This document shows positions 1 through 38,357 of a stretch of DNA of 38,357 nt, one piece after another. The notes under the pieces were generated by a model. It searched no databases and was not told the DNA's origin. It worked only from the letters and a program-made list of their open reading frames with translations. The translations under genes were made by a program, and so were the position numbers. Every line of letters starts with the position of its first letter. Within the stretch, counting starts at the first letter, position 1. This stretch comes from Clostridia bacterium. GTDB lineage: Bacteria > Bacillota > DULZ01. The stretch is from NCBI GenBank assembly GCA_012840125.1, contig DULZ01000001.1, forward strand, positions 1 to 38,357. Direction: 5' to 3'.

Positions 1-627
1 TCCGAAGCCACCGGAGCCACGGTGGACTGGGACGGCGCCCAGGGCCGGGTGATTATCACCACTAAGGCGACCATGGATCAAGCCCAAATAGACAAGATTA
101 AACAGGAAAGCTACCAGCAAGGGTACGCAGCGGGGGAACTGAACGGTTACGTCAAGGGCCTGCAGGAAGGCCGTGCTCAGGTGGAGGACAAGGCTAAGAA
201 GGAAGAGGACTACGACAGAGGTTACGATGACGGCTATGACGCCGGGGAAGATGACGGCTATGACGCCGGGGTAGACGATGCGGAAGACGGGAAAAAGAGT
301 AATTGGAAGAATGCTATCTCCAGTGACAGCAGTATTTCCAAGACTTACAAGCTGAGCAATAAGAGCGATGATTACGCCGATGGTTTCCTGGATGGGTATA
401 AAGATGGCTTTAAAGAAGCTTATGAAGAGGGCTATGATTATACCATGGGATATTGGGATGGCTATGATGTAGGTTTTGACGACGCAGATTACTATAGCTC
501 ACTACCTAAAGACAAGGACATTATCGCTGATTACAAGAGCGAATTCAATTTAGGGAAAAAGAGCGATGCCTATGTAGACGGGTTTGTCGACGGGTTTAGA
601 GACGGTTATAGAAAAGCAACGAAATAA
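1..627 (+). CDS. 5'-truncated protein: copper-amine-oxidase-N-like end plus GX3 repeat tail
   Basis: The reading frame is open from base 1, so the true start lies upstream of the window. A GTG at 22 is an internal candidate only. The first residues (SEATGATVDWDGAQGRVIIT) look like the last strand of a copper amine oxidase N-terminal-like domain, a module common in exported clostridial proteins. After it come runs of glycine every fourth residue, such as GYAAGELNGYVKGLQEG and GYDDGYDAGEDDGYDAG, with a second block near the C-terminus (GFLDGYKDG, GYWDGYDVGFDD, GFVDGFRDGY). The tail is rich in Asp, Tyr and Gly and very acidic. The period resembles the deca-GX3 pattern of Yae1/Lto1, but I do not infer that function. 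It is probably a surface or secreted protein; the signal peptide would be outside the window. A hairpin terminator follows the stop. Confidence 0.7.
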   Translation, partial: SEATGATVDWDGAQGRVIITTKATMDQAQIDKIKQESYQQGYAAGELNGYVKGLQEGRAQVEDKAKKEEDYDRGYDDGYDAGEDDGYDAGVDDAEDGKKSNWKNAISSDSSISKTYKLSNKSDDYADGFLDGYKDGFKEAYEEGYDYTMGYWDGYDVGFDDADYYSSLPKDKDIIADYKSEFNLGKKSDAYVDGFVDGFRDGYRKATK

Positions 628-642
628 ATAAAAGCGGACAGG

Positions 643-672
643 AAAAAGAGTGGTGGACAGCCACTCTTTTTT
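643..672 (+). terminator. Rho-independent terminator after the GX3 protein
   Basis: An 11-bp stem (AAAAAGAGTGG pairing with CCACTCTTTTT) with a seven-base loop ends in a T run, 16 bases after the stop codon at 625-627. Confidence 0.85.
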
Positions 673-732
673 AACAGGTATTTTAGGTATGGAATATGAT
701 TATGAAAAAGGAAGTAAAGCAGGTGAACAGTC

Positions 733-1086
733 ATGTCCGTACCGGAACAAAACCTGCTCCCGCCCTGTGCCTCAGGCCGCTATTACCGGGTGAAGGCGGG
801 AGAGACTTTAACAACCATTGCCTCCAGGGTGGGCATTTCATTGGATGAGTTGGTCAGCCTCAATCCCCATGTGGATCCCCTTAACCTCCAGCCGGGACAG
901 TTTCTCTGCCTGCCGGGGGAGACCCCCTGCCCCTCCGGCCTGTACTGGGAAGTGGCCCCGGGGGACACCTTTTATAAAATCGCCAGGGAAATAGGGACCA
1001 CCGTGGAGAGGCTAATAGAACTCAACCCCTTTGTGGATCCCCATAACTTACAAGTGGGACAGCTTTTATGCCTGCCCGAGTCCTAG
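733..1086 (+). CDS. Double LysM-domain protein
   Basis: This 117-residue protein is almost entirely two LysM repeats, roughly residues 18-61 and 70-114. Each has the YxVxxGDTxxxIA opening and the NP-x-NLxxGQxLCLP close. LysM folds bind N-acetylglucosamine-containing polymers such as peptidoglycan, so a cell-wall or spore-envelope role is likely. No signal peptide or catalytic domain is visible; similar short LysM proteins occur in the spore coats and cortex of Firmicutes. Each repeat ends in the same LCLP motif and starts near a Pro-Cys pair, so disulfide pairing is possible (inference). The ATG is preceded by a modest AGGTGA site. It stands alone and converges on the minus-strand signalling operon, with only 13 bases between the two stops. 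Confidence 0.8.
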   Translation: MSVPEQNLLPPCASGRYYRVKAGETLTTIASRVGISLDELVSLNPHVDPLNLQPGQFLCLPGETPCPSGLYWEVAPGDTFYKIAREIGTTVERLIELNPFVDPHNLQVGQLLCLPES

Positions 1087-1099
1087 AAACGCCGGAAGT

Positions 1100-2143
1100 T
1101 TATAAGTTTAACAGGAGAAAGGAAATATCATCCTGGGGTTTGCAGCTGTTGATCTTAGCCAGCAGGGAGAGGTGAAACTCTTCCTGGTCTGATAGGAGGA
1201 GCATTTCTTTCAGCTCTTGCTCATTGAGAATGTCAAACAGCCCGTCGCTGTACAGCAGCAGGGAATCCCCGGGCTGGTAAAAAGCAATGCCTTTTTCAAA
1301 GGTGATGCCGGTGCTGATGCCCAGGGGCATCCCCTGGCTGGGGAGCTGCCGGACGCGGCCCCGGGATTTGAGCAAGCAGGGAGGATGCCCGGCACCGGCA
1401 AAGCTGATCTTTTCCTCCTCGATTTTGGTGCAGATGGCCGTGACATAGTAAGCCGTGTCTTCATTGGCCAGCAAGCTGCACAGTTTCCGATTCAAGCGGT
1501 CCAGCAAAAGGGCCGGGTCCTGGCACTTCTTATCAATCAATGCTTTGACTGCCGTGGCAATTAAAGCGGCGGAAGGGCCGTGCCCCGCCGCATCGGCCAG
1601 CAAAGCCCAGCGGCTGTCTGGTTGTTCCCAGGTTTCAATCAGGTCACCGCCCACCGGGCGGCAGGGCCGGTAGAACAGCTTATCCTGGGGCTGCAGGTGG
1701 TTTTCCGCGAAAAACAGGTTTTCCTGTACTCGCCTGGCAAAAACCAGTTCATTGTACAAGTTGGCATGCAGTTCCCGGATTTTCAGCATGTTGCGCACTT
1801 TGATCATTAGTTCAATGGTGTCCACCGGTTTGGACAAAAAATCATCAGCCCCGGCCCGCAGCCCTTGCAGCTTGCTCTGCCGGTCATTTAAGGCCGTAAT
1901 CAGGATCACGGGCAGGAAAGGTTCCTGCCATTTCTTTTTCACATAGGAACAAAAACTAAACCCGTCTTCGCCGGGCATCATCACATCCAACAGGATTAAA
2001 TCCGGTTTTTCTTTGTAAATCAGCACCCTGGCTTCGCCGGCACTGGCCGCTTCCAGCACGGTGTATTTCTCCTTCGTTAAAAAGCCGACCAGCAGTTCCC
2101 TACTGAGACGGTCATCATCCACTACTAGGATTTTCTTCCCCAT
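1100..2143 (-). CDS. Response regulator with PP2C-type (RsbU/SpoIIE-like) phosphatase domain
   Basis: This 347-residue protein joins an N-terminal receiver domain to a C-terminal PPM/PP2C serine phosphatase. The receiver has the acidic pocket VDDD (about 8-11), phospho-acceptor Asp53 in LLDVMMPGEDG and the conserved Lys in FLSKPVD. A short helical linker leads to the phosphatase, which shows PVGGDL, LLADAAGHGPSAAL, AGAGHPP and LLLYSDGLFD, the usual metal-binding aspartates and glycine motifs. By family knowledge, such proteins dephosphorylate a STAS-domain anti-sigma antagonist when the receiver is phosphorylated. The candidate substrate is the STAS protein two genes upstream in the same operon. 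Its start overlaps the end of the RsbW-like gene by 29 bases, which suggests translational coupling. No partner histidine kinase lies in the window, so the input is unknown. Confidence 0.88.
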   Translation of the reverse strand: MGKKILVVDDDRLSRELLVGFLTKEKYTVLEAASAGEARVLIYKEKPDLILLDVMMPGEDGFSFCSYVKKKWQEPFLPVILITALNDRQSKLQGLRAGADDFLSKPVDTIELMIKVRNMLKIRELHANLYNELVFARRVQENLFFAENHLQPQDKLFYRPCRPVGGDLIETWEQPDSRWALLADAAGHGPSAALIATAVKALIDKKCQDPALLLDRLNRKLCSLLANEDTAYYVTAICTKIEEEKISFAGAGHPPCLLKSRGRVRQLPSQGMPLGISTGITFEKGIAFYQPGDSLLLYSDGLFDILNEQELKEMLLLSDQEEFHLSLLAKINSCKPQDDISFLLLNL

Positions 2144-2525
2144 TCATAACGCCCTTTCTAATCCAGACTCTCCCACTCCCGAATTTGCATCGATCGGCTA
2201 GCTCATTGAGGATGGACAGGCCCCGTCCCGATTCCGAGCAGGGAACGGTTTCCACGTCAGCGAGAATAGTTTGGCGTCCTTCGTCCGCTACGAAAATAAG
2301 CACCATGCTCCGGCTTGGCTTCCACCGCATGCTGAGATAGACTCTTTTATCCGGCTCCCAATTATTGCCGTGGGCGGCGGCGTTGGCCAGCAATTCACAG
2401 AGTATGAGGTCAAAATCGAAGTTCATGGAGGTAGGAATCCCCCACTCTTGCAGTACGGCCAATGCCAGGCTTCTGGCTTTTTGTAGCTCCGCTTTGCTGC
2501 TCTTGACGGTACAGTACCACTTCAT
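2115..2525 (-). CDS. RsbW/SpoIIAB-like anti-sigma serine kinase (HATPase)
   Basis: A 136-residue GHKL-type ATPase of the anti-sigma-factor kinase group. The N box is ELLANAAAHGNN, the G1 region VADEGR and the G2 region SGRGLSIL. Family members bind a sigma factor or another target and phosphorylate a STAS partner on serine. The STAS gene directly upstream overlaps it by four bases and the receiver-phosphatase gene follows, so the three make a complete partner-switching set. There is no sigma-factor gene alongside, so the kinase may hold a sigma factor encoded elsewhere or act on a non-sigma target such as the adjacent chemoreceptor. The ATG at 2523-2525 gives the typical family length. The C-terminal tail after about residue 125 is variable. 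Confidence 0.85.
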   Translation of the reverse strand: MKWYCTVKSSKAELQKARSLALAVLQEWGIPTSMNFDFDLILCELLANAAAHGNNWEPDKRVYLSMRWKPSRSMVLIFVADEGRQTILADVETVPCSESGRGLSILNELADRCKFGSGRVWIRKGVMNGEENPSSG

Positions 2526-2842
2526 TGCCGGTGCATCTGGTCCAAAGACGGCAGGATGGGCACAATTTGATTGATCCGGGTAATTTCAAAGACCCGGGCG
2601 ATTTTTGGTTGCGGAGCCACTATAATTAAATCTTTGCCGTTCAGCTTTTTCAGCAAGGAAATGATTACCCCGACACCGGAACTGTCGATCATTTCCAATG
2701 CGGACACATCCAAGATCACTTGTTCTTCGTCACCGCGGATTTGCTCTTTAATCTTCTCCTTGGTTTCCGTGGAATTGAAGAAAGTCAGCTCCCCTGACAG
2801 GAAGACATATAACTTGTTTTGCCGCCGTTCCACCTGCAGCAT
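2522..2842 (-). CDS. STAS-domain anti-sigma factor antagonist (RsbV/SpoIIAA-like)
   Basis: A 106-residue single STAS domain. The hallmark is DVSALEMIDSSGVGVI (about 45-60), where one of the paired serines at 54-55 is the expected phosphorylation site. In the known scheme the dephosphorylated form binds the RsbW-like kinase and frees its target. It lies between the chemoreceptor, 17 bases upstream, and the kinase gene, which overlaps it by four bases, so all four genes are probably one transcript. The ATG at 2840-2842 fits family length. Confidence 0.88.
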   Translation of the reverse strand: MLQVERRQNKLYVFLSGELTFFNSTETKEKIKEQIRGDEEQVILDVSALEMIDSSGVGVIISLLKKLNGKDLIIVAPQPKIARVFEITRINQIVPILPSLDQMHRQ

Positions 2843-2859
2843 ATGGTCACCCGCCTCAT

Positions 2860-4533
2860 TTAAACTTTAAAAATAGCTACCGCTTTGGCTAAATCCTCCG
2901 TCAAGAGCTTCAGTTTCTGCGCCAGGGCCGCCACCTCGTCCTGGGCCGCCGTTTGCTCCTCTGCCGAGGCGGCCACTTCTTCGGAGCCGGCGGCATTTTC
3001 CACAATGCTGTCCGTCATGGCTTCCACCAGGGATGCCAGTGCGGTACCGTTGTTTTCCAGCACACCGCTCATCTCCAGTAATCGTTCCGCCGCCGCGCGG
3101 GAATTGACGGCACTGTCCACCAGGGCATTGAGGGACTCTCCCGCCCTTTGGATGATGGCCATTTGCTTGGCAATTTCCTCACTGTTCACTTCCATGGAAT
3201 TAACGGTCACCGTCGTTTCTGATTGAATGTCCTCAATTAAGCTGGTGATTTTTTCCGCGGCCGCCGCGGATTCCACCGCCAGCTTGCGCACTTCTTCCGC
3301 CACTACCGCAAATCCCCGGCCTGATTCCCCGGCCCGGGCAGCTTCAATGGCGGCATTCAAAGCCAAGAGGTTGGTCTGGGAGGCGATGCCGTCAATGATT
3401 TCCACGATGGCGGCGATTTCCCCGGAACGCATACCCAATTTTTGGATGGCATCCGTGGCGAAATCCACCGTCTCCGTCACCGACGTTAACTGGGCGATGG
3501 CCGCATTGACCGCTTTGTTTCCTTGCTGGGCCATGTGCTCCGCTTGCTTGGCCTGGTCCAAGTTGTTCAGCGCCGTCTCCTTGAGCCCCAAGGCAATGGC
3601 TTTGACGCTGTCGGACTGTTCTTTCAGCTTATCGGCCTGCTTGGCCAACCGGTCCCCGCTTTCAGCGATGTTTTGAATGGTCATGGAAATCTGCTCCGCC
3701 GCCCGTTTCGTCTCATCCGCGTTGCCGGCCAAAAGCTCGCCGGCTTCGTTGGTATCTTTGGTGGTATGGGCGATATTGGCGATGAGCTGTTTCAGGTTGT
3801 GCAGCATGGTGGTGAAGGCATCCACCAGTTCTTTTACTTCCCCTTTGACCCGCAGGGCCGGTATCTGGACGGTCAGGTCTCCCTGGGCCGCCTGCTGGCT
3901 GATACCGGCCAGCAGTTTAATCGGGTTGGAGATGGCATTGGCCGTGACATGGGCCAGGAGATTGGCGATGGCCAGCGTGACCAGCAGCGCGGCCAGGATC
4001 AACATTTTTACCTGCAGGGCTTTTTCTTGCCCGGACAGCATGCTCTGTTCCGTTTCCTGCCCCACCAGTTCTCGCAGCTGCTCTAAGAGGCCTTTGAGTT
4101 CATTGAGGGCCGGGGATACCTGATGGAGGAAGATGTCCTGGGCCCCGGTGAAGTCCCCGGCTTCTGCCAGCTCCCAGACTTGATGGGCGTACCGGTGGAT
4201 GCGCTGGTGCGGGTCATTAATGGCCGTGTAGATCTCTTCCATGTGGGCCGGCGGGGAAAAGCCGTCGTACCACTTGCCGAAATCACAATCATGGGGCCCC
4301 CCCGGCTCCCGCGGCAAGATGTTGGTCAGGAACATGAAATAAAAATCCGTCATGAACTTATCGTGGGCGATTTCCGCCTCCAGCAGCTCTTTATGCAGCA
4401 AGGCCTGGGCGTTGACGTCCGCCGCTACACTGTTCATGAAATCGGTGCCCCAGTAGGCGATAATTCCCAAGATTAACATAAACGTAAATACTGTGCCAAA
4501 TCCGACTAATAAGCGCTTGCGAATCCAGGTCAT
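2860..4533 (-). CDS. Methyl-accepting chemotaxis protein with CZB-like zinc-binding sensor
   Basis: A 557-residue chemoreceptor with transmembrane segments near 8-28 and 177-195 around an external domain of about 145 residues. That domain shows a chemoreceptor-zinc-binding pattern: His57, then Cys83 in [11 protein letters not shown], then His109 and His113 in HQRIH. This matches the H / CxxGKW / HxxxH ligand set of CZB domains. A HAMP domain follows TM2, then a long signalling coiled coil whose hairpin tip includes [23 protein letters not shown] receptors are known to sense zinc or hypochlorous acid; here the domain would face outward (inference from topology). It is first in the operon with the STAS, RsbW-like and receiver-phosphatase genes. 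GGAAAGGGTGAG precedes the ATG. Confidence 0.88.
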
Positions 4534-4644
4534 GTCTGCTCACCCTTTCCATAGCATCGCCAATAGTTGGATTTCTTTGTACGATTTAACCCTATATATT
4601 TCGTTTCTTGGTTCCTTTTTCCTCCCCCCGGAGGGAAAAACAAA

Positions 4645-4674
4645 ATAACCCCCGGGGGTATCCCCTGGGGTTAT
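4645..4674 (-). terminator. Terminator of the uracil-DNA glycosylase gene
   Basis: A 13-base arm (ATAACCCCCGGGG, 4645-4657) pairs with CCCCTGGGGTTAT (4662-4674). Read on the minus strand it is followed by TTTTGTTTTT, so it ends the glycosylase transcript and insulates it from the chemoreceptor operon. The remaining bases from 4534 to 4702 hold no gene that I can see. Confidence 0.8.
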
Positions 4675-4702
4675 GACAGTCAACGATCAAGGCATATGAT
4701 GG

Positions 4703-5344
4703 TCAGCGTTCCGGGCCGGGTAGCCCTTCTCCGGATTGGGCTCGTGAGGATACGGTAACCATGAATTCTTTCAGCCGCGCCAGGTCAGATAAATACACGG
4801 ATTTGAGCCGGCGGTTGTAGATCACCGCTGCCGGGTGGAAAAGAGGGAAGACCCAAGCCCGGTGCCCCTCGTCAAAGAATGGAGTGCCGTGGAAATCCTT
4901 CATGGAACAGTTTTTCCCCAGGAGGCGGCTCAGGGGCACCGTGCCTAAAGTGACGATGATCTCCGGGGAGACCAGTTTGAGCTCCTGTTCCAGCCAGGGA
5001 CTGCAGGCTTGGATTTCCGAGGCTTTGGGCCGGCGATTGGCATAAGCCCCGTATCTTCCCCTGGCGGAAGGTTTGGTGGGCCGGCATTTCACGGTATTGG
5101 TCAGGTAAATCTGTTCCCGGGTCAAGTTGAGGAAGGCCAGGAATTCCTGTAAGTATTCACCTGCTTCTCCGGTAAAAGCTTGTCCCGAAACCATGTCTTC
5201 ATGTCCCCCGGGGGCCTCCCCCAAAAGGAGCAGTTTCGCCTTGGGATCCCCTTCCCCAATAACTACCCGGGTCCTGGTCTGCCATAATGAGCAGTTTTGA
5301 CACCGGGCTAGCTGCTGTTGCAGTTCTTTTAACGACAAATCCAC
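4703..5344 (-). CDS. Family 4-like uracil-DNA glycosylase, [4Fe-4S]
   Basis: A uracil-DNA glycosylase of the iron-sulfur families, about 213 residues. Motif 1 is GEAPGGHED followed by TGEAGEYLQ, and the C-terminal motif is LFHPAAVIYNRRL with the conserved HPA. Four cysteines fit the cluster ligands: the CQNC pair near the N-terminus, one in TVKCRPT and one in QACSPWL. The enzyme removes uracil from DNA as the first step of base excision repair. An ATG at 5353 would have GGAAGG directly abutting it, whereas GTG at 5344 sits nine bases from that site, so I prefer 5344; the ATG is the alternative. The gene stands alone, with its own terminator and a long gene-free leader. In family 4 enzymes the residue after GEAPG is usually Ala or Ser; here it is Gly. 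Confidence 0.85.
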   Translation of the reverse strand: MDLSLKELQQQLARCQNCSLWQTRTRVVIGEGDPKAKLLLLGEAPGGHEDMVSGQAFTGEAGEYLQEFLAFLNLTREQIYLTNTVKCRPTKPSARGRYGAYANRRPKASEIQACSPWLEQELKLVSPEIIVTLGTVPLSRLLGKNCSMKDFHGTPFFDEGHRAWVFPLFHPAAVIYNRRLKSVYLSDLARLKEFMVTVSSRAQSGEGLPGPER

Positions 5345-5702
5345 AAGCTTCATCCTTCCGGGTGTTTTTTAGATCTATTCCACCGGCCGGGGAGAAAAAC
5401 CTGCCGCGGAACCACAGATTACGCGGGCCTGCCGTCTCAGTTGAGTTCTTGACCTCCCGGAGTGCAGGCTCCTGGTGCACTGCAAGGAACGGCTTAAATG
5501 CAGGGAGCCCTTAACGGTGGTCAGGCACCAGTCGCCGGGCTGGGTTTCCGTCGCCCCGGCCATAGGCCGAAAGGGCTATTAAGACCTAAAAGGATGATGA
5601 CGGCCATAGGACGGCGACCGCTGTTGAGCTCATTCCCCAATCGGGCTCTTGGCCGCAGGCCATTAACAGCCAATGCTGAAGGGCAGTGGGTCAAAAAGCT
5701 GA
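5345..5702. other. Gene-free stretch with nested inverted repeats, function unknown
   Basis: No credible coding frame is seen. The stretch is GC-rich and contains nested complementary segments: CTGGTGC (5473-5479) with GCACCAG (5525-5531), CTGCA (5480-5484) with TGCAG (5498-5502) inside it, and GTCGCC (5550-5555) with GGCGAC (5613-5618). It could be a leader of the glycosylase gene or an independent structured RNA. I do not recognise it as 6S, SRP, RNase P or a known riboswitch. Confidence 0.3.
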
Positions 5703-5721
5703 AGGCCGGGTTGCCCGGCCT
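5703..5721 (-). terminator. Terminator-like hairpin after the last YjcZ-like gene
   Basis: AGGCCGGG (5703-5710) pairs with CCCGGCCT (5714-5721) around a three-base loop. On the minus strand a five-T run follows within a few bases. It lies just downstream of the stop at 5733. Confidence 0.6.
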
Positions 5722-5732
5722 ATGTCCATGGA

Positions 5733-5819
5733 TTAATAGTCAATGGAGAACACCAGCAGCACGAGGATTAAGAAGATGGCGAAAGCCAGCTGGTTATTGA
5801 AGAAGCTGCCTCCCATCAT
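5733..5819 (-). CDS. YjcZ-like sporulation micropeptide (copy 1)
   Basis: A 28-residue peptide starting MMGGSFFNNQLAFAIF and ending in a hydrophobic run closed by FSIDY. An ideal AAAGGAGG lies six bases before the ATG. It belongs to the group of tiny Gly/Asn-headed, single-helix peptides annotated as YjcZ-family sporulation proteins (family assignment by resemblance). The core LAFxIFLILVLLxFSID is shared with three neighbours. A sigma-K-like promoter lies just upstream (5857-5882). Confidence 0.7.
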   Translation of the reverse strand: MMGGSFFNNQLAFAIFLILVLLVFSIDY

Positions 5820-5856
5820 GAAGCCTCCTTTCCGGTAGGGATTTGCTGGGAATCCC

Positions 5857-5882
5857 TAAACTATGTTGCCAGGTTTACTAGT
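5857..5882 (-). promoter_or_regulatory. Candidate sigma-K promoter for YjcZ-like copy 1
   Basis: On the minus strand, AC is followed after 15 bases by CATAGTTTA, which matches the sigma-K -10 consensus CATANNNTA. The usual spacing is 16-17 bases, so it is one base short. It overlaps the end of the copy 2 gene. Confidence 0.4.
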
Positions 5883-5985
5883 CAATGGCGAAAATTAACA
5901 AGATCAAAATGAGAAACACCATAAAAGCCAAGTTGCTGCCCCAGTAGCCGCCCTTGCCCCCTCCTCCGGTTGCACTGTTGCTCAT
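5878..5985 (-). CDS. YjcZ-like sporulation micropeptide (copy 2)
   Basis: A 35-residue peptide with a Gly-rich head (TGGGGKGGYWGS) and the hydrophobic helix NLAFMVFLILILLIFAID at its C-terminus. AAAGGAGG sits ten bases upstream of the ATG. It has the longest Gly-rich head after copy 4. A perfect sigma-K-type promoter match lies 31 bases upstream of the start, suggesting mother-cell expression late in sporulation (inference). Confidence 0.7.
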   Translation of the reverse strand: MSNSATGGGGKGGYWGSNLAFMVFLILILLIFAID

Positions 5986-6015
5986 GCAAAAATCCTCCTT
6001 TCTTTCCTTCTCCTA

Positions 6016-6042
6016 TATACTATGGGAGGATTTTTGGATGGT
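6016..6042 (-). promoter_or_regulatory. Candidate sigma-K promoter for YjcZ-like copy 2
   Basis: On the minus strand, AC, 16 bases and CATAGTATA: an exact match to the sigma-K pattern AC-N16/17-CATANNNTA. The predicted start site would leave a short leader carrying the AAAGGAGG site of copy 2. Confidence 0.55.
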
Positions 6043-6074
6043 GACAGCCGCAGGCTGTGTTATTCATTGGTAAT

Positions 6075-6098
6075 AAAGACCGGGAGGCCCCGGTCTTT
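6075..6098 (-). terminator. Hairpin separating YjcZ-like copies 3 and 2
   Basis: AAAGACCGGG (6075-6084) pairs perfectly with CCCGGTCTTT (6089-6098) around a four-base loop. It lies just after the copy 3 stop codon on the minus strand. The T tail beyond the stem is weak on that strand. Confidence 0.55.
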
Positions 6099-6104
6099 TA
6101 GATA

Positions 6105-6191
6105 TTAATAATTGTCAATGGAGAAGATGAGCAGCACCAGGATCAAGAAAATGGCAAAAGCGAGGGTGTCGCCAAAGAAGCCCTTGCTCAT
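6105..6191 (-). CDS. YjcZ-like sporulation micropeptide (copy 3)
   Basis: A 28-residue peptide, MSKGFFGDTLAFAIF and onward, ending FSIDNY. AAGGAGG lies eight bases before the ATG. Its start is only 21 bases from the end of copy 4, so the two are probably co-transcribed. The hydrophobic core differs from copy 1 by only a few residues, indicating recent tandem duplication. Confidence 0.7.
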   Translation of the reverse strand: MSKGFFGDTLAFAIFLILVLLIFSIDNY

Positions 6192-6212
6192 AAATTTACC
6201 TCCTTCCCTTGC

Positions 6213-6323
6213 TTAATACTTCTTCTTATCGATGGAGAAGATTAAAAGAACTAGAATGAGGAAAATCGCGAAAGCTAAGTTGTCGCGATAGCCGCCGTAA
6301 CCGCCGCCGACTCCGGTACCCAT
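6213..6323 (-). CDS. YjcZ-like sporulation micropeptide (copy 4)
   Basis: A 36-residue peptide with the Gly/Tyr-rich head MGTGVGGGYGGYRDN, the shared helix LAFAIFLILVLLIFSID and a basic tail KKKY. AAAGGAGG is seven bases from the ATG. The Gly/Tyr head is the form most like classical YjcZ proteins, which supports the family assignment for the whole cluster. It heads the group, with a near-consensus sigma-K promoter at 6395-6422. Confidence 0.72.
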   Translation of the reverse strand: MGTGVGGGYGGYRDNLAFAIFLILVLLIFSIDKKKY

Positions 6324-6394
6324 AGCAAGCCTCCTTTCAATTAATCAACTCGTCGTTTGCTGGTTAAGAGCATGAATGGTGTATGCTTTGATAC

Positions 6395-6422
6395 CATACT
6401 ATGGGAAGCGGGCGCAAAGGGT
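6395..6422 (-). promoter_or_regulatory. Near-consensus sigma-K promoter for YjcZ-like copies 4 and 3
   Basis: On the minus strand, AC, 17 bases and CATAGTATG, with one mismatch in the last base of CATANNNTA. The leader to the copy 4 start would be about 65 bases. The same bases read on the plus strand contain CATACTA, a sigma-G-like -10, so the assignment is not unique. Confidence 0.4.
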
Positions 6423-6532
6423 TACAGGATCGCCAGGAAGAAAATTCTTTGTCCCACCGGTCAGCGCGGCAGGATAAGTTCGGGTGGATGGAGACACAAT
6501 ACAATTAGAGTCAGCAAAAGGGGGTAGAGATT

Positions 6533-6787
6533 TTGGAAATTACATCTTGGGAGCAATGGCTGGATACGTTGGGTACGGCCTTGAGCAAAGCCCAGTCTAT
6601 GAAAATGCCGAAAAAGCTCTTAACGAAATCAGCCGCTGAGCTGGGCGATTTTCTCTTTGATACCATTGATCCGGATGTGCCGGAAAACCGCTTGTTGAAG
6701 AAGATGTGGGAAGTGGCGGACCGCAAGGAAAAGGAAGCCCTGGCCAATGTCATGATCAAGCTGGTGGAGAAAAGAACGACCCATTAA
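6533..6787 (+). CDS. DUF3243 family protein
   Basis: An 84-residue soluble protein beginning at a TTG preceded by AAAAGGGGG. It matches the DUF3243 family (Bacillus YmfJ type): an opening SWEQWLDTLG, a middle LGDFLFDTIDPDVPENRLLKKMW and the ending ADRKEKEALANVMIKLVEK. The function of the family is unknown; members are small helical proteins frequent in endospore formers. It is transcribed divergently from the YjcZ-like cluster. Confidence 0.8.
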   Translation: MEITSWEQWLDTLGTALSKAQSMKMPKKLLTKSAAELGDFLFDTIDPDVPENRLLKKMWEVADRKEKEALANVMIKLVEKRTTH

Positions 6788-6943
6788 CGGCCGGTGACGG
6801 AAGGGGAGGCCGGGTAGGCCTTCCCTGTGACACCGGTTGTATTTTAGCCGGACCAGCCTTGAAAAAAGCCGGCAGCAGGCAATTTTAGGCTCGGGGGGGC
6901 ATATGATAAAGGCATAGCTGAAGAGAGGAGTTGTTGACAGGCA

Positions 6944-7186
6944 ATGCGCATCAAATTGCATTTGATGGGAGCTCTAAAACACACAATGCAGGCCGGGGAC
7001 CGCTTTGACCCAAGTGGTTACCTGGAAGTCGATGCAGCGACGACCCCCCGAGATCTCATCCGGTCCTTGGGTGTGACCGGCGAAGATGTGCTGGTCTTGA
7101 TCAACGGTAAACCGGTGCCCCTGGATGAAAAGATAGCCCCTGATGACCGGGTAGTGCTCATGTATCCTGATTCCCATGAAACTTGA
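6944..7186 (+). CDS. MoaD/ThiS-like beta-grasp protein lacking the diglycine end
   Basis: An 80-residue protein resembling sulfur-carrier proteins of the MoaD/ThiS group: strand RIKLHLMGALK, a TTPRDLIRSLGV helix, VLVLINGKPV and IAPDDRVVLMYP. Genuine carriers end in Gly-Gly, which is adenylated and thiocarboxylated; this one ends PDSHET, so it cannot use that chemistry as encoded. It may be a structural or regulatory beta-grasp protein. No moeB, thiF, moaE or thiG partner lies nearby. A terminator follows within 20 bases, so it is not in the gerA transcript. Confidence 0.65.
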   Translation: MRIKLHLMGALKHTMQAGDRFDPSGYLEVDAATTPRDLIRSLGVTGEDVLVLINGKPVPLDEKIAPDDRVVLMYPDSHET

Positions 7187-7201
7187 AGATTTTTTCACCG
7201 T

Positions 7202-7233
7202 AACCGGAGGTAACGGCTTACCACCGGTTTTTT
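7202..7233 (+). terminator. Rho-independent terminator after the MoaD-like gene
   Basis: AACCGGAGGTAA (7202-7213) pairs with TTACCACCGGTT (7218-7229) with one internal A-A mismatch, followed by a T run. Confidence 0.85.
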
Positions 7234-7241
7234 CTTGCCTT

Positions 7242-7272
7242 GCATAACCGGAAAGGAGATGTAGCCATACTA
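7242..7272 (+). promoter_or_regulatory. Candidate sigma-G promoter for the gerA operon
   Basis: GCATA (7242-7246), a 19-base spacer and CATACTA (7266-7272) fit the forespore sigma-G pattern GHATR / CATWHTA, with spacing at the long end. gerA operons are known sigma-G targets. The predicted transcript would start about 25 bases before the GTG. Confidence 0.45.
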
Positions 7273-7301
7273 TAGATCACCGGGAAAAAGGAGGACAGGG
7301 T

Positions 7302-8786
7302 GTGTTCCGGAGATTAATGGACAGGCTGAAAGGCGGCCAAATACGGGACCTGCCTCATCACGGACTTTACCATGACCTGGAAGTGAACCTCAGCGTTCTG
7401 CAGGATATATTCAACTTGTGCTTTGATGTGAAATACCGGCGGTTCAAACTGAACACGGAACCGGCCCGGGAGGCCTGCTTGATTTTCATCGAAAACCTGG
7501 TGGAAGTCAGGTCCCTGGAAGAGCACGTCATGGGCGCCCTAACTAAGCAGGTGGCCCCTTGTCATGCTGACTGGGATTTAATGAAAACCGTCTGCGATTC
7601 TTTGGTGGAGACCTTGGAGATCAGCCTTGAAGAAGAATTTGAACCGACGGTTAATGCTATTCTCAACGGCAGCGCCGTCCTGCTGGTGGACGGCGTGAAC
7701 CAGGCTGTCCGGATGAACGTCAAGCAGTTGGAGCGGCGCGCCATTAACGAATCCGATACGGAAACGGTCATTCGGGGTCCCAGGGACGCTTTCGTGGAAG
7801 TGCTGTCGGTGAATGTGACCCTGTTACGCCGCCGGCTGAGGACTCCTGCCCTGAAACTGGAGAAGCTGCGCATCGGTACCATGACCCGGACCGATGTGGT
7901 GGTTGCTTACCTGGATGGGGTGGCGGAGCCGAAAATAGTCGCCGAGGTGAAAAGCAGGCTGGCGAAAATTGACATTGACGGTGTCTTGGAAAGTGCCTAT
8001 ATCGAAGAATTCATGGAGGATGTGCCCTGGTCCCCTTTTCCGCAAATCGATTCCACCGAAAGGCCCGATAAAGTGGCCGCCGGGCTGCTGGAAGGGCAGG
8101 TGGCGGTTTTGGTAGACAATACACCTTTTGCCTTGCTGATGCCGGTGACCTTTTTCCGTTTTCTGTTCGCCTCGGAAGACTACTATTCCCGGGCCATTTA
8201 TGCCACTTTTACCAGGCTGGTGCGTTTTGTTGCTTTGAATATTGCTTTGATCCTGCCCGCTACTTATGTGTCCATCGTGACTTATCACCAGGAACTGCTG
8301 CCCACCAGCTTGCTATTGTCCATCGCCGCCGGCCGGGAACCGGTACCTTTTCCCGCCTTCCTTGAGGCTTTCTTGATGGAAACCACCTTTGAGATCTTGC
8401 GGGAAGCGGGTATCAGGCTGCCCCGCCCCGTGGGTCAAGCCACCAGTATTGTGGGCGCTCTGGTGATCGGTAACGCCGCCGTTTCCGCCGGCCTGGTGTC
8501 CCCGGCGATGGTAATCGTCGTTTCCTTAACGGCGCTGGCTTCTTTCATTATTCCTACCCCGTCGGGGGCTTTTGCCATCCGGCTTTTGCGGTTTCCCTTG
8601 ATGTTTTTTGCCGCTGCCCTGGGCTTCTTCGGGGTGATGGTGGCCCTGATGGCGATCCTGACCCACCTGTGCACCTTGCGCTCCTTTGGCGTGCCCTATC
8701 TCTCACTGCTTTCTCCCGTGCATATAAAAGGCTTAAAGGATTCCTTTGTGCGGGCGCCCTGGTGGATGATGGCGAAAAGAAGGTGA
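7302..8786 (+). CDS. gerAA: Spore germination protein, GerA family A subunit
   Basis: A 494-residue GerA-type A subunit, normal length for the family. The N-terminal half is soluble and includes LNGSAVLLVDGVNQA and the conserved PRDAFVEVLSVNVTLLRRRLRTP segment. The C-terminal half carries several transmembrane helices, including VRFVALNIALILPATYVSIV and the FPAFLEAFLMETTFEILREAG region. GerA receptors sit in the spore inner membrane and respond to amino acids or other germinants. It begins at GTG after AAAAAGGAGG and is the first of three genes in the usual A-B-C order, seven bases from the B subunit gene. The ligand cannot be read from sequence. Confidence 0.93.
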   Translation: MFRRLMDRLKGGQIRDLPHHGLYHDLEVNLSVLQDIFNLCFDVKYRRFKLNTEPAREACLIFIENLVEVRSLEEHVMGALTKQVAPCHADWDLMKTVCDSLVETLEISLEEEFEPTVNAILNGSAVLLVDGVNQAVRMNVKQLERRAINESDTETVIRGPRDAFVEVLSVNVTLLRRRLRTPALKLEKLRIGTMTRTDVVVAYLDGVAEPKIVAEVKSRLAKIDIDGVLESAYIEEFMEDVPWSPFPQIDSTERPDKVAAGLLEGQVAVLVDNTPFALLMPVTFFRFLFASEDYYSRAIYATFTRLVRFVALNIALILPATYVSIVTYHQELLPTSLLLSIAAGREPVPFPAFLEAFLMETTFEILREAGIRLPRPVGQATSIVGALVIGNAAVSAGLVSPAMVIVVSLTALASFIIPTPSGAFAIRLLRFPLMFFAAALGFFGVMVALMAILTHLCTLRSFGVPYLSLLSPVHIKGLKDSFVRAPWWMMAKRR

Positions 8787-8793
8787 TGCAGGA

Positions 8794-9906
8794 ATGAACG
8801 ATCACAATTACACGCAAATCTCCGGCGGGCAGCTGGTCCTGCTCCTCATTACCCTGGTGGGAGCGACGGCTATTCTTTACGCCCCTTCGATGTCTATTAG
8901 AATTGCGGGGCGGGATGCCTGGCTGTCAATTCTGGTCCCAGCCACTTTGTACGGGCTGCTGGTGGTCTGGGTTACCACTAGACTGGCCCTGGGCTTTGCC
9001 GGCCTCTCATTCCGGGAGTACACCGAGGCCCTGACCGGCAAATGGATGGCGCGGCTCATCAATTTCCTCTATTGCCTTTACGCGGTCACATTATTGATCG
9101 TGATCGTGCGGGAGTTCGGCAATGTCCTCAGTACCGCTTTCATGCCGGAGACGCCCATGCTGGTCTTTCACTTGTCCCTCCTGGTGCTGTGCATTTATGC
9201 CACCTGGGGCGGCATCGAAGTTATCTGCCGGGTGAATCAATTCCACCTACCCCTCTTGTTTTTTACCATTGCCTTCTTGTTCCTGTTTTTGGCCAAGGAT
9301 GTGAAATTGGACAGGCTGCTGCCCTTTATGGAAAACGGTTTTGTGCCTGTGCTTAAAGGGGCCATCGTCCCCTGCGCTTTCCGCGGTGAGGTTTTTGTGC
9401 TCCTGTGGCTGGTCTCCCACCTGAAGGAACCCTGGGACGGCCCCAGGCTGGGCACCCTAGCGGTGGCCATTCTCGGCATTCTCCTGGCCCTGGATACTTT
9501 CACCATTTTGACCGTTCTCGGCAAGGAACTGTCTTCCCGGGAAACCCTGGCCACCCTGTCGGTGGTGCGTTATATTAACATCGGTGATTTCCTGAACCGG
9601 ACGGAAGGATTGGCACTCATCATCTGGATCTGCAGTGTTGTGACGAAAGCCAGCGCTTTCTTCTACATCGCGGCGGAGTCAGCCAAAGCTGCTTTAGGCC
9701 TGCCGCGCAGCAACGGGTATCTCCTTGGCGGGCTGGGGCTCATCATCCTGGTGGCGGCTCTTTATATTTTTAAAAACGATCTCCAAGTCGTTTGGTTCCT
9801 GGAAAAACTGTTTCCGCCCCTTTCCTTGCTCTTCCAACTGATCATTCCCGGCGCGCTGCTGGGCCTGGCCTGGGTCAAGAAGAAAGGAGCCGGCTCCCGT
9901 GGTTAA
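8794..9906 (+). CDS. gerAB: Spore germination protein, GerB family transporter-like subunit
   Basis: A 370-residue integral membrane protein of the endospore-germination permease family (APC superfamily fold), with about ten hydrophobic segments from QLVLLLITLVGATAILY onward. In known receptors the B subunit binds the germinant. The C-terminus ends in a short basic stretch (WVKKKGAGSRG). The ATG follows a GGTGATGCAGGA region only seven bases after gerAA, and its 3' end overlaps gerAC by eight bases, which indicates tight translational coupling of the three subunits. Confidence 0.92.
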   Translation: MNDHNYTQISGGQLVLLLITLVGATAILYAPSMSIRIAGRDAWLSILVPATLYGLLVVWVTTRLALGFAGLSFREYTEALTGKWMARLINFLYCLYAVTLLIVIVREFGNVLSTAFMPETPMLVFHLSLLVLCIYATWGGIEVICRVNQFHLPLLFFTIAFLFLFLAKDVKLDRLLPFMENGFVPVLKGAIVPCAFRGEVFVLLWLVSHLKEPWDGPRLGTLAVAILGILLALDTFTILTVLGKELSSRETLATLSVVRYINIGDFLNRTEGLALIIWICSVVTKASAFFYIAAESAKAALGLPRSNGYLLGGLGLIILVAALYIFKNDLQVVWFLEKLFPPLSLLFQLIIPGALLGLAWVKKKGAGSRG

Positions 9907-11125
9907 AAAGTACGGTTTACTGTTCTTGCTACTGTGGTTTACCTTATGGGTGTCAGGCTGCTGGAGTAAAAAGGAAATCGAAAACCTAGCCATCGTTTCC
10001 GCCATCGGCGTTGATTTTGTGGAAATAGACGGGAAGCCCAAGTGGGAAGTGACCATGGAAATTTACCACCCGAAAGCCCTGGCTCCCACCGGCGGCGACG
10101 GCATCAGCAGGGGAGGCAGCGGGCAAAAACTCATCAGCTGGATTGTGACTTCCGTCGGCGATACCGTCGACGAAGCCATTAATCACATCAGCGCCCGCAC
10201 ACCCCGGGTGCTGTTTTTCGCCCACACCAGGGTCGTGATCGTTGGTAAGGAGGCGGTGGAGAATTATAACCTGGAAGAAGTCTTGTCCCTCTTTTTCAGC
10301 AGCCATGAAGCCCGTTTGCGGAACTGGGTCTTAATTGCCGACGGAACAGCCAAGGAAGTGCTGCTGACCGGGCCGGAAATGGAACCCACCCGGGCCGGTG
10401 AACTGGAGGAATTAATCCAGCAAACCAGGAAAAGGTTGTCCAAAGCGGAAGTCCTCAATTTCCGGGATGTGGGAGAGGCCATGGCCTTACCCGGCAAGGA
10501 TGTGATTACCGGCCGGGTAGAGGTCTTCAAAACTCCGGAGCCCCCTACCGCTATCTACCTTCCAGGGCAGGAGTCCGTGCGGCACACCATGAGACTGAGC
10601 GGCGGCGCCGTCTTTTCTAAGGGGGACTTTGCCGGCTGGTTCAGTGATCTGGAAACCCGGGGCTACTTGTTCCTGGTCGGCAAAGCGCGGATGACGATTG
10701 TGCCTATCCATCTAGCCAATGATGATACCTTTGACGGCAATGTCAGGATTATCAAGGCCAGCAGCAGGATCATCCCGGAGATCGCCGGGAGTGACCTTAA
10801 AATGAAAGTCATGATCCAGGCAGAAGGGCATTTGGAAGGCTTTTTCCCGGGCGATTTCGCCGTCACCTCCGGCTTCTTCGATGAGGTGGGCCGCAAAACG
10901 GCTCTGGAACTGAAAAAGGATATCCTGGCGGCCCTCAACAAGGCCAAGGAATACCGGGCGGATATTTTCGGCTTCGGGGAACAGGTTTACCGCCGGTACC
11001 CCAAGTACTGGCAGTTGGTGAAGGAGCAGTGGCGGGACTATTTCGCCAGCCTGCCGGTGGAGGTAGAGGTGAAAGTGACCATCCGCCGCACCGGCATTTT
11101 TGAAGAACCGGTGCCTTCCCGCTAG
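9899..11125 (+). CDS. gerAC: Spore germination lipoprotein, Ger(x)C family
   Basis: A 408-residue Ger(x)C protein. It opens with a lipoprotein signal, a hydrophobic run followed by the lipobox VSGC at about residues 18-21, so it should be lipid-anchored on the outer face of the spore inner membrane. The family motif ENLAIVSAIGVDF follows the anchor, and later blocks include RVLFFAHTRVVIVGKE and the GGAVFSKGDFAGW domain-2 opening. It starts at a GTG within the end of gerAB; AAGAAAGGAG lies just upstream. It completes the A-B-C receptor. No sign of truncation. Confidence 0.92.
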   Translation: MVKKYGLLFLLLWFTLWVSGCWSKKEIENLAIVSAIGVDFVEIDGKPKWEVTMEIYHPKALAPTGGDGISRGGSGQKLISWIVTSVGDTVDEAINHISARTPRVLFFAHTRVVIVGKEAVENYNLEEVLSLFFSSHEARLRNWVLIADGTAKEVLLTGPEMEPTRAGELEELIQQTRKRLSKAEVLNFRDVGEAMALPGKDVITGRVEVFKTPEPPTAIYLPGQESVRHTMRLSGGAVFSKGDFAGWFSDLETRGYLFLVGKARMTIVPIHLANDDTFDGNVRIIKASSRIIPEIAGSDLKMKVMIQAEGHLEGFFPGDFAVTSGFFDEVGRKTALELKKDILAALNKAKEYRADIFGFGEQVYRRYPKYWQLVKEQWRDYFASLPVEVEVKVTIRRTGIFEEPVPSR

Positions 11126-11174
11126 CGGGTTTATGCTTTATAATACTACTAATAAACCGGTAGGAGGGAGAACC

Positions 11175-11687
11175 GTGAAGCATATTCTGGCCCTTTTGGT
11201 AGTGAACCGCCCCAAGGTGCTGTCTCACATTTCCGGGTTAGTCAGCCGCCGGGCGTATAACATCGATAGCATTGCCGCCGGCCGTACGGAGGATCCCAAA
11301 ATCACCAGGATTACCCTGGTGGTGGAATGTGAAGAAGACGAGATCCAGCAAGTGGAGAACCAATTGGCCAAACTGGTGGACGTCATTAAAGTAACCAACT
11401 TGACCCGGGAAAAATGTGTCGTCCGGGAACTGGCTTTAATCAAGGTGCGGGCCTCCTCGGAGAAAAGAAGCGATATCGTGGATATCTGCAATATCTTCCG
11501 GGCCAAGATCGTGGATGTGACCAGGGAAGCCATGATCGTGGAATTGACAGGGGAAAGCGATAAAATTGAAGCATTGATGGACGTGTTAAAGGAACACGGC
11601 ATTGTGGAGATCGTCCGCACCGGTACCATTTCCCTGTCCCGGGGGCCGGAGGCGGCAAAATTTGTAAGCAAAGAGCAATGTTGTTGA
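11175..11687 (+). CDS. ilvN: Acetolactate synthase regulatory (small) subunit
   Basis: A 170-residue IlvN/IlvH protein. The N-terminal ACT domain has ALLVVNRPKVLSHISGLVSRR and RGYNIDS-like RAYNIDSIAAG; the second half has the small-subunit C-terminal domain (RELALIKVRA). It activates and gives valine feedback control to the large subunit in branched-chain amino acid synthesis. The frame is open further upstream, but GTG at 11175 has AGGAGGGAG seven bases before it and gives the family start. No large-subunit gene (ilvB) is adjacent: a germination operon precedes it and a formate dehydrogenase follows, so it appears to be an orphan copy. Confidence 0.9.
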   Translation: MKHILALLVVNRPKVLSHISGLVSRRAYNIDSIAAGRTEDPKITRITLVVECEEDEIQQVENQLAKLVDVIKVTNLTREKCVVRELALIKVRASSEKRSDIVDICNIFRAKIVDVTREAMIVELTGESDKIEALMDVLKEHGIVEIVRTGTISLSRGPEAAKFVSKEQCC

Positions 11688-11710
11688 CATTTTTGTAGCA
11701 TTTATATAAG
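11684..11710 (+). promoter_or_regulatory. Possible sigma-A promoter for the formate dehydrogenase gene
   Basis: A perfect -35 TTGACA (11684-11689) is followed after 15 bases by TATAAG (11705-11710). The spacing is shorter than the optimum of 17. It overlaps the last codon of the ilvN gene. Confidence 0.35.
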
Positions 11711-11775
11711 CTGATGATAGGTTGTCTGACAATGCGCTCGTGGTAAACAAGAAACCCAGGGGGAGGGAGAGTGCC

Positions 11776-14454
11776 ATGGTTAATTTGACCATCGACGGGC
11801 ATCCTGTGTCAGTTCCCGAAGGTACGACCGTGCTGGAGGCGGCCCGGGAAATCGGCATTGATATACCGAACCTGTGCTATGACAAGCATCTTACCCCAGC
11901 AGGTGCCTGCCGGATGTGTGTTGTTTCCATTGAGGGGTTTCGCAACCTGGCCACGGCCTGTACGACGGTAGTGTCCGAAGGCATGGTGGTGCAAACCGAG
12001 ACCCCGGAAGTCGTTGAAGCCAGGAAGATGATTCTCGATTTAATCCTGGCTAATCACCCGCAGGATTGTCTGACTTGTGAAAAAACAGGGAATTGCCAGT
12101 TACAAGACTTGTGTTATCGCTACGGTGTGAAAACCACCACCTTTGCCGGTGAGCGCCGGAATGTGCCGAAAGACACCGGCAATCACCTCATCGAACGGGA
12201 TTACAATAAATGTATCCTCTGCGGTAAATGTGTCCGGGTCTGCGCCGAAGTCCAAGGCACCAATGCCGTGGATTTCGTGGGCCGGGGTTTCCAGACCGTG
12301 GTGGATACCGCTTTCCGGGAGCATCTCAACCTGGAGAACTGCCGTTTCTGCGGCCAGTGCGTGGAAATGTGCCCCACCGGAGCTTTGATCAACAAGCAGT
12401 TCAAGGGTACCAGGCCCTGGCAAATCACCAAGAAAGTCAGGACCACTTGTCCTTTCTGCGGCACGGGCTGCAATTTTGATCTGAACGTCAAAGACGGCAA
12501 GATCATCGGCGTCACCACCGGTAACCCGGACGGGGTGGTCAACGGGCGAGCCCTCTGCGTGAAAGGGCGCTTCCACACCGACATGATCTACAGCCCGGAA
12601 AGGATTACCACGCCTTTAATCAAGAAAAACGGGGAATTCGTCCCGGCCACCTGGGATGAAGCTTTGGATCTGGTCGCTTCCAAGTTCAAGGAGATCAAGG
12701 AGCAGTACGGCAGCGATGCCATCGCGGCTTTGAGTTCCGCGCGCTGCACCAATGAAGACAACTATGTCATGCAGAAATTCGTGCGGGCGGTGATCGGCAC
12801 CAACAACGTCGACCACTGCGCCCGGACGTGACACGCGCCTACCGTAGCCGGTCTGGCTACTGTATTTGGCAGCGGTGCAATGACCAACTCTATTGGTGAA
12901 ATTGAGTTTAACGATTGCCTTTTCGTCATCGGTTCCAACGCCCCTGAAGCCCATCCGGTGATCGGGAGCAAGATGAAGAGAGCCAAGAGAAGGGGAGCCA
13001 AGCTCATCGTCGCCGATCCCAGGAAGACGGAACTGGCGGAAATGGCCGACGTATGGCTGCGGCTGATTCCCGGTACCGATGCGGCTTTGATCAACGGGAT
13101 GATTCACATTATCATCACCGAGGGCTGGGAAGACCGGGAGTTCATTGAAACCCGGTGCGAGGGCTTTGATGACATGTGGAAAGTAGTGCAAAACTACCCG
13201 CCCAGCCGGGCCGCCGAGATCACCGGTGTTCCCGAAGAACTGATCTACCGGGCGGCGGAGCTTTACGCCAAGACCAAGCATGCCGGTATTTACTACACTT
13301 TAGGTATCACCGAGCATACCACCGGTACCGCCAACGTGATGAACCTGGCCAACCTGGCCATGGTCACCGGCCATGTGGGCCTCGAAAGGGCCGGGGTCAA
13401 CCCGTTGAGAGGCCAGAACAACGTACAAGGGGCCTGCGACATGGGTGCCCTGCCCAACGTTTTCCCAGGCTACCAAGCCGTCAGCAACCCGCAGGTGATT
13501 GAGAAATTCGAGAAAGCCTGGGGTGTAACCCTGAACCGGCAAATGGGTCTCCGCATTCCGGAGATGATTGATATGGCGTTGTACGGCCAGGTGAAAGCCA
13601 TGTACATCATGGGTGAAGACCCGGTTCTCACGGACCCTGACGCCAACCATGTCCGGAAAGCCTTGGAGAAGCTGGATTTCATGGTGGTGCAGGATCTGTT
13701 CCTCACCGAGACGGCCAAGTATGCCGATGTATTCCTCCCGGCGGCCTGTTATGCCGAGAAGGAAGGCACTTTTACCAACACGGAGCGCCGGGTGCAGAGA
13801 GTGAGAAAAGCCGTGGAACCCCCCGGCCAGTGCCGCCAGGATTGGGAGATCATCTGCGACCTGTCCCGCCGCATGGGTTATGACATGGACTACTGCTGCA
13901 GTGAGCAGATTTTCAATGAAATGAGGAGCTTAACACCGAGTTATGCCGGCATCACCTACGCCAGGATTGACAAGGTGGGCATCCAGTGGCCCTGCCCGTC
14001 GGAAGACCATCCCGGCACCAAGTTCCTGCACCAGGGCACTTTCCCCAGAGGAAAAGGTCTCCTGCAGGGCATAGAGTATGAAGCACCGGCGGAATTGACC
14101 AATGAAGAATACCCGATGCTCATGACCACCGGCCGGATGCTGTATCACTATAACGTGACCACCAGGCGTTCCGCCAACCTGGACCGGCTGCGTCCCCATG
14201 AGCTGGCCCAGTTGAATCCGGTGGATGCGGCGAAAATCGGCGTGCAAGAGGGAGATGAGATCCGCGTCAGTTCCCGCCGCGGTTCCATCACCACCAAAGT
14301 CACTCTTACGGAAAAAGTACCGCCCGGCATTATGTTCATGACGTTCCACTACTGGGAGTCCCCGGTCAATGAGTTGACCAACTCCGCTTATGACCCGATT
14401 AGTAAGACGGCGGAGTACAAGGTGTCGGCGGTGCGCATCGAGAAAGTGTCATAA
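11776..14454 (+). CDS. fdhA: Formate dehydrogenase catalytic subunit, selenocysteine-containing
   Basis: One 892-residue protein read through an in-frame TGA (12829-12831) as selenocysteine at residue 352, in the context HCART-Sec-HAPTV typical of formate dehydrogenases. The N-terminal part is NuoG/HydA-like: [2Fe-2S] Cys34/45/48/62, a His94/Cys98/101/107 cluster and two ferredoxin-type clusters (146-156 and 189-199). The Mo/W-bis-pyranopterin domain follows with its own cluster at Cys225/228/232/261 and a C-terminal dinucleotide-binding domain. It interconverts formate and CO2; with this architecture it is a soluble NAD(P)- or ferredoxin-linked type like the Moorella enzyme. No diaphorase partner gene lies alongside. 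ATG 11776 has GGGAGGGAG upstream; the frame is open earlier but without support. Confidence 0.93.
12829..12862 (+). promoter_or_regulatory. Bacterial SECIS element of the formate dehydrogenase gene
   Basis: Directly after the TGA, GTAGCC (12844-12849) and GGCTAC (12855-12860) form a perfect six-base stem around the loop GGTCT. The GGUCU apical loop and its distance from the UGA closely match the E. coli fdhF element recognised by SelB. Confidence 0.85.
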
Positions 14455-14457
14455 GAG

Positions 14458-14482
14458 GGAGCAGCCCAGCGCTGCTCCTTTC
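14458..14482. terminator. Bidirectional terminator between fdhA and the GNAT gene
   Basis: GGAGCAGC (14458-14465) pairs with GCTGCTCC (14471-14478) around a five-base loop; a T-rich tail follows on the plus strand. It sits between two convergent stops. Confidence 0.7.
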
Positions 14483-15537
14483 TATTTGATGCTCGCCCGG
14501 TACACCTGGTACCGGTGCAGGACGGGGCAGCCCAGGGTGTTTTCAATCAGGCTCCGCACCGTCAGGTTGTTCTCCATGATGAGGGATATCTCCGCCTGCT
14601 CGTATCCCTGCGCCAGAGCCAGCTCCATGGCTTTGAGGATTAAAACGGTGCTCAAACCCTTGTTCCGGAACTTGGGCCTAAGCCCCAGCACCGCCGCCCT
14701 GAGGGGAGGAGTTGACGGGTGAAGGAGGGCGCGGGGATTGGGCTGCAAAAAGCAGGCCCCCGCCGGCTCATCGTCCACATCCAACCGCAGCAGCAGTTCC
14801 TGCTGCCGGGACAATTGGTAGGACAGGATGATGCGCTTGGCTTCTGCCAGGGTAAGGGGCACGAAGCCCCAGTTGTTTTGCAGGCTTTCGTTGTACACGT
14901 CCCGGAGGATGAGGGCTTCTTCATGCAGGTTGCCCAGGGCCGGGAAAAGAAGCTCTACCCGGTGGCGCCGGAAAACCCTTTCGCGCAAAGTGGCAAGCCG
15001 TTCGGAGACCGGCAGATCCCTGGTCCACAAGTAAGACAAAAGCCCCATGGCTTTTTCCAGCCCGCAGCCTGTTAAGAGATCCCGGTAGTAGGGCGGGTTG
15101 TAAGCCACGTTGGGATGAGGCAAGGTGGCAAAACCTTCGATCATGATGCCGACCTTTTCATTGGTGCTGGCGGAGATGGGGCCCAGCATCACTTGCTTGC
15201 CCCGGGCTTTTAGGGTTTCAGCGGCTGCGTTTAATAAAGCCCGGGCCGCTTCCGGGTCTTCCAGGCACTCAAAGAAACCGAAAAAACCTTCCTCTTGGGG
15301 CAGGTGCCGCTCATCCACAATAGCCGCAATGCGACCTACCACCCGGTCCCGGCGAAAAGCTAAGAAAGCCTGCAGCTCCCTGTGGGGATCCTGCTGGCTC
15401 AGCCAGCGGAGACTGCGGCTTTCTTCCCAGGCCTCCTCCTCTATTCCGGGCAGGGAAGGGTAAATCCGTTCCTTTAGCTTGGCGAAAGCCCGCCAGTTAT
15501 GGCGGTGCTCCAGCTTTCGTACCGTTAAAGCGGTCAT
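14482..15537 (-). CDS. GNAT-like N-acetyltransferase family protein
   Basis: A 351-residue protein with two regions resembling acyl-CoA N-acyltransferase folds. The N-terminal half has VGRIAAIVDERHL and GFFGFFECLEDPEAA, and the C-terminal half has GLRPKFRNKGLSTVLILKAMELA, which corresponds to the acetyl-CoA-binding strand-loop-helix (RxxGxS/A). It resembles uncharacterised proteins found next to lipid or amino-acid enzymes in many bacteria; the substrate is unknown. ATG at 15535-15537. It is a single-gene unit, convergent with fdhA and divergent from rubrerythrin. Confidence 0.75.
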   Translation of the reverse strand: MTALTVRKLEHRHNWRAFAKLKERIYPSLPGIEEEAWEESRSLRWLSQQDPHRELQAFLAFRRDRVVGRIAAIVDERHLPQEEGFFGFFECLEDPEAARALLNAAAETLKARGKQVMLGPISASTNEKVGIMIEGFATLPHPNVAYNPPYYRDLLTGCGLEKAMGLLSYLWTRDLPVSERLATLRERVFRRHRVELLFPALGNLHEEALILRDVYNESLQNNWGFVPLTLAEAKRIILSYQLSRQQELLLRLDVDDEPAGACFLQPNPRALLHPSTPPLRAAVLGLRPKFRNKGLSTVLILKAMELALAQGYEQAEISLIMENNLTVRSLIENTLGCPVLHRYQVYRASIK

Positions 15538-15695
15538 GCCCTACTCCCTTTCTTAGTTTTGCTGAAAACAGCTGTATAAGTATATGCCAATCCTATTATT
15601 TAAGTGATGGGGAAATTTTGATAAAAAAAGAGGAAAGAGCACAGTTTTACCGAAGATGTAATAATTAATACTACTTATGTTAAGGAGGTATTGCC

Positions 15696-16229
15696 ATGGA
15701 ACTGAAAGGCAGCAAAACGGAAGCTAATTTGTGGGAAGCTTTTGCCGGAGAGTCCAAGGCAAGGAACAAGTATACTTATTATGCTTCTGTAGCCAAGAAA
15801 GAAGGTTATGAACAAATCGCTGCGATTTTTGAAGAAACCGCCAACCATGAAAAGGAACACGCGAAGAGAGCGTTCAAGTTCTTAGGCGGTATTGGCGATA
15901 CGGTGGCCAACCTGAAGGATGCCGCCGCCGGTGAGCATTACGAATGGGCGGAAATGTACAAGAAGTTTGCCGAAGAGGCCCGGGAAGAAGGTTTCACGGA
16001 AATTGCCGCTTTCTTTGAAAAAGTAGCCACCGTCGAGGCAGAGCACGAAAAACGTTACTTAAAGCTGCTGCAGAATATTGAAGAAGGCAAAGTATTCAAG
16101 AAAGATGCGGAACAGCGCTGGATGTGCCGCAACTGCGGTTATGTCCATACGGGCGCCGAAGCTCCCGAGCTTTGCCCGGCTTGCGCTCATCCCAGGGCTT
16201 ACTTCCAACTGAAAGCAGAGAACTACTAG
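15696..16229 (+). CDS. rbr: Rubrerythrin
   Basis: A 177-residue rubrerythrin: an N-terminal four-helix diiron domain with the ligand set ESKARNKY and EETANHEKEHA, repeated in the second half as EKVATVEAEHEKRY, then a rubredoxin-like iron centre CRNCG and CPACAHP. It reduces hydrogen peroxide in anaerobes, drawing electrons from rubredoxin or NADH-linked donors. TAAGGAGG lies eight bases before the ATG. It is monocistronic, with a strong terminator directly after the stop. AT-rich sequence upstream could hold a peroxide-responsive operator, but I could not define one. Confidence 0.95.
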   Translation: MELKGSKTEANLWEAFAGESKARNKYTYYASVAKKEGYEQIAAIFEETANHEKEHAKRAFKFLGGIGDTVANLKDAAAGEHYEWAEMYKKFAEEAREEGFTEIAAFFEKVATVEAEHEKRYLKLLQNIEEGKVFKKDAEQRWMCRNCGYVHTGAEAPELCPACAHPRAYFQLKAENY

Positions 16230-16233
16230 TGGT

Positions 16234-16261
16234 AAAAACCTCGCTCCATGGCGAGGTTTTT
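16234..16261 (+). terminator. Rho-independent terminator of rubrerythrin
   Basis: AAAAACCTCGC (16234-16244) pairs perfectly with GCGAGGTTTTT (16251-16261); a T-rich stretch follows. Confidence 0.9.
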
Positions 16262-16280
16262 AATTTTTTGTAGGGACGGC

Positions 16281-16310
16281 TTTACAGGAAAATGGTTAAT
16301 ATGATATAAT
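16281..16310 (+). promoter_or_regulatory. Sigma-A promoter of the riboswitch-aminomutase transcript
   Basis: TTTACA (16281-16286), an 18-base spacer and a perfect TATAAT (16305-16310) with an extended -10 TG at 16302-16303. It lies just upstream of the riboswitch aptamer. Confidence 0.75.
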
Positions 16311-16327
16311 AACTTACCAAAACAAAA

Positions 16328-16464
16328 TACCTGCGGAGCGCTGAATTCTCACCGGCGTGAGAAGCGGAGGACCCACTTTTTGGGGTGAATCTCTCAGTTG
16401 CTGAGAGTAGGGTTAGCTTTCGACCCGAACCCGTCAGCTAACTTCGTAAGCGTGGAAAGTAGGA
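16328..16464 (+). ncRNA. Cyclic di-AMP riboswitch (ydaO/yuaA class) aptamer
   Basis: Conserved ydaO-class blocks occur in order: CGCTGAATTCTCACC, GGAGGACCCAC then TTTTTGGGGTGAATC, a hairpin CTCTCAGTTGCTGAGAG, GGGTTAGCTTTCGACCCG and AACCCGTCAGCTAACTTCGT. This class binds c-di-AMP and usually turns genes off. The 3' edge GGAAAGTAGG (16454-16463) is exactly complementary to CCTACTTTCC (16502-16511), the 5' arm and loop of the terminator. Without ligand this antiterminator can form; ligand binding would hold the 3' edge in the aptamer and let termination occur. The recognition rests on remembered consensus rather than a covariance search. Confidence 0.88.
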
Positions 16465-16499
16465 GCTTTAACCCGTGTGATTAAAGTTTGCTTTTTTAT

Positions 16500-16526
16500 G
16501 CCCTACTTTCCGTAGGGCATTTTTTT
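16500..16526 (+). terminator. Riboswitch-controlled terminator
   Basis: GCCCTAC (16500-16506) pairs with GTAGGGC (16512-16518) around TTTCC, followed by A and seven T. It lies between the aptamer and the aminomutase start, and its 5' arm can instead pair with 16454-16463. Confidence 0.88.
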
Positions 16527-16597
16527 CCTGCCGATTACTGCATCATTGAGCGGGGAGGTAATGGAAGGAAACCAATTTGCAAGGGAGGTTGATGCGC

Positions 16598-17908
16598 ATG
16601 GCAACAAGAGAGCTGACCCCGGAGCTGCTGTTAGACGGACATCACCGTGCTAAGTTGAAAAAAGCCCAACTGACTCCCGAGGAAAAAAGACGGATCTCGA
16701 ATATGAGGGCCCTGGAACTGAAAAGCAGGATTCAGGATTACCTGGAGGCTCGGCAGCACATTCCCTCCGGCAGGGAAATGGAAGACCGGATCCGGGAAAG
16801 GAGAGCAAAGATCCTCAAGCTGCTGAACGGGACGGAAGCCGACTGGCAAGACTGGAAATGGCAAATGGCCCACCGCATCAGTGACGTGGACATTCTCAAA
16901 GAAATTCTGGAATTAAGCGAAAAAGAAGTGCAGGAAATCAAAGAAGTCGGCTTAAAATTCCGCTGGGCTATTTCCCCTTACTACCTGAGTCTGATTGATC
17001 CGGCAAATGCGAAAGATCCCGTGCGCCTGCAGTCCATCCCCCAATGGGCGGAAATGGCGCCGGGCTGCGGCGAAGCGGATCCCATGGGTGAGGAGTTTAC
17101 CAATCCTGCCCCCAGGATTACCAGGCGTTATCCCGACCGGTTGATTATTAACGTGACCAATGTCTGCGCCATGTACTGCCGCCACTGCCAGCGGCGGAGA
17201 AATATCGGGGAAACGGACCGGCACAGCACCATGGAGGAATTAAAAGGGGCTTTGGATTATGTCCGCCAGCACCCGGAAATCCGGGACGTTTTGATCACCG
17301 GCGGCGACGCCCTCATGCTCTCCGATGAGCGGCTGGATTGGCTGTTGACGGAGCTGGACAACATTCCTCATGTGGAGATCAAGCGGATCGGTACCAGAAC
17401 CCTGGTGACTTTGCCGCAACGCATCACCCCGGAATTATGTGCGGTACTGGAAAAGCACCCGCCCCTTTATCTCAACACCCAGTTTAACCACCCGCAGGAG
17501 GTTACCAGTGAAGCCGTGCAAGCCGCCGACCGGCTGGTGCGGGCCGGTGTGGTACTGGGCAACCAGGCCGTTTTGCTGCGCCATGTCAATAACGACAAGC
17601 ATGTCATGAAGAAGCTCAACCATGAGCTGTTGAAAGCCAGGATCCGGCCCTATTATATTTTCCATGCCAAAGAAGTCATCGGTACCGGCCACTTCATCAC
17701 CTCGGTGGACGAAGGCTTGGAGATCATGGAGCACCTGCGCGGTTATACCTCCGGTTTGGCCGTGCCCACTTATATCATTAACGCCCCGGACGGTTACGGC
17801 AAGACACCCATGCTGCCTGAATACCTGGTTTCCGCGGGTAAAGACAAGATCTATATCCGCACCTGGGAAAAGCGGATTTTCGAATATCCCAATGTGCGGT
17901 CTAGATAA
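16598..17908 (+). CDS. eam: Radical SAM aminomutase of the KamA family, probable glutamate 2,3-aminomutase
   Basis: A 436-residue PLP-dependent radical SAM aminomutase. The cluster motif CxxxCxxC is Cys190/194/197 (CAMYCRHC), and the PLP lysine corresponds to Lys402 in NAPDGYGK. Lysine 2,3-aminomutases bind the substrate ammonium group with two aspartates (293 and 330 in the Clostridium enzyme); here these positions are Lys358 (FHAK) and Asn395 (IINAP), 37 residues apart as in the family. The same Lys/Asn pair defines characterised glutamate 2,3-aminomutase. Product: beta-glutamate, a compatible solute. The start at ATG 16598 is nine bases after AGGGAGG; ATG 16592 is too close. No acetyltransferase gene (ablB) follows. 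The upstream c-di-AMP riboswitch implies osmotic control. Confidence 0.85.
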   Translation: MATRELTPELLLDGHHRAKLKKAQLTPEEKRRISNMRALELKSRIQDYLEARQHIPSGREMEDRIRERRAKILKLLNGTEADWQDWKWQMAHRISDVDILKEILELSEKEVQEIKEVGLKFRWAISPYYLSLIDPANAKDPVRLQSIPQWAEMAPGCGEADPMGEEFTNPAPRITRRYPDRLIINVTNVCAMYCRHCQRRRNIGETDRHSTMEELKGALDYVRQHPEIRDVLITGGDALMLSDERLDWLLTELDNIPHVEIKRIGTRTLVTLPQRITPELCAVLEKHPPLYLNTQFNHPQEVTSEAVQAADRLVRAGVVLGNQAVLLRHVNNDKHVMKKLNHELLKARIRPYYIFHAKEVIGTGHFITSVDEGLEIMEHLRGYTSGLAVPTYIINAPDGYGKTPMLPEYLVSAGKDKIYIRTWEKRIFEYPNVRSR

Positions 17909-17915
17909 CGGAAAC

Positions 17916-17945
17916 AAGCCATCGTCTTTCGGGCGATGGCTTTAT
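17916..17945. terminator. Terminator shared by the aminomutase and ferredoxin genes
   Basis: AAGCCATCG (17916-17924) pairs with CGATGGCTT (17934-17942) between two convergent stops; a short T run follows on the plus strand. Confidence 0.65.
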
Positions 17946-17970
17946 ACATTCTGCTAAGGTTGTTTAATGG

Positions 17971-18159
17971 TTATCCTTCCTTGATGGCCTCCGTCGGGCA
18001 GGATTCGATGGCTTCCCGGGCCAGTTCCTCCTGGTCCTCGGGTACCGCGTCCACTATGGCGTGGGAGAGCCCGTCTTCATCATAATCAAAGATTTCCGGA
18101 GCTATATCAATACAAGCACCACAAGCGATACACAAATCCGGATCCACGTATACTTTCAT
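17971..18159 (-). CDS. Single-cluster [4Fe-4S] ferredoxin
   Basis: A 62-residue acidic ferredoxin with one cluster motif, CIACGAC, and the distant fourth ligand in ESCPTEAI. Between them are APEIFDYDEDG and the helical PEDQEELAREAI segment typical of monocluster ferredoxins of the Thermotoga/Clostridia type. It is a low-potential electron carrier in the cytoplasm. TTAAGGAGG precedes the ATG. It is probably transcribed alone, downstream of but separate from the nitrilase pair; its electron partner is not evident. Confidence 0.92.
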   Translation of the reverse strand: MKVYVDPDLCIACGACIDIAPEIFDYDEDGLSHAIVDAVPEDQEELAREAIESCPTEAIKEG

Positions 18160-18245
18160 TGTCAGCTACCTCCTTAAGTATTGCAAAGTGTTCCCCTGCA
18201 TACCCTATTGTTGACAGAAAAGGCGGGAATAAATCCTCCGGGTAT

Positions 18246-19331
18246 TTAGCATTTAATGGCTGCCCCATCCTTTGCGTAGATGGCAGGAAAATACCGGCGG
18301 TATAAAGGGAGGTTTAAGTTTTCTTCCCTGAAACGGCGGGCCCGGGCCGCGCGCAGCTGAATAAGATCCAAATCCCCGACGACCAGGTCTTCCTGATCCG
18401 GGCTTTGCGCCAAAGCCACCAGCCCGTCAGGCGGCTGGATTTCCAGGGGGGCGAAGATCCCGGCTTTGCCGGTAAAATTCAAGCCAAAGAAACCTTTTCC
18501 CACTAAAGCGCTTTTGATACCGTACACACAGCTTTCCTGCACCCGGGGCCAGATGCCCCGTAAGGCCTTCCACAGGTTGTATTCCTCCGGGTTGGCAATG
18601 GGAATGATCACGATCTCGGCCCCCAGCAGGGATAAAATCCGGAAAGTCTCAAAATAGGTGGCATCCATGCAGACGGGGAAAGCAATTTTACCCAGTGCCG
18701 TGTCAAAGATCTCCAGCCGGTTCCCCCGGCAGATGCCCCACTGGGCTTCCAGGGGCAAGAGATGGGCTTTGTTTTGGGAGCCCACCAGCCTGCCTTGGGG
18801 GTCAAACAGGGAAGCTTGGTTGACCACTTTTCCTGCGTCATCCGGCACCAACCGGCTGCCTCCCATGATGTAGATCCCAAAGGCCCCGGCCAGGCTGCTC
18901 ATGGTGGCCCGGTACAAGCCCTCTACCCCAGCCCCGAAGGCCCCGAATAGACCGGCGAAGCTTACGGGCAAAGCCGCTGCGCCGGGAGAGCCGTTTCCCT
19001 GCAGCAGGTCGAGCCGGGCCAGTTGCTTGACGCCGGGCACCAGCCCCAAGAGATGCAGGGTGATATGCTCGGGGAAAACAATTAACTGGGCCCCCGCCTC
19101 GACCCCTTTGACCACCTGGCGGTAGATCAGCTCCACCCATTCCAGCGGGTCTTCTACCAGGTACAGGGGCACTTGGGCTGCCGCCACCCGTATCCGGCCC
19201 GGTTTTATACCTTGTCCCCGGGTGCCGGGTTTGATGTTTTTTCCATGCAGAAACCGCCTGACCAGCCGGGGCCGGGTGCGAAAGGACAGGTATGGAGTCA
19301 GGATCTTGTTGACCACGCCATCAAGAAGCAT
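18246..19331 (-). CDS. Carbon-nitrogen hydrolase (nitrilase superfamily), intact triad
   Basis: About 361 residues with the nitrilase-fold catalytic triad in place: Glu88 in FPEHI, Lys188 in QNKAHL and Cys221 in FPVCMDATYFE, followed by the NPEEYN strand. The superfamily hydrolyses amides, nitriles or carbamoyl groups; the substrate cannot be told. An N-terminal extension of about 45 residues, Arg-rich, precedes the usual first strand (RIRVAAAQV). ATG at 19331 is preferred because AAAGGGG is well spaced from it; GTG at 19340 is the alternative. It overlaps the end of its paralogue by 11 bases, so the two are co-translated. The pair is divergent from the LysR gene. Confidence 0.85.
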   Translation of the reverse strand: MLLDGVVNKILTPYLSFRTRPRLVRRFLHGKNIKPGTRGQGIKPGRIRVAAAQVPLYLVEDPLEWVELIYRQVVKGVEAGAQLIVFPEHITLHLLGLVPGVKQLARLDLLQGNGSPGAAALPVSFAGLFGAFGAGVEGLYRATMSSLAGAFGIYIMGGSRLVPDDAGKVVNQASLFDPQGRLVGSQNKAHLLPLEAQWGICRGNRLEIFDTALGKIAFPVCMDATYFETFRILSLLGAEIVIIPIANPEEYNLWKALRGIWPRVQESCVYGIKSALVGKGFFGLNFTGKAGIFAPLEIQPPDGLVALAQSPDQEDLVVGDLDLIQLRAARARRFREENLNLPLYRRYFPAIYAKDGAAIKC

Positions 19332-20190
19332 CGTCCCCACCCCTTTCGTAGATCCCCGGCAGGTGAGCTTGATACAAAGCCGGGTTGAGATGTTTTAAGA
19401 GGGGATAAGCAGCGATCACTTGCCGCCGCCTGTCAAAGTCCAAGAGGGCCCAGGCAGTCTTTCTTTCGTTGGCCAGGTAGCCTGTTTCCTGCGGGGTCAT
19501 TTCACAAGGCGCCAGGATGGGGGCAAAACCGTCGAAGGCGACGGTACCGACGGTGCCTTGCAGCCAGTTTTCCAGGGCAAAGAACTGGTTTTGCTGCACC
19601 TCCTGCCACATGGCGGCCACCTGCCGCCACCGGTTATAAGGGGCCGGCACGGCGGCGGGGGCAAGTACCAGCTCGGCCCCTTGCAGGGCCAGGATCCGGC
19701 TCACCTCGGGATGCCAGATGTCAGTGCCCACTACCAGGCCAAGCCGGCCGAAAGAGGTGGACCAGACCTGGAGTTCCTCTCCCCTGGCCAATCCCCAGGC
19801 CTGTTCTTCTCCGGACAGGTGGGTCTGGCATTGCTGCCCGATTTTATTCCCCTGGGGGTCAAACAGGGCGGCGGCCAAATAGTACCGGTCCTGTACCTTG
19901 ACCGAGGTGCTGCCCGGGCAGAGATACAGCTGCCACTTACGGGCCAAGCGGCGAAACCCTTCTTCGAAAGAGGGGGCCTGTTCCGCCGCCCTGGGCACCA
20001 GTTCGGCGGGTTCCGCCCGGCGGCCCAGCACCGCCTGGTAGTAGATCCAGCCGGTCAACCCGGGGAACAGGACCAGTTGGGTTCCATGTTCCTTCACCTG
20101 CTGCAGCGTGGAGTTGACTTGGGACCAGAATTCCTCGGGCCCATGGAATCGGGCTCCCGCCAAAACAGCGTTTGCGGCGACAATTTTCAT
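19321..20190 (-). CDS. Nitrilase-fold protein lacking all three catalytic residues
   Basis: About 289 residues, homologous to the downstream gene and to the nitrilase superfamily throughout (MKIVAANAVLAG, GTQLVLFPG, GAELVLAPAAVPAPYNRW). The triad is gone: Glu becomes Gly44 (FPGLTG), Lys becomes Gln122 (QQCQTHL) and Cys becomes Gly155 (LVVGTDIW). The fold is otherwise full-length with an open frame, so it looks like a retained pseudoenzyme, not a decaying gene. It may serve as a structural or regulatory partner of the active paralogue with which it overlaps. ATG 20190 has GGGAGG upstream; an upstream in-frame start at 20223 lacks comparable support. Confidence 0.8.
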   Translation of the reverse strand: MKIVAANAVLAGARFHGPEEFWSQVNSTLQQVKEHGTQLVLFPGLTGWIYYQAVLGRRAEPAELVPRAAEQAPSFEEGFRRLARKWQLYLCPGSTSVKVQDRYYLAAALFDPQGNKIGQQCQTHLSGEEQAWGLARGEELQVWSTSFGRLGLVVGTDIWHPEVSRILALQGAELVLAPAAVPAPYNRWRQVAAMWQEVQQNQFFALENWLQGTVGTVAFDGFAPILAPCEMTPQETGYLANERKTAWALLDFDRRRQVIAAYPLLKHLNPALYQAHLPGIYERGGDDAS

Positions 20191-20235
20191 CCCTTTTTCC
20201 TCCCGCCCAGGTCTTTTTCCCATTTTAGACTAAAG

Positions 20236-20269
20236 ATTACCAGATAATCAACCTCTCCTGCTTGGTAAT
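20236..20269. promoter_or_regulatory. Inverted repeat in the nitrilase/LysR divergent region, candidate operator
   Basis: ATTACCA (20236-20242) and TGGTAAT (20263-20269) form a perfect seven-base inverted repeat with a 20-base centre; the right arm covers the -35 of the LysR promoter. LysR proteins commonly bind dyads in such divergent regions and repress their own gene. Confidence 0.45.
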
Positions 20270-20290
20270 TTATTTGATCGCAGGTATAAT
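20262..20290 (+). promoter_or_regulatory. Sigma-A promoter of the LysR gene
   Basis: TTGGTA (20262-20267), a 17-base spacer and a perfect TATAAT (20285-20290), 54 bases before the start codon. Confidence 0.7.
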
Positions 20291-20343
20291 ATACTTTAGA
20301 TATGCGGCCTGAGGAAGGGAAAAACCAGTTGGAGTGAAAGCCG

Positions 20344-21294
20344 TTGTTGAATTTTCGCCAACTCACCACATTCGTGACCGTCGCCGAACTCGGCAGTTTT
20401 ACCAAGGCGGCCAAGAAACTGTACATGACCCAGCCGGCCATCAGCTGGCAGATTAAGTCCCTGGAGACGGAGCTCGGCTTAACCCTGCTGGAACGGGGGG
20501 ACCGGCAAGTGACCTTGACGGAAGCCGGGCGCATTTTCTATACCGATGCCAAGCGGTTAACCAACCTTTACGAGAAGTTAATGTATACTATTGAAGAGTA
20601 TAAAGGGCTGGGCAAAGGAACGCTGAAAATCGGTGCCAGCACCATTCCCGGGGAATACCTGCTGCCCTATTATATCGGCCAGTTCAAGGGACTTTTCCCT
20701 GAGATCAATATTACTTTATCCATTAGCGATACCAGGGACATCGTGGATAAACTGCTGATGGACAGTATCCACCTTGGCGTGATCGGGGCCAAGCCTTCGG
20801 AGGATAAATTGATCTTTCGCCCGTTGATCGAAGATGAACTGATCCTGATTGCCGGGGCGCGGCATCCCTGGGCGGAGGCGGGCGCCATTCCTTTTGAAGA
20901 CCTGGTGCAGGCCAAATTCGTTTTCCGGGAAGAGGGCTCCGGCACCAGGATGGTCATCGAAGAAGAACTGGCAGCCAAAGGCGTGGACGTGGAGCGGTTG
21001 GAGATAGAGATGGAGTTAGGCAGTACCAGGGCCGTCATTACGGCCGTGGCCGCCGATTTGGGCGTGAGCTTCGTGTCACGGCTGGCGGTGACGGATGCGC
21101 TGAGTTTAGGCCATGTGCGGGAAATCCAAGTCCAAGGGTTGGATCTCAAACGACATATTTACCTCGCCTTACATGCCCAGCGGACCTTGAGTCCCCTGGC
21201 CAATGCTTTTCTGGAGTTCATTGCTGAGGCCGTGGTCCAAGGACCTCACGGTACCGGCCCGGTCCATGTGAAGGAACGCCAGCTTCAGGGATGA
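20344..21294 (+). CDS. LysR family transcriptional regulator
   Basis: A 316-residue LysR protein: winged helix at residues 1-60 (LNFRQLTTFVTVAELGSFTK, then QPAISWQIKSLE), a linker helix and a periplasmic-binding-like effector domain starting GTLKIGASTIPGEYLLP. The ASTIPGEY opening and overall pattern resemble the LysR group associated with selenium metabolism in Clostridia; with a selenocysteine enzyme and selD in the same window this is suggestive but not proven. Other options are cys/cbb-type regulators. It starts at TTG, nine bases after GGAG. It is divergent from the nitrilase pair, with a dyad in between, so these genes are the nearest candidate targets. A hairpin overlaps its stop codon. 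Confidence 0.85.
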   Translation: MLNFRQLTTFVTVAELGSFTKAAKKLYMTQPAISWQIKSLETELGLTLLERGDRQVTLTEAGRIFYTDAKRLTNLYEKLMYTIEEYKGLGKGTLKIGASTIPGEYLLPYYIGQFKGLFPEINITLSISDTRDIVDKLLMDSIHLGVIGAKPSEDKLIFRPLIEDELILIAGARHPWAEAGAIPFEDLVQAKFVFREEGSGTRMVIEEELAAKGVDVERLEIEMELGSTRAVITAVAADLGVSFVSRLAVTDALSLGHVREIQVQGLDLKRHIYLALHAQRTLSPLANAFLEFIAEAVVQGPHGTGPVHVKERQLQG

Positions 21295-21385
21295 AGCTGG
21301 CGCAAAGTGTATTGGTAGGACGGTAGTACGGCAGGCGGAAAACGCGGTGTCTTTTCCGGCCTGACCCCATTAAGGAGGTTTGAGG

Positions 21386-22489
21386 ATGGTACTACGGCAG
21401 GTGACGATTGTCGGTTTAGGGCTGATTGGGGGCTCCTACGGCCTGGCTTTAAAGAGGGCCAAGCCGGAACTTACGGTGGTAGGGGTGGATATCGATCAAG
21501 AAAGCCTGGATCTGGGAGTCTCTATGAAAGCCATCGACTGGGGTACCACTGACATGGCCCGGGGAGTGCAGGAGGCCGATGTGGTGATTTTTGCTACCCT
21601 GGTAAAGGCCATGCCCGGGCTATTGCGGGCTGCAGCACCTCATTTAAAACCGGGAGCGGTGGTTACCGATGTGGGAAGCACCAAAAGCAAGCTGGTAGCG
21701 GAGCTCCGGCCCCTTTTGCCCCCGGGGGTAACTTATGTGGGGGGCCATCCCATGGCCGGTTCCGAAATGAAAGGCATTAAAGGAGCCGATCCTTACCTGT
21801 TTGAAAACGCCGTTTACGTGCTAACCCCTTTACCCGACGCGGACCCGGCAGCGGTAGAGGTGGTGCAAGAGCTGGTCCGTGCCGTGGGGGCCCAGGTACT
21901 CCTCATGTCACCGGAGGTGCACGATCAGATTGTGGCTGCCATCAGCCACTTGCCCCATGTGGCGGCGGCGGCTTTAGTCAACGCGGTAGCCAAGAGGGAA
22001 CAAACCCTGCCCGGGATTTTTCCCCTGGCCGCCGGCGGTTTCCGGGATGCCACCCGTATTGCGGGCAGTTCCCCGGAAATGTGGCGGGATATTTTCCTGG
22101 ATAATAGGGAAACCCTGCTCCCAATGATCCAGTGTTTCCGGGAGGCATTGACGGAACTGGAAGAAGCCATCCGGTCGGAGCAGGGGGAGCGGGTCTACCG
22201 GCTGCTCCGGCAGGCCCAGGAACTGAGGAGCCAGATCCCGGCCAAGCAGAAAGGATTGCTGCCGGGCATCCACGAAGTGGTGGTGACGGTGCCGGACCGG
22301 CCCGGAGAAATCGGAAAGCTGGCGGCTCTATTAGGTATTAACGGGATTAACATTATGGACATTGAAATCCTGCGGATTCGCGAAGGGGACGGCGGCACCA
22401 TCCGGCTGGGGTTTGCCACCGGGGAAGAAGCCGGCCGGGCCCTAAAGGTGCTGACCAATAACGATTACGTGGCTTGGCTGAAATCCTAG
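21386..22489 (+). CDS. tyrA: Prephenate dehydrogenase with C-terminal ACT domain
   Basis: A 367-residue TyrA. The Rossmann dinucleotide site GLGLIGGSYG is near residue 10 and the substrate-site block is GGHPMAGSEMKGIKGA. The helical dimerisation domain covers roughly 170-280, and the C-terminal ACT domain begins VTVPDRPGEIGKLAALLG. It oxidatively decarboxylates prephenate to 4-hydroxyphenylpyruvate in tyrosine synthesis; the ACT domain is the likely site of tyrosine feedback. ATG 21386 is seven bases after AAGGAGG. No other aromatic pathway genes are adjacent, which is unusual, as tyrA often sits with aroF or aroA. Confidence 0.92.
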   Translation: MVLRQVTIVGLGLIGGSYGLALKRAKPELTVVGVDIDQESLDLGVSMKAIDWGTTDMARGVQEADVVIFATLVKAMPGLLRAAAPHLKPGAVVTDVGSTKSKLVAELRPLLPPGVTYVGGHPMAGSEMKGIKGADPYLFENAVYVLTPLPDADPAAVEVVQELVRAVGAQVLLMSPEVHDQIVAAISHLPHVAAAALVNAVAKREQTLPGIFPLAAGGFRDATRIAGSSPEMWRDIFLDNRETLLPMIQCFREALTELEEAIRSEQGERVYRLLRQAQELRSQIPAKQKGLLPGIHEVVVTVPDRPGEIGKLAALLGINGINIMDIEILRIREGDGGTIRLGFATGEEAGRALKVLTNNDYVAWLKS

Positions 22490-22543
22490 CCCCTTTGCCC
22501 CCAGGGGCAGGGGGAGAGCTGTCATAGATGAAGAGGTGAGCTG

Positions 22544-23779
22544 ATGACAGGACAAGGGAAACAACAGGAAGTACAAACCGGTTTTGATGATCAACAGGTA
22601 TTTAATGAGTTAATGGTGGCTCTGTCCATGGCCCTGGATATGGATGCCAGGGGTAAACTCTTCCATGCCTGGCGGGTAGCGCTGGTGGCCGGGCGCACGG
22701 CGGCGGAGATCTTGCCGGATAAGGTGAGCGATGTCTTTTATGCGGGCCTGCTCCATGATATTGGTGCCATGGGCTTGGACGACCATATCGTGCACCAGAT
22801 GATCAGCGGTGCTCCTGCCACCGATCCGGTTATCCTGCAGCATTCGGAAAAAGGTGCCGCTATTGTACGGGAACTGCCGGCCTTACACGAGGCTTCCCGT
22901 TACATCCTGGAACACCACGAACACTGGGACGGCACCGGTACCCCCTCCCATAAGCGCCATCATCAGCTCACGGTCGGTGGGCAGATCGTGGCCGTTGCCG
23001 ACCAACTGGATATCCTGCTCCGTTTACACGCCAGGGACGAAGGCAAAAAGGCCCTGGAGATTATCAAGAGCCGGGCCGGGACCGTTTTCATGCCGGAGGT
23101 GGTGGAGGCCTTCCTGGCGGCGGTGGCTGAAACCCCTTATTACCAAGTCATTCAAGACTACGACAACCTGCCTTTCCTGATGGAAGAAACCCTGGCCGCC
23201 CTGCCGGCGGTGGACTGCCGCCATCCCCAGCCCTTGAGGGCTACGGTCAGGATCTTTGCCAAGATTATTGATGCCAAGCACAGGTATACCATGGGCCATT
23301 CCCAGCGGGTGGCGTCCTATGCCTTGAAGCTGGCCCAAGCCGTCGGTTATGGGGAGCCGGAACTGGCGGACCTGGAGATTGCGGGCCTCTTGCATGATTT
23401 CGGCAAGATCTCCGTGCCTAACCGGATTTTGGATAAAAACGGTCCCCTGGATAAGCATGAATGGACCATCGTCCGCAAGCATCCGGCCCGGACGGCGGAA
23501 TTGCTGACTATCATTAAAGGGTTGAAGCACCTGGCCTGGGTGGCGGCCGGCCATCATGAACGGTACGACGGGAAAGGATACCCTTAAGGGCTGGGGGGCG
23601 AGGAGATTCCCCACGGGGCCCGTGTATTGGCTGTGGCAGATGCTTTTGATGCCATGACTTCCCACCGGTCTTACCAGCGGAACCGGACTTTTCGGGAGGC
23701 AGGGGAGGAGATCCTCAAAGGGGCCGGGACCCAATTCGACCCGGAACTGGCTAAAGCGGCCGTTGTGCTTTGGGAATAA
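22544..23779 (+). pseudogene. HD / HD-GYP domain protein interrupted by an ochre codon
   Basis: The frame encodes 411 codons but holds an in-frame TAA at 23585-23587 (codon 348). The first HD-type domain has HAWRVALVAG and YAGLLHDIGAMG, then LEHHEHWDG. The second is an HD-GYP domain: GHSQRVASYALKLA, LLHDFGKISVPNRIL, HHERYDGKGYP, then after the TAA it continues in the same frame with GARVLAVADAFDAMTSHRSY to a TAA at 23777. The stop thus falls directly after the GYP motif. HD-GYP domains usually degrade cyclic di-GMP. A truncated protein would lose the last helices. It could be a true nonsense mutation or a sequence error. Confidence 0.8.
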
Positions 23780-23815
23780 AAAAACCACCGGCATAGCGGC
23801 GGCAGGCGGTGGACA

Positions 23816-23853
23816 AAAACGGCATCCAAGGAGAAAAACTTGGATGCCGTTTT
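23816..23853. terminator. Bidirectional terminator between HD-GYP gene and 51-residue gene
   Basis: AAAACGGCATCCAAG (23816-23830) pairs perfectly with CTTGGATGCCGTTTT (23839-23853), with T-rich sequence on both exits, between convergent genes. Confidence 0.85.
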
Positions 23854-23854
23854 C

Positions 23855-24010
23855 TTAGGCGCCGAAAGTCATGGTTAGGTAAATGGTAAACAAAACGCAG
23901 GCAGCAAATAGTATCCAAGCGAAAAAGTTCGCCGCTGCTGCTTCCTGGCTGTTCCGCGGCAGCCAGTATGTCTGGAGTAACGGCGTCTGGTTGTCATTAT
24001 GGCCAGCCAT
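23855..24010 (-). CDS. Small single-helix membrane protein, 51 residues
   Basis: A short ORF with a good ribosome binding site (GGGGAGGG seven bases before the ATG) and a strong terminator just after the stop. It begins MAGHNDNQTPLLQTYWLPRN, a polar head, then ANFFAWILFAACVLFTIYLT, one membrane-spanning helix with the C-terminus immediately after it. I do not recognise a family; size and layout resemble small membrane proteins of sporulation or respiratory complexes. No clear sigma promoter was identified upstream. Confidence 0.65.
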   Translation of the reverse strand: MAGHNDNQTPLLQTYWLPRNSQEAAAANFFAWILFAACVLFTIYLTMTFGA

Positions 24011-24127
24011 TTCGGTCCCTCCCCGTACATTGTCCTGAGCCTACATATTCGCTATGCTTTCCTGATATTCCTGCAACAATTAGGAAATAAGCTCACATAA
24101 GTCCGGGGCTCCCGGTTTTGTTGTCAT

Positions 24128-24300
24128 AGCCTTTGGGGCGCAGTGCATTGACGGCCACGGAAACCAGACTCAAGATCATGACGGCGCCGGCCAGATCCGG
24201 GAAAAGAAGGCCCAGATGAGGTTTTCCTTGATGCTGCGCCCAGTTCCCTTAAGTCCCCTTGGCTTAAAGCAATGCCCGCGGCTTCCACTGCCATCATCCC
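24128..24300 (-). pseudogene. Remnant of a metal-transporting P1B-type ATPase C-terminus
   Basis: Three fragments of the P-type ATPase tail occur in order on the minus strand but in three different frames: AVEAAGIALSQGDLRELG (from about 24294), SIKENLIWAFFSR (from about 24235) and AVMILSLVSVAVNALRPKG (from about 24185). In intact copper ATPases the corresponding blocks are the DVAIEAADI-L-SGDL, RQNLFWAF and SSVSVVLNALRL segments. Frameshifts and missing stretches between them show decay. The rest of the gene is absent; 24011-24127 holds nothing else recognisable. Confidence 0.65.
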
Positions 24301-24362
24301 CTCATATTTACAGCGGGTATGGCTCGGTAGATGAGGATCGCATCCCGGCCTGCCCAAAATAG

Positions 24363-24400
24363 TAGAAACCGCCCCACAAAATTCCTTGAGGCGGTTTCTA
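24363..24400. other. Hairpin with 11-bp stem in a gene-free region
   Basis: TAGAAACCGCC (24363-24373) pairs perfectly with GGCGGTTTCTA (24390-24400), but neither exit has a convincing T run. The 24301-24611 stretch otherwise shows only a weak 30-codon minus-strand frame (24402-24494). Confidence 0.5.
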
Positions 24401-24611
24401 TCTAAAAGGAAACGCAGGCCAGTTTCACCCGGGACGTTTCCTGTGCTAATAGCATGCCCGCAAACATGAGAATTAAACTGGCGAATTTAGGCATCACCCT
24501 GGCGCCGCCGGCCTGAAATTGCCAATGGAATCACCGGCAGGCAGTCTGACGGATACATGCAGGGCATATATTTACAATAGTTAAGGCGGATGTCCGGAAA
24601 GGGAGAGGCAA

Positions 24612-25067
24612 GTGACTGGCAATGCCCTTTTGCTCTGTATTCTTTTGTTAGGCATGTTGGGTCGTTCCAACATTGTTGCTATGGCTGCCGCGATCCTGCT
24701 GGTGGTGAAATTTGCCCGGCTGGAGCACTATTTGCCTTTGCTGGAGAGGCGCGGCCTGGAAATGGGACTATTGTTTCTCATGCTGTCCGTGCTGGTGCCC
24801 TTTGCCTCGGGCAGGGTAGCCCCGCAAGATATTGTTCGCTCCTTCCTCAGCTGGCCCGGGCTGGTGGCCCTGGTCAGCGGGGCCCTGGCCACCCACATGA
24901 ACGGCAAAGGGTTGCACCTGCTCCAGTTGGAACCTTCCCTGATGGTGGGCCTGGTGGTGGGTTCCATCATGGGGATTGTCTTTCTTGGCGGCGTGCCGGT
25001 GGGACCGTTGATGGCCGGAGGGATAGCCGCCTTGATCCTGTCCTTATGCCAATACTTCAAATCCTAA
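24612..25067 (+). CDS. DUF441/UPF0756 family membrane protein
   Basis: A 151-residue hydrophobic protein with four or so membrane helices, matching the DUF441 (UPF0756, Bacillus YtwI type) pattern: LLLLGMLGRSN-like start, LERRGLEMGLLFLMLSVLVP, an internal GKGLHLLQLEPSLMVGL and GVPVGPLMAGGIAALIL at the end. Function unknown. It starts at GTG preceded by GGAAAGGGAGAGG. It precedes the CvpA-like gene by 75 bases and may share its transcript. Confidence 0.85.
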   Translation: MTGNALLLCILLLGMLGRSNIVAMAAAILLVVKFARLEHYLPLLERRGLEMGLLFLMLSVLVPFASGRVAPQDIVRSFLSWPGLVALVSGALATHMNGKGLHLLQLEPSLMVGLVVGSIMGIVFLGGVPVGPLMAGGIAALILSLCQYFKS

Positions 25068-25074
25068 AATTAGA

Positions 25075-25142
25075 TATGTTAAAAGAAGGTTTTTCAATCA
25101 AGACGCAGAAAACATACATAAAAAGGAAACGGGAGAAGTTCC
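25075..25142 (+). pseudogene. Possible scrap of a tyrosine recombinase N-terminal domain
   Basis: Between two genes, an AT-richer patch encodes MLKEGFSIKTQKTYIKRKRE, which resembles the start of the core-binding domain of XerC/D-type integrases (GxSxxTxxxY). Nothing of the catalytic domain follows. Being short, this could be chance. Confidence 0.3.
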
Positions 25143-25859
25143 ATGAACTACCTGGACCTTTTGCTGGGCCTAGTCTTTCTGTTTTGCTCTCTAGCCGGTT
25201 ATACCCGCGGCTTCATTTCTCTCATGGTCGGATGGGCCGGTAAGATAATAACCCTGATCGCGGCTTTCTACTTTGCCAAACCCCTGGCAGGCTTTTTAGG
25301 TCAAGGATTGGGGCTGCAAAGCCGGTTGGCCGGGAAACTCACGACTTTCTTCCCCCCTGCCGGCATCCTGGCGGAAAGCGACATGGGCAGGATCTCCGCC
25401 CAAAAGCTGCCGGAAGTGCTGGATAAAATGCACCTTCCCCCTCTTCTGAAATTTAAAGTGATGGAACGGGCGCCGGAATTGATGGCAACCGGTTCCGCTT
25501 CCGTGACGGCCGTGTTAAACGAACTGGCCCGGCAGAGTGCGGACCTGCTGCTTCATGGGGTAAGCTTCTTGCTCCTGGTGATTGGCGGTGGATTATGCAT
25601 CAAGTTTTTTGTCTTCCTCGTTAATCATTTACTGCAGGGTACGTTGATTGGTCAATTAAACCGGCTGCTGGGCATGACCCTGACCTTGATCCTGGCTTTG
25701 GGGGTTACCATGCTGGTCATCGGTATCACGGCGCCGCTGGTTTTCGTGCCTGCTCATGGGGAAGAGGGATTTTTAGCGGACTTGGCCAAAGGTTCTTACT
25801 TGTATCCTCGTTTCCTGGAAGCTTACGGCCTGTTTTTAGGGGCCATAATTAGTTATTAA
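25143..25859 (+). CDS. CvpA family membrane protein
   Basis: A 238-residue protein with the CvpA-family opening MNYLDLLLGLVFLFCSLAGY followed by TRGFISLMVGWAGK, an internal loop of about 70 residues and further helices (FLLLVIGGGLCIKFFVFLVN, LNRLLGMTLTLILALGV). Family members are inner-membrane proteins linked to colicin V export in E. coli and to envelope homeostasis elsewhere; the biochemical role is unsettled. GGGAGAAG precedes the ATG. It is followed by an aminopeptidase gene after a 96-base gap. Confidence 0.82.
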   Translation: MNYLDLLLGLVFLFCSLAGYTRGFISLMVGWAGKIITLIAAFYFAKPLAGFLGQGLGLQSRLAGKLTTFFPPAGILAESDMGRISAQKLPEVLDKMHLPPLLKFKVMERAPELMATGSASVTAVLNELARQSADLLLHGVSFLLLVIGGGLCIKFFVFLVNHLLQGTLIGQLNRLLGMTLTLILALGVTMLVIGITAPLVFVPAHGEEGFLADLAKGSYLYPRFLEAYGLFLGAIISY

Positions 25860-25955
25860 TGGTTTGATTTTCCTGGCTGATGATAGTAAAATATGGTAGT
25901 GGATGAAGGTTTGCTGCAGTTTGTGGCAGCAGCAAGATGATGGGAGGAAGCAGCT

Positions 25956-27371
25956 TTGGAGAAGAAACTCACCGGTGGCCAAGCCCTGGAAGGGCGGCTC
26001 AGGTATAAGAAAAAGAACGTGTGGGAGCATTTATCCCGGGCAGAACGGGAAGCGGCGCTGGAGTTAGGAGAAGAATATAAAGAGTACCTTTCCCAGGTGA
26101 AGACGGAGCGGGAAGCCGTCCGGTTCATGGTGAGCCGGGCCGAAGCGGAGGGTTTCCGTCCCTTGGACGAGCTCAAGCATTTAAAACCCGGCCAGCGCTT
26201 TTACCTCACCTACCGGAGCAAGGTGCTGCTTTTAGGCGTCGCCGGGGAAAGACCCCTCAAAGAAGGCCTTCGTTTAGTCGGTGCTCACATTGATGCCCCT
26301 CGTTTAGATTTAAAGCCCCAGCCTCTTTATGAGAGTGACGGGCTGGCTCTTTTTAAAACCCATTATTACGGCGGGATCAAGAAATACCAGTGGCCGGCTC
26401 TGCCCCTGGCCTTGCACGGCCTGGTCATGAAAGCCGGCGGGGAGGCCTTGGAACTGGTGCTGGGCGAAGCTGAGGAGGATCCTGTTTTTACGGTAACCGA
26501 TTTGCTGCCCCATTTGGCCAAGGACCAGATGGAGAAAAAAATGAAAGAAGGCATTCAAGGCGAGGATCTCAACGTCCTGGTGGGTAGCCTGCCCTATGCG
26601 GACGAGGAGGTGCAGGAAAAAGTCAAGCTGGCGGTGCTGCAGCACCTGCATGAACGGTACGGCCTGGTGGAGGAGGACCTGGTCAGCGCCGAGCTGGAAC
26701 TGGTGCCGGCCGGGAAAGCCAGGGACGTGGGATTGGACAGGAGCCTGGTCGGCGGCTATGGGCAGGATGACCGGGCTTGTGCTTTTACAGCTTTTAAGGC
26801 TATCCTGCAAGTGCAAAAGCCCCGTTATACCGCCCTGGCCCTCTTTGTCGACAAGGAGGAAATCGGCAGCACCGGCAATACCGGGGCCCAGTCCAGGCTC
26901 TTGGAATACTTTGTCGCCCGTTTGGGGGAATTAACGGGCGACAAGACAGTCAAAGATGTGTGGCAGGTCTTCGACCGGTCCCTGGCGGTGTCCGGGGATA
27001 CGGTGGCGGCCCTGGATCCCAGCTGGCCCAATGTCCTGGACAAGTACAACGCACCGGTGCTGGGGCATGGAGTGGTGCTTCTGAAGTACAGCGGTGCCGG
27101 GGGCAAATACGATACCAATGATGCCCATGCAGAAACCGTCTACAGCTTGCGCAGGTTGTTTAACGAGCACGGGATCATCTGGCAAACCGGCGAACTTGGC
27201 AAGGTGGATCAGGGTGGCGGGGGTACCATCGCCCAGTTCCTGGCCCAGACCGGGATGGACGTCATTGATTGCGGCCCGGCCTTATTAAGCATTCACTCAC
27301 CATTTGAAATTGCCAGTAAGGGTGACATTTACATGACTTTTAGGGCCTATCAGGTCTTCTTACAGAACTAG
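25956..27371 (+). CDS. M18 family zinc aminopeptidase
   Basis: A 471-residue metallo-aminopeptidase of family M18 (Aminopeptidase I/aspartyl aminopeptidase type). Metal and catalytic motifs: GAHIDAPRLDLKP with the His-x-Asp pair, GGYGQDDRACAF, VDKEEIGSTGNTGAQS with the Glu pair and TNDAHAETV with the terminal His. It forms large tetrahedral complexes in known relatives and removes N-terminal residues from peptides in the cytoplasm. It starts at TTG after GGGAGGAAG. The stop is 18 bases before selD, which suggests co-transcription, though I see no functional link. Confidence 0.9.
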   Translation: MEKKLTGGQALEGRLRYKKKNVWEHLSRAEREAALELGEEYKEYLSQVKTEREAVRFMVSRAEAEGFRPLDELKHLKPGQRFYLTYRSKVLLLGVAGERPLKEGLRLVGAHIDAPRLDLKPQPLYESDGLALFKTHYYGGIKKYQWPALPLALHGLVMKAGGEALELVLGEAEEDPVFTVTDLLPHLAKDQMEKKMKEGIQGEDLNVLVGSLPYADEEVQEKVKLAVLQHLHERYGLVEEDLVSAELELVPAGKARDVGLDRSLVGGYGQDDRACAFTAFKAILQVQKPRYTALALFVDKEEIGSTGNTGAQSRLLEYFVARLGELTGDKTVKDVWQVFDRSLAVSGDTVAALDPSWPNVLDKYNAPVLGHGVVLLKYSGAGGKYDTNDAHAETVYSLRRLFNEHGIIWQTGELGKVDQGGGGTIAQFLAQTGMDVIDCGPALLSIHSPFEIASKGDIYMTFRAYQVFLQN

Positions 27372-27389
27372 CAAAGGAGAGAACACATC

Positions 27390-28433
27390 ATGGCGGACAT
27401 ACGTTTAACACAATGCGCCAAGGCCTCCGGGTGAGCGGCAAAGGTAGGTCCGGGGACCTTAAGAGACGTACTTGGCACCATCACCACTGTGGAAGACCCG
27501 CGCCTTTTGGTCAGCGGGGCCACGATGGATGATGCCGGTGTCTACCGGCTCACCGATGAACTGGCCCTGGTGCAGACCGTGGACTTCTTCACGCCCATGG
27601 TGGATGACCCGTATTTGTTCGGGCAGATCGCGGCGGCGAACGCCTTAAGCGATGTTTATGCCATGGGGGGTAAGCCCCTTACCGCAATGAACATCGCCGC
27701 TTTTCCGGTGAGCACCATGGACCTGGGCATATTGAGGGATATTTTCCGGGGAGGTGCCGACAAGCTTAAAGAAGCAAAGACGCTGCTGGTGGGAGGCCAT
27801 ACCATTGAGGACCAGGAACCGAAATACGGTTTATCGGTGACGGGGATTGTACATCCCGAGAAGATATGGACCAACCGGGGCGGGAAACCGGGGGACAGCC
27901 TGGTTTTGACCAAACCCCTGGGGACCGGGATCATCAGCACGGCCATCAAAGGGGAAATGGCCGGCCGGGAGTCCGTGGAAGAAGCCGTACGCTTCATGAC
28001 CACCTTGAATAATGCGGCAGCGGAAGCAGCCGCCCAAGTCGGGGTCCATGCCTGTACCGATGTGACCGGCTTCGGCCTTTTGGGGCATCTCTATGAGATG
28101 ATGACGCCGGAAATAGGTTTTGAAATCATCTGGCCGCAAGTGCCGCTGATGGCGGGAACCAAAGACTACGCTTCCTGGGGACTGGTGCCCGGGGGTGCAC
28201 GTCGCAATCTCAAGTACCTGCACGACGCCGTCGAACGGGAAAAAGGCATCTCCGACATTGCCATGGATATCCTGGCGGATCCCCAAACTTCAGGGGGATT
28301 ACTGTTGGCGGTATCATCGGAGAAAGCACAAGCATTAGTAGCCGCCTTGCATGAACGAGGTGTCGCGGCGGCACAAGTGATTGGATATGTGACGGACAAG
28401 CATCCGGGCAAAATTCTAGTGAGAGGGTGGTAG
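27390..28433 (+). CDS. selD: Selenide, water dikinase, selenocysteine-containing
   Basis: A 347-residue SelD in which codon 15 is TGA (27432-27434), in the context KASG-Sec-AAKVG, the site of the catalytic Cys/Sec. The frame is continuous before and after it. Later motifs: VQTVDFFTPMVDDPYLFGQI, DVYAMGGKPLTAMNIAAFP and DVTGFGLLGHL; it makes selenophosphate from selenide and ATP for selenocysteine synthesis. AAAGGAGAG precedes the ATG by eight bases. yedF starts four bases after the stop, making a selenium operon. selA, selB and tRNA-Sec are not in this window. Confidence 0.93.
27435..27465 (+). promoter_or_regulatory. Bacterial SECIS-like hairpin of selD
   Basis: Starting 11 bases after the TGA, AGGTC (27446-27450) and GACCT (27455-27459) form a perfect stem around CGGG. 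Position and size fit a bacterial SECIS; the loop differs from that of the formate dehydrogenase element. Confidence 0.6.
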
Positions 28434-28436
28434 AAC

Positions 28437-29024
28437 ATGGAAAAGATAGTCGATGCGCGCGGCTTGGCTTGCCCGCAGCCGCTCATTCACACCAAAAAAG
28501 CCTTGGAAGAATTTGACGGGGAGGAATTAGTGACGATTGTGGATAACGAAACAGCCAGGGACAACATCCTTCGTTTTGTTAAGAGTCAAAACTTGGAAGC
28601 CGAGGTAGAACAACGGGCCAGCGATTATTACATCAGGATTCATAAACCACAGTTTACCGGCCTTGAGCCCCAAGTCACCGTGGAGCGGGATTACATCATT
28701 TTCGTCGGCAGTGAATTCTTAGGCCGGGGCAGCGACGAATTAGGCGGCATCCTGACCAGGAGCTTCTTCTACACCCTGGCTGAGGCGGACAAGCTGCCGG
28801 CGCAGGTCATCCTCGTCAACAGTGGGGTTAAACTGGCCTGTGAAAACTCTCCCGTCCTGCAGCACTTGATCGATTTAGAGAAAAAAGGCGTGCAGATCCT
28901 CGCCTGCGGTACCTGCCTTGACTACTACGGCTTGAAGGAGAAGCTGTGTGCCGGTTCCGTAAGCAACATGTATACCATTTTGGAACAGCTCACCCTTTAT
29001 CCCCGGGTAGTGACTCTGCCGTAA
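28437..29024 (+). CDS. yedF: Selenium metabolism protein YedF
   Basis: A 195-residue two-domain protein. The N-terminal TusA-like (SirA) domain has VDARGLACPQPLIHTKKAL with the conserved Cys-Pro; the C-terminal part is DsrE-like (FVGSEFLGRGSDELGGIL, ILVNSGVKLACENS, ILACGTCLDYYG). This fusion is the form that co-occurs with selD in selenium-using bacteria and is thought to handle selenium or sulfur delivery. It starts four bases after selD, with GAGAGGGTGG upstream. Confidence 0.9.
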   Translation: MEKIVDARGLACPQPLIHTKKALEEFDGEELVTIVDNETARDNILRFVKSQNLEAEVEQRASDYYIRIHKPQFTGLEPQVTVERDYIIFVGSEFLGRGSDELGGILTRSFFYTLAEADKLPAQVILVNSGVKLACENSPVLQHLIDLEKKGVQILACGTCLDYYGLKEKLCAGSVSNMYTILEQLTLYPRVVTLP

Positions 29025-29089
29025 CAAAGGTGCTTGGCGACTGAACCCGAGAGCCCGTATATTTGGTAGGCATCCAGGAGGTGTGTAGC

Positions 29090-29974
29090 GTGTGGTGGCA
29101 GGTGGTTGGCCTGGGCATCCTGTGCCTGGTGATACTGGCAGTCTTTTGGCGAGAAAAAACAAAAGCACCCCAACGGCAGCTCCCGAATCCCCAGAACGGC
29201 GAAGAACTGCTGCAGCTGGTACCAATTCATGATCCGGCGGTGCTGGCACCCCGGGTGGTGGCCCTGTGGCCGGCTTTGGACGAGGAAACCCGGCAAAAAC
29301 TAAAAGAAGCTGTGCATGCTTACGGTTGGGAGGCATATTTCCTGACTGACCTGGAGGACCCGGATGTGGAGAAGAGGATTCGCGCCATTGAGATTCTGGG
29401 CCTGATTGGAGGCAAGAAATCCATCTGGCCTCTCATGAGCGCCCTGGCCTCCCGCAACGACCGGATCTGCTTTGCCGCCACGGCGGCCTTGAAGGAGTTA
29501 CGAGTGCCGGGGTTAATTGAAACTTTGATTGAAGCTTTGGCGGCACCGGAGCGCTGGCCCCCTGCCCGGGTGGCGGAAATCATTCTGGCCAAAGGGAAAG
29601 AAAGCGTGATGCCGCTTTTGGAAAAGCTGCCGGCGGCGGCACCGGCGGCCAAAGGCTATATCATCGAAATCTTAGGGGAGTTGGGGGACGTGCGGGCAGT
29701 GCCCTACTTCATTGTAGGAGTGGAGGATGAAGATCCGGCCATCCGGGCCAAGAGCGCCCGCGCCTTGGCACAGGTCAACGGCCCGGTGATGGGAGTCACG
29801 GACAGCCTTCAACAAGCCCTCCGGGACGAGGCTTGGGAAGTGAGAGTCCATGCGGCCCTGGCGGTGGGGAACTTAAAGATCCATGAGATGGCGGCCACTT
29901 TGGAGGAGCTCCTGTCGGATCCCGACTGGCGGGTGAAGGAAACCGCCGAGAAGGCGTTGAAACAATTAAACTAG
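29090..29974 (+). CDS. Membrane-anchored HEAT-repeat protein
   Basis: About 294 residues. An N-terminal membrane helix (VVGLGILCLVILAVFW) is followed by cytoplasmic HEAT-type helical repeats from about residue 85, with signatures such as DPDVEKRIRAIEILGLIGG, DPAIRAKSARALAQVNG, EAWEVRVHAALAVGNLK and DPDWRVKETAEKALKQL. Such repeats mediate protein binding. GTG at 29090 lies seven bases after AGGAGGT; a TTG at 29063 in the same frame lacks a good site. It precedes the DUF951-rpsF block by 35 bases. Confidence 0.8.
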   Translation: MWWQVVGLGILCLVILAVFWREKTKAPQRQLPNPQNGEELLQLVPIHDPAVLAPRVVALWPALDEETRQKLKEAVHAYGWEAYFLTDLEDPDVEKRIRAIEILGLIGGKKSIWPLMSALASRNDRICFAATAALKELRVPGLIETLIEALAAPERWPPARVAEIILAKGKESVMPLLEKLPAAAPAAKGYIIEILGELGDVRAVPYFIVGVEDEDPAIRAKSARALAQVNGPVMGVTDSLQQALRDEAWEVRVHAALAVGNLKIHEMAATLEELLSDPDWRVKETAEKALKQLN

Positions 29975-30009
29975 CGACTGAACGAGACAGCACAGGCAGG
30001 TGAGGTACA

Positions 30010-30198
30010 TTGTCCTTCAATATTGGCGACATTGTCCAGATGCGCAAGTCTCACCCCTGCGGCAGTGATCAATGGGAGATCACCCGGGTGGGGATGGACT
30101 TCCGCATCAAGTGTTTAGGCTGCGGCCGGCAGGTCCTCCTACCCCGGCGGAAATTTGAAAGAGGCGTGAAAGCCGTTATCAAGAAAGTAGAACTTTAG
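30010..30198 (+). CDS. DUF951 family protein
   Basis: A 62-residue protein matching DUF951: [39 protein letters not shown] and the KFERGVKAV end. The CxxC pair (CLGC) with the earlier HPCG suggests a small zinc-binding beta-barrel. Function unknown; it is often placed ahead of rpsF in Firmicutes, as here. It starts at TTG with AGGTGAGG upstream. Confidence 0.85.
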
Positions 30199-30205
30199 CC
30201 TCCCC

Positions 30206-30235
30206 TTGCGTCCTGTTTTTGCGGTATGGTATAAT
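30206..30235 (+). promoter_or_regulatory. Sigma-A promoter of the rpsF-ssb-rpsR operon
   Basis: TTGCGT (30206-30211), an 18-base spacer and a perfect TATAAT (30230-30235) with an extended TG one base before it. It leaves a leader of about 70 bases before rpsF. Confidence 0.7.
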
Positions 30236-30244
30236 CAACAAATG

Positions 30245-30311
30245 GCGATTGTTTCATTGCCATCCAGCCCTGCCCCTTAGGGGGCCGTTAGTCCGAAGGG
30301 AGGTGAAGGAA
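30245..30311 (+). promoter_or_regulatory. Putative S6:S18-responsive leader of rpsF
   Basis: The rpsF leader contains a C-rich/G-rich hairpin (CCCTGCCCCTTAGGGGGCCG) and the repeated CCG triplets of GGCCGTTAGTCCGAAGGG just before the Shine-Dalgarno. Ribosomal protein S6:S18 is known to repress this operon through a CCG-bearing hairpin in Firmicutes. The exact structure was not computed. Confidence 0.45.
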
Positions 30312-30689
30312 ATGCGCAATTACGAAGCCCTCTACATTGTCAGACCTGAACTCAGCGAAGAGGAACAGCAAGCGGTGGCGAAGAAATTTGCCGACATTGT
30401 GGCCCAGAACGGCGGCGAAGTGACCAAGCTGGACATCTGGGGCAAACGCAGGTTGGCCTACGAGGTGAAAAAGCTGCGTGAGGGCATCTACATCCTGATG
30501 CAGTTCAAAGCCGAAGCCCGGGTAGCCCAGGAAGTCGAGCGGGTGATGAAGATCACCGATGAAGTGATCCGCCAGCTGGTTGTTCGCCTCGAAGATGATG
30601 CGCTCTTAGCTGGGGAAGAAGAGGAGGCACCGGTAGAGCAAGGGGAACCTGCAGCCGAAGAGGAACAAACTGTGGCCGCGGAAGAATAA
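30312..30689 (+). CDS. rpsF: 30S ribosomal protein S6
   Basis: A 125-residue S6: MRNYEALYIVRPELSEEEQQ, VTKLDIWGKRRLAYEVKKLR and RVMKITDEVIRQLVVRL, then an acidic tail of about 25 residues rich in Glu. It binds S18 and the central domain of 16S rRNA. ATG 30312 follows GGGAGGTGAAGG; the open frame further upstream is leader sequence. First gene of the conserved rpsF-ssb-rpsR operon. The acidic tail is longer than in many relatives but such tails vary. Confidence 0.96.
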   Translation: MRNYEALYIVRPELSEEEQQAVAKKFADIVAQNGGEVTKLDIWGKRRLAYEVKKLREGIYILMQFKAEARVAQEVERVMKITDEVIRQLVVRLEDDALLAGEEEEAPVEQGEPAAEEEQTVAAEE

Positions 30690-30720
30690 TTGAGATCAAT
30701 ATACAAGGATGGTGTTGGTT

Positions 30721-31152
30721 TTGCTGAACCGGGTTATTCTGATTGGCAGGCTGACGCGAGACCCCGAGCTTCGTTACACCACCGGCGGTGTCGCCGTAGC
30801 CAATTTTACCTTGGCAGTGGACCGTCCTTATACCAACCAACAAGGAGAGCGGGAAGCGGATTTTATCCGGGTCATCACCTGGCGTAAACTGGCGGAAGTC
30901 TGTGCCCAAAACCTCGGGAAAGGACGGCTGGTGGCCGTGGACGGGCGCCTGCAGGTCAGGAGTTACGATGACCCAAACGGCGTGAGGCGCCAAACCGCCG
31001 AAGTAGTGGCGGAAACCGTTCGCTTCCTGGATTGGCCTAAAGATCGCGGCCAGGCTCCCTCCGATCTGGGTGGAGGCGGCAGTTTTGACGACTTTGGAGA
31101 TCCTTTCAGCGGCTCAGGTATCGATCTATCGGGAGATGACTTTCCTCTGTAA
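30721..31152 (+). CDS. ssb: Single-stranded DNA-binding protein
   Basis: A 143-residue SSB: an OB fold beginning LNRVILIGRLTRDPELRY, then FTLAVDR and the ADFIRVITWRKLAE block, then a Gly-rich linker and the acidic protein-interaction tail SGDDFPL. The tail ends in Leu where Phe is usual (DDDIPF in E. coli). It protects single-stranded DNA in replication and repair. TTG at 30721 gives the canonical MLNRVIL start; an in-frame ATG at 30709 has AAGGA overlapping it and is less likely. It lies between rpsF and rpsR as in most Firmicutes. Confidence 0.95.
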   Translation: MLNRVILIGRLTRDPELRYTTGGVAVANFTLAVDRPYTNQQGEREADFIRVITWRKLAEVCAQNLGKGRLVAVDGRLQVRSYDDPNGVRRQTAEVVAETVRFLDWPKDRGQAPSDLGGGGSFDDFGDPFSGSGIDLSGDDFPL

Positions 31153-31178
31153 AAAATCGGGTGTAAGGAGGGACTTTT

Positions 31179-31406
31179 GTGCGTCGCGAACGAAAACGTT
31201 CCCGCAAGCGCGTGTGCAGTTTCTGCGTGGATAAAATTGCGGTGATTGATTATAAAGACACCCAGCGCTTACGGCGGTATATCACGGAGCGGGGCAAGAT
31301 CCTGCCCCGCCGGGTAACCGGCAACTGTGCTCATCACCAGCGGATGCTGACCACCGCCATCAAGAGAGCACGGAATATCGCCTTGTTGCCGTTTACGGTT
31401 GAATAA
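31179..31406 (+). CDS. rpsR: 30S ribosomal protein S18
   Basis: A 75-residue basic S18, with [20 protein letters not shown] near the N-terminus and [19 protein letters not shown] in the middle. The CxxC and CxHH residues could bind zinc, as in the zinc-type S18 group. It starts at GTG preceded by AAGGAGGG. Last gene of the operon; hairpins follow. Confidence 0.96.
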
Positions 31407-31410
31407 TCCG

Positions 31411-31433
31411 GAAGGGAGTTTCAAGCTCCCTTC
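31411..31433 (+). terminator. Hairpin after rpsR
   Basis: GAAGGGAG (31411-31418) pairs with CTCCCTTC (31426-31433). There is no T run, so it may protect or attenuate and not fully terminate. Confidence 0.5.
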
Positions 31434-31521
31434 ACATTAGAACAAAAGGGTGTGCGGTGTTAATCCCGGGGCTTCGTTTTTAGGCCGGCGATTTGCACCC
31501 GGCGCCAAAGGAGCAGTTGGT

Positions 31522-31544
31522 AAGGGAGCGTCATGCTCCCTTTT
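31522..31544 (+). terminator. Terminator upstream of the DUF2232 gene
   Basis: AAGGGAGC pairs with GCTCCCTT (31522-31541 overall) with a TTTT end. It is the second hairpin with the same GGGAG/CTCCC core in this 180-base gap. Confidence 0.6.
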
Positions 31545-31621
31545 ACCTTACCATGCAGGAATCACCAGGCTGAAAGCGAAGAATCATGAGAAACCTAGAC
31601 CCGGCAAAAAGAGGTGATTTA

Positions 31622-32599
31622 TTGACCAGGCAAGCAAACGCCCTAGCCCAGGGAGCCATCTTGGCAGCCATGGCTGCCATCCTGGGGCTGGCTGCTCTTT
31701 ATCTTCCCGTCCTCGGCGTCCTAGCCGGGGCTTTGTGGACTATCCCGATTATCGTCCTCATCCTCCGGTTCGAATTGAATACGGGGATCATGGCATTGAC
31801 CGTCGCCCTGGCCATTATCGGTATGACCGCCGGGCCGGTGGGGGCCTTGTCTTTAGGTTTGCGAGGAGGTTTCACTGCTTTAATCCTAGGTTATGCTTTC
31901 CGGCAACAGTGGTCCCCCGGGCTAACGGTTTTAAGCGGTGGTGTGGTGACGGTGTTGGGGACGGCGGTGCTCCTGGTGGTGTCCTTTGCGGTGATGGGAG
32001 GGCCGCTCCTTGATACCGCCGAATTGGAGCGCATGGTGGATGAAACCATGGAACTGTACCGGCAGTACGGTCTGTTAGATCCCTTGCTGCAGCAGGGTAC
32101 CAGCGAGGAGGAAGTGGCCCGCCAGGTCAGGCAAGCCATGGGGCTCGCCATGTCGCTGATTCCCGGGATGATGTTTATCAGCTCCCTCAGTGCCGCCGGT
32201 CTCACCTATCTTTTGGCCAGGTTAACGTTGAAGCGATTGGGTTACCAGGTCCGGCCGCTGCCGGCGTTTCGCTACTGGCAGGTACCCTGGTATACCGCCT
32301 GGGGGCTGATCCTGGGACTGGCTTTGTTGCTGGCCGGCGATTACTTAGGCTTTAAACCGGTATTGCTCATGGGGCAGAATATTGTCTACATCTACTTGCC
32401 TTTACTCCTGGTCAACGGGCTGGCGGTGGTCACCTATTACTATTACAAATGGAATTTAAACCCGGCCGTGAAAGCTATCGGGTTGGCCCTGCTGGTCATC
32501 AATCTGCCTGTGACCGTGATTTTTCTAATTATTCTCGGTGCTTTTGATCCCCTGTTTAATTACCGGAAATTGTCGTTTGGAACGCAAAAAAGGGAGTGA
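31622..32599 (+). CDS. DUF2232 (YybS-like) membrane protein
   Basis: About 325 residues with around eight hydrophobic helices, beginning ANALAQGAILAAMAAILGLA and including LPVLGVLAGALWTIPIIVLI and a C-terminal set (QVPWYTAWGLILGLALLLAG). This matches the YybS/DUF2232 family, which sits in front of rplI (or gdpP-rplI) in Firmicutes. Transport or energy-coupling roles have been suggested, but function is unknown. TTG 31622 has GAGGTGAT just upstream; ATG 31586 is possible but has a weak site. No gdpP gene lies between it and rplI here. Confidence 0.8.
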   Translation: MTRQANALAQGAILAAMAAILGLAALYLPVLGVLAGALWTIPIIVLILRFELNTGIMALTVALAIIGMTAGPVGALSLGLRGGFTALILGYAFRQQWSPGLTVLSGGVVTVLGTAVLLVVSFAVMGGPLLDTAELERMVDETMELYRQYGLLDPLLQQGTSEEEVARQVRQAMGLAMSLIPGMMFISSLSAAGLTYLLARLTLKRLGYQVRPLPAFRYWQVPWYTAWGLILGLALLLAGDYLGFKPVLLMGQNIVYIYLPLLLVNGLAVVTYYYYKWNLNPAVKAIGLALLVINLPVTVIFLIILGAFDPLFNYRKLSFGTQKRE

Positions 32600-32603
32600 T
32601 AAG

Positions 32604-33050
32604 ATGAAAGTAATCTTGCTTTCCGATGTCAAGAAATTGGGGCAAAAAGGTGACGTGGTGGATGTGGCAGAGGGATATGCCAGGAACTACCTGTTACCCA
32701 AAGGACTGGCCAAGGAAGCCACCGCCGGGAGCCTGAAGGAGCTAAACGCCATCAAGGAAAGACAATTGGCCCGGGAAAAAGAACAGTTGGAACAGGCGAA
32801 GAAACTTGCGGCCAAGCTGAACGGGCAGGCCGTTCAGATCACCAGCAAAGCCGGGGATAAAGGCCGTCTCTTTGGCTCCGTTACCAATAAGGAGGTGGCT
32901 GAAGCCATCGCCGCCCAGTTTCAAGTGGACATCGATCGCCGCAAAATCGAATTAAAGGATGCGATTAAATCCTTAGGGGAGTATCCCGTCAAAGTCAAAA
33001 TACACCCCCAGGTAACGGCTGAGATGATCGTGCGGGTGGTGGGCGCGTAA
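32604..33050 (+). CDS. rplI: 50S ribosomal protein L9
   Basis: A 148-residue L9, the standard length: the N-terminal domain MKVILLSDVKKLGQKGDVVD, AEGYARNYLLPKGLA, a long connecting helix and the C-terminal domain with GRLFGSVTNKEVAEAI. It binds 23S rRNA near the L1 stalk. GGGAGTGATAAG precedes the ATG, four bases after the DUF2232 stop. Confidence 0.97.
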   Translation: MKVILLSDVKKLGQKGDVVDVAEGYARNYLLPKGLAKEATAGSLKELNAIKERQLAREKEQLEQAKKLAAKLNGQAVQITSKAGDKGRLFGSVTNKEVAEAIAAQFQVDIDRRKIELKDAIKSLGEYPVKVKIHPQVTAEMIVRVVGA

Positions 33051-33066
33051 GAGAGGAGTTTTCTAA

Positions 33067-34995
33067 GTGAATAAATCGGTTTACAACCACCAGGACAACC
33101 TTTTGGCCGGCAGCATCAAGCTGGAAAAACAAGTGGCCGCTTTCTATGACATCTTGTGCGATATTTACGGTGCCGAGCGGGTTGTCTTGAAAGCCAATAA
33201 ATTGGAGGCCCTGGAGCTCATCCGTTCCGGCCAACTGGCCGAACGGGTCCTGGGTTTGCAAAAACTCGTATTTGAAGATCCGACGTTAGACCGGCTGCCG
33301 GATGAAGCTGAGATCCCGGAGGTCCTGGCCGAGTTGGAAGCGGCCATTGCCGACGTGGTGGCCCACCGGGCTTTAGAGGACAGGCTGGAGAGGCTCATTG
33401 CGGAGAAAATGCAGGAAAAACATGAAGAGTACTTCCGGGAAGTCAAAATGCAGGTCCTGCGGGAGACCGGGGGGGTGGAAAACGCCCAGACCCTCAAGAA
33501 ACTGGCCTTGCTGGAAGTGATGGATAACATCCAGCTCTCCCGGCAGTTGACGGAGGTCCTGCGCCCCAGTTCCCTGGCGGATATCGTGGGGCAAAAGCAG
33601 GCGGTGACCGCCCTGGTCTCAAAACTGCTTTCCCCCTACCCCCAGCACATGATCCTTTACGGTCCGCCGGGCGTTGGGAAAACCACGGCGGCCCGCCTGG
33701 CCCTGGAAGCGGTAAAATCCATGCCCGGAGCCCCCTTTGACGCTAGGGCTCCTTTTGTGGAAGTAGACGGGACCACCTTACGCTGGGACCCGCGGGATAT
33801 TACCAATCCCTTGCTGGGCTCCGTCCATGATCCCATTTACCAGGGGGCCAAGAGGGACCTGGCCGATACCGGCGTGCCGGAACCGAAGCTGGGGCTGGTG
33901 TCCGAGGCCCATGGCGGTATTCTCTTTATTGATGAAATCGGGGAGATGGACCCCTTATTGCTGAACAAGCTCTTAAAAGTCCTGGAAGACAAAAGGGTTT
34001 ACTTTGAATCCTCTTACTACGATCCGGAAGATGAAAACGTGCCCCGTTATATCCGGAAAATCTTTGAAGAAGGGGTTCCGGCGGATTTTGTGCTCATCGG
34101 TGCAACCACCCGGGAACCTGAATACTTGAATCCGGCCTTGAGGTCCCGCTGTGCGGAAATCTTCTTTGAGCCGTTAACCCCCCAGGACATCCAGGCCATT
34201 GTCAAGCAGGCCGCGGCCAAGCTCCAGGTGAGAATGGACAAGGAAGTGCCCCAAATTATCAGCAGTTATACCATCGAAGGCCGCAAGGCCAATAACATCC
34301 TGGCGGATGCCTACGGTCTTGCCTTGTACCAGAAGCGGGCGAAGAAAGGCAGGGGGCCCCTCAAGATCACCAAAGAGCACGTCTATCAAGTGGTGCAGAT
34401 GGCCCGGCTCCATCCCCATACCGTCTACCGGAGCAGCCAGCCGGAAGTGGGCCGCCTTTTCGGCCTGGGCGTGTCAGGGTTTGTCGGCAGCGTCATTGAA
34501 ATCGAAGCCGTGGCCCTGCCGGCCCGGGAAAAGGGGAAAGGCAAGCTGCGCTTTAATGAAACCGCCGGCAGCATGGCCAGGGATTCCGTGTTCAACGCCG
34601 CCTCCGTGGTGCGGAAGATGCTGGGGGAAGAATTGGAAGACTATGACCTGCACATTAACGTGGTGGGCGGCGGTAACATTGACGGGCCTTCAGCCGGGGT
34701 AGCCATCTGCTTGACCATTCTAAGCGCCATCTCCGGTACTCCCCTGGCCCAGGATGTGGCCGTCACCGGGGAGCTCTCCATTCAAGGCAAGATCAAACCC
34801 GTCGGCGGTATTGTGGAAAAAATTTACGGCGCCAAGCAGGCGGGGATGAAAAAGGTACTGGTCCCCAAGGATAATGAAAAAGACGTGCCGTTGGATTTAG
34901 AAGGCATTGAAGTGAAAGCCGTCAGCCGGATTGAAGAAGCCTTCCGGGAAGTCATCGCCGGCGACGGAGGGCAGGAGACGCGACAGATTAGCTGA
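33067..34995 (+). CDS. lonC: Lon-family ATP-dependent protease, spore-type LonC
   Basis: A 642-residue Lon-type protease lacking the classical LAN domain. The N-terminal helical region (to about 165) precedes an AAA+ module with Walker A YGPPGVGKTT (198-207) and Walker B GGILFIDEIGEMD. The C-terminal Lon protease domain has catalytic Ser542 in DGPSAGVA and Lys585 in GGIVEKIYGAKQ; the 43-residue spacing equals that of E. coli Lon. This architecture and its place before dnaB match the spore-associated Lon C family of Clostridia. It starts at GTG after AGAGGAG, 16 bases after rplI. Confidence 0.9.
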   Translation: MNKSVYNHQDNLLAGSIKLEKQVAAFYDILCDIYGAERVVLKANKLEALELIRSGQLAERVLGLQKLVFEDPTLDRLPDEAEIPEVLAELEAAIADVVAHRALEDRLERLIAEKMQEKHEEYFREVKMQVLRETGGVENAQTLKKLALLEVMDNIQLSRQLTEVLRPSSLADIVGQKQAVTALVSKLLSPYPQHMILYGPPGVGKTTAARLALEAVKSMPGAPFDARAPFVEVDGTTLRWDPRDITNPLLGSVHDPIYQGAKRDLADTGVPEPKLGLVSEAHGGILFIDEIGEMDPLLLNKLLKVLEDKRVYFESSYYDPEDENVPRYIRKIFEEGVPADFVLIGATTREPEYLNPALRSRCAEIFFEPLTPQDIQAIVKQAAAKLQVRMDKEVPQIISSYTIEGRKANNILADAYGLALYQKRAKKGRGPLKITKEHVYQVVQMARLHPHTVYRSSQPEVGRLFGLGVSGFVGSVIEIEAVALPAREKGKGKLRFNETAGSMARDSVFNAASVVRKMLGEELEDYDLHINVVGGGNIDGPSAGVAICLTILSAISGTPLAQDVAVTGELSIQGKIKPVGGIVEKIYGAKQAGMKKVLVPKDNEKDVPLDLEGIEVKAVSRIEEAFREVIAGDGGQETRQIS

Positions 34996-35018
34996 GGAAC
35001 TGCGAAGGAATGATGCCT

Positions 35019-36344
35019 ATGAGTATACCCTTGGACCGGGTTCCCCCGCAAAACCTGGAAGCGGAGCAGTCGGTGTTAGGGTCGATGCTCCTGGCGAAGG
35101 AAGCCATCGACGAAGTAACGGATCTTTTGTCCGCCCAGGATTTTTACCGGGACAGCCACCGCTATATTTTTGAAGCTATTTTGTCCCTTTATGCCAAGCA
35201 GGAGCCGGTGGACCTGATTACCCTGGCGGAAGAATTGAAAAGCCAGGGTTTACTGGAAAAGGTGGGCGGGGCATCGTATCTCGCCTTGCTGGCCAGCATG
35301 GTGCCCACGGCAGCCAATGCCCGGTACTATGCCCAGATTGTGGCGGAGAAATCCCTGCTGCGATCACTCATCTCCGCCTGCACTTCCGTCATCCAGCAGT
35401 GTTACGAAGCCGGCGAGGAAGCGGCCGCTCTTTTGGACGAAGCGGAAAAGCTGATCCTGCAGGTATCCGAGCGCCGGCGGTTTGACGGCTTTACCCATGT
35501 GAAGCCCATCATTTTGGAAGTGATTGACCAGTTGGACATGCTGGCCAAGCACAAGACCGGCGTCACCGGGATTCCCACCTTTGAGGCCCTGGACCGTTAC
35601 CTGTCCGGGCTGCACAAGAGCGATTTGATCATCTGCGCCGCCCGGCCCGGCATGGGTAAAACGGCTTTCTGCTTGAACATTGCGCAAAAAGCCGCCATGA
35701 AGTCCAACATACCCGTGGCTATTTTCAGCCTGGAAATGTCCAAAGACCAGCTGACCCAGCGATTACTATCCGCCGAGGCCATGGTGGACCAGAGTAAACT
35801 CCGCTCCGGTTTCCTGACCCCGGAAGACTGGCAAAGGGTCACTCTGGCGGCCGCCAAGCTGGCGGAGGCACCCATTTACATCGATGACACCCCCGGCATC
35901 ACCGTCATGGAGATGCGGGCCAAGAGCCGGCGGCTCAAGGTGGAAAAGGACCTGGGACTGGTCATTGTAGACTATCTCCAGCTCATGCAGTCCCACCGGC
36001 GCGTGGAAAACCGGCAGCAGGAAATATCCGAAATATCTCGTTCTTTAAAATCCCTGGCCCGGGAGCTGGATGTGCCGGTTTTGGCCCTGTCCCAGCTCAG
36101 CCGGGCCGTGGAGCAGTCCCCCAGCAAGCGCCCTGCCCTCAGCCACCTGCGGGAATCCGGTTCTCTGGAACAGGATGCCGATGTGGTGCTCTTCATCCAC
36201 CGGCCCGATTATTACGATCCGGACAGTGCCATGCGGGGGATTGCGGAGATCATCATCGCTAAGCACCGCCACGGGCCCACCGGTTCGGTGGAGCTGGCCT
36301 TTGCGGCGGAGTATACCAGGTTCCTGGACCTGGCTAAAGAATAA
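35019..36344 (+). CDS. dnaB: Replicative DNA helicase DnaB
   Basis: A 441-residue replicative helicase: the N-terminal domain PPQNLEAEQSVLGSMLL, a linker and the RecA-type ATPase with Walker A ARPGMGKTAF, LGLVIVDYLQLM and the DNA-binding block LALSQLSRAVE, with the end LAFAAEYTRFLDL. It unwinds DNA ahead of the fork as a hexamer. Named dnaB in most bacteria and dnaC in Bacillus. ATG 35019 is nine bases after AAGGA; ATGs at 35010 and 35013 are too close. No intein is present. Follows lonC by 23 bases. Confidence 0.96.
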   Translation: MSIPLDRVPPQNLEAEQSVLGSMLLAKEAIDEVTDLLSAQDFYRDSHRYIFEAILSLYAKQEPVDLITLAEELKSQGLLEKVGGASYLALLASMVPTAANARYYAQIVAEKSLLRSLISACTSVIQQCYEAGEEAAALLDEAEKLILQVSERRRFDGFTHVKPIILEVIDQLDMLAKHKTGVTGIPTFEALDRYLSGLHKSDLIICAARPGMGKTAFCLNIAQKAAMKSNIPVAIFSLEMSKDQLTQRLLSAEAMVDQSKLRSGFLTPEDWQRVTLAAAKLAEAPIYIDDTPGITVMEMRAKSRRLKVEKDLGLVIVDYLQLMQSHRRVENRQQEISEISRSLKSLARELDVPVLALSQLSRAVEQSPSKRPALSHLRESGSLEQDADVVLFIHRPDYYDPDSAMRGIAEIIIAKHRHGPTGSVELAFAAEYTRFLDLAKE

Positions 36345-36370
36345 TAAAATGCTTGAAGGGAGGCTTTTGC

Positions 36371-36898
36371 ATGGAAAAGGATGTTATGGAATTGGTGGCT
36401 AAATTCATGGCCCTCTCAGCCCGCACCGCCCCTAAGGCAGGCGGCAAGGATTTCATCGAGACCAAAGTGGTGACCGGGGAACAGCTGCAGGCATTAGCTG
36501 ATGAGTGTGTGGCCTACGGCCGGGAAACGGGGAAAAAGAACTGGGACCGGGACGGGGAGAACGTCCGCCAGTCCGATGCGATGCTCCTGGTCTCCTTGAA
36601 AGAGGCCAAGACCATGGGCTTAAACTGCGGCGCCTGCGGCTACGACAAGTGCAGCGACCTGCCCGCCCTGCGCCCAGGGCCCGAGTTCGACGGCCCTATT
36701 TGCGCCTGGCGCATCATGGATCTGGGCATTGCCCTCGGTTCCGCGGCCAAGACCGCCGGCATCTTCAATGCCGATAACCGGATCATGTACCGCGTGGGCG
36801 TGGCCGCCAAAAGGCTGGGTCTGATCGAGGGAGAACTGGTGGTGGGCATTCCCATCAGCGCCACCGGCAAGAGCATTTATTTCGACCGGGGCAAGTAA
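36371..36898 (+). CDS. DUF2148 ferredoxin-domain protein
   Basis: A 175-residue protein with one cysteine cluster, NCGACGYDKCSDL, followed by a further Cys in GPICAWR, a likely [4Fe-4S] site. It opens with KDFIETKVVTGEQL, and later blocks include IMDLGIALGSAAKTAGIFNADNR and VGVAAKRLGLIEGE, typical of DUF2148. Function unknown; distribution is mostly anaerobes. ATG 36371 is six bases after GGGAGG-containing sequence. It follows dnaB by 26 bases and is probably co-transcribed. Confidence 0.85.
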   Translation: MEKDVMELVAKFMALSARTAPKAGGKDFIETKVVTGEQLQALADECVAYGRETGKKNWDRDGENVRQSDAMLLVSLKEAKTMGLNCGACGYDKCSDLPALRPGPEFDGPICAWRIMDLGIALGSAAKTAGIFNADNRIMYRVGVAAKRLGLIEGELVVGIPISATGKSIYFDRGK

Positions 36899-36923
36899 AC
36901 AGAGCCAGTGGCATACATATAGA

Positions 36924-36953
36924 CGCCGGGAAAGCTATCCAGGCGAATTTTTT
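36924..36953 (+). terminator. Terminator of the dnaB-DUF2148 transcript
   Basis: CGCCGG (36924-36929) pairs with CC-A-GGCG (36939-36945, one bulge), followed by AATTTTTT. Confidence 0.6.
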
Positions 36954-37075
36954 GGGCGCGACAACAAGGGCAACCGGCGTTACGCGGCAAGCACATGAGC
37001 CCGGGGGTCATGGCCCGGCACTTTCCCCATGCGCTTCCCGTCTAACACCCGTTGCCCTTTTGGTACCGTGCGGCA

Positions 37076-37516
37076 TTATTGTTTAGACAGCCTTTCATAG
37101 ATATAATGAAGGAGCTTCTCTAACCTGTGGAACTCTTCCGGGGGCAAGTCCTGCAGCAGTTGAGCCAGCATCTGGGCTCTTTTTTCATCCAGTTCATTAA
37201 TTAAATCCTGCCCTTTCTGGGTAAGCTTGATCCAGACAATCCGCCGGTCCGCCTCGTCCTGCTCCCGGGTCACCAGTCCTAATTTGTAGAGCCGGTTGAT
37301 TAACCCGGTAATGGCGCTCAAGGTGACCCCTAAACAGGCGGCGATGTCCGTCACCTTCAACTGTCCTTCCCGGGACAGCAGTCTTAATGTAAAAAACTGA
37401 ATGCCGGTGAGTTCCTCTTCCTGGGTGGACAGCAGCGCTTTGAGGCGGTGGGTGATTTCGCTGGCTGCAAAATCCAACCGGCGGGCCGCAGTTAGATAAG
37501 CATTTTCCATGTCCAT
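37076..37516 (-). CDS. MarR family transcriptional regulator
   Basis: About 146 residues: dimerisation helix, then a winged helix-turn-helix containing LKVTDIAACLGVTLSAITGLINRL, and the wing LVTREQDEADRRIVWIKLT typical of MarR proteins (the DRR motif). The C-terminal helix completes the dimer interface. ATG 37516 is preferred, 12 bases after AAAGGA; a TTG at 37555 would lengthen the protein without support. It is divergent from the DUF523 gene, with a palindrome over its own -10, so autorepression is likely. The ligand is unknown. Confidence 0.88.
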   Translation of the reverse strand: MDMENAYLTAARRLDFAASEITHRLKALLSTQEEELTGIQFFTLRLLSREGQLKVTDIAACLGVTLSAITGLINRLYKLGLVTREQDEADRRIVWIKLTQKGQDLINELDEKRAQMLAQLLQDLPPEEFHRLEKLLHYIYERLSKQ

Positions 37517-37561
37517 AGCTGGCGTTGGTCCTTTCTTTTCGGGTTTTATCAACAAAAATAA

Positions 37562-37579
37562 ACTTAATTCATGTTAAGT
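37562..37579. promoter_or_regulatory. Palindrome, likely MarR operator
   Basis: ACTTAA (37562-37567), six bases and TTAAGT (37574-37579) form a perfect dyad overlapping the -10 of the MarR promoter. Confidence 0.55.
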
Positions 37580-37606
37580 ATAAATCCGGATGCGGGCACC
37601 TGTCAA
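37578..37606 (-). promoter_or_regulatory. Sigma-A promoter of the MarR gene
   Basis: On the minus strand, TTGACA (37606-37601), a 17-base spacer and TTATAC (37583-37578). Confidence 0.65.
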
Positions 37607-37671
37607 GGAAATTAGTGCTTGCAAATTGCTGACCTCGGATTTAGGATAATGATATGGAAAGGAGTGGGATT

Positions 37672-38142
37672 TTGCTCATTGTCAGTGCCTGCCTGGCTGG
37701 GGTAAAATGCAAGTATAACGGAGAAGATAATTTCACCCCGTTATGCAGGGAACTGCTGGCCCTGACACCGGTACAGCTGGTTTGTCCGGAACAGTTGGGG
37801 GGACTGCCCACGCCCCGGGTGCCGGCTGAGATCCGGGGCGGATCCGGTGAGGATGTACTGGCGGGGCGGGGAAGAGTCCTGACGGGGGATGGCCGCGATG
37901 TGACGGGGGCCTTCTTGCGCGGGGCGAGGGAGACTTTGCGGGTGGCCCGTCTCTTGGGTGCCTCAGGCGCCGTGCTGAAAGAGGGCAGCCCTTCCTGCGG
38001 CAGCCGCCGGATCTATGACGGGACTTTTCAGGGATGCCGGAAAGCCGGTCAAGGGGTGACAGCGGCCCTGCTGCGCCGGGAAGGATTGGAGATCTGGTCG
38101 GAAGAGGACTTGGCATTATTGCTGGAGAAAAAGGGAGGGTAG
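37672..38142 (+). CDS. DUF523 family protein
   Basis: About 156 residues matching DUF523: [19 protein letters not shown] at the start, [18 protein letters not shown], a [13 protein letters not shown] helix and [18 protein letters not shown] near the middle. Conserved cysteines (SACL, CKY, VCPE, SPSCG) hint at metal or cluster binding. Function unknown. TTG 37672 lies seven bases after AAAGGAG and gives the family start; an ATG at 37654 in the same frame overlaps that site. It may be under the MarR dyad 90 bases upstream. Confidence 0.85.
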
Positions 38143-38146
38143 CCAG

Positions 38147-38357
38147 ATGTTATTGACCACCACTTCGCAAGTGGAAGGAAGGAAAATCAAGGATTACCTG
38201 GGTATTGTGGCCGGGGAAACCATCCTGGGGGCGAATCTGGTACGGGATTTGTTCGCCAGCATCACCGACGTGATCGGCGGCCGTTCCCGCGCTTATGAGA
38301 AGAAATTGTTCCAGGCCCGGGAAACGGCTTTGAGGGAGATGGCGGAGGAAGCGAGAA
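38147..38357 (+). CDS. YbjQ/UPF0145-like heavy-metal-binding domain protein, 3' end outside window
   Basis: The first 70 residues are present and the frame is still open at the window end. [39 protein letters not shown] and [19 protein letters not shown] are characteristic of the YbjQ (DUF74, UPF0145) family, small proteins that form pentamers; their function is not established. The ATG is preceded by GGGAGGGT and starts four bases after the DUF523 stop, so the two are an operon. Confidence 0.85.

Follow-up and report, generated by a model that had tools for sequence, protein, structure and literature searches.

A zinc-type chemoreceptor linked to a STAS/RsbW/PP2C partner-switching cassette in anaerobic Bacillota

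Several described signalling systems share parts of their design with the locus reported here. In the Che1-CrsR/CrsA system of Shewanella oneidensis, an RpoS switch, chemoreceptors are encoded together with a STAS and an anti-sigma-domain protein, and chemosensory input to the partner switch has been proposed (PMC9855816). The HsbR-HsbA system of Pseudomonas aeruginosa (with HsbD/FlgM) is a STAS switch that depends on phosphorylation and involves a response-regulator partner, receives its input through the HptB pathway and has a diguanylate cyclase and motility as its output (PMC6482189, PMC5085249), while SiaABCD of Pseudomonas comprises a PP2C phosphatase, a kinase and a STAS-like target and is linked to a diguanylate cyclase (PMC7647112). 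The RsfSR-RsfB-SigF pathway of Mycobacterium smegmatis, which responds to respiratory state, runs from a sensor histidine kinase over a REC-PP2C phosphatase to a dephosphorylated STAS-type antagonist, and phosphorylation of RsfSR lowers its phosphatase activity (PMC10950880). On the sensory side, membrane chemoreceptors with an N-terminal outer CZB domain have been described as periplasmic CZB chemoreceptors, by sequence only and, in the available portions of that survey, with no mention of a link to partner switching (PMC8262984).

We analyzed a stretch of 38,357 nucleotides from a Clostridia bacterium (GCA_012840125.1 DULZ01000001.1:1-38357; hereafter the window) in which a CZB chemoreceptor is encoded together with a STAS protein, an RsbW-type kinase and a REC-PP2C phosphatase. 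Unlike Che1, which has its own CheA, CheY, CheW, CheR, CheD and CheB, this module has neither a local CheA nor a local CheW; it also differs from Che1-CrsR/CrsA in having a kinase distinct from the phosphatase protein, a receptor of the CZB type and no linked RpoS-like target. Closer to Che1 with respect to CheA are other Bacillota clusters (L027 and L120), which carry CheA with MCP, STAS, kinase and PP2C genes. The window module further differs from HsbR-HsbA by its linked receptor and by an output that we can only infer, from SiaABCD in that the target site of SiaC is a threonine (T68) and no MCP belongs to that set, and from RsfSR-RsfB-SigF in that the latter has a CHASE3 sensor, SigF as its output and no chemoreceptor. 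Within the parts available to us, the literature on chemoreceptor-linked or PP2C/STAS partner switches held no description of this cassette. The connection of a receptor to a partner switch, which a preliminary description of this DNA had presented as unusual, is real, but chemoreceptor-tied switches are already known from Shewanella Che1 (PMC9855816), and the module looks like a rewired version of such chemoreceptor-linked switches.

The four genes occupy the minus strand from 4533 to 1100 in the order receptor, STAS, kinase and REC-PP2C, just where the preliminary description had placed them, and all four products have Pfam matches (Table 1). Their spacing is as tight as had been claimed, with a 17-bp gap between receptor and STAS genes, a shared 4 bp (an ATGA overlap) between STAS and kinase genes, and an overlap of 29 bp between kinase and PP2C genes. 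Between an upstream uracil-DNA-glycosylase gene and the receptor lies a terminator-like hairpin (z against shuffles only -1.5) that would set the four genes apart as a unit of their own. No sigma factor, cheA or cheW gene was found within the four-gene locus, as had been noted, but this does not extend to the genome as a whole, which has a single CheA/CheW pair on contig C44.

Table 1. Features of the receptor/partner-switch locus in the window.
Feature	Position	Strand	Basis
CZB-HAMP-MCP receptor, 557 aa	2860..4533	-	Pfam, hydropathy, AlphaFold model
STAS (anti-anti-sigma type) protein, 106 aa	2522..2842	-	Pfam, alignment
RsbW/SpoIIAB-type serine kinase, 136 aa	2115..2525	-	Pfam, alignment, tree
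REC-PP2C phosphatase, 347 aa	1100..2143	-	Pfam, motifs
Terminator-like hairpin with U-rich tract	4645..4674	-	RNA fold vs shuffles

Elsewhere in the window, the plus strand encodes repeated DGYxxGxxDGY-like units with a weak Yae1_N match below cut-off (22-627), a small ubiquitin-like protein matching SAMP2 (6944-7186), and the spore germination genes GerA, spore permease and GerAC (7302-11125). A formate-dehydrogenase-like molybdopterin oxidoreductase (11722-14454, +) contains an in-frame TGA at 12829 whose context, CART-U-HAPTVAG, fits selenocysteine; its two halves appear as separate ORFs. A tandem HD-domain protein (22544-23587, +) shares 27 percent identity across 337 residues with the tandem HD-GYP protein encoded beside the module of Halanaerobium (see below) and ends earlier than the latter.

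The receptor has the TM-LBD-TM-HAMP-signalling domain architecture of a methyl-accepting chemotaxis protein, with Pfam matches to CZB (PF13682, above cut-off, E 7.8e-11, residues 57-119), HAMP (residues 197-249) and MCPsignal. Hydropathy places TM1 at residues 8-26 and TM2 at 178-196, and the CZB domain, lying between them, is therefore predicted to be extracytoplasmic, in agreement with the earlier assignment. The sensor is a four-helix CZB domain with a 3His/1Cys site whose ligands H57, C83, H109 and H113 are present at the residues previously named and, together with G86, W88 and Y89, are invariant among six aligned receptors; an alignment with seven rows gave the same invariant positions. 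An AlphaFold model of the sensor (pLDDT 87) has the CZB domain of DgcZ (3T9O) as its best PDB match in Foldseek, a moderate match (probability 1.00, E 2.2e-3, TM 0.60/0.75), and the same domain was found by searching the PDB with a sensor-domain profile (E 6.6e-7). The 14-residue MCP tip is canonical for contact with CheA and CheW, so the receptor could couple to the genome's CheA/CheW pair, and the C-terminal arm of the signalling domain extends 154 residues beyond the tip, which we take to indicate the long class that is usual in Bacillota. The outer position of the CZB domain does set it apart from the common cytosolic placement, as had been pointed out, but extracytoplasmic CZBs are a known minority class that, in a published survey, numbers 384 sequences or about 3.9 percent of the CZBs covered (PMC8262984). 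In a preprint on Salmonella McpA (July 2026), CZB domains are proposed to read redox via soluble zinc; by analogy, an outer CZB would sense conditions outside the cell directly, and the putative input of the receptor would be zinc or redox. In one genome with the module (G001), a second, near-identical receptor start lies at the end of another contig (L129:7156-7406), preceded, like the receptor of the window, by a uracil-DNA-glycosylase-like gene, and is either a strain variant or a paralogue.

The partner-switching proteins appear complete, as the preliminary description had put it, with all parts present and catalytic and acidic motifs intact. The STAS protein (Pfam STAS, E 1e-20) has its predicted phospho-acceptor in S54, which follows immediately on the Asp of a DSSG motif; this serine is invariant in ten aligned STAS proteins and equivalent to S58 of SpoIIAA. 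The kinase (HATPase_c_2, E 4e-13) has invariant positions at E44, N48, D81-G83 and the GRG box (100-102) and is, next to SpoIIAB, one of two strong stand-alone RsbW-type kinases in the genome. Module kinases split from SpoIIAB in a tree with branch support of 100/97, and on this basis we reject the kinase as a SpoIIAB paralogue, with long branches flagged by the program and the kinase of genome G029 closest to SpoIIAB. In the phosphatase (Response_reg, E 5e-28; SpoIIE/PP2C, E 1.5e-27), the acidic residues of the receiver (D9, D10 and D53) are present, as are the RsbU-type acidic motifs VGGD (164-167), ADAAGHG (183-189), SDGL (299-302) and DDI (338-340). Judged by their sequences, STAS protein, kinase and phosphatase thus qualify as a partner-switching module.

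Relatives were sought from kinase profile matches and the neighborhoods of these. The four-gene order proved not to be unique to the window's genome, so that the refutation named in the preliminary description for that case does not apply: It is intact in four others, i.e., G001 (named MAG JAAYOX010000439.1), G077 (DUOV01000006.1), G107 (JAAYHC010000026.1) and G195, and would count for a fifth, G074, where the receptor is cut by a contig end. A scan of genome contigs with a narrower kinase profile (A2) gave four loci, of which three are the named versions of G001, G077 and G107 and the fourth is actinobacterial. The module is complete but rearranged in Halanaerobium, where H. praevalens (G226) and a further Halanaerobium genome (G362) encode an HD-GYP protein, two STAS proteins, PP2C, kinase and MCP on one strand. 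As an independent test of linkage, a sensor-only search of the Halanaerobium family found the receptor in four new genomes (G403-G406; in G403 it is read as two frames), and STAS, kinase and PP2C genes adjoin it in all four. More partial versions are MCP-STAS-kinase with a 4HB sensor and no PP2C (G029), MCP-STAS-REC-PP2C with a STAS-kinase pair elsewhere (G274), and the receptor type without the module (G047). Most looser relatives of the sensor have no STAS, kinase or PP2C neighbors, with the exceptions of L113, where an MCP adjoins a PP2C-kinase fusion, and L120, with CheA, CheR, CheD, MCP, STAS and a PP2C-kinase fusion; in L027, a non-CZB MCP is surrounded by CheA and CheW together with STAS, kinase and REC-PAS-PP2C. 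Overall, the linkage of receptor and partner switch spans at least six families of anaerobic Bacillota and two gene orders, and on this comparative evidence we regard the four genes as a conserved signalling cassette and not a chance cluster. We additionally observed a Che cluster (L114:404-8218) composed of an Hpt-to-STAS protein, an overlapping RsbW-type kinase, CheB-like, CheD-like and CheR-like proteins and a CZB-type MCP, possibly a CheA-integrated relative of the module.

The Halanaerobium phosphatases have no REC domain: That of G362 has PAS domains, and those of G226 and G403-G405 (L080:8560-9930, L181:6196-7548, L183:3253-4599 and L184:9606-10964) combine a single TM with a coiled coil and a C-terminal region of ~130 aa that matched no Pfam family above cut-off. 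Part of the module is duplicated in G404, where one PP2C gene is surrounded by two kinase and two STAS genes (L183:2298-7177).

A second CZB-like sensor belongs to a hybrid histidine kinase. Directly upstream of the receptor, G077 encodes such a kinase (GAF-PAS-HisKA-HATPase-REC-REC) and a REC protein, and G107 and G195 encode a histidine kinase, REC-HD-GYP and REC; in G195, the kinase and its RECs are spread over two frames. The window's genome has the kinase-REC pair on contig C22 (L032:5846-9329), unlinked from the module and preceded by a REC-GGDEF gene (L032:4541-5821). CZB was not recognized by Pfam in the outer domain of these kinases. The cysteine and two of the histidines are kept in all four genomes, with the first histidine absent from its column of the alignment in G107 and G195; hhalign matched the sensor profile to that of the receptor CZB (probability 96, E 6e-9), and the best PDB match of the sensor model in Foldseek is again the DgcZ CZB, at a moderate E of 4e-2. 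On the strength of profile comparison, C/H/H conservation and fold, we call this sensor CZB-like and homologous to the receptor CZB. Among 398 genomes, the N-terminal profile of the kinase gave full-length matches in the same four, a weaker one in G186 and partial ones in G112 and G048; built from these four genomes, it attests to rarity elsewhere and not to independent discovery. By this profile no kinase was detectable in the fragmented genome of G001.

RsbW-type kinases usually bind SigB/F/G-type sigma factors. Among sigma-70 matches in the window's genome, we assigned SigA, FliA, E, F, H, K, I and four ECFs with an apparent anti-sigma neighbor; there is also a further SigG-like match on contig C30 and one SigB/F/G-like sigma factor in a type IV pilus operon (PilQ-PilC-sigma-PilM) on contig C15, between PilC and PilM (L042:3029-3742), where the names SigA, H, K, G and ECF are our reading of sequence and context. 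That the module kinase might be the anti-sigma factor of this C15 protein in trans, with the receptor controlling pili transcriptionally, seems doubtful to us but deserves some weight, because the C15 protein is, by elimination, the sole SigB/F/G-like sigma factor of this genome without an adjacent anti-sigma factor and the module kinase is one of only two candidates of its kind. Its orthologues (80 percent in G001, 70 percent in G002) are, however, confined to the window's family, with none in the module genomes searched outside it, and G002 (81 percent complete) has such a sigma factor with no module detected. In H. praevalens, where the module kinase is the sole match of the module-kinase profile, no SigB/F/G-type sigma factor was found, and, to judge from sequence and context, the sigma factors recovered there resemble the FliA and RpoD types. 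For the genomes searched, we therefore reject a dedicated sigma factor conserved with the module, in line with the lack of one noted initially at the locus, and the non-standard output proposed at that stage is likely. In family f26 and in Halanaerobium, the module contains or adjoins HD-GYP and/or REC-GGDEF genes, and in the window's genome a REC-GGDEF gene adjoins the C22 kinase; this association is one of adjacency, and genes of these kinds are widespread in Bacillota, which counts against it. Control of diguanylate cyclases by STAS proteins is on record (PMC6482189, PMC5085249, PMC7647112). From the lack of a tracking sigma factor, this adjacency and the analogy to HsbA-HsbD and SiaC-SiaD, we favor c-di-GMP or motility as the output, with roughly one chance in three that it would be c-di-GMP itself.

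We give even credence to a model in which the module is a zinc- or redox-responsive partner switch that is fed by receptor and histidine kinase and has such a non-sigma output, with input and output both inferred. The outer 3His/1Cys site would lose or gain zinc as zinc availability or redox changes, and in this lineage the phosphorylation of REC would be set by a phosphodonor, either the C22 hybrid kinase or, docked to the receptor, the one CheA of the genome. The phosphorylation state of REC may then determine PP2C activity; the kinase would put phosphate on S54 of the STAS protein and PP2C would take it off, so that the STAS protein would either hold the kinase or be free for another partner. 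The final target would most likely be lifestyle-linked (c-di-GMP turnover and/or motility), and the receptor may also steer swimming directly via CheA. The REC-less phosphatases of Halanaerobium rule out that a route from histidine kinase or CheA to REC is universal. Alternatively, the partner switch could take its signal straight from the receptor, or pass one to the receptor array, with neither CheA nor REC involved, e.g., by binding of STAS protein or kinase to the cytoplasmic domain of the MCP. The CZB receptor is the only recognized outer sensor of the Halanaerobium operon, no sensor being recognized in these phosphatases outside G362 (PAS), and MCP and STAS genes adjoin in most members. 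Against this stand the lack of any direct sign of a binding site, the canonical CheA/CheW tip, and, in the window's lineage, a REC that keeps its acidic residues along with a histidine kinase of the same sensor type; we consider such direct action unlikely, and equally so its specific form in which the receptor is itself part of the switch and its cytoplasmic domain exchanges STAS protein, kinase or phosphatase upon outer zinc or redox changes with no CheA step, a form that we consider mainly because the Halanaerobium phosphatases have no REC and mostly no sensor. An ordinary chemoreceptor that lies beside an unrelated partner-switching operon by accident could be imagined in a genome with about 13 MCP genes, given a receptor that keeps its CheA/CheW tip and has many looser relatives without these neighbors, but linkage in at least six families and two gene orders, mostly with a sensor of one and the same type and with tight spacing, largely refutes chance adjacency and makes this very improbable.

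Through this module, the outer-facing CZB receptors, so far little studied, are connected with a concrete pathway downstream, and Halanaerobium praevalens offers a cultured host with a published complete genome for a chemoreceptor/serine-phosphorylation switch that lacks a linked sigma factor. Should the output indeed be c-di-GMP, the principle of HsbA and SiaC would extend from Pseudomonas to anaerobic Bacillota.

Follow-up and report, generated by a model that had tools for sequence, protein, structure and literature searches.

A cluster of four micropeptide genes with sigma-K-like promoters and the FLILILL family in Bacillota genomes

Four micropeptide genes and their putative transcription units

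The window analysed here is a stretch of 38,357 nucleotides from a Clostridia bacterium (contig DULZ01000001.1, positions 1 to 38,357). Between 5733 and 6323, its minus strand holds four micropeptide ORFs of 36, 28, 35 and 28 amino acids, in the order p1, p2, p3, p4. This result confirms all four of the 28-36-residue genes proposed for the locus in an original prediction made from the sequence. The genes and the signals around them are:

6395-6422, minus strand: P1, sigma-K-like promoter AC-N17-CATAGTATG with G as its final A (sequence match)
6330-6337, minus strand: ribosome binding site (RBS) of p1, AAAGGAGG (sequence)
6213-6323, minus strand: p1 micropeptide, 36 amino acids, MGTGVGGGYGGYRDNLAFAIFLILVLLIFSIDKKKY (ORF and own-profile match; AlphaFold2 helix 12-35)
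6199-6205, minus strand: RBS of p2, AAGGAGG (sequence)
6105-6191, minus strand: p2 micropeptide, 28 amino acids, MSKGFFGDTLAFAIFLILVLLIFSIDNY (ORF and own-profile match)
6075-6098, minus strand: hairpin 3' of p2, -17.2 kcal/mol, z -4.9, followed by a weak U run
6016-6042, minus strand: P3, sigma-K-like promoter AC-N16-CATAGTATA, perfect (sequence match)
5994-6000, minus strand: RBS of p3, AAGGAGG (sequence)
5878-5985, minus strand: p3 micropeptide, 35 amino acids, MSNSATGGGGKGGYWGSNLAFMVFLILILLIFAID (ORF and own-profile match)
5857-5882, minus strand: P4, sigma-K-like promoter AC-N15-CATAGTTTA, perfect at N15 (sequence match)
5824-5831, minus strand: RBS of p4, AAAGGAGG (sequence)
5733-5819, minus strand: p4 micropeptide, 28 amino acids, MMGGSFFNNQLAFAIFLILVLLVFSIDY (ORF and own-profile match)
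5703-5721, minus strand: intrinsic terminator 3' of p4, -15.7 kcal/mol

As had been predicted, every gene has a strong RBS (AAGGAGG or AAAGGAGG, 4-8 bases 5' of the ATG) and the peptides share a core, their alignment having 13 invariant columns. The three sigma-K-like upstream sites are likewise present: P1 as a near-match, P3 as a perfect match and P4 as a perfect match at N15, with its AC lying within the last codon of p3. The gap between p1 and p2 is 21 bases and holds no promoter-like site of p2's own; p2 is probably co-transcribed with p1, and the hairpin at 6075-6098 is likely the terminator of this p1-p2 unit. Because sigma-K-like sites precede p1, p3 and p4 and hairpins follow p2 and p4, the cluster probably forms three transcription units, namely p1-p2, p3 and p4.

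The original prediction expected standard gene callers to overlook these genes. The p2 and p4 ORFs are 87 bases each, and the default minimum ORF of common gene callers is 90 bases. Passages of PMC3533761 describe short ORFs as often overlooked in annotation.

A uracil-DNA glycosylase gene (4703-5353) lies on one side of the cluster and a DUF3243 gene (6533-6787) on the other, beyond which lies a GerA/GerB/GerC-type germination operon. We considered and dropped a functional link to this operon, whose adjacency looks incidental given that it runs divergently and that family members elsewhere are dispersed. Beside the DUF3243 gene and the germination operon, the plus strand also encodes a ubiquitin-like SAMP2-family protein of 80 amino acids (6944-7186). 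A perfect AC-N17-CATACTATA site of sigma-K type stands on the plus strand at 7247-7274, 28 bases 5' of the GerA start. It could also be read as a sigma-G -10, given that germination operons usually belong to the forespore.

Other features of the window, all on the plus strand, were noted in passing. A gene resembling formate dehydrogenase alpha by eye (11722-14454) has an in-frame TGA at 12829-12831 (context DHCART-U-HAPTVAGL) and likely encodes a selenocysteine protein. Similarly, a selD-like gene (selenophosphate synthase, by eye; 27390-28433) has an in-frame TGA at 27432-27434 (context KASG-U-AAKVGPG), and its product is probably itself a selenoprotein. A c-di-AMP riboswitch (RF00379, 101.8 bits) at 16329-16467 lies about 110 bases 5' of a lysine-2,3-aminomutase-like radical SAM gene at 16577. 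Finally, a 201-amino-acid ORF at 22-627 contains repeated YDxGYDDGYDAGxDD-type motifs and has no Pfam match.

The FLILILL family and its relation to YjcZ

We compared the four genes with each other over a 17-codon core. Between paralogue pairs, the synonymous difference pS is 0.48-1.0 (48-101%) and the non-synonymous difference pN 0.04-0.25 (4-25%). High pS together with low pN indicates products under selection as proteins, and the high pS also points to an old age of the copies. All four slots recur, in unchanged order, in the sister genome G002; three of them recur in G001, in a cluster flanked by ORFs that resemble, by eye, the same DUF3243 and glycosylase genes. The family had originally been described as recently expanded. 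We reject this claim on the basis of the slots common to these relatives and of synonymous differences near saturation in five of the six paralogue pairs. With the own profile of p1-p4, no further copy was found in the genome at E ≤ 10; the four peptides score 57-75 bits with this model and 47-55 bits with a 26-row model that includes them.

The p1-p4 profile matched in 17 of 41 genomes (G000 and 40 relatives) at E ≤ 0.1, some of these matches being spurious: among the weak ones (E 0.01-0.1), no short ORF passing the filter was found at L016 and L020-L022. With a profile of 26 members at E ≤ 0.01, 91 of 299 Bacillota genomes are carriers, with 1-12 copies each. The carriers include 83 of the 267 good-quality genomes and represent 65 of the 215 genera. 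The sampled phylum was taken as Bacillota from the named relatives and from the presence of SpoIVA and YjcZ.

We collected 205 member ORFs of at most 90 amino acids from the profile loci and from a pattern scan of named genomes; this set is biased to the best matches, as it comes from 80 stretches around profile places plus earlier loci. The members (median 32 amino acids, 193 of the 205 having at most 50) carry, after a Gly-rich N-terminus, the core F-x-x-F-L-I-L-[IV]-L-L-x-x-[GS], from which we call them the FLILILL family. In the 193 short members, the core residues F, L, I, L, L and L vary little or not at all. Position +9 holds G in 144 of them and S in 29, and position +10 holds D in 88. 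The features that define the family are all found in p1-p4: a FLIL[IV]LL core, an ORF of 20-50 amino acids and a strong RBS.

Longer variants also occur, with a tail or a duplicated core (L037, L112, L122). For example, the core is followed by an amphipathic, coiled-coil-like tail in ORFs of 76-80 amino acids at L037 (4342-5537), L112 (5517) and L122 (minus strand), and L037 also has a 64-amino-acid ORF with two core copies. Variant peptides with CCNN-type tails (FLVFIILLLLICCNNHCD) at L018 and L033 (G036) are possibly a Cys-rich sub-branch.

At least 116 stretches matched in the named-genome pattern scan, 80 of them listed with names. Among these named matches listed, 28 of 80 hold a short-ORF member (23 by a stricter ATG-only test), and all 28 are titled Bacillota or lineages within. 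The hosts include Desulfotruncus, Desulfofundulus, Desulforamulus, Desulfallas, Pelotomaculum, Sporotomaculum, Orenia, Halanaerobiales, Syntrophomonadaceae and Fermentithermobacillaceae. The non-members among the named matches listed include Flavobacteria, Pelagibacter and cyanobacteria, which reveals the chance level of the pattern. In the main texts of the open literature searched, the family is undescribed and no member is named; the sections of PMC3789822 consulted make no mention of it.

The peptides had been called YjcZ-like in the original prediction. As a statement of membership, this did not hold. Neither p1-p4 nor the 26 members match any Pfam or NCBIfam model above cut-off, their few weak matches being to unrelated families, and YjcZ membership was rejected on this ground. 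The YjcZ_2 model PF09680 matches nowhere in the window's genome, and the same search does match in B. subtilis. Across the sample it matches 6 of 299 genomes, none of which is among the 91 FLILILL carriers (with six genomes, too few for a significant non-overlap). Direct comparison of the profiles (hhalign) gave a probability of 44.7% and a score of 17.4, which is at the level of column-permuted controls (5 of 20 reached at least 17.4, the highest being 20.4).

The two groups are nonetheless alike in build. YjcZ peptides are as a rule 25-50 amino acids long, with a Gly-rich N-terminal part and a short hydrophobic segment ending in Gly, and they too occur as several dispersed copies with a sigma-K-type motif upstream (11 of the 16 YjcZ genes examined). 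They differ in the core, which is FLIL[IV]LL in our family and of the VVLFILLIIVG type in 16 YjcZ sequences; unlike YjcZ, FLILILL peptides often have a short acidic C-tail, and they are found in other genomes. As for YjcZ itself, passages of the literature list B. subtilis yjcZ among the genes previously assigned to the sigma-K regulon (PMC517825), name YjcZ as a membrane-associated small protein (PMC11796252), report five YjcZ genes as absent from a sporulation-impaired B. cereus strain (PMC8313275) and tentatively assign a MALDI signal to L36 or YjcZ (PMC10536843).

These likenesses raise the question of whether the FLILILL peptides are true, very divergent YjcZ homologues, that is, one ancient family split between Bacilli (FALIVVLFILLIIVGA) and anaerobes (FAFILFLILILLFFG). 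The common build extends to an F-A-x-I start and 15 positions from F to G, and the multiple dispersed copies per genome, the sigma-K-type motif and the lack of FLILILL members in the six YjcZ genomes would all fit such a split. Against it, the profile score is equalled or beaten by a quarter of the permuted controls, Pfam gives no cross-match, and six YjcZ genomes are too few to make the non-overlap significant. We consider common descent somewhat unlikely. The FLILILL peptides likely work like YjcZ; that they are YjcZ is not established.

Sigma-K-type promoters and the link to sporulation

Within the window, a looser pattern, AC-N14-18-CATANNNT, is not rare, with 14 occurrences on both strands where a Markov model gives 9.4 on average. 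For the stricter AC-N15-17-CATANNNTA, 6 occurrences compare to an average of 0.9 (at most 4 in 30 simulations), and two of the six are P3 and P4. Taken alone, the window's sites are suggestive only; they become convincing because of the family-wide statistics and of their conservation in two relatives. At P1, both G001 and G002 keep the N17 spacing and a CATAATATG -10 before their p1 orthologues. At P3, AC-N16-CATAGTATA is kept at the p3 orthologue in G002. P4 was not seen in G002, whose p4 orthologue is preceded by a CATA box without a spaced AC.

For the family as a whole, we scanned 128 bases (-140 to -12) upstream of 194 members, each of at most 60 amino acids and with at least 150 bases of upstream sequence, after removal of one duplicate. 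AC-N14-18-CATANNNT is found upstream of 98 of the 194; the reverse strand gives 6, and 40 dinucleotide shuffles give 6.0 +/- 2.7. In non-redundant upstreams, the motif occurs in 83 of 169 compared to 7 of 186 long-ORF starts of the same loci (p value = 7e-25), an enrichment of about 13-fold over control gene starts. The spacing of AC over 130 CATANNNT sites is 17 in 67 cases, 16 in 27, 14 in 22 and 15 in 12, with 1-9 cases at each of the other spacings (10-22).

Other promoter types are less marked: TTGAC-type sigma-A sites precede 4 of 194 members (1.6 in shuffles), and sigma-E-like ATN sites, some of which may coincide with sigma-K sites, show a mild excess (20 of 194 vs 5.5). A terminator-like hairpin lies within 100 nt downstream of 58 of 169 members, compared to 1 of 169 when shuffled. 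About half of the members have no recognisable sigma-K site, and some of these are second genes of a unit, like p2.

The AC-N16/17-CATANNNTA-type promoter that marks sigma-K regulon genes is thus found at P1, P3 and P4 and family-wide. Judged by its sequence, the family promoter site has the -35, the -10 and the spacing of sigma-K, matched to a consensus that we take to be that of sigma-K. The part of PMC517825 on promoter logos separates a 5-base -35 from a 10-base -10 by 15 +/- 1 bases for sigma-K, which in our reading corresponds to AC-N16/17-CATA, and gives a spacing of 12 +/- 1 for sigma-E.

Accompanying this motif, the window's genome has sigK (TIGR02846, 357.5 bits vs a cut-off of 298.65) as well as SpoIVA. 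Together with the 13-fold enrichment, the presence of sigK upholds the prediction of promoters that would be active late in the mother cell. SpoIVA (TIGR02836) is found in 249 of the 299 genomes: 88 of the 91 carriers compared to 161 of the 208 non-carriers (Fisher p value = 8e-6, in a test that ignores genome relatedness). The three carriers without it are G092, with one marginal match, and two incomplete genomes, G235 (75% complete) and G283 (61% complete). Nearly all carriers are thus sporulators. As 161 non-carriers have SpoIVA, FLILILL peptides are not needed for sporulation as such.

The FLILILL micropeptides form a real and broad family that Pfam and NCBIfam lack, and they bear a strong sigma-K signature. 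We are highly confident that p1-p4 belong to it and are made under sigma-K.

Next, we investigated the gene neighbourhoods, using 109 of 127 neighbour ORFs around 37 long-flank loci (the 18 omitted being short ORFs and neighbours at loci similar to others in the set). Among the best 25 of 148 Pfam families listed, none occurs in more than 2 of the 109 neighbours; Coat_F and rubrerythrin are each found twice and spore photoproduct lyase once. An operon partner, or a function read from the neighbourhood, was dropped on this basis.

A possible role in the spore envelope

AlphaFold2 predicts p1 as one helix, with pLDDT 94 in residues 21-30 and low confidence in the Gly-rich part. The hydrophobic stretch is 14-15 residues, short for a membrane span. 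Over the 193 short members, the N-terminal parts are charge-neutral (216 K/R, 233 D/E) and the C-terminal parts net acidic (72 K/R vs 174 D/E), a distribution that would weakly favour an N-inside orientation.

We propose that late in sporulation, once engulfment is complete, the mother cell would use sigma-K to produce FLILILL peptides in quantity from several redundant genes. The hydrophobic helix may then enter the outer forespore membrane or a hydrophobic coat surface. The flexible, Gly-rich N-terminus of the peptide would face the mother cell, on the side of coat protein assembly, and the short, acidic C-terminus would lie on the opposite side of the membrane or coat. Rather than acting as enzymes or toxins, the peptides would be small structural elements that anchor or fill the spore envelope. 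We prefer this role over that of an enzyme partner or toxin because of the late mother-cell timing, the redundant copies, the lack of fixed neighbours among the families listed and the apolar helix, and from these we infer a component of the envelope at the outer forespore membrane or coat. The family-wide claim that the peptides anchor the envelope is an even call. For p1-p4, the combined reading as late mother-cell FLILILL peptides with such an anchoring or filling role is one that we favour modestly.

A more specific function can also be considered. SpoVM and CmpA are mother-cell micropeptides acting at the forespore membrane or coat, and FLILILL peptides could similarly be adaptors that bind and tune one particular integral protein of the coat or outer forespore membrane. 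A specific contact is suggested by their size and timing and by a helix face (F0, L1, I2, L3, L5 and L6) that is strictly conserved in the 193 members. Nevertheless, SpoVM and CmpA are single-copy regulators or coat anchors with other sequences; the FLILILL family, by comparison, is multi-copy with a strongly apolar helix. The copy number of 1-12, the variable tails and the absence of a conserved gene neighbour among the best 25 of 148 Pfam families listed speak against an adaptor, which we regard as unlikely.

Holin-like or toxin-like peptides helping mother-cell lysis at the end of sporulation would also combine a single hydrophobic helix, a late mother-cell promoter and many copies. The C-terminus is however acidic, not basic, neither an antitoxin RNA nor a lysin neighbour was noticed, and Rfam gives no match near the cluster, making a lytic role quite improbable. 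That these short sequences are chance ORFs, or RNA features without a translated product, has a negligible probability and is refuted as far as computation goes: the short length speaks for it, and saturated synonymous change over a conserved protein core and homologues in 91 of 299 genomes speak against it.

Returning to the envelope role, late mother-cell genes are less known in anaerobic spore-formers than in Bacillus. The FLILILL peptides may be abundant, undescribed late mother-cell envelope peptides that, with YjcZ, reflect one principle for the outer layers of Bacillota endospores, a generalisation that we put forward tentatively. The clear sigma-K promoter signature makes the family directly testable in cultivable hosts such as Desulfofundulus, Desulforamulus, Orenia and Sporotomaculum. 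With a family profile, annotation pipelines could call several genes in each carrier genome, and the 98 of 194 upstreams that have the motif are a data set for the sigma-K consensus outside Bacillus. If the proposal is true, the outer layers of endospores would hold multi-copy hydrophobic sigma-K micropeptides that assemble with the outer forespore membrane or the coat.

Follow-up and report, generated by a model that had tools for sequence, protein, structure and literature searches.

The window, a stretch of 38,357 nucleotides of clostridial DNA analysed as a whole, carries a gene for a predicted glutamate 2,3-aminomutase (EAM), preceded by a c-di-AMP riboswitch aptamer and an intrinsic terminator (Table 1). 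The aptamer is the sole Rfam match above threshold across the window. Since a terminator-like hairpin closes the upstream rubrerythrin gene, the EAM unit is considered separate from it, and EAM is transcribed alone, with no adjoining gene that uses beta-glutamate. While the ORF finder starts the reading frame at TTG 16577, the 436-residue protein beginning at ATG 16598 is favoured, because a Shine-Dalgarno sequence is located 8 nt upstream.

Other parts of the window also contain genes with distinctive features. A molybdopterin oxidoreductase of the formate-dehydrogenase type (11722-14454, plus strand) is broken into two ORFs by an in-frame TGA (12829-12831), which can be read as selenocysteine (CART-U-HAPTVAGLA). 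A SECIS_3 match at 12826-12884 is sub-threshold (35.5 bits, cut-off 63, E 1e-6), and judging from the sequence the region very probably encodes one selenoprotein rather than two genes. A possible selD lies at 27489-28433, where a gene of the AIR-synthase family precedes one with a TusA domain. Two adjoining carbon-nitrogen hydrolase (nitrilase-superfamily) genes on the minus strand (18246-20223) overlap by about 20 nt.

Table 1. Features of the EAM unit and its upstream border
Feature	Position	Strand	Remarks
Rubrerythrin gene	15696-16229		Upstream of the EAM unit; Pfam
Terminator-like hairpin ending the rubrerythrin gene	16233-16262	+	Sequence scan
Predicted sigma-70-like promoter, TTTACA-18-TATAAT	16281-16310	+	TG before -10; consensus match only, 11/12
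c-di-AMP (ydaO/yuaA) riboswitch aptamer	16329-16467	+	RF00379
Aptamer pseudoknot, 5' strand CUUUC	16417-16421	+	Pairs with 16455-16459
Antiterminator, 5' strand GGAAAGTAGG	16454-16463	+	Exact complement of 16502-16511
Aptamer pseudoknot, 3' strand GAAAG	16455-16459	+	Inside antiterminator 5' strand 16454-16463
Intrinsic terminator ATGCCCTAC-TTTCC-GTAGGGCAT-TTTTTT	16498-16526	+	9-bp stem, 5-nt loop, T run
Antiterminator, 3' strand CCTACTTTCC	16502-16511	+	Overlaps terminator 5' arm
Shine-Dalgarno sequence GGGAGGT	16583-16589	+	8 nt ahead of ATG 16598
EAM gene, 436 aa	16598-17908	+	TIGR04368; radical SAM CAMYCRHC; PLP-type GYGKTP
Lys358 codon	17669-17671	+	Asp in lysine 2,3-aminomutase
Asn395 codon	17780-17782	+	Asp in lysine 2,3-aminomutase

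The aminomutase and its riboswitch

The protein passes the NCBIfam cut-off of the EAM equivalog TIGR04368 (716.6 bits, cut-off 650), but fails that of the lysine 2,3-aminomutase equivalog TIGR03820 (460.1 versus 525.4) and remains below the arginine and EpmB equivalog cut-offs too. Its homology to the solved lysine 2,3-aminomutase 2a5h is clear over 353 residues, and the radical SAM cysteines as well as the PLP-type GxGKTP motif are kept. In lysine 2,3-aminomutase, two aspartates hold the side-chain amine of the substrate. Lys358 and Asn395, counted from ATG 16598 and spaced by 37 residues, align with these two aspartates of 2a5h, and the Lys/Asn pair, the established mark of glutamate 2,3-aminomutase, is constant in 142/142 EAM homologues. 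The glutamate 2,3-aminomutase of Clostridioides difficile, as reported by Ruzicka and Frey, resembles the window enzyme in family and in this pair. The preliminary description had named the same two residues, with their spacing, and had proposed a glutamate-type enzyme; the alignment and the equivalog scores agree with it on both counts. The genome of origin harbours no second KamA-family match and no ablB (beta-lysine acetyltransferase) above cut-off, which speaks against a beta-lysine pathway there, and it encodes one diadenylate cyclase domain.

Upstream of the gene, a ydaO-class aptamer had been proposed, to be checked with a covariance model, and this search returned a full-length match to RF00379 (model positions 1-134; 101.8 bits, E 2.8e-23, threshold 38). 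The purpose-built model R1 scored the aptamer at 117.2 bits, and it is the only RF00379 match in its 97%-complete genome. The loop-to-3'-tail pseudoknot that belongs to this class is formed in the window by the strands CUUUC and GAAAG.

The downstream terminator is strong, with a 28-nt core that folds at -13.0 kcal/mol (z -5.8), and the perfect 10-bp complement between the aptamer tail and the terminator region was verified as an exact match. By chance, a perfect match of at least 10 nt is unlikely, not impossible (4/2000 shuffles of the downstream 60 nt), and coincidence becomes less likely because the complement overlaps both the terminator arm and the pseudoknot strand. Nucleotides common to the antiterminator and each of these elements make the expression platform and the ligand-bound aptamer mutually exclusive. 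As the 5' strand of the antiterminator is the 3' strand of the pseudoknot too, a clear OFF-switch mechanism is predicted. The minimum-energy fold of an RNA ending at 16511 contains the antiterminator, and the full leader folds at -66.9 kcal/mol with the terminator and at -64.2 kcal/mol with the antiterminator, the pseudoknot not being counted. Mutually exclusive helices and folds thus support the earlier reading of the leader as a terminator/antiterminator switch.

c-di-AMP sensors at EAM genes of the phylum

Among 399 genomes of the phylum, EAM exceeded the cut-off in 136, and 142 EAM loci were scanned using a model derived from 25 aptamers. An aptamer is found directly upstream and on the same strand in 73/142 EAM genes (51%), distributed over 73 genomes, with a median distance of 107 nt to the start codon. 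The 69 remaining genes are devoid of the riboswitch, and hence c-di-AMP control is not a universal feature of EAM. Riboswitch bearers include Moorella thermoacetica, M. mulderi, M. stamsii and M. sulfitireducens, as well as Desulforamulus putei and D. aquiferis. In 12 genomes (families f1, f5, f14, f16, f29, f33, f44 and f48) the EAM aptamer is the sole RF00379 match listed by a survey with strict filters, in which weak matches may be missing. The EAM tree places most riboswitch bearers in one half and requires at least 10 changes of state; the window EAM sits in the other, mostly riboswitch-free half, with five bearers. No conserved partner gene was found downstream of EAM, where the neighbours vary by lineage, and no conserved biosynthetic partner near riboswitch-bearing EAM genes. 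Just 3' of EAM, 20 riboswitch-free loci (e.g., L068, L069, L110 and L204) carry a dprA/smf-like gene, a conserved gene order without an obvious osmotic meaning.

The pseudoknot extends to the relatives: the complementarity of loop and tail in 69 EAM leaders is 12.35, compared to 10.89 with the tails of other leaders, and was reached by 0/20000 reshufflings, a figure that is inflated by common ancestry, since relatedness was not controlled. Two adjoining weak aptamer matches ahead of EAM at two loci (L168, 682-918; L177, 670-882) possibly represent a degenerate or doubled c-di-AMP aptamer.

A terminator-like hairpin is located 3' of the aptamer in 59/73 leaders (16.2 in shuffles), and strong terminator hairpins occur in 44/73 (1.6 in shuffles). 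The window and genus g49 (L165, L175, L180) show strong simple pairing between tail and terminator arm; in Moorella-type leaders it is weak, and many leaders, including those of Moorella, are without it. The 10-bp antiterminator of the window is not conserved as such, and as a universal device a tail-to-terminator antiterminator of this style was not found among EAM leaders. Over 59 leaders, the complementarity of cognate tails and arms is modestly higher than that of reshuffled ones (12.7 versus 11.6). About nine of the 73 leaders, to which a terminating mechanism cannot apply, look translational. In four of them (L113, L116, L117, L186) only 4-8 nt separate the aptamer from the start codon, which places the pseudoknot tail over the ribosome-binding site, and translational control is probable. 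Another five leaders (L108, L123, L126, L129, L146) contain a CCCTCC-type element that can pair with either the aptamer tail (GGGAGGG) or the ribosome-binding site (GGAGGG). Both patterns suggest that translation is controlled and that the logic is again OFF.

A gene for a BusR-like protein (GntR and TrkA_C domains) adjoins 12 EAM genes, while none was seen near EAM in the window. The BusR-like proteins match solved BusR entries nearly full-length (7b5t, E 1e-20). Half of these loci also bear the riboswitch (L067, L112, L113, L116, L117, L140), and six do not (L124, L131, L132, L134, L135, L148). In the EAM tree the six riboswitch-free loci group together (support 90) beside L067, L112 and L140, which have both sensors, and the outgroup L182 is riboswitch-only. 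The simplest reading of this arrangement suggests a sensor swap, wherein BusR control was gained and the riboswitch then lost. As a candidate operator, an inverted repeat AACAACT-N12-15-AGTTGTT spans the EAM promoter with at most 3 mismatches in 11/12 BusR-like loci, a statistic biased by the derivation of the motif from the same sequences. The repeat is not identical to the published BusR site (GAC-type, 22-bp spacing). BusR of Lactococcus and Streptococcus likewise exerts c-di-AMP-dependent repression of compatible-solute accumulation, yet it is a protein sensor and its target is the uptake of glycine betaine (PMC8517857, PMC6108528); repression occurs at high c-di-AMP (PMC8517857).

Related systems, mechanism and meaning

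The ydaO/yuaA c-di-AMP riboswitches of Bacillus subtilis precede K+ uptake genes. They share with the window the RF00379 aptamer and an OFF logic in osmotic homeostasis, but act on ion uptake, whereas the target in the window would be solute synthesis. In Dehalobacter sp. CF, a Na+/c-di-AMP tandem riboswitch lies upstream of lysine 2,3-aminomutase (ablA); c-di-AMP shuts off transcription of this gene in vitro, and nucleotides of the aptamer P1/pseudoknot form an antiterminator that competes with the terminator arm (PMC9337991). Both systems comprise a c-di-AMP aptamer followed by a terminator, a competition between pseudoknot strand and terminator arm, and as target a radical SAM 2,3-aminomutase making an osmolyte precursor. 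They differ in that the Dehalobacter target is annotated as a lysine and not a glutamate enzyme, and in that neither the window nor its genome (G000) contains a Na+ aptamer (RF03071), and thus the window riboswitch is not a tandem.

One EAM locus of the survey does have this architecture (L185; G161:C16:2651-4296), with a Na+ aptamer (RF03071; 43.3 bits, cut-off 40.5), a c-di-AMP aptamer, EAM and a lysine aminomutase in a row. The gene immediately after this Lys/Asn EAM is an Asp/Asp paralogue, and therefore the two enzyme types sort cleanly. In terms of its predicted elements, L185 is an extension of the published Na+/c-di-AMP gate to EAM. The Dehalobacter study also names eam, in one sentence, under Na+-I riboswitches, which resembles the window in placing a beta-glutamate enzyme under a riboswitch in an osmotic context, but with a different ligand; c-di-AMP control of eam is not stated in its main text (PMC9337991). 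A literature text search for c-di-AMP and aminomutase yielded no other relevant paper, and the target list of Nelson 2013 may already include eam.

Most probably, EAM forms a transcription unit of its own under a c-di-AMP OFF riboswitch, and beta-glutamate is made as a compatible solute. The sequence itself shows the aptamer, the mutually exclusive helices, the enzyme family, one diadenylate cyclase domain in the genome and the repeated occurrence of the arrangement across the phylum; we infer the direction of control, ligand binding, substrate and osmolyte role. Bound c-di-AMP would hold the pseudoknot and bar the tail from 16502-16511, upon which the terminator would form and transcription stop ahead of EAM; a ligand that holds the pseudoknot thus favours termination. 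At high external osmolarity, c-di-AMP is expected to be low, the tail would pair with the terminator 5' arm, and polymerase would read through into EAM. The radical SAM/PLP enzyme would then convert L-glutamate to beta-glutamate, which would accumulate as a compatible solute. The osmotic role is put forward on account of the known chemistry of the family, the use of beta-glutamate as a compatible solute (PMC1224877) and the company EAM keeps. As an osmolyte, beta-glutamate has been reported mainly in methanogens, where NMR evidence excluded an aminomutase route to it, and in few bacteria (PMC1224877).

The riboswitch might operate as described while EAM feeds another pathway that c-di-AMP happens to control (a beta-amino acid for a secondary metabolite, or cell-wall or nitrogen metabolism) and beta-glutamate is no osmolyte, as could be argued from the solitary position of EAM in the window, the lack of c-di-AMP control in about half of all EAM genes and the control of cell-wall genes by c-di-AMP as well. 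This alternative is unlikely, given that no conserved biosynthetic partner accompanies riboswitch-bearing EAM genes, that BusR controls glycine betaine uptake (PMC8517857, PMC6108528) and that EAM and lysine aminomutase under the tandem of L185 fit osmolyte synthesis. Far less probable is a lysine (or other) 2,3-aminomutase, with the switch controlling beta-lysine synthesis as in Dehalobacter: the enzyme belongs to the same superfamily, is homologous to 2a5h over 353 residues, and a lysine enzyme is what c-di-AMP controls in the published case (PMC9337991), yet the protein fails the lysine cut-off (460 versus 525) and passes the glutamate one, Lys and Asn, invariant among 142 homologues, stand in place of both aspartates, the EAM of G161 stands beside an Asp/Asp neighbour, and the window's genome has no beta-lysine acetyltransferase above cut-off.

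Direction is not provable from sequence, and the full-length folds lie within about 3 kcal/mol of each other, which leaves some room for an aptamer that acts as an ON switch with c-di-AMP, or for a constitutive terminator behind a relic aptamer. Against either stand the nucleotides shared by the antiterminator and the ligand-stabilised pseudoknot, which predict OFF, the match to the whole RF00379 model, the OFF behaviour of the Dehalobacter relative in vitro (PMC9337991) and the repression by BusR at high c-di-AMP (PMC8517857); of the readings considered here, we deem this one the least probable.

The preferred reading, a c-di-AMP OFF switch of beta-glutamate synthesis, bears on the tie between the second messenger and a radical SAM osmolyte enzyme drawn in the preliminary description. 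This link is broadly supported (73/142 EAM genes with an aptamer, 12 with a BusR-like gene) but not wholly new (PMC9337991): the mechanism was already known, and the novelty appears to lie in the window member and in how far the EAM regulon extends. As about half of the EAM genes bear the aptamer and a few use a repressor, the c-di-AMP-EAM link looks widespread. More tentatively, many anaerobic Bacillota may have EAM as a core and often the sole riboswitch-controlled target of c-di-AMP, and beta-glutamate as the osmolyte under c-di-AMP control, a control that would persist with interchangeable hardware, namely terminating or translational riboswitches, the Na+/c-di-AMP tandem, or a takeover by BusR after riboswitch loss.

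In about half of the cases sampled, the gene for a likely bacterial beta-glutamate synthase would be wired to an osmotic second messenger, and two unrelated sensors would make the connection. On this view, acetogens, sulfate reducers and syntrophs are predicted to use an osmolyte that is widespread but has been overlooked, and the prediction could be tested in cultured strains, among them Moorella thermoacetica, Moorella mulderi and Desulforamulus putei.
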